A DNA stretch of 33,318 bases from a virus, in the IMG/VR virus record IMGVR_UViG_3300045120_000390, positions 1 to 33,318 of that record; one strand, written 5' to 3'. Below the pieces are notes generated by a model. It was given only the letters and a program-made list of their open reading frames with translations, was not told the DNA's origin and made no database searches. The stretch's first letter is position 1. Every line of letters begins with the position of its first letter. The position numbers and the translations under genes were made by a program. Of this stretch, positions 1 through 33,318 are shown piece after piece.

Positions 1-98
1 CGCGAAACCCGCGATTTCGCGCGAAACCGGCGCGAATGCAACCGGGACGGGCACCGGGGGGGGGCATAGTGCAACCCCAGGGACCCCTGGGCCCGGAG
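1..98. repeat. Left copy of the 98-bp terminal direct repeat
   Basis: The first 98 bases recur at 33221-33318 with one difference (C at 78, A at 33298). This is the expected signature of a circular or terminally redundant phage sequence cut at an arbitrary point. The copy contains a perfect 7-bp inverted repeat at 1-21 (CGCGAAA, 7-base loop, TTTCGCG), a run of nine G, and a second inverted repeat at 76-91 (CCCAGGG, AC, CCCTGGG). A pure assembly-graph overlap would be identical, so the mismatch suggests either an error or real variation. Confidence 0.95.
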
Positions 99-142
99 CG
101 GCCCCGCTCTCACGCGCAGAATTTTTCGCTCGCGATGACTGA
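2..142 (+). CDS. 3' part of a junction-spanning small ORF (53 aa when circularised)
   Basis: When the ends are joined, an ORF starts at ATG 33201, overlapping the HNH stop codon by four bases, and continues through the repeat to TGA 140-142. It has 53 codons, rich in Ala, Thr and Gly, and ends in ...RAEFFARDD. Its stop overlaps the next start (ATG 135) by eight bases, which would fit translational coupling. I recognise no domain. It may be the N-terminal part of a terminase small subunit separated from the rest by a length change in the G9 tract (55-63), or an independent small gene. The left copy codes Pro and the right copy Gln at the mismatch. Confidence 0.4.
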   Translation, partial: AKPAISRETGANATGTGTGGGHSATPGTPGPGAAPLSRAEFFARDD

Positions 143-404
143 GGCAAAAAAGCGCGGTCGACCGCGCAAGTTCGAAGAGCGGCCGCATTTCGCGACCGCG
201 CTCGAATACGCGATGCATGTGATCAACGACCATACCGTCACCGCACGTCGTCGCGACACCTTGGCGATGGCTGTGCTTCGCTACGGCTACCAATCGCAGA
301 CCGGCAAGCCAACCATTGACAAACCTGCCGGCAAGAAAGTCGAGGCCGACCGCACCGCAATCACCGCTCACCAGGAGACCGAGTGGGGAGAGCTGGTGCA
401 ATGA
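135..404 (+). CDS. Putative terminase small subunit (short)
   Basis: An 89-residue basic protein sits directly upstream of the large terminase. It has an AT-hook-like KKRGRPRK at residues 4-11, a helical middle and a C-terminus ending in TEWGELVQ, which resembles the tails of alphaproteobacterial phage small terminases. Such proteins bind the packaging site and recruit the large subunit. The start at ATG 135 has no clear Shine-Dalgarno and overlaps the upstream small ORF. The stop overlaps the large-subunit start as ATGA. At 89 residues it is shorter than most small terminases. The assignment rests mainly on position and weak tail resemblance. Confidence 0.55.
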   Translation: MTEAKKRGRPRKFEERPHFATALEYAMHVINDHTVTARRRDTLAMAVLRYGYQSQTGKPTIDKPAGKKVEADRTAITAHQETEWGELVQ

Positions 405-2128
405 GCGGCTGGTCTTTCGCCTGTCCGGACTGGGAGGAGCGGCTGAAGGCCGGGCGGACGCTGGTGCCCGAGCTGCCGCTCGACGAATCCGAGGCCGATC
501 GCGCGGTCGGCATCTTCAACAAGCTTTGCCTGCCGGACGTGCCTGGCCGGCCGCCGATGGCCGAGGCGGCAGGGGCCTGGCTGCAGGACATCGTGCGCGC
601 GGTGTTCGGGTCGCTCGACGACGAGGGCCGGCGCCAGGTGCCCGAACTGTTCGCGCTGGTGCCGAAGAAGAACTCGAAGACCACCGGCGGCGCCGCGATC
701 ATGGTCACGGCGCTGCTGATGAATCGCCGGCCGCGCGCCGAGTTCATCCTGGTCGGGCCGACGCAGGAGGTCGCCGACCTCGCCTTCCAGCAGGCGGCCG
801 GCATGATCGACGCGGATCCGGCGGGCTACCTGCCGAAGCGCTTCCTGGTGCAGGAGCACATCAAGACCATCCACGACCGGCGCACCAAGGCGAAGCTGAA
901 GATCAAGACCTTCGACCTCAAGGTGATGACCGGCGCCAAACCGGCCGGCGTGCTGGTCGACGAGCTCCACCTGATGTCGACGATGGCCTTCGCCAGCCGC
1001 GTCATCGGCCAGATCCGCGGCGGCGTGATCGCCAATCCCGAGGCCTTCCTGATCTTCATCACGACGCAGTCGGATGCGCCGCCGGCCGGCGCCTTCAAGG
1101 CCGAGCTGCAATATGCGCGCGGCGTGCGCGACGGCAGGATCGCCGAGGGCGCCAGGACGCTGCCTGTGCTTTACGAGTTCCCCGAGAAGATGCAGCGCGG
1201 CGCCGAGCGCGCCTGGCAGGATCCCAAGCACTGGCCGATGGTGCTGCCCAACCTCGGCCGCTCGATCACGCTCGACCGCCTCGAGGCTGACTGGCGCTCG
1301 GCGCAGGAGAAGGGCGAAGAAGAGATCACGCGCTGGGCCTCGCAGCACCTCAATGTCGAGATCGGCATGGCGCTGCATTCGGACCGCTGGGTCGGCGCCG
1401 ACTACTGGCTGGGCGCCGCCGACGAGTCGATCACGCTCGACGGGCTGATCGGGCGCTGCGACGTGGCAGTAGCCGGCATCGACGGCGGCGGCCTCGACGA
1501 CCTGTTCGGCCTGGCGGTGATCGGCCGCGACCGCGCCAGCAAGGACTGGCTGCTGTGGGCGCGCGCCTGGGCGCAGCCGGAAGTCTTCGATCGCCGCAAG
1601 ATCATCGCGGAGGAGCTCGCCGGCTTCGCCGCCGACGGCGACCTGGTCGTCTGCGAGCGGCCGACGCAGGACATCGAGGAGGCCTGCGCCATCATCAAGC
1701 AGTTGCTCGACGCCGGCCTGCTGCCGGAAAAGGCGGCGGCCGGGCTCGATCCGGTCGGCGTCGCCGCTGTGATCGATGAGCTCGCGCTCAACGGCATCGA
1801 CGGCGGCATGGTGGTGGCGGTGCCGCAGGGCTATCGGCTGTCCGGCGCGATCTGGACGGCCGAGCGCAAGCTGAAGGACGGCACGCTCTGGCATGCCGGA
1901 TCCCGGCTGATGTCGTGGTGTGTCGGCAACGCCAGGCTCGAGCAGCGCGGCAATGCGGTGCTGATCACCAAGCAGGCGGCCGGCCGCGCCAAGATCGATC
2001 CGCTGATGGCGGCCTTCGACGCGGTGACGCTGATGGGCCGCAATCCCGAGCCAGTGCGGCAGCCGCAATACCAGATGCTGGTCGTGGGAGGACCGAATGA
2101 AACGGGCCTATTCTCAGCTCGAGGTTAA
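401..2128 (+). CDS. terL: Terminase large subunit
   Basis: A 575-residue packaging motor of the Terminase_1 family: an N-terminal ATPase drives DNA into the prohead and a C-terminal RNase H-like nuclease cuts concatemers. Visible motifs are a deviant Walker A (PKKNSKTT, about residues 88-95), Walker B (VLVDE, about 184-188), a coupling motif (TTQSD, about 221-225) and the first nuclease acidic residue in GIDGG (D361). ATG 401 is preferred over the in-frame ATG 383 because it makes the usual ATGA overlap with the small subunit. The 3' end overlaps the protease-capsid gene by 32 bases. Confidence 0.93.
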   Translation: MSGWSFACPDWEERLKAGRTLVPELPLDESEADRAVGIFNKLCLPDVPGRPPMAEAAGAWLQDIVRAVFGSLDDEGRRQVPELFALVPKKNSKTTGGAAIMVTALLMNRRPRAEFILVGPTQEVADLAFQQAAGMIDADPAGYLPKRFLVQEHIKTIHDRRTKAKLKIKTFDLKVMTGAKPAGVLVDELHLMSTMAFASRVIGQIRGGVIANPEAFLIFITTQSDAPPAGAFKAELQYARGVRDGRIAEGARTLPVLYEFPEKMQRGAERAWQDPKHWPMVLPNLGRSITLDRLEADWRSAQEKGEEEITRWASQHLNVEIGMALHSDRWVGADYWLGAADESITLDGLIGRCDVAVAGIDGGGLDDLFGLAVIGRDRASKDWLLWARAWAQPEVFDRRKIIAEELAGFAADGDLVVCERPTQDIEEACAIIKQLLDAGLLPEKAAAGLDPVGVAAVIDELALNGIDGGMVVAVPQGYRLSGAIWTAERKLKDGTLWHAGSRLMSWCVGNARLEQRGNAVLITKQAAGRAKIDPLMAAFDAVTLMGRNPEPVRQPQYQMLVVGGPNETGLFSARG

Positions 2129-4043
2129 GTCGCTCGAGGAGGAATCGCGGACGATCCGCGGCATCGCCACGACGCCGACGCCGGACCGGATGGGCGACAT
2201 CGTCGAGCCGCTCGGCATTTCCTTCGCCGCCGACCTGCCGCTGCTGCACCAGCACGACAGCCGCCGGCCGGTCGGCCGGGTGAAGTTCAGCAAGCCGACC
2301 AAGGACGGCATTGCCTTCGAGGCGAGCCTGCCCAGGATCGAGGAGCCGCCATCGCTCAAGGACCGCATTGAGACGGCCTGGGGCGAGGTGAAGGCAAAGC
2401 TTATCCGCGGCGTCTCGATCGGCTTTCGCGCCATCGAGGTCGAGCCGCTCAATGCCAAGGATCCGTGGGGGCCGCAGCGCTTCGTCAAATCGGAAGTGCT
2501 CGAGCTCTCGCTGGTGACGGTTCCGGCCAACGCCGACGCCACCATCACCCAGATCAAGTCGATCGATGTCGCGCAAAGGGTCGCGTCCGGCCCGCGCATC
2601 GTGAAACTTTCCCAGCCCGGCGACACGGGCGCTCACCGACGAAAGCAACAGGAGAGCAGCGCCATGAAGACGCTCGCCGAGCAGATCGCCTCATTCGAGG
2701 CCACCAGGGCCGCCAAGGCGGCGCGCCAGAACGACATCATGCAGAAGACCATCGACGAAGGCCGCACCAGTGACGCGGCCGAGCAGGAAGAGTTCGACAC
2801 GCTGCAGGACGAGATCAAGGCGATCGACGCCGACCTGCAGCGGTTCAAGGCGCTGGAGGAGACCAACAAGGCGGCTGCGAAGCCAGCGGTGGCAACACCG
2901 ACCCGGCAGACCGTCGGCCAGGCCATCGAGCCGGCCAGGGCCGCGGTGCAGCTGAAGCAGGAACTGCCAAAAGGCACCGCCTTCACGCGCTTCGTTATGG
3001 CTATGGCGCAGGCGCACGGCAACATTCTGGAAGCGGCCGAGATCGCCAAAGGCCGGTGGTCCAACTCGACGCCGGAAGTGGAAAAGGTGCTGCGCGGTGC
3101 GCTCACCGATTCGACGATCCTCAGGGCGGCGGTGACACCGGGTACAACGACCGATGCGGATTGGGCGCAACCGCTCGTCGCCTATCGGCAGATGGCCGAC
3201 GAGTTCATCGAACTGCTGCGGCCGGCGACCATCATCGGCCGCATTCCCGGCCTGCGCCGGGTGCCGTTCAACATCAAGATCCCGGTGCAGACGCAGGGAT
3301 CGCTGGTCAACTGGGTCGGCGAGACTTTGCCGAAGCCGGTCGGCGAGCTGAAATTCACGATGATCCAGCTGGACGTCAACAAAGTGGCCGGCATTGTCGT
3401 GCTTTCGGAAGAACTGGTCAGGCTATCGACGCCATCGGCCGAGGCGATTGTGCGGCAGGATCTGGTGGCGCAGATCGCGCAGTTCCTCGATGTCGAGTTC
3501 ATCGACCCGGCAAACGCGGCCGTTGCCGGCTCCTCGCCGGCCTCGATCCTCAACGGCGTCGCCGGGATTCCGTCAGGCGGTACAAGTGCAGCTGCCGCCA
3601 AGGCCGATCTTGCGGCGCTGCAGGCGGCCTTCACGACTGCCAATCTCGGCACCAGCGGTTCGGTCTACATCACCACCGAGATCATCGTGCAGCAGCTCGC
3701 CGCGCTGCAGAACCCGCTCGGCCAGCCGGAATTTCCGAGTCTGCAGACTGGCGACACTGTCAACCGCTCGACGATTGTTGCCAGCCAGGCGGTGCCGGCG
3801 GGAATTCTCGCGATGATCCTGCCGAACGAGATCCTGATCGCGGATGACGGCGGGGTGACGATCGACGCCTCCCGCGAGGCAACCTTGCAGATGGATTCGG
3901 CGCCTGTCGCGGGCACCGCTGCGGGATTCTCGCTGTGGCAGAACAACTGCGTCGGCATCCGTGCCGAGCGCTGGATCACCTGGCGGCGCCGCCGCGACAC
4001 GGCGGTCGCCTACCTCACCGGTGCCAACTACACCGGCGCTTAA
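2097..4043 (+). CDS. HK97-type prohead protease fused in frame to major capsid protein
   Basis: A 648-residue polyprotein. Residues 1 to about 160 are an HK97 prohead protease: His53 in LHQHDSRRPVG and Ser107 in RGVSIGF match the catalytic positions, followed by the usual ELSLVTVPAN strand. From Met190 a charged coiled coil (about 190-260) looks like a scaffolding delta domain. Residues from about 300 form the HK97 capsid fold (WVGETLPKPVGELKF, VLSEELVRLS, AERWITWRRRRDTAV). No stop separates the halves, but a Shine-Dalgarno precedes Met190, so free capsid protein (459 aa) could also be made. In most relatives these are two genes. The gene begins inside terL. Confidence 0.92.
   Translation: MKRAYSQLEVKSLEEESRTIRGIATTPTPDRMGDIVEPLGISFAADLPLLHQHDSRRPVGRVKFSKPTKDGIAFEASLPRIEEPPSLKDRIETAWGEVKAKLIRGVSIGFRAIEVEPLNAKDPWGPQRFVKSEVLELSLVTVPANADATITQIKSIDVAQRVASGPRIVKLSQPGDTGAHRRKQQESSAMKTLAEQIASFEATRAAKAARQNDIMQKTIDEGRTSDAAEQEEFDTLQDEIKAIDADLQRFKALEETNKAAAKPAVATPTRQTVGQAIEPARAAVQLKQELPKGTAFTRFVMAMAQAHGNILEAAEIAKGRWSNSTPEVEKVLRGALTDSTILRAAVTPGTTTDADWAQPLVAYRQMADEFIELLRPATIIGRIPGLRRVPFNIKIPVQTQGSLVNWVGETLPKPVGELKFTMIQLDVNKVAGIVVLSEELVRLSTPSAEAIVRQDLVAQIAQFLDVEFIDPANAAVAGSSPASILNGVAGIPSGGTSAAAAKADLAALQAAFTTANLGTSGSVYITTEIIVQQLAALQNPLGQPEFPSLQTGDTVNRSTIVASQAVPAGILAMILPNEILIADDGGVTIDASREATLQMDSAPVAGTAAGFSLWQNNCVGIRAERWITWRRRRDTAVAYLTGANYTGA
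2650..2666 (+). promoter_or_regulatory. Internal ribosome binding site and start codon of the capsid part
   Basis: AGGAG at 2650-2654 lies nine bases before ATG 2664-2666, which is codon 190 of the protease-capsid frame. The sequence looks like a former intergenic junction that lost its stop codon. It would permit excess capsid subunits over protease. Confidence 0.7.
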
Positions 4044-4056
4044 CCTCCCTGGACTG

Positions 4057-4089
4057 CGGCCCGGCCGGATCGACCGGGCCGTCTCTTTT
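4057..4089 (+). terminator. Rho-independent terminator after the capsid gene
   Basis: A perfect 8-bp stem (CGGCCCGG / CCGGGCCG) with a 9-base loop is followed by TCTCTTTT. It begins 13 bases after the capsid stop. In the middle of a late operon it probably acts as a partial terminator or as a 3' stabiliser that sets capsid message above downstream genes. Confidence 0.75.
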
Positions 4090-4109
4090 CCCGAAAGGAA
4101 AACAGGCAA

Positions 4110-4424
4110 ATGGGCAGAGGCATTCCTGTCAGGCATCCCGGCGGCCTCTATGTGCAGCCCGGCTCCAAACCGATCATCCTCGGCATCGATCCACCTTCGG
4201 CCAAGATCAACGTGGCGGCAACGGTGACCATCACCGGCGGCGGCTTCACGCCGTCCAGCGCGGTGAAGCTCGACGGCAATGATCTGGTCGGCGAGCAGTT
4301 CATCGATGACACGCATATCCGGATCGGCATTCCGTCGTTCGCTGCGCCAGGCTCGAAGGCGCTCACCGTAACGACCGGCGCCCTGGTGTCGAACGCCGTC
4401 AACTTTCAGATCACCGTAACCTAG
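4110..4424 (+). CDS. Small IPT/TIG (Ig-like) domain protein, possible capsid decoration
   Basis: A 104-residue protein. After a short N-terminal arm, residues about 22-104 read as one IPT/TIG-type Ig-like fold: a proline-rich first strand (IDPPSA), the VTITGGGF turn, and a last strand ending NFQITVT. Such domains decorate capsids or tails and bind surfaces. Its place directly after the capsid gene suggests a head-surface protein, which is an inference. It follows the terminator at 4057-4089 and has an AAAGGA-type ribosome site. Confidence 0.6.
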   Translation: MGRGIPVRHPGGLYVQPGSKPIILGIDPPSAKINVAATVTITGGGFTPSSAVKLDGNDLVGEQFIDDTHIRIGIPSFAAPGSKALTVTTGALVSNAVNFQITVT

Positions 4425-4436
4425 GAGCAAATCCCA

Positions 4437-4685
4437 ATGGCAAAGATCAAAATGATCGCCACCAAACCGCACAGCTTTGGCATGCGGACTATCGAAGCGG
4501 ACGAAGAATTCGAAGTCGATAACGACCAGCAGGCGCAGACGCTGATCTCGCTCGGCCGCGCCACGCTGAAGGAAGGCAAATCGACCAAGGCCAAGCCGAC
4601 GACGACGAAGTCGGCCGACGAGGAGGAAGAGCCGGACAACGGCAAATACAAGACCCGCCAGATGAAGGCCAAGGGCGACAAGTAG
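4437..4685 (+). CDS. Small head-region protein, unknown function
   Basis: An 82-residue protein with a TAGGAG ribosome site overlapping the previous stop. Residues 1-48 form a compact block (hydrophobic start, EEFEVDNDQQAQTLISLGRA) of the kind found in small phage proteins near capsid and portal genes. The remainder is a highly charged Lys/Glu/Thr tail. It lies between the Ig-like protein and portal, so a head role is likely, but I cannot name a function. Its stop codon abuts the GTG start of the portal gene. Confidence 0.6.
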   Translation: MAKIKMIATKPHSFGMRTIEADEEFEVDNDQQAQTLISLGRATLKEGKSTKAKPTTTKSADEEEEPDNGKYKTRQMKAKGDK

Positions 4686-6068
4686 GTGCGCCTGTTCGGG
4701 CTGACGATAACCCGCGCTGCGCGGCAGGAAACGCTGCAACCGGTCTGGGGCGGTGTCGGATCGGGCCGCGGCTGGTTCCCGCTGATGGTCGGCGACCATT
4801 ATCCCGGCGCCTGGCAGCGCAACGACGAGATCGTGGTCGGCGACGTGCTCGCCTATTCGGCGGTTTTCGCCTGCGTCACGCTGATCGCCTCCGACATCGG
4901 CAAGCTGCGCGTAAAGCTGGTGCAGCAGGATCCGGACGGCATCTGGAGCGAGACCGAATCGCCGGCTTTCTCGCCGGTGCTCAGGAAGCCGAACCACTAT
5001 CAGACGCGCATAAAGTTCTTCGAGCAGTGGATCACCTCCAAGCTGGTGCACGGCAATGCATACGTGTTGAAGGAACGTGACCAGCGCGGCGTAGTGGTCG
5101 CCCTGACCGTGCTCGATCCGCAACGCGTGACACCGTTGGTCTCGCCACGCGGCGACGTTTATTACGAGCTCAGGCGCAACGATCTCGCCGGCGTCTATGA
5201 CGAGACCAACATCGTCGTGCCGGCGCGAGAGATCATTCATGACCTGATGGTGCCGCTCTACCATCCGCTGGTCGGCGTCTCGCCAATCTATGCCTGCGGC
5301 CTGGCCGCCATGCAGGGGCTAAAAATCCAGAACAATTCGACGAGCTTCTTTGCCAACGGTTCGCAGCCCGGCGGCGTACTCACCGCGCCGGGCGCCATCG
5401 CCGACGATACCGCGACACGGCTCAAGGACTATTGGAACGCCAATTATTCCGGCTCCAATGTCGGCAAGGTGGCAGTGCTCGGCGACGGACTTAAATATGA
5501 GCCGATGAGCGTCAACGCGGTCGACGCGCAGCTGGTCGAGCAGCTGAAATGGACCGCCGAGACAGTCTGCTCGTGCTTCCACGTACCGCCTTACATGATC
5601 GGCGCAGCGGCGGCGCCCGCCTACAACAACATCGAGGCGCTTAACCAGCAATATTACGCGCAGTGCCTGCAGAGCCTGATCGAGAACGCCGAGCTCTGCC
5701 TCGACGAAGGCCTCGGCATCGGCGTCGGCGTCGGCATCGACGGTAGGATCTACGGCACCGAGTTCGACCTCGAGGGCCTCTTGAGGATGGACACCGCGGC
5801 CAAGGTGAAGGCGGCGGCCGAGGCGATCGGTGCCGGCTTCCTGAAGCCCAACGAGGCGCGCAAGCAGTTCGACCTGAAGCCGGTTACCGGCGGCGACACG
5901 CCGTACCTGCAGCAGCAGAACTTCTCGCTGGCCGCGCTCGACAAGCGCGATCGCGACGATCCGTTCGCCAAGCCGGCGGCGCCGGCGGCACCGGTCAACG
6001 ACAATGCCGCGGCCGCCGAGCAGGCTGCGAAGGAGCTGGGAGGAAGGCGCTATGTCCGATCCGGCTAA
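4686..6068 (+). CDS. HK97-family portal protein
   Basis: A 460-residue portal, the dodecameric ring at the capsid vertex through which DNA passes and to which the tail attaches. Family blocks are visible: the VAYSAVFACVTLIASDI-like start of the core, HGNAYVL, the IIHDLMVPLYHPLVGVSPI region, GGVL with the following KDYWNANYSG, and WTAETVCSCFHVPPYMIG. The start is GTG immediately after the preceding TAG. The C-terminus is Ala/Pro-rich. The gene sits downstream of capsid, whereas many HK97-type phages have portal before protease and capsid. Gene order is therefore rearranged. Confidence 0.92.
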   Translation: MRLFGLTITRAARQETLQPVWGGVGSGRGWFPLMVGDHYPGAWQRNDEIVVGDVLAYSAVFACVTLIASDIGKLRVKLVQQDPDGIWSETESPAFSPVLRKPNHYQTRIKFFEQWITSKLVHGNAYVLKERDQRGVVVALTVLDPQRVTPLVSPRGDVYYELRRNDLAGVYDETNIVVPAREIIHDLMVPLYHPLVGVSPIYACGLAAMQGLKIQNNSTSFFANGSQPGGVLTAPGAIADDTATRLKDYWNANYSGSNVGKVAVLGDGLKYEPMSVNAVDAQLVEQLKWTAETVCSCFHVPPYMIGAAAAPAYNNIEALNQQYYAQCLQSLIENAELCLDEGLGIGVGVGIDGRIYGTEFDLEGLLRMDTAAKVKAAAEAIGAGFLKPNEARKQFDLKPVTGGDTPYLQQQNFSLAALDKRDRDDPFAKPAAPAAPVNDNAAAAEQAAKELGGRRYVRSG

Positions 6069-6513
6069 GATCCTGGCCGACGCCATTCAAGGCTACATCG
6101 ATCCGGCGCTCGACGCCGTGCATGAGCGCATCGACCGGATGCCGGCGGCGCGCGAGGGCCGCGACGGGCGCGACGGCGCCAGGGGCGAGGACGGCAAGGA
6201 CGGACTGGCCGGCGCCGACGGCCAGGACGGGCTCGGCTTCGAAGACATGAGCGTTGAGCACGATGGCGAGAGAACCGTGATTCTGCGCTTCGCCCGCGGC
6301 GAGCTCGTCAGGGAGTTTCCGCTCACCTTTCCAGTACCGATCTACCGTGACGTCTATCGCCCCGAACGGGCCTATGTGCGCGGCGACGTCGTCACCTTCG
6401 GCGGCTCGATGTGGCACTGCAACGCCGCGACCGAAGAGAAGCCCGGCGAGTCGGGCGCATGGACGCTGGCCGCCAAGCGCGGCCGCGACGGGCAAAAGGG
6501 GAAGGCGGCATGA
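6052..6513 (+). CDS. Collagen-like protein with carbohydrate-binding-like module, candidate head fibre
   Basis: A 153-residue protein. Residues 1-33 are helical. Residues 36-62 are nine consecutive Gly-X-Y triplets, many of them G-x-D. A beta-rich linker follows, and residues about 102-140 resemble a CBM5/12 chitin-binding-type module (aromatic, GDVV, W121, Pro131, W137). Three more Gly-X-Y triplets close the protein. Collagen repeats imply a trimeric fibre and the module a sugar ligand. Its place between portal and connector suggests a head-attached fibre. ATG 6052 is chosen for its GGGAGGA site. It overlaps the portal 3' end by 17 bases. Confidence 0.65.
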   Translation: MSDPAKILADAIQGYIDPALDAVHERIDRMPAAREGRDGRDGARGEDGKDGLAGADGQDGLGFEDMSVEHDGERTVILRFARGELVREFPLTFPVPIYRDVYRPERAYVRGDVVTFGGSMWHCNAATEEKPGESGAWTLAAKRGRDGQKGKAA

Positions 6514-6848
6514 CGGCGCTGCTCACCCTTGATGTCGCCAAGCAACACCTTCGCGTCGACCACACGGACGACGACGCCGACATTACGCGCAAGATCGACC
6601 AGGCCTCGGCGATCGTGCTCGACTACATCAAAAAAACCATCGGCATGCCGGATCCGGACGATCCTTCGATCGTCGACTGGACTGACGCCACGGTGCCGCC
6701 GCCGGTGGCCGCGGCGGTCGCGATCATGCTGTCGAAGCTCTATGACGACCGCGCTGCCGGCGACACCGAGAGTGCGGTGGCCATGGGCTACCTGCCGAAG
6801 AGCGTCACATCGCTGCTTCACCGCTACCGCGATCCGGCGCTCGCCTGA
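6510..6848 (+). CDS. Head-tail connector protein (gp6-like)
   Basis: A 112-residue mostly helical protein matching the HK97 gp6 / phage_connect family: LTLDVAKQHLRVDHTDDDADI at the N-terminus, a helix ending LDYIKK, and a C-terminal helix before the LHRYRDP ending. It would form the ring that docks onto the portal. It starts within ATGA of the previous stop and ends as TGATG with the next gene. Confidence 0.8.
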   Translation: MTALLTLDVAKQHLRVDHTDDDADITRKIDQASAIVLDYIKKTIGMPDPDDPSIVDWTDATVPPPVAAAVAIMLSKLYDDRAAGDTESAVAMGYLPKSVTSLLHRYRDPALA

Positions 6849-7207
6849 TGGAAAGGCTCACGCAAACAGGATCCGGACGGCTCTACTTCCATATCGCCTT
6901 CGACAAGCGGCTGGATGAGGAGGACGAATACGGCAACACCGTCTCGAACTGGGTCGAGCAGTTTCAGCGGCGTGCTGAATTCCGCACCATGCCCGGATCC
7001 GAAACTGTGATGGCGGCCAGGCTCGACGGGCGCCAGCCGATGCAGGTCAACATCAGGATCGATCCGGAGGTCGCGCTGGTCGGCAACGACTGGCAGATGC
7101 GCGATGTCCGCAACGGCCTCGCCTACAATATTCGCGACATCCGCAGGGACACGACCAATCGCGCCATGATGGTCTTCATGGTCGAGGGCGGCGTGGCGAC
7201 CGGCTGA
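6848..7207 (+). CDS. Head closure / head-tail adaptor protein (SPP1 gp16-like)
   Basis: A 119-residue beta-rich protein: RLYFHIAFDKR, then WVEQFQRRAEFRTMPGSE and the DWQMRDVRNGLAYNIRDIRRD block near the C-terminus. This order is typical of the head-tail adaptor family that closes the connector after packaging. It overlaps both neighbours by one base (TGATG), and its position after the gp6-like gene agrees. Confidence 0.78.
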   Translation: MERLTQTGSGRLYFHIAFDKRLDEEDEYGNTVSNWVEQFQRRAEFRTMPGSETVMAARLDGRQPMQVNIRIDPEVALVGNDWQMRDVRNGLAYNIRDIRRDTTNRAMMVFMVEGGVATG

Positions 7208-7428
7208 TGGCGTGCGAGGGCTGCAGGAAACGCCGCGAGGCCTTGCGGCAACTGGTTGGGAGGATCGTGTTTGGCCCGGATCGAGCAGAATATTTCCGCC
7301 AGAAAGGCGATCAGGCTCGGCTGGCCGCCGCCGGTCGTGAGGCCGACACCGCAGCCGCAGCCGGCAGCGCCGCGCACGGTCCGGCTGGACCAGCTGCCGC
7401 CCGGGCCGAAATCGAGGAGCGCGGCTGA
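7207..7428 (+). CDS. Small unknown protein in the connector cluster
   Basis: A 73-residue protein that starts MACEGCRKRREALRQLVG. The N-terminal CxxC and basic helix could bind metal or nucleic acid, and the C-terminal half is Ala/Gly-rich and probably disordered. It is joined to both neighbours by TGATG overlaps, which is the main support that it is a real gene. I do not recognise a family. Confidence 0.55.
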   Translation: MACEGCRKRREALRQLVGRIVFGPDRAEYFRQKGDQARLAAAGREADTAAAAGSAAHGPAGPAAARAEIEERG

Positions 7429-7832
7429 TGGCTAGCGTCGAGCTCGAGCTGCAGGGCGAGATCGTCAAGCGGCTGAAGGCCGACCCGGCGGTGACCGCGC
7501 TGATCGCCGGCCGCGTCTACGACAGCGTGCCGGCGGGCGCCGCATTCCCGTACGTGACGATCGGCCCGGTCGACGCGGTCGAGGCCGACGCCGACTGCAT
7601 CACCGGGCTCGACGTGGCGCAGCAGATCGATTGCTGGAGCCGCGCTGTCGGCTTCCCCGAAGTGAAGAAGATCGTCGATGCGGTGCGCGCGTCGCTGCAC
7701 GATTTCGACCTGGCGCTGGCGAGCAACGCGCTCGTCTACTTCGAACACCGGACCACCAGGATCACCAGGGATCCCGACGGTCTCACCAGCCACGGCATCC
7801 TCGGCTTCGAGGCCGCCGTCGAACGCCATTAG
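7428..7832 (+). CDS. Tail completion / terminator protein (DUF3168, gp17-like)
   Basis: A 134-residue protein with the DUF3168 layout: an N-terminal helix (LQGEIVKRLKADPAVTALI), the GRVYDSVPAGAAFPYVTIG strand, a DVAQQIDCWSRAVGF strand-helix, and a C-terminal strand with RDPDGLTSHGILGFEA. In HK97 and SPP1-type tails this protein caps the tail tube at the head-proximal end. The location between closure and tube genes is as expected. Confidence 0.85.
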   Translation: MASVELELQGEIVKRLKADPAVTALIAGRVYDSVPAGAAFPYVTIGPVDAVEADADCITGLDVAQQIDCWSRAVGFPEVKKIVDAVRASLHDFDLALASNALVYFEHRTTRITRDPDGLTSHGILGFEAAVERH

Positions 7833-7844
7833 GAGGATACCCAC

Positions 7845-8294
7845 ATGGCCGCGCCTACCACTGCAAAATTTGGCAAAATGCTGATCGAGCTCGGCGACAC
7901 CGCCACGCCGACCGTCTATGCGGCGCCCTGCGGCTTCACGTCGAAGGGCGTCACCATCTCCAAGAACCTGCAGGAGGTGAACATCCCTGACTGCGACAAC
8001 CCTGACGACCCGATATGGGTCGGCCGCGACGTGCAGAGCCAGAGCTGTACGATCACCGGCGACGGCGTCGCCGCTGCCGAGAGCGTACCCGACTGGGACG
8101 CCGCGGCGATGGCGACCGCGAGCGTGCCGATGCGGGTGACGATCGACTTCTCGCCGACCGGCAAGAAGGTGATCGAGGGCAACTTCCACGTCGACAGCGA
8201 GGCCTTCGCGGCCGACGCCGGCGGGCGCGTGACGCTGGCGATCAACGCCGTGTCGGACGGCGTGGTCACTGCTGTCTGGACGCCTGGCCCATGA
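7845..8294 (+). CDS. Major tail tube protein
   Basis: A 149-residue beta-rich protein with a strong AGGAGG ribosome site. The start (KFGKMLIELGD...VYAAPCGFTSKGVTISKNLQEVNIPDC) and the SVPMRVTIDFSPTGKKVIEGNFHVDSE hairpin region match phage tail tube proteins related to GTA and lambda gpV. It sits just before the tail chaperone pair. It would polymerise as hexameric rings around the tape measure. Confidence 0.85.
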   Translation: MAAPTTAKFGKMLIELGDTATPTVYAAPCGFTSKGVTISKNLQEVNIPDCDNPDDPIWVGRDVQSQSCTITGDGVAAAESVPDWDAAAMATASVPMRVTIDFSPTGKKVIEGNFHVDSEAFAADAGGRVTLAINAVSDGVVTAVWTPGP

Positions 8295-8713
8295 GCCGCA
8301 CGGGCCGCATCTCGGCCGAGCTCGGCGGCGAGGAGCGCGACTTCCGGCTGGCCTGGGGCGAGCTGATGGAGCTCCAGGAGAAGCGCGATGCCGGGCCGAG
8401 CGTCGTGCTGGCGCGGCTGTCGCTCAACCAGTGGAACCTGCAGGACGTGACCGAGACGATCCGTCTCGGCCTCGTCGGCGGCGGCCTGGACGGCGCAGCG
8501 GCGGCCAGGCTGGTGCGGCAGCATGTCGAGCAGCGGCCGTTCGATCTCGGCGGCGTCGACGGCCTGGTCGTGCTGGCGGTGAAGATCCTGGCGGCGGCAT
8601 TGCACGGGGCGCCGGATGAACCGCTGGGAAAAGCCGGGGAGAAATCGAACGGATCGACGATCTCCCCAACGGAAAGATCCGCTTCGGAGCCATCCTCGGC
8701 AATGCCGTCCTGA
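8291..8713 (+). CDS. Tail assembly chaperone, short form (gpG-like, GTA gp10 family)
   Basis: A 140-residue zero-frame product. Residues about 8-110 (SAELGGEERDFRLAWGELMELQEK, TETIRLGLVGGGL, AARLVRQHV) fit the GTA tail-chaperone family. The last 26 residues are Ser/Glu-rich and look like out-of-frame translation. That fits a frameshift gene in which the conserved reading moves to the -1 frame at 8626-8632. Such chaperones coat the tape measure during tail assembly and leave the mature virion. It overlaps the tube gene as ATGA. Confidence 0.85.
   Translation: MSRTGRISAELGGEERDFRLAWGELMELQEKRDAGPSVVLARLSLNQWNLQDVTETIRLGLVGGGLDGAAAARLVRQHVEQRPFDLGGVDGLVVLAVKILAAALHGAPDEPLGKAGEKSNGSTISPTERSASEPSSAMPS
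8626..8632 (+). promoter_or_regulatory. Programmed -1 frameshift slippery site
   Basis: G GGA AAA sits in the correct register for a canonical X XXY YYZ heptamer: zero-frame codons are GGA (8627-8629) and AAA (8630-8632). Slipping back one base puts ribosomes into the frame of 8713-8955, which is open from 8632. Lambda G/GT uses the closely similar GGGAAAG. Confidence 0.85.
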
Positions 8714-8955
8714 TGGGCATCTCGACGCCCGACGCGAAGAAGATGTCGGTCTGGGAGCTCGCCGCGGTGACCGAGCGCTGGGTTGAGGCGCACGACACGG
8801 GCCAGCGCGACGGCAAGCTGTCGAAGGATGAGGCCGACGAGATCTGGACCTGGATGCAGTCGCAGCCGGCAGGTCCGCTGACGCTGGCCGAAGCGAGGAA
8901 GGCAAAGGGGAATGGTGCAGGGAGTGGACCAACTCAGGCGTCGCCTGGTCGATGA
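8632..8955 (+). CDS. Tail assembly chaperone, frameshift extension (gpT-like)
   Basis: In the -1 frame 107 codons follow the slippery site, giving a 221-residue fusion with the first 114 residues of the upstream gene. The first part of this frame reads as normal protein (GEIERIDDLPNGKIRFGAILGNAV) while the zero frame there does not. The later part has MSVWELAAVTERWVEAHD and an acidic helix. An ATG at 8713, overlapping the zero-frame stop as TGATG, could alternatively start an 80-residue protein alone. The long product is expected to bind the tape measure and recruit tube subunits. Its end overlaps the next gene by 44 bases. Confidence 0.8.
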   Translation, partial: SRGEIERIDDLPNGKIRFGAILGNAVLMGISTPDAKKMSVWELAAVTERWVEAHDTGQRDGKLSKDEADEIWTWMQSQPAGPLTLAEARKAKGNGAGSGPTQASPGR

Positions 8956-9298
8956 GATCCCGAAGGACGTACGGGCCGCGCTCGAGCAGGCGATGCTGGA
9001 AAGCGCCGACCTGATCGTCGCCGGCGCCAGGCTGCGGGTGCCGGTCGAAAGCGGCGAGCTGCGCGATTCCATCCATCGCACCGAAGTCAGGGAGGGCCGC
9101 CGCGGCGGTCTCTACGTGGCGGTCTCAGCGGGAAGGCCGACCAAGGACGGGCATTACAACACGGCGCGCATCGTCGAGTTCGGCACGGTCGACACCCCGG
9201 CGCAGCCGTTCCTGCTGCCGAGCTACCGCGCGAACCGGCGGCGGGTGCAAACGCGCATGCGCAAGGCTACGCGCGACGCGATCATGAAAGGCAAATGA
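8912..9298 (+). CDS. HK97 gp10-like tail/connector protein
   Basis: A 128-residue protein with an AAGGGG site before ATG 8912. It has an N-terminal helical half (LRRRLVDEIPKDVRAALEQAMLESADLIVAGARLRVPVESGELRDSI) and the ending VEFGTVDTPAQPFLLPSYRANRRRVQTRM. The 'P..sG.LrdSi' and 'veFGT...paqPFl.Pa' signatures are typical of the HK97 gp10 family. The family usually lies among the connector genes, but here it lies after the chaperones. Confidence 0.82.
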   Translation: MVQGVDQLRRRLVDEIPKDVRAALEQAMLESADLIVAGARLRVPVESGELRDSIHRTEVREGRRGGLYVAVSAGRPTKDGHYNTARIVEFGTVDTPAQPFLLPSYRANRRRVQTRMRKATRDAIMKGK

Positions 9299-9301
9299 CC
9301 G

Positions 9302-11728
9302 ATGGCCGATGACGCAGCCGTCGTCGTAACGCTCCGCGCCGACCTCAAGGGCTACGAGGCGGCGCTGAAGTCGGCGGTGCGTGCCACCGAGAAGGCGGCC
9401 GCGGCAGCCGAGAAGGCTGTCTCGAATGTCGGCAAGAGCGGCGGCGCTTCCAACGTCATCCAGGCCAATTTCAGCAAGTCGGCCGGCGCGATCGCCAACG
9501 ATGCCCGGGTGCTGCAGTTCCAGCTCAACGACATCTTCTCGGGCATCGCATCGGGCCAGGGCATCCGCGCGGTGCAGCAGCAGCTCGGCCAGATCGCCCA
9601 GCAGATGTCCGGCGGCAGCCTGGCCGCCGGCGCGCGCACGTTCGGCACGGCGCTGATCGGCATGGTCAATCCGATCAACCTGGCGGTGGTCGCGTTCGGC
9701 GTGCTGGCGACGGTCGCGGCGAGCTATTTCAGCAGCAGCGAGGAGGACGCCGCAAAGGCGACGAAGGAGCTCGAGAAGCAGGCAAGCACGCTCGAGGACC
9801 TGGCGAAGAAGTACGGCCAGCTGTTCCCCGAGCTGAACCGCGCCGCCCAGAACCTGCGCGACCAGGCCGATGCCGCAGGCCTCGCCGCCGCAAAGCAGAA
9901 GGCGCTCGATGCGGCTTACGTGGATTCGCAGAAGACCGTTGATGATCTCACCGGCACGATGGTCCAGCTGTCGGGCGCCTTGCTCGACCTCAAGGTCAGC
10001 GGCGATGCCGTCGCGGTGCTCGAATCCAACTGGACGAAACTGCAAACGGCCATCGACGCGCACACGGCCAGCGGGAAAGAGCTCCAGCCGATTCTCGCGG
10101 CGCTCGAGAAGCTGATGCAAAGCAACAACCAGACGGTCGAGGACTTGGCCACGACGATCCACACGAAGCTGGTGGCGTCGTTCGCCGAGCTCGAACGGGC
10201 CGCCAAGTCGGCCGGCGAGACCATCCAGAACTCGTTGAACTTCTCGATGCCCGGCGCCGGCGGTCCGCTCGATCTCGGGCCGCTCACCGGGCAGAACCGG
10301 GCGGCGCTGCTCGACAAGTCGCTCGCAGGCGCTGCCGACGCGATCGACGGCTTTACCGAGCGGGTCATCCAGGCCGAGAGCGGCGGTCGCGCCAATGCGG
10401 CAAATCCGAACTCCACCGCAGTCGGCGCCGGCCAGTTCCTCAAGAGCACCTGGCTCGAGGTGTTCAAGCGCAATTTCGCGAGCGAGGCGGCCGGCATGTC
10501 GGACGCCGCGATCCTGGCGCTGCGCGGCGACCTCGAGACAAACCGCCGGATGATCCGCGCCTATGCGACCGAGAACGCCCGCGACCTGAAGGACGCCGGC
10601 CAGGACGTCACCGAGGCGACGCTGCAGCTGGCGCACTTCCTCGGATCCGGCGGCGCCGTCAAGATCCTGCAGGCGGCGCCGGGAACCAAGGTCGCGAACA
10701 TTCCCGGCATGGGCGCGGCGATCGCCGCCAATCCGTCGATCCTTGGCGGCGGCGCGACGCGCGAGGACGTGCTCGCCTATGCCGAGCGCCGCACCCGGGC
10801 CGAACCGCGGACGAAGGAGGAGAAGAAGAACTATGACGAGCTCGTCACCTCGATAAACGACAAGGTCGCCGCGCAGCAGCGCGAGAACGAGATCACTGCC
10901 GACTACACGCTGTCCAGCGACGAGAAGACCTCGGCGCTGCAGCGCGAGAAGGCGGCGCAGGAGGCAGCGAAGGTCGAGCTCGAGCTCAACAACGCCGCAC
11001 AGGCGCAGGGCATCCCGCTTACCGACGAGCTCAAGGCCAAGAACCATGACCTCGCGCAGAGCTATGCCGCGGCCGGGCTGCAGGCAGACCAGCTTTCGAC
11101 CGCGCAGGCAAAGGCGGCCAAGAGCGCCGAGGAATCCGCAGCGCTCACGAAGCAGATCAACCAGCAGATGGCCGGCATCCTCGGCGGCGCATTATCGGGC
11201 TTCGTCCAGGATCTGATGAACGGCGAGGACGCCGGCGATGCCTTCAACAACATGCTGAAGCGGATGATCGGGCAGCTGGCCGACATGGCGATCCAGCTGC
11301 TGGTCGTCAAGCCGCTGATGGACGCGCTGGGTGGCGGCGGCACCAGCGGCGGCGGCATCCTCGGCGGGCTCTTCGGCGTCGCGCACCAGGGCGGCGTGGT
11401 CGGCAGGACGCAGCTGCCGATGCGGCTGGCGGATCCGCGCATCTTCACCAACGCGCCGCGCTTCGCCACCGGCGGCATGGTCGGGCTGCGGCCCGGCGAG
11501 GTGCCGATCATCGCGCACCGCGGCGAGACCATCATCCCGCGCGGCCGCAGGATCGGCGGCGACGTCCACAACGACGTGGGCGACATCAACATCGACATGT
11601 CCGGCACCGGGCTGGTCGCCTCCTCGAGCGAGAGCGGCAAGCTGCTCGGCCGCCAGATCCAGGCGGCCGTCCAGGTCGTGCTGGTGCAGGAAAGCCGGCC
11701 GGGCGGCATCCTGCGGAGGCCGACCTGA
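9302..11728 (+). CDS. Tail tape measure protein with embedded transglycosylase-like domain
   Basis: An 808-residue protein that sets tail length and is ejected ahead of the DNA. The N-terminus (residues 1-110) matches lambda-type tape measures (LRADLKGYEAALKSA, LQFQLNDIFSGIASGQGIRAVQQQLGQ). A hydrophobic segment is at about 115-145, with long helical stretches after it. Residues about 350-500 look like a soluble lytic transglycosylase: catalytic-type Glu359 in VIQAESGG, then VGAGQFLKSTW. The C-terminus has a second amphipathic region and Gly-rich turns (FATGGMVGLRPGEVPIIAHRGE). The domain would cut peptidoglycan during entry. Confidence 0.92.
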   Translation: MADDAAVVVTLRADLKGYEAALKSAVRATEKAAAAAEKAVSNVGKSGGASNVIQANFSKSAGAIANDARVLQFQLNDIFSGIASGQGIRAVQQQLGQIAQQMSGGSLAAGARTFGTALIGMVNPINLAVVAFGVLATVAASYFSSSEEDAAKATKELEKQASTLEDLAKKYGQLFPELNRAAQNLRDQADAAGLAAAKQKALDAAYVDSQKTVDDLTGTMVQLSGALLDLKVSGDAVAVLESNWTKLQTAIDAHTASGKELQPILAALEKLMQSNNQTVEDLATTIHTKLVASFAELERAAKSAGETIQNSLNFSMPGAGGPLDLGPLTGQNRAALLDKSLAGAADAIDGFTERVIQAESGGRANAANPNSTAVGAGQFLKSTWLEVFKRNFASEAAGMSDAAILALRGDLETNRRMIRAYATENARDLKDAGQDVTEATLQLAHFLGSGGAVKILQAAPGTKVANIPGMGAAIAANPSILGGGATREDVLAYAERRTRAEPRTKEEKKNYDELVTSINDKVAAQQRENEITADYTLSSDEKTSALQREKAAQEAAKVELELNNAAQAQGIPLTDELKAKNHDLAQSYAAAGLQADQLSTAQAKAAKSAEESAALTKQINQQMAGILGGALSGFVQDLMNGEDAGDAFNNMLKRMIGQLADMAIQLLVVKPLMDALGGGGTSGGGILGGLFGVAHQGGVVGRTQLPMRLADPRIFTNAPRFATGGMVGLRPGEVPIIAHRGETIIPRGRRIGGDVHNDVGDINIDMSGTGLVASSSESGKLLGRQIQAAVQVVLVQESRPGGILRRPT

Positions 11729-12114
11729 TGGCGTTCGACGGCACCGATCCCTGCTGGATCCCGCGCGTCCCGATCCGGGAATCGCCGAAGTGGCGGCTGC
11801 AGATCGCGCAGTTCGGCGACGGCTATCAGCAGCGCACGCTGGACGGCATCAACGCGCTCGACCGGGCCTTCGACCTTGCCTGGCAGTCGCTGCCGCAGTC
11901 GGAGCTGCTGGCGATGGACAGCTTCCTGTCGGCGCTCAAGGGATCCGCCTTCGACTTCCAGCATCCGGTGACGCTCGTCATGTGGAAGGTCTTTTGCGAC
12001 GAGTGGACGATCGACTGGGAGACGCGGCGGCGGCCGGCCGGCGGCACCGCGGAATTCTACGGCACGCTGTCGGCGCAGTTCGTCAAGGCGAACGGCATGG
12101 CGCTGGTGGCTTGA
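11728..12114 (+). CDS. Minor tail protein M-like
   Basis: A 128-residue protein of the lambda gpM family: PKWRLQIAQFGDGYQQRTLDGIN near the N-terminus is the family signature, followed by FLSALKGSAFDFQHP. It joins the tape measure to the tail-tip complex in lambda-like tails. It starts as TGATG at the end of the tape measure gene and is followed directly by the L-like gene. Confidence 0.85.
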   Translation: MAFDGTDPCWIPRVPIRESPKWRLQIAQFGDGYQQRTLDGINALDRAFDLAWQSLPQSELLAMDSFLSALKGSAFDFQHPVTLVMWKVFCDEWTIDWETRRRPAGGTAEFYGTLSAQFVKANGMALVA

Positions 12115-12807
12115 ATGAGCGTTGAATCGGACGTTGCCCGCCTGGCGCCGATGCAGGTCGTCGAGATGTTCATCTTCGACGCCACCGAGAAATATCCGAC
12201 CTCGCCCATCCTGCGCTGGCACCCAGGCACCCAGGTCGACGGCGAGCCGATCGTCTGGCAGGGCTTCACCTACTATCCCTTTCCGGTCGAGGTCTCCGGG
12301 ATCGACGAGCAGACGCAGGGCAAGCTGCCGCGGCCGACCTTGCGCGCATCGAACATCGGCGGCCAGCTCGGCGCCCTGCTGCGCTCGATCGGCGACGGCC
12401 TCGGCGCCAAGGTCACGCGCAAGCGCACGCTCGGCAAATATCTGGATGCCGTGAACTTCCCCGGCGGCAACCCGAACGCCGACCCGTCAACCTATTTCGA
12501 CGACGACGTCTTTTTCGTTGCCCGGCGCGTCTCGTCGAATCCGATCTTCGTCGAGTACGAAATGGCGGTCGCCTTCGACGTCACCGGGATCCTGCTGCCG
12601 CGCCGCCAGGTGATCGCCTCGACATGCATGTGGGTCTATCGCTCGGCCGAGTGCTCCTATGCCGGCGGCGCGATCCTCAACGATCCGGTCTATCCGGGCG
12701 TCGACCAGTGCGGGAAGACGCTGACCGCCTGCAAGCTGCGCTTCGGTGCGAACGGCGTGCTGCCGACTTCGGCTTTCCCGGCGTCCCTGCTCGCGAGGTA
12801 TGTCTGA
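12115..12807 (+). CDS. Minor tail protein L-like, predicted iron-sulfur protein
   Basis: A 230-residue protein of the lambda gpL family (VVEMFIFDATEKYP, WQGFTYYPFPVEVSG, LGALLRSIGDGLGAKVTRKRTL). The C-terminal part has four cysteines, C171, C180, C199 and C206. Lambda gpL carries an iron-sulfur cluster on four C-terminal cysteines, and the order and rough spacing here agree. The start at ATG 12115 follows the previous stop directly. It is a tail-tip assembly component. Confidence 0.88.
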   Translation: MSVESDVARLAPMQVVEMFIFDATEKYPTSPILRWHPGTQVDGEPIVWQGFTYYPFPVEVSGIDEQTQGKLPRPTLRASNIGGQLGALLRSIGDGLGAKVTRKRTLGKYLDAVNFPGGNPNADPSTYFDDDVFFVARRVSSNPIFVEYEMAVAFDVTGILLPRRQVIASTCMWVYRSAECSYAGGAILNDPVYPGVDQCGKTLTACKLRFGANGVLPTSAFPASLLARYV

Positions 12808-13560
12808 ATGTTCCAGCCGACGGCCGAACAGCTTGCAGCGGCGCTCGAGCATGCCGCAAAGGCCGAGCCGCTCGAGGCCTGCGGCGTGATCGCCGGCGGC
12901 CAATACGTGCCGCTGCGCAACAGCGCCGCGCCCGAGCAGGGGATCTTCGCCATCGACATGCGCGAATACCACGAGGTCGAGAAGGCGCGCGGCGCGGTCG
13001 AGGCGGTCGTGCACAGCCACGTCTACCTGCCGCCGATCGCCAGCGAGGGCGACCGCGCATCGTGCGAGCGCACCGGCAAGCCGTGGCTGATCGTTGCCTG
13101 GCCGACCGGCAACTGGACGGTGATCGAGCCGACCGGCTGGAAGGCTCCGCTCGTCGGCCGGCAATGGGCCTGGGGATCGCAGGACTGCTGGTGCCTGGTG
13201 CGGGACGGCTTCGAGGCCTTCACCGGCATCCGCCTGCCGGACTTCGACAGCGGCGACTGGCTGTGGTGGGAAAGGGGCGACGACCTGATCGCCGAGCATT
13301 TCAAGGCCGGCGGCTTCCGCCGGCTCGACCAGGACACGCCGCCGCAGCATTGCGACATCTTCGGCATGCGCATCAATTCGCGCGTCATCAACCACCTCGG
13401 CCTGTTCCTCGCGCCCGACGTCCTGCTGCACCAGGTCATGAACCAGCTGAGCCAGCGCGTCGTCTACGGCGGCACCTATGCGAAGGTCACCGAGCTGCAC
13501 CTGCGGCACGAGCGCTTCATCGATGCGCCGCCTGACATGCGGGAGGTCGGGCTCAAATGA
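12808..13560 (+). CDS. Tail assembly protein K-like: JAMM plus NlpC/P60 domains
   Basis: A 250-residue two-domain hydrolase. Residues 1-110 are a JAMM/MPN domain with a full metal motif: Glu23, His69-x-His71, Ser79 and Asp82 in H-x-H-x7-S-x2-D spacing. Residues about 118-250 are an NlpC/P60 peptidase with Cys127 in QDCWCLVRD and His196 in NHLGLFL. In lambda gpK the domains are linked to tail-tip assembly, and the P60 part may cut cell-wall peptides. Its stop overlaps the I-like gene as ATGA. Confidence 0.92.
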   Translation: MFQPTAEQLAAALEHAAKAEPLEACGVIAGGQYVPLRNSAAPEQGIFAIDMREYHEVEKARGAVEAVVHSHVYLPPIASEGDRASCERTGKPWLIVAWPTGNWTVIEPTGWKAPLVGRQWAWGSQDCWCLVRDGFEAFTGIRLPDFDSGDWLWWERGDDLIAEHFKAGGFRRLDQDTPPQHCDIFGMRINSRVINHLGLFLAPDVLLHQVMNQLSQRVVYGGTYAKVTELHLRHERFIDAPPDMREVGLK

Positions 13561-14087
13561 TCCGCGTCGTCCTGCACGGCCCGATCACCGACAGGTTCCC
13601 GGCCGAGCATACGTTCGCCATCCGCAACCCGCGCGAGGCGGTCGCACTGCTCAATGCCAACTATCCCGGCTTCTGGCAGGAATTCTCGAAACACGACCGC
13701 TGGCACGTCGTGGCCGACGACGACCTTCGCGACGGCGACAGCGCAGCCTTCCTGCCGGTGTCGCGCGAGCTGCACTTCTATCCGCAGGCTGAGGGCAACG
13801 CCTTCCTGGCCGCCGCGGCGGTCACAGCCATAACCGGGATCACCGGCACGGCGGCGACGATCATCGGCGGGCTGCTGTTCGCCGGCGTGATGGTCGGCCT
13901 GTCGTTCCTGATCAAGCCGAAGAAGCCGAAGGACGAGCCGGCCGACGCGAAGAACGAGAGCTATGCCTTCACCGGGCCGGAGAACGTCACCGAGCAGGGC
14001 GTCGCCGTGCCGCTGATCTATGGCCGCTGCATGGTCGGCAGCGTGGTTATCTCGGCCGGCCTCGAGGTGGTCGAGGCGGCGATATGA
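13557..14087 (+). CDS. Tail assembly protein I-like
   Basis: A 176-residue protein. Residues 1-75 form a ubiquitin-like beta-grasp typical of lambda gpI (VVLHGPITDRFP, REAVALLNANYPGF). About 83-120 is a strongly hydrophobic Ala/Gly/Ile/Val stretch that could span a membrane, followed by KPKKPKDE. The C-terminus has NVTEQGVAVPLIYGRCMVGSVVISAGLE, a block shared by this family. It overlaps K and J by four bases on each side. Confidence 0.88.
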   Translation: MIRVVLHGPITDRFPAEHTFAIRNPREAVALLNANYPGFWQEFSKHDRWHVVADDDLRDGDSAAFLPVSRELHFYPQAEGNAFLAAAAVTAITGITGTAATIIGGLLFAGVMVGLSFLIKPKKPKDEPADAKNESYAFTGPENVTEQGVAVPLIYGRCMVGSVVISAGLEVVEAAI

Positions 14088-17000
14088 CGGAGCACATTGC
14101 CGACCTGAAGAGCTATCGCTCGATCATCGGCCACGGCGGCAAGGGCAAGGACCAGTCGACGCCCACCGAGACCAAGGATTCGCTGCGCTCCCGGCAGCTG
14201 GCGAAGGTCGTCGACCTGTTGAGCGAAGGACCGATCAACGGCCTCGTCGACGGCGGCGCCAGCATCTACCTTGACGGCGTCAGGCTCTACCAGAACGGCG
14301 CCTACAACTTCACCGGCGTCAGCATGCAGGAGCGGCGCGGCACGCCGACCCAGCTGGTGATGAGCGGCTTCAGCGCGCAGCAGCAGGAGGTCGCGGTCGG
14401 CGTCCAGCTGAAGTGGGCCGGCAATCCCGTGAACATCGTCATCCGCGACATCGACAACACCGACGTCGACCGCTGCCGCGTCACCGTCTCGACGCCGCAA
14501 TTGCAGACGATCGACAAGGACACCGGCGACATCGGCGGCGGATCGATCACCTTCAACATCTTCATCTCGAACAACGGTGGCGGCTGGCAGCAGATCGGCA
14601 GCGGCTACACGATCAGCGGCAAGACGAGCTCGAACTACCAGCGCTCGATCACCTTCGCCCTGCCCAGGCCCGGTCCCTGGCGGGTCCGCGTCAACCGGAT
14701 TACCGCCGACGCGACCAGCCAGGACGTGATGAACGATCTCTATTGGGACAGCTACACGGAGCTGATCGACGACAAGATCAATTACTCCAACTCGGCGGTC
14801 GTCGGCCTGCAGATCGATTCCGAGCAGTTCCGCTCGATCCCCAAACGGGTCTACGACGTCGAGGGCCTGCTGATCCGCGTGCCGACGAACTACGACCCTG
14901 TGGCGGCCACCTACAGCGGCGTCTGGGACGGCACCTTCAAGACCGCCTATTCCAACAACCCGGCGTGGTGCTTCTACGACCTCATCGTCAACAACCGCTA
15001 TGGGCTCGGCGACTTCGTCAAGTCGGCCTATGTCGACAAGGCGGCGCTGTATACGATCGGCAAGTGGTGCGACCAGCGCGTGCCGAAGAAGCCGGGCACC
15101 AACGAGCGCCGCTACGAGTGCAATTTCAGGATCGCCAACCAGCAGGAGGCATTCGAGCTGCTGTCGCAGATGGCGTCGATCTTCCGGGGCTGGGCCTACT
15201 GGTCGGGCGGCATGATGGTCACCGGCTGCGACATGCCGGAAGACGTCTCGAACATTTTCACCAATGCCGACGCGATCGACGGCGTCTTCACCTACTCGTC
15301 GAGCGACATCCGCCAGAAGCATACGCAGGCCGGCGTCACCTGGAATGATCCGGCGCAGCTCGGCCAGGGCCGCATCGCGATCGTCGACGACCCGGACGCG
15401 CTGTCGCGCTACGGCATCAACCGCGCCGACGTGAACGGCTACGGCTGCACCCGAGAGAGCGAGGCGATCCGCACCGGCAAATGGGTGCTCTACAGCGAGC
15501 AGTACGAGGACGAGCAGGTCTCGTTCCAGACCGGCCTCAAGGGTGCATGGGTGCGGCCCGGCTCGATCATCAGCGTCATGGACGTGGTGATTTCCGGCAA
15601 GCGCCGCGGCGGCCGCGTCGTGTCGGCGACGGCCGCGGTCGTCAATGTCGAAGCGCCGGTCGGCGCCATTACCGCGGGCGGCGCCATCTGGCTGTCATGC
15701 GTGATCGGAGCCGGCGCCGCGGTCGAAGTGAAGCAGGTGCTGTCCGTCTCGGGCCAGGTGATCACGCTCGCGCAGCCTTTCTCGGCCGCGCCGCTGCCCG
15801 ACACCGTGTGGGTGCTTACCGAAGACGACGACCTCGAGCCGACGCTGTGGCGGGTGACCGGCAAGCGCCAGGTCGATGGCGCAACCTACGAGATCAACGG
15901 CGTCCGCCACTTCCCGGAAAAATGGGCCTATGTGGAAAGGGGCATCGACTTCGACGAGCCATCCGTCACCGACATCCTGGCGAAGCCGCCGGCCGTCGTG
16001 AACCTCGCCGTCGTCGAGTACCTGGTGCAGCTGTCGGCCATTTCGGTCGGCGTCCGCGTCACGCTGTCGTGGACATCGCTGGCGCCGCTGTTCGAGGTCT
16101 ACTACCGCAAGAGCTCGACCAACGAGAACTGGCAGCACGTCACCACCGACAAGAACGCGCTCGACCTCCCGGTCACCGACGGCACCTGGGTCTTCCAGGT
16201 GACGCCGGTCAGCCTGCTCGGCATCAAGGGGGCCACCGCATCGCTCACCTACCAGGTGGTCGGCCTGTCGGCGCCGCCGGCCGCGCCGCAACAATTCCGC
16301 ATCGTCATCAGCGACGGCCTTGCGCTGTTCCGCTGGGCGCCGGCGACCGAGCTCGACGTCATCATCGGCGGCCATTTCGAGCTGCGCTATAGCGCCGCCA
16401 CGAACGGCGCGACGTGGGGCGCCTCGCAGGTCGTGCTTCCGTCGATCCCCGGCACGGCGACCTCGGTCGAGGCGCTCTATCGCCCTGGCACCTATTTCCT
16501 GCGCACCTTCGACATCGCCGGCTTTCAGTCGAAGGACGTGGCGACCATCATCGCCCTGCAGCAGGACGGCCGCTACACCGAGTATGCCAGGATCTGCGAG
16601 GATCCGGACTTCCTCGGCGACCGCTTCTACACCGAAGTGAAGATGCCGCAGCAGTGGCTGGTGATCGGCCAGACCGGCGGCCTGTGGGACGACCAGCTGG
16701 CGGACATGGACAGCTGGCCGGACGTCGACCTGCTCGCCGAGGGCATGCCGGATCCGCCGCAGTCGGAGCCGCGGCACGGCTGGTACATATTCGAGGACAT
16801 GATCGACGCCGGCGGCGTCTTCACCGTCCGCCTCGCCGCAGACATGCTCGCCTTCCCCTATGCGGACGATTCGGAATTCATCGACGACCGGCTGAACGAC
16901 TGCGACGACTGGCAGGACTGGGACGACGTTTCGGAGGATTTCGGCGGCCAGGTGGCGCTCTACATCCGCACGACCCAGCAGGATCCGGCGAGCGCGGGCG

Positions 17001-17368
17001 CGGCATGGACCGACTGGCAGATCTTCGCGCCGCAGGAATACACCGCGCGCGCGTTCCAGTTCCGCGCCGACCTCTACGCGCCGGCCGGCCAGAACATCGG
17101 TATCGAGCAGCTCTGCATCATCGCCGACCTGCGCATGAAAATGGACTCGGCCGAGGACGTCCCGTACCCGACGTCCGCCGTCAACCAGCACGTCACCTTC
17201 GGGGTTAAGTTCTATCTGGTCCCGGCGGTGGTGATCACCGTGCAGAACGCACTCGCCACCGACAAGATCACCGTCGTGAACAAGACGCGCGAAGGCTTCG
17301 ATCTCAATATCAACTTCACGTCGCCGCCGACCAATCGAATCATCGACTGGCAGGCGCGCGGTTTCTAG
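14084..17368 (+). CDS. Tail tip / host specificity protein J-like
   Basis: A 1094-residue central tail-tip protein. The N-terminus (LRSRQLAKVVDLLSEGPINGLVDGGASIYLDG) and the middle (YWDSYTELIDDKINYSNSAVVGLQIDSEQF, FRGWAYWSGGMM, VTWNDPAQ) are diagnostic of the lambda J family. Residues about 640-830 look like two fibronectin III-like modules. The C-terminus ends IIDWQARGF, a common ending of receptor-binding tips. It should carry the adsorption determinant together with the fibre that follows. The gene is intact and has ATGA coupling to I. Confidence 0.95.
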   Translation: MTEHIADLKSYRSIIGHGGKGKDQSTPTETKDSLRSRQLAKVVDLLSEGPINGLVDGGASIYLDGVRLYQNGAYNFTGVSMQERRGTPTQLVMSGFSAQQQEVAVGVQLKWAGNPVNIVIRDIDNTDVDRCRVTVSTPQLQTIDKDTGDIGGGSITFNIFISNNGGGWQQIGSGYTISGKTSSNYQRSITFALPRPGPWRVRVNRITADATSQDVMNDLYWDSYTELIDDKINYSNSAVVGLQIDSEQFRSIPKRVYDVEGLLIRVPTNYDPVAATYSGVWDGTFKTAYSNNPAWCFYDLIVNNRYGLGDFVKSAYVDKAALYTIGKWCDQRVPKKPGTNERRYECNFRIANQQEAFELLSQMASIFRGWAYWSGGMMVTGCDMPEDVSNIFTNADAIDGVFTYSSSDIRQKHTQAGVTWNDPAQLGQGRIAIVDDPDALSRYGINRADVNGYGCTRESEAIRTGKWVLYSEQYEDEQVSFQTGLKGAWVRPGSIISVMDVVISGKRRGGRVVSATAAVVNVEAPVGAITAGGAIWLSCVIGAGAAVEVKQVLSVSGQVITLAQPFSAAPLPDTVWVLTEDDDLEPTLWRVTGKRQVDGATYEINGVRHFPEKWAYVERGIDFDEPSVTDILAKPPAVVNLAVVEYLVQLSAISVGVRVTLSWTSLAPLFEVYYRKSSTNENWQHVTTDKNALDLPVTDGTWVFQVTPVSLLGIKGATASLTYQVVGLSAPPAAPQQFRIVISDGLALFRWAPATELDVIIGGHFELRYSAATNGATWGASQVVLPSIPGTATSVEALYRPGTYFLRTFDIAGFQSKDVATIIALQQDGRYTEYARICEDPDFLGDRFYTEVKMPQQWLVIGQTGGLWDDQLADMDSWPDVDLLAEGMPDPPQSEPRHGWYIFEDMIDAGGVFTVRLAADMLAFPYADDSEFIDDRLNDCDDWQDWDDVSEDFGGQVALYIRTTQQDPASAGAAWTDWQIFAPQEYTARAFQFRADLYAPAGQNIGIEQLCIIADLRMKMDSAEDVPYPTSAVNQHVTFGVKFYLVPAVVITVQNALATDKITVVNKTREGFDLNINFTSPPTNRIIDWQARGF

Positions 17369-17377
17369 GAGGAACAA

Positions 17378-18241
17378 ATGGCTCAACATGATTATGTCCT
17401 CGACAACGGACCGGGATTGGCGGTCCGCACCGACATGAATGCCGTGCTGCAGGCGATCGTGTCGCAGAATTCCGGACCGGTCGAGCCGACGACCAAATAT
17501 GCCAGCATGCTGTGGCTGGACACGACGGTCACGCCGGACGGGCAGCTCAGGCAGCGCAACCAGGCGAACACGGCCTGGGTCGTGCCGGCGATCGCGCCGA
17601 GCCAGATGGTCGAGACGATCTACCTGGCGAACGCCACATGGACCAAGCCGGCCGGCCTGAAGTTCCTCGAGGTCGAAGGCATGGCGGCGGGTGGTGGCGG
17701 CGGCGGCGCGCAGGCGACGGCTGCGGGAGCCTCCTCGGCAGGTGGCGGCGGCGGTGCCGGATCGCACGGCTACAAGCTGTTTGCGGCGGCGGCTCTGGCG
17801 GCAAGCGTTCCGGTCGTCATCGGCCCGGTCGGCGTGGCCGGCGTGAGCGGCGCCAACGGCACGGCGGCCGGCACCTCCTCGTTCGGTTCCCTGAGCTTCG
17901 CGGGTGGCGGTGGCGGCGTTTTCGGGCTGGCGACGACGACCAACGTCAACAATGCCGGCGGCACGGGCGGCGTGGCGACCGGCTGCGATATCAACGGAGT
18001 TGGCGAGAGCGGCAGCAGCGGCATCTCGACGGTGGCGCTGGGCACCAATCCGTTCCCCGGCGTCGGCGGCAACACCGCGTGGGGCCGTGGCGGCAGTTTC
18101 AGGATCGGCTTGCAGGCCAGTCTGGCACCCGCCGGCTACGGCGCGGGCGGCAACGCCGGCAGCAATGCCCAGAGCGCCGGGGCCAATGCGCTCGCCACCA
18201 ACGGCGCGCCGGGCTTCATCCGAGTAAGGGAGTATTACTGA
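17378..18241 (+). CDS. Glycine-rich tail fibre / receptor-binding protein
   Basis: A 287-residue protein with an AGGAGGA ribosome site. Residues 1-75 (MAQHDYVLDNGPGLAVRTDMN..., YASMLWLDTT...) are a conserved attachment domain of alphaproteobacterial phage fibres. From about 100 it is a glycine-rich adhesin, with runs of six and five Gly and many Gly-Ala/Gly-Asn turns, ending FIRVREYY. Such Gly-rich domains fold as polyglycine sandwiches and bind outer-surface receptors. This region is expected to vary most between relatives. Confidence 0.82.
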   Translation: MAQHDYVLDNGPGLAVRTDMNAVLQAIVSQNSGPVEPTTKYASMLWLDTTVTPDGQLRQRNQANTAWVVPAIAPSQMVETIYLANATWTKPAGLKFLEVEGMAAGGGGGGAQATAAGASSAGGGGGAGSHGYKLFAAAALAASVPVVIGPVGVAGVSGANGTAAGTSSFGSLSFAGGGGGVFGLATTTNVNNAGGTGGVATGCDINGVGESGSSGISTVALGTNPFPGVGGNTAWGRGGSFRIGLQASLAPAGYGAGGNAGSNAQSAGANALATNGAPGFIRVREYY

Positions 18242-18438
18242 TGGCACGCTATGCGATGGTCCACGAGGCCACCGGCTTCGTGGTGAACGTGGTCGAATGG
18301 GACGGCGACACCGCGACTTGGCAGCCCCCGGCCGGCCACATGATGGTGCTGGACGAGCCGCCGAGCGCCGGGCCGGGCTACACGTATGACGGCGAGAAGT
18401 TCATACCGCCGCCGGGCGGCCAGCCCGGCACCGGCTGA
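18241..18438 (+). CDS. Small fibre-associated protein
   Basis: A 65-residue protein that starts as TGATG at the end of the fibre gene. It contains VVNVVEWDGDTATWQPP and ends GPGYTYDGEKFIPPPGG, a pattern seen in short phage proteins next to fibres, some annotated as fibre assembly proteins. Function is inferred from position only. It may be a chaperone or a tip subunit. Confidence 0.65.
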   Translation: MARYAMVHEATGFVVNVVEWDGDTATWQPPAGHMMVLDEPPSAGPGYTYDGEKFIPPPGGQPGTG

Positions 18439-18498
18439 CAGATGAGCTGATGCAGTGCGTGAGCAGGTACATCTCGCGCTCCTGGCCGCCGTAGCGTG

Positions 18499-18855
18499 AT
18501 GGCAATGGTCGTGGATCACCCGCAGATGCCGGCATCAGCAATACAGCTGGCCGGCCACGCCACCAGCTCCGTCGTCGAGGGGCTGACTGCGCGATCGCCG
18601 TGGATGCTGGGGATCATCCTGCTCAATGTCGTCGGCATCGCCAGCGCGGTGTATTTTTTGAACCTGCTGATCAAGGGTCAGCAGGGGCACCTCGAGCAGA
18701 TCCTCACGGTGCAGTCGGCCGAACTCGACAAGGTGCTGAACATGCACAACCGCGAGTTCGACGCGCTGATGGCGATGGTCAAGGAGGGGATCAAGGTCGC
18801 GCCTCCACCGCCGCCGCCGCCTGCCGAGCCCACATACCCGTTGCCGCGACCATAG
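18499..18855 (+). CDS. Small membrane protein, holin-like candidate
   Basis: A 118-residue protein with one clear transmembrane segment at about 34-57 (WMLGIILLNVVGIASAVYFLNLLI), a helical cytosolic or periplasmic stretch and a C-terminus of seven consecutive prolines followed by a proline-rich tail. GTG 18496, ATG 18499 and ATG 18505 are all possible starts, and none has a good ribosome site. It lies far from the endolysin (32048) in linear order. It could be a holin, a spanin-like protein or a superinfection factor. Confidence 0.5.
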   Translation: MAMVVDHPQMPASAIQLAGHATSSVVEGLTARSPWMLGIILLNVVGIASAVYFLNLLIKGQQGHLEQILTVQSAELDKVLNMHNREFDALMAMVKEGIKVAPPPPPPPAEPTYPLPRP

Positions 18856-18865
18856 GAGCACGGCC

Positions 18866-19135
18866 ATGAGCCTCGTTGGAATCCTGCTGGGACTGCTCGA
18901 CATCGCGATCGCCGTCCTGATCCTGGTGCTGATCGGTGCCATTGCGCTGTGGATATTCGGCTCGCTCGGCTGGCCGATCCCGCAACAGGTGCAGCGGATC
19001 TATCTCGCCATCGTCGCGGTGATTGCGCTGGCGATGCTGATTTCACTGCTGCTGGGCGTGCCGCGCTTCCAGATCCTGCATGTGTCGGCCGCAGGGAGCG
19101 TCACAGACGCGCGAGAGGCTTCGGCCGCCGTCTGA
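18866..19135 (+). CDS. Small membrane protein, holin-like candidate
   Basis: An 89-residue protein with an AGGAG ribosome site. There are two strong transmembrane segments, about 4-32 and 46-66, with a short WPIPQQVQ turn and a polar C-terminal tail. Size, topology and pairing with another small membrane protein fit a class II-like holin, but no family is recognised. It is the last gene of the long plus-strand structural block. Confidence 0.55.
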   Translation: MSLVGILLGLLDIAIAVLILVLIGAIALWIFGSLGWPIPQQVQRIYLAIVAVIALAMLISLLLGVPRFQILHVSAAGSVTDAREASAAV

Positions 19136-19190
19136 TACCGGCTAAGCGCGAGATCGCGCCCACGGGCCCGCGCTGGGCGGCAGGACGGGC

Positions 19191-19232
19191 AAAAGAAACG
19201 CCCGGCCGAGGAGGGGATCCAGGCCGGGCGTT
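19191..19232 (-). terminator. Strong hairpin with T tract on the minus strand
   Basis: A perfect 11-bp stem (AACGCCCGGCC at 19197-19207, GGCCGGGCGTT at 19222-19232) has a 14-base loop. Read on the minus strand the stem is followed by TTTCTTTT, as in intrinsic terminators. On the plus strand no T run follows, though the hairpin could still protect late messages. No minus-strand gene lies immediately upstream. The nearest is at 21400. Confidence 0.65.
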
Positions 19233-19307
19233 GCGTCTAAGACATTTCGAGGGGCGAAGCCGAATATGGCGCGGAGGCGCGCGCGGGACAAGCCTCGCAA
19301 AAATAAT

Positions 19308-19358
19308 TGCGCAGGCTGCGTTTTTCCGCTTGCGTAATGCGCAGGCTGCGCATATATA
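19308..19358 (+). promoter_or_regulatory. Sigma70-like promoter with tandem operator-like repeats
   Basis: TTGCGT (19330-19335), a 17-base spacer and TATATA (19353-19358) form a good promoter pattern in front of the 19423 operon, which includes int. TGCGCAGGCTGCG occurs at 19308-19320 and again at 19338-19350, exactly 30 bp apart, with the second copy inside the spacer. With the following CA the second copy is a near palindrome, TGCGCA-GGC-TGCGCA. This looks like repressor binding on one helical face. Confidence 0.65.
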
Positions 19359-19403
19359 CAGATCACCGCACAACGCGGCGCGGCAATTCCGCCAGCGCCC
19401 ACT

Positions 19404-19416
19404 CTCCTGAAAGGAG
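19404..19416 (+). promoter_or_regulatory. Hairpin enclosing the ribosome binding site of the 19423 gene
   Basis: CTCCT, GAA loop, AGGAG: the Shine-Dalgarno is the right arm of a 5-bp stem seven bases before ATG 19423. The short stem could reduce or modulate translation. Confidence 0.4.
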
Positions 19417-19422
19417 CCTCTT

Positions 19423-19584
19423 ATGTTCGCAGTCACCTACACCCTCTTCGGCCGCAAGGCGGACGGCTCGGTCCTCGAGCTCTTCCGCTGGTGCCGGGAT
19501 GAGGCCTCTGGCCTCCTCCGCGCCCAGGCCGAGGCCCGGCGCTTCGGGCTCGACCTGGTCGAGATCTGGGCAGAGGCCGCGTGA
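19423..19584 (+). CDS. Small unknown protein before the integrase operon
   Basis: A 53-residue protein with an AAGGAG site. The N-terminal half is strand-like (MFAVTYTLFGRKADGSVLELF) and the rest an Ala/Arg/Glu helix ending LVEIWAEAA. Phage genomes often carry such one-domain proteins in lysogeny regions. Codon bias matches the genome. It is the first gene after the promoter at 19330-19358. No function is recognised. Confidence 0.55.
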   Translation: MFAVTYTLFGRKADGSVLELFRWCRDEASGLLRAQAEARRFGLDLVEIWAEAA

Positions 19585-19613
19585 GCGGCCTTTTCCTTTT
19601 CGGAGAGAAGACA

Positions 19614-19808
19614 ATGATCACTCGCAAAATTGAACTCGCCAGCCAGGTGAAGGCCTGGCGCGGCGATCTGCCCGTTCGCGTCGCGGCTGACCTGCTCGGC
19701 CTGCCGAAGCGCACGCTCGACGGCATCGAGCAGGGGCGCCCATTCCGCTACGAGCAACTGCTGCTCGCCGCCATGAAGGCGATCAATCCGAATGAGGCAC
19801 GGCAATGA
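19614..19808 (+). CDS. Small HTH-like DNA-binding protein
   Basis: A 64-residue protein. Residues about 15-45 read as a helix-turn-helix (LPVRVAADLLGLPKRTLDGIEQGR) like short XRE-type regulators, followed by FRYEQLLLAAMKAI. ATG 19614 has a GGAGAG site. GTG 19581, overlapping the previous stop as GTGA, is an alternative that adds 11 residues. It lies in the int operon and is a candidate for the regulator that binds the repeats at 19308-19350, which is inference. Confidence 0.6.
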   Translation: MITRKIELASQVKAWRGDLPVRVAADLLGLPKRTLDGIEQGRPFRYEQLLLAAMKAINPNEARQ

Positions 19809-20041
19809 ATAAGTTTCTTGGGGCGCTCGTCGGCGCGGCGGCTCTCATGACCATTACGGCGAGCGGCGTCTACCTCTATTCCGTAAAGGCGGCCGCCAAT
19901 GATGAGGCGGCGTGCCGCAAGGCCGAAAGCGGTTATCGCGGCGGCGTCCAGATGTGGGGCGAGCATCCGACCAATCCGGACTGGAAGCGGGTGCTCGAGG
20001 ATTATCGGGCCGAGATCGCCGAATGCGAGAGGGGACAATAA
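19805..20041 (+). CDS. Small membrane-anchored or secreted protein
   Basis: A 78-residue protein with a hydrophobic N-terminus (about residues 4-25) that could be a signal anchor, then a charged domain with two Cys (ACRKAESG, IAECERGQ) and HPTNPDWKRVLEDYRAEI. It overlaps the previous gene as ATGA. If exported, the two cysteines could form a disulfide. A superinfection-exclusion role would fit an envelope protein in a lysogeny module but is not shown. Confidence 0.55.
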   Translation: MNKFLGALVGAAALMTITASGVYLYSVKAAANDEAACRKAESGYRGGVQMWGEHPTNPDWKRVLEDYRAEIAECERGQ

Positions 20042-20042
20042 A

Positions 20043-21230
20043 ATGGCGACGCATCCTGATTATCCTGGCGCTTCGTCCTACAAGGACCGCTTCGGCAAAG
20101 AGCGCTGGCGCTTTCAGGCGAGGGGCCGCAAGCCGGCAGCGATGCCGGGCCAACCCGGATCGCCGGAATTCGACGCGAAATATTCCGAGCTGACCACCGG
20201 CCACGCCACAAAGCCGGCGGTCGTCGCGCGGCAAACCTTCCGCCATGCGTGGACGCTGGTTCGGGAGACCGACGAGTGGCTCGGCATCAGCGACGAATCC
20301 CGCAAGCAGCATTGCATGATCGCCGAGCGGTTCCTGGCGATGCCGGTCCTCGAGGACGGATCGCACCCGCTTCGGTGGGGCGACGTGCCGGTCGAGGAGA
20401 TGTCGTTCGACGACATCGAGATCCTGAAAAAGCGGTTTCGCCAGAGCGAAAGGACCGAGGGCAGAGCGACGCCAACGGCGCCCTACAAGCTGAAGGTCGT
20501 GCTCGGCAAGATGATCAAGGAGGCGCGTCGCAGGCGGTGGCGCAACGACAACCCGCTCGAGCTCGTCACCTTCGTCCGCGGCGGCGGTCCGCGCGGCCAG
20601 CACTTCGGCTTCAAGCCCTGGCCGCAGAAGTATCAGGACCAGTACGAGGCACGGCATCCGCTCGGCACGGCGGCGCGGACCGTCTACGAGCTCGGCAAGT
20701 GGATGGGCGCGCGGGCAGGGGACATTGCCGCGCTGCGCTTCGACCAGGAGGTCGAGGTCGAGGTCGAGGGCGAGTGGATCAAGGGGTTCGAGTTCCTGCC
20801 CGACAAGAAGACGAACACCGACGCCGACGAGGCCGAGCTGATCCAGTTCCGCCCAATCAACAAGATGCTGGCGCGGGCGCTCGAGCCGCTCGATCGGTCG
20901 GCCGGCTTCGTCGTGATCTCGGAGCGCGGCGTCGGCCTGCCGTATACCCACAAGGGATCGCTCGCCGAGGCGATGAAGCGCTGGTGCCGGGAAGCCGACA
21001 TCCCGCGCGGCTACGTCCTGCATGGGCTGCGCAAGGTGCATGCCGTCAAGCTCGCGGAGGCGAAGGCATCGATCAAAGAGATGATGGATTCGCTCGGCCA
21101 CCTGACGCCGGCGATGTCGCTCTACTATGCCCGCGGCGCCGAGAAGCGGCGGACGTCGGCGAGCGGGTCGCGCAAGCTGGAGGAAGCGTTCGATCGGGAC
21201 AATGCACCGCGGCTGCGGGTGGTCAAATGA
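20043..21230 (+). CDS. int: Tyrosine recombinase (integrase)
   Basis: A 395-residue integrase. Residues about 60-170 are the SAM-like core-binding domain and about 200-370 the catalytic domain. Active-site candidates are R224 in GARAGD, a Lys in DKKT (about 255-256), H327 and R330 in LHGLRK, H353 in SLGH, and Tyr361 or Tyr362 in SLYYARG. ATG 20043, two bases after the previous stop and with GAGAGGGG upstream, is preferred to the longer open frame from 19899. It reads toward the attP-like repeats, only a few bases away. Confidence 0.93.
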   Translation: MATHPDYPGASSYKDRFGKERWRFQARGRKPAAMPGQPGSPEFDAKYSELTTGHATKPAVVARQTFRHAWTLVRETDEWLGISDESRKQHCMIAERFLAMPVLEDGSHPLRWGDVPVEEMSFDDIEILKKRFRQSERTEGRATPTAPYKLKVVLGKMIKEARRRRWRNDNPLELVTFVRGGGPRGQHFGFKPWPQKYQDQYEARHPLGTAARTVYELGKWMGARAGDIAALRFDQEVEVEVEGEWIKGFEFLPDKKTNTDADEAELIQFRPINKMLARALEPLDRSAGFVVISERGVGLPYTHKGSLAEAMKRWCREADIPRGYVLHGLRKVHAVKLAEAKASIKEMMDSLGHLTPAMSLYYARGAEKRRTSASGSRKLEEAFDRDNAPRLRVVK

Positions 21231-21234
21231 CCAG

Positions 21235-21259
21235 GGTTCGCTAAATCGTCTAGCGAACC
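21235..21259. other. Likely attP core (9-7-9 inverted repeat)
   Basis: GGTTCGCTA (21235-21243), 7 bases (21244-21250), TAGCGAACC (21251-21259): perfect arms around a 7-base centre, the geometry of tyrosine recombinase core sites (two core-type sites flanking the strand-exchange overlap). It lies five bases after the int stop codon. No tRNA 3' end is recognisable here. Confidence 0.65.
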
Positions 21260-21338
21260 GACCCGTAAGCCTTTGATCCGATATTACATTTGCCGTTCTT
21301 GAAGATTTTCCTTGGGCAATGAAATCAAGGGCTTGAAA

Positions 21339-21402
21339 TAGCGAATTCGCGACTTGTTCCCATAAAGTTCCAAAGTTCGCTAGAGATTTGCCCGGTTCGC
21401 TA
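21339..21402. repeat. Additional arm-type copies of the att motif
   Basis: The same motif recurs as TAGCGAATT (21339-21347, 7/9), AGTTCGCTA (21374-21382, 8/9) and GGTTCGCTA (21394-21402, 9/9). The last two are 20 bp apart, two helical turns. The intervening DNA (21265-21340) is AT-rich for this genome and could bend. The final copy overlaps the stop codon of the excisionase-like gene. Confidence 0.6.
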
Positions 21403-21648
21403 CGACGCCCGGCGGCTCTGCTCGAGGATGCGCTGCACCTCTGTCGGCGTCTCGGGCAGCGCGTCAAACGCCAGGTCGAGCGACAGCCGGTCCCACAGGA
21501 CGCGACCGCGCCAGCGCTTCGGTCGAGGCATTTCGTGTTCGGCTACCATCGTGTCGAAAGTAGACGGCGAGACGCCGACATAGTGGGCCGCCTGCTCGCG
21601 CGACATGCCGCGCGGCGGATAGGCGTTGGGGTCGGGCCGTAGGACCAT
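21400..21648 (-). CDS. Excisionase-like HTH protein
   Basis: An 82-residue protein with a MerR/AlpA-type winged helix: MSREQAAHYVGVSPSTFDTMVAEHEMPRPKRW at about 15-46, then RVLWDRLSLDLAFDALP. Such proteins act as recombination directionality factors or activators. It is the last gene of the leftward early operon and ends inside the att-motif cluster, which supports an excisionase role. The start is ATG 21648 with GGAAG upstream, immediately after the preceding stop. Confidence 0.75.
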   Translation of the reverse strand: MVLRPDPNAYPPRGMSREQAAHYVGVSPSTFDTMVAEHEMPRPKRWRGRVLWDRLSLDLAFDALPETPTEVQRILEQSRRAS

Positions 21649-21831
21649 CTAGTTCTTCCGATCAGCCAGGGCTACGCGGATAGCGTGAATGAATTCCGGC
21701 AAGCCTTCCTTGATGCTCGCCTCATCTAATAATCCTTCAAGATACGCCAGCATCTCTTTCGCCTTAGCGACTGTCATCGTGTAGCGTTCACCCTCAAAAT
21801 CGAGGATGAACGTATCGCCTTGCCCTTCCAT
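21649..21831 (-). CDS. Small unknown protein, leftward operon
   Basis: A 60-residue protein that begins with a beta hairpin (FILDFEGERYTMTVAKAKEMLAYLEGLL) and then a helix. GGAG lies about a dozen bases before the start. Codon choice is less GC-biased than the neighbours, notably the AT-rich stretches at 21650-21780, so it may be a recent acquisition. Function is not recognised. Confidence 0.55.
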   Translation of the reverse strand: MEGQGDTFILDFEGERYTMTVAKAKEMLAYLEGLLDEASIKEGLPEFIHAIRVALADRKN

Positions 21832-21841
21832 CGCGATTTGA

Positions 21842-21991
21842 TCATCTCCACAACATCGGCACCCAGACGAGGCCGATGTAGAACAGGTCGAGGAAGACCA
21901 GCGACAGGGCGAGCGCGCGCCAGAAGCGGGGATCCGGCTCGGGACGATCGCGCAAGACGTAATCTGGATCGATGTCGGGCGGCAGCCTCAT
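21842..21991 (-). CDS. Small single-span membrane protein
   Basis: A 49-residue protein. A charged N-terminal half (PPDIDPDYVLRDRPEPDPRFW) leads to one transmembrane helix (ALALSLVFLDLFYIGLVWVPML) that ends the protein. ATG 21991 overlaps the upstream stop as ATGA and has GGAAGG nearby, so the longer frame from 22042 is not used. It is unrecognised. Early-operon membrane peptides sometimes interfere with host functions or block superinfection. Confidence 0.55.
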   Translation of the reverse strand: MRLPPDIDPDYVLRDRPEPDPRFWRALALSLVFLDLFYIGLVWVPMLWR

Positions 21992-22236
21992 GTCCTGCCT
22001 TCCGTTTGCGTCGGATAGACGATGCCCTTGTCGCGCTCCCACAGGAAGTTCGTATAATCGCCCTGGTCGGTGATCTGGACCTTGACCACCAGGCCGGTCC
22101 TGCCGAGCACGCCGTCGATGCAGCGCTTCGCCGCGAGGACCGCTTCCTGCGCCGGCACGTCGCGGACGAAATATTCGTAGAAGCCGTCGTCGAACCAGAT
22201 CACGACGTTGAACGGGCCGTCTTCCTCGGCTGGCAT
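21988..22236 (-). CDS. Small unknown protein
   Basis: An 82-residue alpha/beta protein (FNVVIWFDDGFYEYFVRDVPAQEAVLAAKRCIDG... VVKVQITDQGDYTNFLWERDKGIVYP). Order of strands and helix suggests a compact ferredoxin-like fold. ATG 22236 overlaps the RecT stop by one base and has GAGGGA upstream. This kind of protein is common next to recombination genes in alphaproteobacterial phages, but I cannot assign a function. Confidence 0.6.
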   Translation of the reverse strand: MPAEEDGPFNVVIWFDDGFYEYFVRDVPAQEAVLAAKRCIDGVLGRTGLVVKVQITDQGDYTNFLWERDKGIVYPTQTEGRT

Positions 22237-23234
22237 CACAGTCCCTCGAGATACTTCCGCGCCGCTGCCGGCTTGAGCTCGCCGCGGATCCACTTCGCCG
22301 CCGCCGCGATCGCCTCGTCGAGGAATGCTGCCGGCACCGTCTCGGCCACGACCGGCCGGCGAAGGTCCAGCTGCTCGAGCTTGTCCTCGGCGGTCAGTTC
22401 CTTGTCGCCGGCGAGGTCGACCAGCCAGGCGATCGCCGAGGCCTTCGCGTCGAGCTCGGAGGCAATTCCCGCCGACGCCGCCGGAAGAGGGTTGGCAGCG
22501 CCGGCGGGGGCGGACCCGGATGTCGGCTCCGTTCCGCCTGCAGCCGGTTCCTCCTCGAGGGGTGAGGAAGGTGACGACGAACCGGCCGCGAATTCATCGA
22601 GCGATCGGGGAATTGCCTTCGCCTTCGCCGGCGCATCCGCGACCGGCTTCGGCGTCACGTCAGTCATGGCTGCCTCGCGCAGCTCGTCGACGTCGTGGAT
22701 GCCCATGATCACCTCCGGGCACCAGCGGCGGGCGAATGCGCGCAGGGAATAATAGGCGAGCTGCTGGCCGGGATCCGACTTCCAGAGTGGCGAGTTCTTC
22801 GGCTGGATGTCGGCGATCCTGGGCGACTTGTATTCGCGCTCGGCACCGTCCCGGAAGGTGCCGGTGACGGTGGCGCGCATCTCCTGGCCTTCGCCTTCGT
22901 AGCGGATGTCGGGCCGCGTCTTCAGTGGCGCATGCGCATTGATGATCGCCATGAAGACCTGCGCCTGGTAGGCGAGCTGGTCGTTCACGAAATAGCTTTG
23001 CCGACCCAAAGCGTAAGGATTGACGCCAAACCTGACGGCATCATCAAGAATGCCGAGGCAGGCGCCGGGCTGGCCGCGCAGGTGCTTTGGCACGGCCGAG
23101 CCGCTCGCCGACATCATGCGGGCAAACTCCATGAGCTCACCCGCATTCTGGAAATTGATGCCGCCCTTGCCGACCTCGATCGTGTCGGCGATGTCGCGGT
23201 TGATCTTGCGCTCGGCGAGTGCTGTGTCGCTCAT
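22236..23234 (-). CDS. recT: RecT-family single-strand annealing protein
   Basis: A 332-residue protein. Residues about 25-205 match RecT/Red-beta-like annealing proteins (AGELMEFARMMSASGSAVPKHLRGQPGACLGI, AYQAQVFMAIINAHAPLKTRP, WKSDPGQQLAYYSLRAFARRWCPEVIMGI). Residues about 215-275 are a Ser/Pro/Glu/Ala-rich flexible linker, and the C-terminus is a helical domain. Together with the exonuclease upstream it forms a two-component recombination system on resected ends. ATG 23234 overlaps the exonuclease stop as ATGA, so the longer open frame to 23441 is not coding. Confidence 0.88.
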   Translation of the reverse strand: MSDTALAERKINRDIADTIEVGKGGINFQNAGELMEFARMMSASGSAVPKHLRGQPGACLGILDDAVRFGVNPYALGRQSYFVNDQLAYQAQVFMAIINAHAPLKTRPDIRYEGEGQEMRATVTGTFRDGAEREYKSPRIADIQPKNSPLWKSDPGQQLAYYSLRAFARRWCPEVIMGIHDVDELREAAMTDVTPKPVADAPAKAKAIPRSLDEFAAGSSSPSSPLEEEPAAGGTEPTSGSAPAGAANPLPAASAGIASELDAKASAIAWLVDLAGDKELTAEDKLEQLDLRRPVVAETVPAAFLDEAIAAAAKWIRGELKPAAARKYLEGL

Positions 23235-24160
23235 GCTGCCTTTTCCTTCTGCCTGGTGATCAGCAGCCGCGGGAAGTCCGCGGCCGGCTGAAGCTTCTCG
23301 GCACGATGCTGCATTACGTTGGTGATTTTCCAGCCGTCGGCGATCGCCGCCTCGGCGCCGGCCAGCTTCACGAGGATCTCGCTCTTCACGGCTTCCTTGC
23401 CCTTCTTCGCCGCCGACTCCTGGGCGCCGAGGCGCTGCCATTCCTCGGCGAGGAAGGTGATCCTGTTGTCGCGGGTCAGATCGATCGGTGCAGGCTTTGC
23501 CGGATCCGGCCGGAACACCTGGCGGATCGCGTCGGCATCGCGCTCATAGTCCGGCGCTGTCAGGGCATGGCCTTCGTCGAAGGCCTGCCAGAACCGGCGG
23601 GCGAGATCGCGGATCGTCGCCTCGGCGCCGGCATGCCGCGGCACCTCGTGCACGACGAGCTCGGCGTCCTGCCAGCCGAGCACCAGCGCGGCGAGGATGC
23701 CGTGATGGGCGCCGAGCAGCATGGTGTTGGTGAGCGTCTGCAGCACGTAGCCGATCGGCGGCTCGCCGTCCGGCCAGTTGCGTTCGTAGCTCTGCCGCGA
23801 GATCACCTTGAACTCGAAGGCGACCGGCTGGCCGCGATCGAGGCCGTCGGCATCGGGCGTGCCTCCGAGCCTGAGATCCGGGTCGCGCAAATAGAGGCCG
23901 AGCGGATAGCGGACCTCGAGCTCGGGGCGCTGCTCGGCGAGCGCGGCAGCGACACCCGGCTCGATCCAGCGTCCCAGCTTCATGGCGGAATTTTCCTCGG
24001 CGGGCGATGCCAGGCCGGCCTTCTGCGCCCAGACCTGCCAGGCCGTGCGGCCATAGGGATCGAGGCCGGCGACTGCGGCGAGGTCGGAGGCGGTGATGTC
24101 TTGGGCGCGCAGCTCGAGCCAGGTGGCGCGGTCGGTGATGGCGAAGGCGTCGACGGTCAT
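23231..24160 (-). CDS. YqaJ/lambda-type exonuclease
   Basis: A 309-residue nuclease of the YqaJ (lambda exo) family. Motifs: WLELRAQDITASDLAAVAG near the N-terminus, an acidic metal ligand in GGTPDAD (about 103-105), the E116-x-K118 pair in AFEFKV, and Gln141 in GYVLQ. It should degrade one strand from double-strand ends and hand single strands to RecT. The RecT gene follows with a four-base overlap. A GGGAG site precedes the start. Confidence 0.88.
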   Translation of the reverse strand: MTVDAFAITDRATWLELRAQDITASDLAAVAGLDPYGRTAWQVWAQKAGLASPAEENSAMKLGRWIEPGVAAALAEQRPELEVRYPLGLYLRDPDLRLGGTPDADGLDRGQPVAFEFKVISRQSYERNWPDGEPPIGYVLQTLTNTMLLGAHHGILAALVLGWQDAELVVHEVPRHAGAEATIRDLARRFWQAFDEGHALTAPDYERDADAIRQVFRPDPAKPAPIDLTRDNRITFLAEEWQRLGAQESAAKKGKEAVKSEILVKLAGAEAAIADGWKITNVMQHRAEKLQPAADFPRLLITRQKEKAA

Positions 24161-24372
24161 CGCCGCGGCTCCCGCACCTCGAGCTCGGCGATCTCGCGCT
24201 TCAGCCTGTCGATCTCTGACTGGTGCCGCTTGCGGCAGCGGACGACGTCGGGATAGTGGTCGATGAAGCTGCAGAGCTCGTACAGGTCGCGCTCGGCCAG
24301 TAGCCGGTCCTTCATCTCCGACAGCAGCCGGTCCTTCGCCTCCATGAGCGAGAGCGCCTTGACCTCGATCAT
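24157..24372 (-). CDS. Small coiled-coil protein
   Basis: A 71-residue almost wholly helical charged protein, with one central FIDHYPDVVRCRKRH segment and a leucine-rich end (IDRLKREIAELEVREP). ATG 24372 is chosen for its AAGGAG site and ATGA overlap with the upstream stop. It may be an accessory factor for the recombination genes it precedes. Family unknown. Confidence 0.6.
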   Translation of the reverse strand: MIEVKALSLMEAKDRLLSEMKDRLLAERDLYELCSFIDHYPDVVRCRKRHQSEIDRLKREIAELEVREPRR

Positions 24373-24662
24373 CCCCAGGGCTCCTTCTGCAGGCCGCCGC
24401 ATCCGTGCCAGGCAGTGACCGCCTGGGCCGAGCCGTAGCTGCCGGGCGGCGCGAAGTTTAGCAGCCAGGTGATCGTCGCGTGTACCAGCGCCCAGTTGTG
24501 CGGCGCCAGCGCGAAGACCTGCATCAGATCGTTGGCGAGGATGGCGATGAGCAGCTTGTCGTCCGGCAGGTCGCCGAAATTCAGCCAGGCGAGAAGCTCG
24601 GCCTGGAACTCTTCGGGCGCAAAGCGCAGCGCAGGGCCGCGCAATCTCAGCTGCGAGATCAT
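24369..24662 (-). CDS. Unknown 97-residue protein
   Basis: It has an N-terminal amphipathic part (APEEFQAELLAWLNFGDLPDDKLLIAIL) and a more hydrophobic middle (MQVFALAPHNWALVHATITWLLNFAPPGSYG), ending in a Trp/Gly-rich tail. GGGAG lies eight bases before the start. Overlaps as ATGA on both sides tie it to the operon. I do not recognise it, and the LPDD...AILAND helix could be a protein-binding surface. Confidence 0.6.
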   Translation of the reverse strand: MISQLRLRGPALRFAPEEFQAELLAWLNFGDLPDDKLLIAILANDLMQVFALAPHNWALVHATITWLLNFAPPGSYGSAQAVTAWHGCGGLQKEPWG

Positions 24663-24799
24663 GGCCGCATCTCCCGCCGCAGTTCTTCAGCGAGCGCCAG
24701 CTCGCCCGCGTCGACCAGGATGCGCAGCCAGCGCTCGGGGGATGGATCGGGCCGAATGCCGAACGTCACGAAACAGACCAGCTCGTGGTCAACCGGCAT
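24659..24799 (-). CDS. Small unknown protein
   Basis: A 46-residue protein from ATG 24799, which has GGGGAAG six bases upstream. A TTG at 24847 with GGGGAA would add 16 residues. It has a strand-like start (VDHELVCFVTFGIRP) and a helix (WLRILVDAGELALAEELRREM). It is the first gene after the hairpin at 24861-24897. Coupling to the next gene as ATGA is the main evidence. Confidence 0.5.
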   Translation of the reverse strand: MPVDHELVCFVTFGIRPDPSPERWLRILVDAGELALAEELRREMRP

Positions 24800-24860
24800 G
24801 TCGACTTCCCCGGAAGCGGCTTCTTGTGGCAGGCGGTGCGTATTCAATGGTTGTTCCCCG

Positions 24861-24897
24861 GAAGGCCGTCCCGGCCTCGAAAGACCGGGACGGCTTC
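24861..24897 (-). terminator. Intercistronic hairpin, likely attenuator or RNA processing signal
   Basis: GAAGGCCGTCCCGG (24861-24874) pairs with CCGGGACGGCTTC (24885-24897): 13 base pairs with one bulged G and a 10-base loop. It lies a few bases after the stop of the 24905-25798 gene. No T tract follows on either strand, so full intrinsic termination is not expected. It could stabilise the upstream message. Confidence 0.5.
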
Positions 24898-24904
24898 CCC
24901 CACC

Positions 24905-25798
24905 CTACTCGACGGGCTCGACGTGTCCCTTGCGGGCATCGAACTTGATGGACTTCGGCTTGTTGCCGGCCCGATATGCATTCCAGGCGAAGATGCAGCC
25001 GTAATAGAGGGCCTTGGGCTGCGGGCGTTCGACCTTCTTGTCCTTCATCGCCTCCAGCGCTGCATCGAGCTGGCTTGCCGCGTGGGTATCATCGCCGACG
25101 ACGCCGCCGCGGGCGACGAGGTCCCAGAAGATTTTCGTCTCGGCGACGTTGGCCTGCCAGGTTGCCCACATGGCGGCGACGATCGGCTTGTAGGCGAGCT
25201 CCCTGGTTTTCGTATTGAAGACCTGGCCGTCGAGCCAGTTGATGAAGGGATGCGTTGCCTGCTCGTGCAGGACGACATAACAATCGTCGCCGATCACCTT
25301 GACGCCGCCGACGATGACGGTGTCGTAGAAGACAATGCCTTCAGCCCCCAGCTTGGCGACCGGCAGGGAAACGCCGGCCAGGCCGGGTTCCAGCTTGGCA
25401 TAGGCACCCGCGACGTCGAGCGGCGTGCGCCCGGACATGCGGTCATCAAACTGCCTAAACAGATTGACGAGGCCGTCAGCGGTATCGACGCTGTAGATGT
25501 CGCGATGGACGATCAGGCCTTCCGGCAGCGTGCCGTTCATCTGGCTGAGCACTTCCGACGAGTGCTGGCCGTTGCAGCGGATCTCCTTGCCGTCGAGCTC
25601 GGCCGACGCCCAAGCGAAGGGGATTGCCTTTCCCGCCTCGATCTTCTCCTTGAGCATCTGCAGGCGTTTGGGATTGAGCTCGCGCTCGGTCGGCGACGGC
25701 GGCAGGGCGCGGAACTTGTCGAGCCCCTCCTGCGTCAGCGGGATCGTCGTGCTGGACTTGAGGCGAAAGCCGATATTAGAGGTCGTTTGCGTGGACAT
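24905..25798 (-). CDS. ParB/sulfiredoxin-like fold protein, function unknown
   Basis: A 297-residue protein. Residues about 35-90 (LNPKRLQMLKEKIEAGKAIPFAWASAELDGKEIRCNGQHSSEVL) resemble the ParB/Srx superfamily, in which a 'G-x-H-R'-type loop binds nucleotide. Here the loop is NGQHSS, so the following Arg is replaced. The remaining 200 residues (HEQATHPFINWLDGQVFNTKTREL, a C-terminal helical ending) are unrecognised. There is an AAGGAG site before the start and a hairpin on each side. It is a large conserved-looking early protein, possibly a DNA-binding or nucleotide-using factor. Confidence 0.6.
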   Translation of the reverse strand: MSTQTTSNIGFRLKSSTTIPLTQEGLDKFRALPPSPTERELNPKRLQMLKEKIEAGKAIPFAWASAELDGKEIRCNGQHSSEVLSQMNGTLPEGLIVHRDIYSVDTADGLVNLFRQFDDRMSGRTPLDVAGAYAKLEPGLAGVSLPVAKLGAEGIVFYDTVIVGGVKVIGDDCYVVLHEQATHPFINWLDGQVFNTKTRELAYKPIVAAMWATWQANVAETKIFWDLVARGGVVGDDTHAASQLDAALEAMKDKKVERPQPKALYYGCIFAWNAYRAGNKPKSIKFDARKGHVEPVE

Positions 25799-25829
25799 GA
25801 CATTTCTCCTTGTTCTGTCCTTGTGGGGA

Positions 25830-25868
25830 GGCAGGGCCGAAAGAGTTTGGCGCCCATTCGGTCCTGCC
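25830..25868 (-). terminator. Intercistronic hairpin in the leftward operon
   Basis: GGCAGGGCCGAA (25830-25841) pairs with TTCGGTCCTGCC (25857-25868) with one mismatch-type position and a 15-base loop, overlapping the stop codon of the upstream gene. There is no T tract. It probably modulates expression between the first and second leftward genes. Confidence 0.4.
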
Positions 25869-26662
25869 TACTCGTCCTCCCATTTCGCCATCAGGGTCTT
25901 CAGCTGGTGCGCAAGGCGTGCGACGGCCACCACGGAGATCGTGACGCCGTTTTTCTTGCCTTGCTCCTGAAGGCCTTCGGCAATGGGAGCGAGTTCCTCC
26001 AGGATGCGTTGCCGGCTGAGCTGCCGGTCGGTCCTGAAAATGCGGTAGCGCTTCGAGCGCCCGTAGGGCTTGTCCTCGAGCTCGTAGGGGAAATCCTTGA
26101 GCCGAAACTTATTGGCGCTGGTGGCAACCTCGGCGAGCAATTCCTCGTCGACGTCGAGCTCGCCGGCAATCTTCGAGGCGTCGTGCCACTTGCCGTCGGA
26201 GAACTTCTTGCCGAGAGCCTGGCGGACAGGGCTGAAGTCGCGCGGCGTCTTGCGGCCGCCGGCGGCCTCGTCCTGCTCGGCGGCAAGGATGAGCTCCCAG
26301 GTCTTCTGGTAGCGCTTGCGGTCGTTGCCGGCGAGATCCTTCGTCTGCGACCAGAAGGAGCGGAAGCGCTTCTCGTGGAGGGGCTGCTTGAGGACAGCCA
26401 AATCTTCAGAATTACCCTGGGGTAAAAATGAAATAAACGCCCCGAATGTCAGCATGCGGGACACATGTGCCCCACTCATCCCGACCTCGGCGGCGATCAT
26501 CTCCTGCGTCCAGGAGCGGCTTGCTGTTTCGTTGAACAGCTCGCCGATCGTCTGCTCGAAGCGGGCGCCCGCAGTTTGCCTTGATGTGCCATAGGTCTTC
26601 TGGATCTCGGTCCAGCGCCCGACGAACTCCTCGCGCGTCATGATGTTGGGCAGGTCGTTCAC
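25868..26662 (-). CDS. HTH DNA-binding protein, first gene of the leftward operon
   Basis: A 264-residue protein from GTG 26662, which has GGGGAG eight bases upstream. The open frame continues to a TTG at 26716 that lies in the operator, so that start is rejected. Residues about 48-75 form a KorB/ParB-type helix-turn-helix (SWTQEMIAAEVGMSGAHVSRMLTFG). A second possible winged helix follows (KKFSDGKWHDASKIAGELDVDEELLAEVA). Being directly behind the leftward promoter, it may act in early regulation, replication or partition. None of these is proven. Confidence 0.65.
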   Translation of the reverse strand: MNDLPNIMTREEFVGRWTEIQKTYGTSRQTAGARFEQTIGELFNETASRSWTQEMIAAEVGMSGAHVSRMLTFGAFISFLPQGNSEDLAVLKQPLHEKRFRSFWSQTKDLAGNDRKRYQKTWELILAAEQDEAAGGRKTPRDFSPVRQALGKKFSDGKWHDASKIAGELDVDEELLAEVATSANKFRLKDFPYELEDKPYGRSKRYRIFRTDRQLSRQRILEELAPIAEGLQEQGKKNGVTISVVAVARLAHQLKTLMAKWEDE

Positions 26663-26695
26663 GGCTTCATCTCCCCGACGCAGGATTTCGGGGTA

Positions 26696-26737
26696 GGCAT
26701 AGGACAAATTGTCCAATCAGTAAAGGACAAAATGTCC
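26696..26737 (-). promoter_or_regulatory. Leftward promoter (PL-like) with two operators
   Basis: On the minus strand: TTTACT (26719-26724), 17-base spacer, TATGCC (26696-26701). The spacer holds the perfect palindrome GGACAAATTGTCC (26702-26714). A second site, GGACAAAATGTCC (26725-26737), is centred 23 bp upstream. The arrangement mirrors the rightward promoter at 27100-27141. Confidence 0.75.
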
Positions 26738-26781
26738 AATCAAGGCATCGGCGTCAGCGGGGACGGTAAGGGAGAGCTTGT

Positions 26782-27063
26782 CTAGCGCTGATTCTGCGAT
26801 CTGACAGCCAGGGGCGGCCGCGCCTGTCTCGGGCGCGGCTTCCCGAGAAGAAGGTTCTCGATGTCGGCGTTGGTGACGAGGCAGAACCGCTGCATCAGAT
26901 AGGCGGGAAGAGGACTGCGGGTTTCATACTTGCGATACCGGTCTGCCGGGATGCCGAGAGCAATAGCCATCTGTTCGGCCGTCCATCCCTTTTCCTCGCG
27001 CCATGCTTTCGTGCGAGCGATAAGTGCCTCATTGAATTGACGTTCTTCGTTGCTCTCGGCCAT
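26782..27063 (-). CDS. Small XRE-family repressor (CI-like)
   Basis: A 93-residue protein. Residues about 10-65 are an XRE helix-turn-helix (LIARTKAWREEKGWTAEQMAIALGIPADRYRKYET, then YLMQRFCLVTNADIENLLLGK). The tail is basic. It lies between the two operator clusters, as lambda cI lies between OL and OR. It has no peptidase/dimerisation domain of the LexA/CI type, so RecA-driven self-cleavage is not expected. ATG 27063 is preferred over TTG 27069. There is no Shine-Dalgarno, and the message may be leaderless or nearly so. An operator copy abuts the start codon, which implies autoregulation. Confidence 0.8.
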   Translation of the reverse strand: MAESNEERQFNEALIARTKAWREEKGWTAEQMAIALGIPADRYRKYETRSPLPAYLMQRFCLVTNADIENLLLGKPRPRQARPPLAVRSQNQR

Positions 27064-27135
27064 TGACAATTTGTCTCAGAAGGGCCGGCGCGTGTCCTTG
27101 GACGTATCGTCCTTGACGGTTTGGACAATTTGTCC
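27064..27135. promoter_or_regulatory. Right operator cluster (three sites)
   Basis: Sites: TGACAATTTGTCT (27064-27076) next to the repressor start, GGACGTATCGTCC (27100-27112) and the perfect GGACAATTTGTCC (27123-27135). The last two are centred 23 bp apart, as in the left cluster. The 18 bases at 27121-27138 are the exact reverse complement of 26699-26716. Confidence 0.8.
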
Positions 27136-27141
27136 TATCGC
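27113..27141 (+). promoter_or_regulatory. Rightward promoter (PR-like)
   Basis: TTGACG (27113-27118), 17-base spacer, TATCGC (27136-27141). The operator GGACAATTTGTCC fills the 3' part of the spacer, so a bound repressor would block polymerase. Expected transcription start is near 27148, only about three bases before ATG 27151. Confidence 0.7.
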
Positions 27142-27150
27142 GTATGCATC

Positions 27151-27342
27151 ATGAGGAAGCGTCTCGAAAAGTGGTCGGAGATTGAAGCTGCCGCCAAGCA
27201 ACTGGGTGTTTCCGAGTGGGCCTTGCGCAAGTGGGCAGACCGCGGAAGCGTACCTGGAAAGTGGCAGATCCCGCTCATCGTCCAGAGCAAGGGACGCCTG
27301 TCGGTCAAGGATTTCCTGACGCTCAAGGAGAACGCGGCATGA
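27151..27342 (+). CDS. Cro-like regulator
   Basis: A 63-residue protein with a short HTH: WSEIEAAAKQLGVSEWALRKWADRGSVPGKWQIPLIV, then LSVKDFLTL. Position and orientation, divergent from the repressor and directly behind the rightward promoter, match lambda cro. It begins at ATG 27151. The upstream TTG at 27121 is within the operator and is not used. It probably competes for the same GGACAA-type sites. Confidence 0.78.
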   Translation: MRKRLEKWSEIEAAAKQLGVSEWALRKWADRGSVPGKWQIPLIVQSKGRLSVKDFLTLKENAA

Positions 27343-27440
27343 GCGCGCCCCTTGCTTCCCGGCGATGTGCGCGCTTTGCCGTCCGATCGTTCAGTGTCTG
27401 CCTAAGCTCCAACCTCCTTCCGTGGTCGTCCAGACCATGA
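27339..27440 (+). CDS. Possible micro-ORF coupled to the Cro-like gene
   Basis: A 33-codon frame starts ATGA at the Cro-like stop (MSAPLASRRCARFAVRS...) and ends 15 bases before the next gene. The only support is the four-base overlap. Codon use is not informative. Confidence 0.2.
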   Translation: MSAPLASRRCARFAVRSFSVCLSSNLLPWSSRP

Positions 27441-27455
27441 GGGAGAGGCTTTGCA

Positions 27456-27869
27456 ATGTCCGGAAAAGGTTCTGCAGGATCCTGCAAGATGAGTGTCGAG
27501 TGCGTCACTGAGGCCAGAGCCATGGGCGAGGTCATCCTGCGCGCATCGCATCGTGGGCCGGGCGATACCGTCGAGGCCGCCATGCACCGGGCCGAGCGCC
27601 TCTACGGCGCGCCGGCGTCCTGGCTGCACCGGCTGCGCTATCGCTACCGCGACCTCAATGACCTGCCCACTTCGGTATTCTTCACGATCCTGAAAGCATA
27701 CCGCGCCGCCTGCGATGCCGGCGAACGGGCCTACCTGGCGGAACGGGAGCTGGCTGACGATGAGAGCAATCCGTTTCTGGTTGGCCTGGCTCGCCTATTG
27801 GCTGGCGAGACGCCTGAAACGAAAAAGACCGACGCCGAGCAAGCGTCCCGACCCACTTCCGTAGACTGA
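27456..27869 (+). CDS. Unknown early protein
   Basis: A 137-residue helical protein with a GGGAG site about ten bases before ATG 27456. A central block (AAMHRAERLYGAPASWLHRLRYRYRDLNDLPTSVFFTILKAYRAACDAGE) is rich in aromatics and arginine, and the C-terminus is Lys/Thr/Glu-rich. Its position in the early rightward operon suggests a regulatory or DNA-binding role. The pattern recalls small proteins common in Rhizobiales phages, but I know no function. Bases 27870-28035 after it contain no convincing gene. Confidence 0.65.
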   Translation: MSGKGSAGSCKMSVECVTEARAMGEVILRASHRGPGDTVEAAMHRAERLYGAPASWLHRLRYRYRDLNDLPTSVFFTILKAYRAACDAGERAYLAERELADDESNPFLVGLARLLAGETPETKKTDAEQASRPTSVD

Positions 27870-28035
27870 GTTTGTGAGTTGGCGAGCTGCGCTACGGGCG
27901 CGCGGCGGGTCCCAGCCTTTTGCCCGTGAAGTTTTCGCCGCTGTCCGCAGTGTCTCTCGTATCGCCGGATTGTCGGGAAAGCAGGCCGCCGCGTCGCCGC
28001 CAGGCGCGGCGGCAGCCATTTCAGAGGGAGGATCC

Positions 28036-28416
28036 ATGACCGACGTGCAGTTTGATCCCGAGACCGGCGAGATCCTCGAGCCGCCGGTGCCGGCCGTCCA
28101 GCCCGCGCCCGAAAGGCCGAAGCGGGCGAGGAAGCCGAAGCCGAAGCGCGGCAACGGCCGCGTCCATATTCCCGAGAACGAGACGCCGCGCGAGCGCTTC
28201 CTGCGCTCGTCTTCCACTCGCATGAAGCAGGCGCTGACGGCGATCGATCTGATCGCCGGCTTCGGCCGCAGCCGCGCCAACTACGAATATGGCGACGGCG
28301 AGGCCGAGCGGCTCGCCAGCCGTCTGGAGGCGGCAGTGGCGCGCATGCGGCGCGAGCTCGCGCGGCCGCCGACCCGCAAGGAGGAACGCGACAGCCAGCG
28401 CAGCTTCGACTGGTGA
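28036..28416 (+). CDS. Unknown basic early protein
   Basis: A 126-residue protein. The first 50 residues (TDVQFDPETGEILEPP then PERPKRARKPKPKRG) are acidic, then strongly basic and Pro-rich. The rest is helical with RERFLRSSSTRMKQALTAIDLIAGFGR and ends in a charged helix. GGGAGG precedes ATG 28036. The open frame extends upstream to 27874 but only the GGGAGG-linked start looks real. It probably binds nucleic acid. Confidence 0.65.
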   Translation: MTDVQFDPETGEILEPPVPAVQPAPERPKRARKPKPKRGNGRVHIPENETPRERFLRSSSTRMKQALTAIDLIAGFGRSRANYEYGDGEAERLASRLEAAVARMRRELARPPTRKEERDSQRSFDW

Positions 28417-28423
28417 TGGCAGC

Positions 28424-28894
28424 GTGACCGGCCAGCTGTCGCTGTTCAAGTCGGCCCGCCAGCGCGGCACCAGGCCGCCGCCGGCGCTCGAGTTCGAAAC
28501 CCACTGCGCGATCGCCGACACGCTGCGCCGCGGTGCGACGCCGGGCTGGATCTGGACGCATTTCCCGGCCGGTGAAAGGCGCGACCTCGGCGCCGCCGCC
28601 AGGCTCAAGCGCATGGGCCTGAAAGGCGGCTTCCCCGACTTCCTGCTGATCGCGCCGGACGGCGTCCACCACTGGCTCGAGCTCAAGCGCGGCAACGCAG
28701 CGCTGACCGACGACCAGAAAGCCTTCCAGCTCGAGATGAACATGCGCGGCGTGCCGTGCGCGGTGGCGCGATCCTATGAGCTGGCAATCGCCCAGCTGAA
28801 GGAATGGGGCGCCGTCAGGGTCAGTCTCGAGCAGTCCGCGCGGCCGCTGGTCCCCTATGCCGGCCAGGATCCCAACGAGCGGCAGCAACGATGA
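28424..28894 (+). CDS. VRR-NUC domain nuclease
   Basis: A 156-residue protein from GTG 28424. Residues about 65-100 carry the VRR-NUC signature of the PD-(D/E)XK superfamily: KGGFPDFLLIAPDGVHHWLELKRG (Asp, then E-x-K), followed by LTDDQKAFQLEMNMRGVPCAVARSYE. Such small nucleases in phages often act as structure-specific or Holliday-junction resolvases. It is encoded directly before the helicase operon, which supports a replication or recombination role. The ATG at 28414 is in a closed frame. Confidence 0.85.
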   Translation: MTGQLSLFKSARQRGTRPPPALEFETHCAIADTLRRGATPGWIWTHFPAGERRDLGAAARLKRMGLKGGFPDFLLIAPDGVHHWLELKRGNAALTDDQKAFQLEMNMRGVPCAVARSYELAIAQLKEWGAVRVSLEQSARPLVPYAGQDPNERQQR

Positions 28895-29109
28895 GCGGCC
28901 GCTGGGAGCTCTGGCGCTATAGCTTCCTCACCGAGGCCGCGGCCGAGGCGCGCAAGGCCAGTCGCCGCTACTGGGCGCCGGACGGGCCGGCCGATCGCCG
29001 CTATCCCGTCCTGCCATCACCAGGCTGGCCCGAGCCCAGCCAGGCCGCGCGCAGCACCGTCGCCGCCGTCGAGGACATCCGCGAGCGGGCGCGGAGACGG
29101 AGGCGGTGA
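28891..29109 (+). CDS. Small unknown basic protein
   Basis: A 72-residue protein, overlapping the nuclease as ATGA and the helicase as GTGA. The first half is Arg/Trp/Tyr-rich (RWELWRYSFLTEAAAEARKASRRYW) and the protein ends in a basic helix (IRERARRRRR). It may bind DNA next to the replication proteins. No family is recognised. Confidence 0.6.
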   Translation: MSGRWELWRYSFLTEAAAEARKASRRYWAPDGPADRRYPVLPSPGWPEPSQAARSTVAAVEDIRERARRRRR

Positions 29110-30458
29110 AGGATGAGGCAAAAAGAAGGCCATCGCAGCCCGACCAGATCAGGGGGCACACCGACGAGTCCCTGGCGCTCGAGTTCGCCACCCGCAACTG
29201 CGGCCTGTTCCGCTACGTGGCCGACTGGAGCCGCTGGATGATCTTCGACGGCAGCATGTGGACGCGCGACGAGACCCTGCATGTCTATGCCGAGGCACGC
29301 GCCCTGGTGCGCGAGGATTCGATCTCGGCGCCGAAGAAGGACCAGCCGCGGATCCTGTCGTCGCGCACCATTCACGCGATCGTCAGCCTGGCCCGCACCG
29401 ATCCGATCCTCGCCGCGGTCGTCGATCAGTGGGACGACGACGAAACGGTGATTCACTGCGACGGCGAGATCCACCAGCTGATGGTCGAGGGCGACCCGCG
29501 ATCGGCGATCCCCGGCGACTATCTGACCAAATCGACTGCGACCAAGCCGGACGGCGAGGACTGCCCGATGTGGCGCGAGTTCCTCGAGGTGGTCACCGGC
29601 GGCGACGCGGCGCTGATCGACTACCTGCAGCGCATGTGCGGCTATTGCCTCACCGGCTCGACCCGGGAGCAGGTGCTGTTCTTCCTCTACGGTCCGGGCG
29701 GCAACGGCAAATCCACCTTCGTCAACACCATCGCCGGCGTCATGGGCGACTATGCCAAGACCGCGGCGATCGACACCTTCTCGACGTCGAGCAACGATCG
29801 GCATCCGACCGATCTCGCCAACCTGCAGGGCGCCCGCCTCGTCACCGCGACCGAGACAGCCGAAGGCAGGCGCTGGGACGAGACCCGGATCAAGACGCTG
29901 ACCGGCGGCGACCGGATCTCGGCACGCTTCATGCGCCAGGACTTCTTCACCTACCTGCCGGCCTTCAAGCTGGTCGTCAGCGGCAACCACAAGCCCGAGC
30001 TGAAGGGCGTCGACGAGGCCTGGCGCCGGCGCATGCAGATCATTCCCTTCACCGTCCGGATCCCGCCAGGCAAGCGCATCCGCGGCTATGACGAGAAGCT
30101 GCGCGCGGAGTGGCCGGCGATCCTCATGTGGATGATCGAGGGCGCCAGGCTCTGGGCGCGCGATGGCCTTAACCCGCCGCCGGCCGTCACCGAGGCGACG
30201 GCCGAATATCTCGACAGCGAGGACGTGCTCGGCGGCTGGCTCGAGGAATGCACGACCCTCGAGGAGGACGCCTTCACCAGCCGGCAGCAGCTGTTCGTGT
30301 CGTGGGCAGCCTTCTGCAAACGCGTCGGTGAGGTGCCAGGCACGCGCAAGACGTTCGCCGCCGCTCTCAACCGCCGCGAAGGCCTCAAGCAAAGCAAGCG
30401 CGAAGGACTCCGCGGCTATCTCGGCATCCGCCTCAGGATCGATTTCGAGCTGACATGA
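29106..30458 (+). CDS. D5/P4-type SF3 replicative helicase
   Basis: A 450-residue protein from GTG 29106. Residues about 20-170 are a D5 N-terminal region, and about 190-370 an SF3 helicase core: Walker A GPGGNGKST (196-204), ATET Walker B-like motif, LVVSGNHKP (motif C) and arginine-finger region EAWRRRMQIIPF. The C-terminus looks like a winged helix. Unlike P4 alpha there is no primase domain, so priming must come from the host or another protein. It probably unwinds the origin, which may be the repeat region at 30756-30919. Confidence 0.9.
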   Translation: MKDEAKRRPSQPDQIRGHTDESLALEFATRNCGLFRYVADWSRWMIFDGSMWTRDETLHVYAEARALVREDSISAPKKDQPRILSSRTIHAIVSLARTDPILAAVVDQWDDDETVIHCDGEIHQLMVEGDPRSAIPGDYLTKSTATKPDGEDCPMWREFLEVVTGGDAALIDYLQRMCGYCLTGSTREQVLFFLYGPGGNGKSTFVNTIAGVMGDYAKTAAIDTFSTSSNDRHPTDLANLQGARLVTATETAEGRRWDETRIKTLTGGDRISARFMRQDFFTYLPAFKLVVSGNHKPELKGVDEAWRRRMQIIPFTVRIPPGKRIRGYDEKLRAEWPAILMWMIEGARLWARDGLNPPPAVTEATAEYLDSEDVLGGWLEECTTLEEDAFTSRQQLFVSWAAFCKRVGEVPGTRKTFAAALNRREGLKQSKREGLRGYLGIRLRIDFELT

Positions 30459-30468
30459 GGAGGTATCC

Positions 30469-30732
30469 GTGCCGTTGACGAAGATCTCTTTGACGGACCT
30501 CGAGGGCAATGTCGTGCACGAGGTCGAGCTCGATGTTGGCGCTGATCCTCATGACATCGACTCGACGGACTGGCCCGGCGCTATCGTCTGGAACAACCGG
30601 GTGTTTACTGCATTCGCGCTCCCCGATTGCGACGACCCGGATCTTTGGCAGCTGTGCTTCGAAGAGCAACGGGCCGTCCTGCTTGTTGCAGGCGGTAAAG
30701 AGGCGCTGCTGAAGGCGATCCGACCGTCATGA
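30469..30732 (+). CDS. Unknown early protein
   Basis: An 87-residue acidic protein starting at GTG 30469 with GAGGAGG upstream. It is beta-rich (KISLTDLEGNVVHEVELDV), with PDCDDPDLWQLCFEEQRAVLLVAGG near the C-terminus. It follows the helicase and precedes the inverted-iteron region. No family is recognised, and it could be an accessory replication factor. Confidence 0.6.
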   Translation: MPLTKISLTDLEGNVVHEVELDVGADPHDIDSTDWPGAIVWNNRVFTAFALPDCDDPDLWQLCFEEQRAVLLVAGGKEALLKAIRPS

Positions 30733-30755
30733 AAAACTGGTTCGCTTTTGCAAGC

Positions 30756-30919
30756 GGGGCACTTGGGGCACTTGGCCCGGTAATCGACGTTCATGCGTGC
30801 GCATTGCGCCACAGGCCTGCGTACACGCGCGTGCGCGCGCACATATACGCATTACGTTTTTTCCCCTCTCCCAGAAAACTATTATGGGAAACACGTGCCC
30901 CAAGTGCCCCAAGTGCCCC
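30756..30919. repeat. Inverted iteron region with Z-DNA-type tract (candidate origin or control element)
   Basis: Left arm 30756-30775 (GGGGCACTTGGGGCACTTGG) is the exact reverse complement of 30900-30919. Each arm is two copies of a 9-bp unit, and the right side has a third imperfect copy (30893-30901). Between the arms, 30818-30852 is 35 bases of perfect alternating purine-pyrimidine, followed by a relatively AT-rich stretch (30851-30892). The region holds no gene. Confidence 0.7.
30857..30885 (+). promoter_or_regulatory. Weak candidate promoter in the iteron region
   Basis: TTTTTT, 17 bases, TATTAT. The -10 is good and the -35 weak. Transcripts would start at about 30892, right before the AAGTGCCCC copies, and lead into 30941. 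Confidence 0.35.
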
Positions 30920-30940
30920 GGAAATTAGGAGGATAATCCC

Positions 30941-31213
30941 ATGAACGAACCGATCCGGATGAAGCCTGAAGCCGCCGATCCGCCGGCCGAGGTCGCCACC
31001 AGAGCGGATCCCGAGCGCTATTTCCGGCTCGGCGAGAACCTGCTGCGTCAGGTGCGGGCCGAGCTCATCGAGGCCGACGCCGCATGGCGCAGGAAGCGTA
31101 CCGAGCTCGTCGATCGCGCCAGGGACGAAGTCGGCCAGCTCGACCATGAGCACGAGGAGCTGATCGCCCGGCTGCGTGGCACGATCGCCCGGCTCGAAAG
31201 AGGCCGGCCGTGA
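30941..31213 (+). CDS. Coiled-coil protein, unknown
   Basis: A 90-residue protein with a strong TAGGAGG site. Residues 25-88 form a continuous charged helix (RYFRLGENLLRQVRAELIEADAAWRRKRTELVDRARDEVGQLDHEHEELIARLRGTIARLE) with clear heptads. The N-terminus is Pro/Ala/Glu-rich. It probably oligomerises. Function unknown. Confidence 0.65.
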   Translation: MNEPIRMKPEAADPPAEVATRADPERYFRLGENLLRQVRAELIEADAAWRRKRTELVDRARDEVGQLDHEHEELIARLRGTIARLERGRP

Positions 31214-31226
31214 CCGGAGACTGACC

Positions 31227-31823
31227 ATGTCAGAGCAGACCGAACTCAAGCCCTGCCCGTTTTGCGGCGGGAAGGCAGAATCATGGACTTACATGGACCG
31301 TGGCTTTTTGCGCGCTGCGGCTCGCTGTCGCGACTGTACTGCTCGCGTATGGGACGCAACCGAAACCGAAGCCGTCGCAGCCTGGAATCGTCGTCCCCAA
31401 GGGGCGGTGACGCCAGCAGCGAAGATAGACAACCTGACACGAGACGAAGCAGAAGGGCGTGCTCGTGCGCTGTACCTCAAGAGTGGCTGGGAGGCCGGCG
31501 ACAAGTTGGGCGCACATTCTGTGCTGCAACTCATGTCGGCTCTCGCGCTCGACGTGGCTGTAAACCCGCTTGTCTCGTGCGACTATCCCGGCTGTGGCTG
31601 CGATGCCGACGCAGTTTGCAATGTCGCGCTCGCCACCCCAGCCAGTCCAGAACCGGAAGGGTGGAAGCTGGTGCCTGTCGCGCCGACAGAGAAGATGATG
31701 CTCCGATGCCAGATGAGGCAAGCCACACAGGGTTACGTGCCTCCGAATACCGCTGAGGAGATACGCGAATTCTGGTCGGACATGATTGCCGCCTCTCCCC
31801 ATCAAGAACGGGGGGAGCCGTGA
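31227..31823 (+). CDS. Lar-like zinc-ribbon protein with unknown C-terminal part
   Basis: A 198-residue protein. Residues 7-55 match the restriction alleviation Lar family: CPFCGG (C10, C13), ARCRDC (C34, C37) and AVAAWNRR. Lar can dampen type I restriction, but many family members have no tested role. Residues 60-198 include another cysteine cluster (CDYPGCGCDADAVC) and the phage motif EGWKLVPVAPTEKMM. The gene is lower in GC3 than its neighbours, suggesting transfer. GGAG precedes ATG 31227. Confidence 0.75.
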   Translation: MSEQTELKPCPFCGGKAESWTYMDRGFLRAAARCRDCTARVWDATETEAVAAWNRRPQGAVTPAAKIDNLTRDEAEGRARALYLKSGWEAGDKLGAHSVLQLMSALALDVAVNPLVSCDYPGCGCDADAVCNVALATPASPEPEGWKLVPVAPTEKMMLRCQMRQATQGYVPPNTAEEIREFWSDMIAASPHQERGEP

Positions 31824-31894
31824 GCAGGGCGCTGGCCTTGTCCGCGCGTGGTATGATCGGCCGCCTGGAGGCGATGCGGAACGGAGGAACGTGA
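31820..31894 (+). CDS. Possible micro-ORF
   Basis: A 24-codon frame starts GTGA on the Lar-like stop and ends TGATG on the next start. Both overlaps suit translational coupling, but size and content give no other support. Confidence 0.2.
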   Translation: MSRALALSARGMIGRLEAMRNGGT

Positions 31895-32046
31895 TGACGC
31901 TGGATTTTGCGGGCCGGCTCGGCGAGCTGATCGACGATTTCGTGGCGAACGCCGACGATCCTGAGGCGGCGCGCGCCGAGGTGCTGGCGGCGCTCGAGCT
32001 CAAGACGAGGGCGATGAAGGAAGAGGACGACGACGAGGACGACTGA
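31894..32046 (+). CDS. Small acidic protein
   Basis: A 50-residue helical protein with GGAGGAACG before ATG 31894. An N-terminal amphipathic helix (FAGRLGELIDDFVANADD) is followed by a charged stretch ending in EEDDDEDD. It lies immediately before the endolysin. Unrecognised. It could be a DNA mimic or a regulator, which is speculative. Confidence 0.5.
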   Translation: MTLDFAGRLGELIDDFVANADDPEAARAEVLAALELKTRAMKEEDDDEDD

Positions 32047-32047
32047 G

Positions 32048-32722
32048 ATGTTCAACCGCGAGATCTTCTTCGATAGCGTTCGCGATCTGCTTTTCTCGGG
32101 CGCCCTTACCCAACAAAATGTCGATGGCCAGAACGTCATACTGGGGCTCTGGGAGCATGGAGACACCGGGTCTCCGATGGACGACGTCAGGTGGTTAGCC
32201 TATTCACTGGCTACGGTTTTCCATGAGACGGCGCAGACGATGTGGCCGATCGAGGAATACGGCCACGGTAGCGGCCAGCCCTATGGCGTCCCCGACGAAA
32301 ACGGCAACCGCTTTTATGGGCGCGGCTTCGTTCAGTTGACGTGGAAAGACAACTACCAGACGGCCTCGGCCGCGCTCGGCCTCATCGGCACGCGCGATCT
32401 CACCATGCATCCCGATCTCGCGCTCGACAGCCTGATCGCCGCAAGGGTCATGTTCAGGGGAATGGCCGAGGGCTGGTTCACCGGCGCCAAGCTGGGGATG
32501 TTCTTCAACGAGGAAGACGACAACCCGCTCGACGCCAGGACGATTATCAATGGCCACGACTGCGACGAGCAGATCGCCGGCTACCACGAAGCATTCCTGG
32601 GCGCTCTAAAGGCCTCATCCCAGCCAGGATACGATCCTGAGGAGCCGCCCGAGGTCGTGATCGACATCACCGCAACCGACGGCGTCAAGACCACGGTCCT
32701 GGTCAACGGTGATCCGCGATAG
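32048..32722 (+). CDS. Endolysin, glycoside hydrolase family 19-like
   Basis: A 224-residue lytic enzyme. Residues about 48-105 carry the GH19-type core: AYSLATVFHETAQTMWPIEEYG, with Glu60 the likely catalytic acid, then GNRFYGRGFVQLTWKDNYQ. It should cut peptidoglycan at the end of the lytic cycle. There is no signal peptide, so it depends on a holin, possibly the membrane proteins at 18499-19135. The last 40 residues (PEEPPEVVIDITATDGVKTTVL) look like a small extra beta unit. Confidence 0.88.
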   Translation: MFNREIFFDSVRDLLFSGALTQQNVDGQNVILGLWEHGDTGSPMDDVRWLAYSLATVFHETAQTMWPIEEYGHGSGQPYGVPDENGNRFYGRGFVQLTWKDNYQTASAALGLIGTRDLTMHPDLALDSLIAARVMFRGMAEGWFTGAKLGMFFNEEDDNPLDARTIINGHDCDEQIAGYHEAFLGALKASSQPGYDPEEPPEVVIDITATDGVKTTVLVNGDPR

Positions 32723-32728
32723 CAGGAG

Positions 32729-32768
32729 CGCATAGCTCACCCTGCAGGCATCGCACTATCGCATAGCT
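32729..32768. repeat. Short direct repeat between endolysin and HNH genes
   Basis: CGCATAGCT occurs at 32729-32737 and at 32760-32768, 31 bp apart, in the 116-base stretch between the endolysin stop and the chosen HNH start. It may be a binding site pair. Function unknown. Confidence 0.35.
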
Positions 32769-32838
32769 GGTATCTGTGGTAACGCGGCTACACCGCATCT
32801 TGTGGGTGAGGCGCCATGTTGTCAGTACGTCAGGCCGC

Positions 32839-33204
32839 ATGATGGCGCGGCTCGCCACGCTCGCGCCGCAGCTAACGCCATTGCCTTCGGCACTCGGCTA
32901 CCTGCCGAGCGATGCAGCCGCACAATCCCGCTATCGCCGCAGCACCCAGCCCTGGCAGGGCTGGTACAAGACCGCACGCTGGCAGCGGCTGCGCTGGTCG
33001 GTGCTGGTACGTGACTGCTTCACGTGCACCAGGTGCAAGCGGGTGATCGTCGAGAAGGGCGAGGCGATCTGCGACCACGTCGAGCCGCATCGAGGCGACC
33101 ACACCCGCTTCTGGGCTGGCCCGTTCCAGACCCTATGCAAGCAGTGCCATGACTCGGCCAAGCAGCAGGCCGAGTTCGCGATCGAGCGCGGGGTCCGGCC
33201 ATGA
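32839..33204 (+). CDS. HNH endonuclease next to terminase
   Basis: A 121-residue HNH nuclease: two zinc CxxC pairs (C63/C66, C100/C103), the HNH centre in AICDHVEPHRGDH, and CKQCHDSAKQQ. A tryptophan/arginine-rich N-terminal part (QPWQGWYKTARWQRLRW) is typical of phage HNH proteins encoded beside terminase, which are needed for packaging cleavage in HK97-like phages. ATG 32839/32842 is preferred to GTG 32776. Its stop overlaps the next start as ATGA. Confidence 0.88.
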   Translation: MMARLATLAPQLTPLPSALGYLPSDAAAQSRYRRSTQPWQGWYKTARWQRLRWSVLVRDCFTCTRCKRVIVEKGEAICDHVEPHRGDHTRFWAGPFQTLCKQCHDSAKQQAEFAIERGVRP

Positions 33205-33318
33205 CCCGCGCGAAGGCAACCGCGAAACCCGCGATTTCGCGCGAAACCGGCGCGAATGCAACCGGGACGGGCACCGGGGGGGGGCATAGTGCAACCCAAG
33301 GGACCCCTGGGCCCGGAG
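33201..33318 (+). CDS. 5' part of the junction-spanning small ORF
   Basis: It starts ATGA on the HNH stop codon and runs off the window. On the circle it continues at position 99 and ends at 142. The encoded N-terminus (MTRAKATAKPAISRETGANATG...) is low-complexity. See the entry at 2-142. Confidence 0.4.
   Translation, partial: MTRAKATAKPAISRETGANATGTGTGGGHSATQGTPGPG
33208..33263. repeat. GC-rich iterations at the packaging-gene junction
   Basis: GCGCGAA(G/T)GCAACC occurs at 33208-33221 and 33250-33263, 42 bp apart. CGCGAAACC occurs at 33221-33229 and 33240-33248, and CGCGAAA/TTTCGCG forms a palindrome at 33221-33241. The cluster lies between the HNH and terminase genes, where cos or pac sites are often found. 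Confidence 0.5.
33221..33318. repeat. Right copy of the 98-bp terminal direct repeat
   Basis: Matches 1-98 except for A at 33298 instead of C. The substitution weakens the CCCAGGG/CCCTGGG inverted repeat and changes Pro to Gln in the junction ORF. It marks circular closure of the sequence. Confidence 0.95.

Follow-up and report, generated by a model that had tools for sequence, protein, structure and literature searches.

The inverted repeats and the alternating purine-pyrimidine tract found downstream of the helicase gene in our window (the whole stretch of DNA analysed, a virus record of 33,318 bases from IMG/VR that encodes a terminase, head and tail proteins, an integrase and an endolysin) very probably form a phage replication origin bound by the phage's own D5/P4-family SF3 helicase. 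This reading is carried by the architecture of the region, its linkage to the helicase, the covariation of the two arms and the covariation of the iterons with the winged helix of the helicase, all of which were observed at the level of sequence. It would be a widespread variant of a type of origin that is already known, and no description of this variant was found in the literature searched, the coverage of which was partial. The preliminary description of this DNA had proposed an iteron origin or a helicase loading site, which are one thing here, and that proposal gained support from the linkage to one helicase family, from the Sfi21 and A2 origins and from the tracking of the iterons with the winged helix. 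The features of the region are the following.

29106-30458, plus strand: D5/P4-family (SF3) helicase, 450 aa (Pfam D5_N + DUF5906, PHROG, TIGR01613)
30469-30732, plus strand: 87-aa ORF without family match, between the helicase and the putative origin
30755-30775, plus strand: left iteron arm with two GGGGCACTT units at 9-bp spacing
30784-30793, plus strand: inner motif, approximately TAATCGACGT, one letter off TTATCGACGT
30792-30804, no strand: first short alternating purine-pyrimidine run, 13 bp
30818-30852, no strand: alternating purine-pyrimidine core, Z-DNA-prone, 35 bp, 63% GC
30853-30892, no strand: AT-rich/polypyrimidine spacer, candidate DNA-unwinding element, 40% GC
30893-30920, minus strand: right iteron arm, three units of opposite orientation, one degenerate and two exact

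The left arm (CGGGGCACTTGGGGCACTTGG) has an exact inverted partner at 30900-30920, the two being 21 nt long, 100% complementary and 124 nt apart, which confirms the exact inverted arms of a 9-bp unit given in the preliminary description. A third unit on the right side, ACGTGCCCC at 30893-30901, carries one mismatch and brings the units to two on the left and three on the right. GGGGCACTT and its complement were absent from the rest of the 33 kb window, and a search for CTTGGGGCACTTGG with at most three mismatches gave 10 matches in the window for 2.5 expected, a number reached in 0 of 100 shuffles. In relatives, TTATCGACGT was over-represented at the core-facing edge of the arms, with 0-1 mismatch in 12% on the left and 6.5% on the right, compared with 0.3% in shuffles. 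As a shared motif, GGGGCACTTGGGGCACTTGG gave 5 exact matches only in viral contigs, for which only the sequence around each match was covered and none was linked to a helicase gene.

The tract at 30818-30852, reported earlier as 35 bp of alternation, proved to be perfect over that length and far longer than chance would give: the second-longest run of the window measures 14 bp, and when 100 equally long first-order Markov sequences were generated, their longest runs had a mean of 16.5 bp and a maximum of 21 bp. The alternating tract is itself of average stability, while the neighbouring spacer is very unstable, the 40-mer from 30851 to 30890 being among the 0.1% least stable in the window. The exactness of the arms, the length of the tract relative to the Markov sequences and the unstable 40-mer beside it indicate that arms and tract are real and beyond chance. 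The AT-rich segment previously noticed was found at 30853-30892, but no sigma-70-like promoter was found for the promoter-like -10 assigned to it.

The arms lie 3' of the helicase, as had been described, but they do not come directly after its stop (30458), since the 87-aa ORF intervenes. This ORF has a good ribosome-binding site, GAGGAGG just 5' of its GTG start, and family searches with it (Pfam, PHROG and TIGR-type profiles) gave no match. Most relatives have no gene between the helicase and the arms, and the window is unusual in having this one. A small protein running through the region itself (66 codons are open from 30729) was rejected because the arms are repeats and the sequence of the relatives is unrelated. 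Examination of GC skew, which the preliminary description had called for, showed no switch at the site and was uninformative. DnaA boxes (CTGTGGATAA with at most one mismatch) were absent near the site, with one chance-level match at 18947, and a DNA-level similarity search of GenBank phages gave nothing meaningful. Elsewhere in the window, ARAGORN called a tRNA-Asp (gtc) at 5903-5978 on the minus strand, antisense to the portal ORF (4686-6068) near its 3' end; the call is either spurious or marks an att-like fragment of a tRNA. A RecT-like annealing protein (phrog_561) is encoded at 22236-23441 on the minus strand, opposite to most genes. A Lar-like restriction alleviation protein and an HNH endonuclease are encoded downstream of the putative origin, at 31176-31823 and 32776-33204, respectively; with a terminase at 383, they suggest that the record could be close to a complete genome.

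We then compared loci that were collected through the helicase (80 viral and 80 from bacterial genomes, plus GenBank phages) and dereplicated to 91, with sources among Proteobacteria, Actinobacteria, Firmicutes phages and others. Nearly all relatives with 45-50% identity have inverted arms and an alternating core of CG, CA and TA steps approximately 50-200 bp past the helicase stop. Downstream of the helicase, 74% of the 91 loci contain 12 bp or more of unbroken alternation, which was seen in 3.4% of the remaining windows of these loci and in 11% of shuffles. Enclosing inverted repeats scoring 12 or higher were present in 53% of the loci, in 0.4% of the remaining windows and in 0.2% of shuffles. 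When 80 bp upstream were allowed, 73 of 89 loci passed by script, and arms were visible on inspection in most of the others. Clear arms were missing in six loci, of which four (L165, L167, L170 and L172) carry helicase genes disrupted by frameshift or truncation, one (L174) has a helicase that was matched only in part, and one (L168) is ambiguous. Comparison with relatives, the check that the preliminary description had set for its own reading, did not refute that reading, the losses of clear arms falling on broken or partly matched helicase genes, with L168 ambiguous. Among the loci compared, the architecture follows the D5/P4-type helicase family across several phyla, and the element stays with the helicase while the gene 3' of it varies between relatives and the window.

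The arms of these loci have the properties of iteron arrays. For the commonest 6-mer, 98 of the 137 neighbouring pairs on the same strand are spaced at 9-10 bp (7 in fivefold shuffles), and in 50 of 91 loci the copies on one side of the core are oriented opposite to those on the other. The arm match score had a mean of 17.3 within a locus and 5.5 between loci. The Actinomadura locus (L173) has ten copies of its unit, most of them outside the exact arms. Two DnaA-box-like CTGTGGATAA/G sequences lie beside this Actinomadura array, at 4640-4680 of the locus. The likeness of the Actinomadura unit GGGGCACTG to the unit of the window was taken as coincidence because its orientation to the core is opposite and the helicase is only 32% identical.

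A different reading, of the kind put forward for plasmid pRN1 and phage BIP-1, is that the protein recognises this origin not by duplex iterons but by extrusion of a DNA cruciform or stem-loop, which we judge improbable. Extrusion of the window arms is possible, and the pRN1 origin is a 100-nt stem-loop just downstream of the SF3 helicase gene, conserved in structure and not in sequence, in which an intact stem is needed (PMC4234260). However, pRN1 was reported to have no iterons, whereas the window arms consist of tandem repeats spaced by a helical turn, differ in their number of units and are accompanied by extra copies. Cch2 bound and needed direct repeats, and deletion of its hairpin repeats left binding unaffected (PMC7581432). 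BPP-1, a near-twin of BIP-1, itself has inverted 9-bp units approximately 470 bp past its primase stop.

A large structured RNA between the flanking genes, in which the arms pair as a 21-bp stem with an attenuating, processing or stabilising role, is very unlikely. The folding energy of the plus strand (-89.5 kcal/mol) does lie far below that of shuffles (z -5.3), and the arms, besides being exactly complementary, covary between phages. Yet Rfam gave nothing at the gathering threshold and the arm mismatches have no G.U bias (G.T 55, A.C 41, other 135). The 9-10 bp period of the tandem repeats, their unequal counts per side and their extra unpaired copies are needless for a stem, and the site follows one helicase family. 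The RNA stem of the preliminary description is disfavoured by these results.

The helicase has the Walker A motif GPGGNGKST and stands alone, with no primase half fused to it. It matched TIGR01613 (P4-family primase C-term) at 2.4e-87 and was assigned by PHROG to primase/helicase families. Its AlphaFold model (pLDDT 88) retrieved D5/E5/AsfvPrimPol hexameric helicases in Foldseek, and its best PDB relative by sequence is 7ola, a solved primase-helicase. Many relatives have the helicase fused to an N-terminal half of approximately 300 residues; a tblastn search of the window with the N-terminal halves of fused relatives did not find this primase half elsewhere. The C-terminus of the model comprises a strand (383-392), two helices (393-407 and 414-422) and a wing (428-443), and residues 383-443, approximately, are predicted to form a winged helix of strand-helix-helix-two-strand order.

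Comparison of iteron similarity with the similarity of helicase residues 386-450, after removal of overall identity, gave a partial r of 0.151 (0 of 300 permutations), and the blocks over residues 1-360 correlated less with the iterons than did residues 386-450. The top column was residue 436, which the model places in the final strand of the wing, with an r of 0.278 (0 of 500 on the maximum over columns), and it was the sole column to pass. With an arginine or a lysine at position 436, GAC-type units were counted at 36:0, and with other residues GAA/GAG-type units at 18:3, under a rule formed after seeing the data and with crude classes. Since the rule was post hoc, it was applied unchanged to 53 newly fetched dereplicated loci, which gave 28:4 and 3:2 (Fisher p=0.037), in the same direction, weaker and of modest strength, in a set with few non-R cases and with arm calls that were automatic and crude. 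In a phylogeny of the helicase core, the class of the residue changed 11 times, that of the iteron 9 times and the combination 12 times; on supported branches there were only 5 independent pairs, nearly always in the same direction. Iteron sequence thus tracks the C-terminal winged helix of the helicase, mainly wing residue 436, beyond overall similarity.

This tracking of the unit sequence with the helicase C-terminus also argues against a phage-repressor operator or promoter region governing the genes from 30941 on, which is favoured by the -10-like TATTAT in the right spacer and by inverted short repeats 5' of a gene whose start codon has a strong ribosome-binding site. The search for sigma-70-like promoters was negative, and the element keeps to the helicase while the downstream gene varies, so that we give this explanation a slightly lower chance even than the RNA, although an autoregulatory role may be additional to the origin function. 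Simple-sequence tracts can expand by slippage, but functionless low-complexity or recombination debris arising by coincidence is refuted in practice by a layout repeated in nearly all of the 91 dereplicated loci, in several phyla and with differing unit sequences.

For the origin reading, binding, double-hexamer assembly, unwinding and bidirectional replication are proposed by analogy with characterised relatives, and the covariation lends indirect support to specific binding of the iterons by the helicase. The C-terminal winged helix would read the 9-bp GGGGCACTT units, and the two head-to-head arrays would set two hexamers face to face across the core of approximately 125 bp. ATP-driven assembly would distort and melt this core (the alternating tract plus the adjoining AT-rich spacer), the helicase rings would pass onto the single strands, and two forks would depart in opposite directions, with primase and polymerase supplied by the phage or by the host. 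What weighs against an origin is the GC skew, the extra ORF between helicase and arms in the window, the post hoc rule for residue 436 with its crude classes, its p value in the second set and its 5 independent pairs, and a core whose GC content in relatives (0.69) is higher than that of its surroundings (0.59).

Textbook origins have an AT-rich core, and a GC-rich core is odd for a melting site. The alternation in relatives is made of CG, CA/TG and TA steps; since it is conserved and its GC content is above that of the surroundings, simple AT-melting fails to explain the core. A supercoil-driven B-Z or other torsional switch is our conjecture for the role of the alternating tract. One locus (L110) has, past position 2147, a 37-bp perfect inverted repeat with CGAAGG units and no long alternating core, and the core is therefore not universal. 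In the literature covered, nothing was found on iteron origins of phages that contain Z-DNA or an alternating tract, which is no proof of novelty because the coverage was partial.

It is conceivable, though we lean against it, that these loci represent an unnamed widespread class of phage origins in which a GC-rich core is selected for alternation, and not for AT content, and in which origin specificity evolves as iterons and wing residue 436 undergo matched change. If so, the core would be a supercoil-driven structural switch (for example B-Z) at which two SF3 rings load, and the 9-10 bp iteron and residue 436 would be a readable recognition code. Most phages have unmapped origins, and since the layout can be recognised from sequence alone beside a very common helicase family, it would help to place the origins of many phages and prophages. 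Iterons and winged helix, by covarying, provide a testable code that could explain separate origins in related phages and satellites, and the GC-rich alternating core poses the question of how an SF3 helicase opens an origin whose centre is not AT-rich.

The putative origin has features in common with several known systems. The pRN1, BIP-1 and BPP-1 origins resemble it in their inverted arms 3' of an SF3 helicase gene, their C-terminal winged helix and a conserved arrangement with little conservation of sequence (PMC4234260). BIP-1 has been proposed to resemble the pRN1 origin, and both were read as stem-loops in which iterons were unrecognised (PMC4234260), whereas the window arms are tandem units (9-10 bp). 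In Bordetella phage BPP-1 (L175, 2608-2711), the inverted 9-bp units are TTGCCTCGT, present twice, and its complement; they are unmentioned in the stem-loop analysis of BIP-1 (PMC4234260) and lie beyond the hypothetical gene bbp28, a displacement by one gene as in the window. The alpha protein of phage P4 belongs, like the window helicase, to the TIGR01613 family and differs from it by a fused DnaG-type primase; its C-terminal winged helix binds the ori repeats, as cited in PMC4234260.

Cch2 of SCCmec and SaPI5 Rep share Primase_Cterm/D5_N domains with the window helicase. SaPI Rep and Cch2 use their C-terminal domains to bind iterons that lie immediately 3' of their own genes, and a double-hexamer model is proposed for these origins (PMC7581432); unlike the window, they have few short units (AAGTG in Cch2), and an alternating GC-rich core is unmentioned in the passages covered. 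Streptococcus phage Sfi21 carries an annotated 302-bp 'origin of replication', non-coding (PER), right after the primase gene, and autonomous replication was reported for this element as an independent origin (PMC6356513). It resembles the window in its position directly 3' of a primase-helicase gene, its exact 18-bp inverted arms and its tandem GTTAC units, and differs from it by its 28% GC, a unit period of 8, another unit sequence and a core that is AT-rich and partly alternating where that of the window is CG-alternating. The annotated rep_origin of Lactobacillus phage A2 overlaps and follows the end of the primase gene and has inverted ACGGGAGGAT repeats around a TATATA core; it resembles the window in this position and in its inverted repeats around a core, and differs from it by looser spacing, extra units and an AT-rich core. 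With origins of D5/P4-family self-loading initiator-helicases (the SaPI Rep, Sfi21 and A2 type), the window shares a cognate D5_N/Primase_Cterm helicase upstream, two sets of iterons flanking a core and a predicted C-terminal winged-helix DNA-binding domain.
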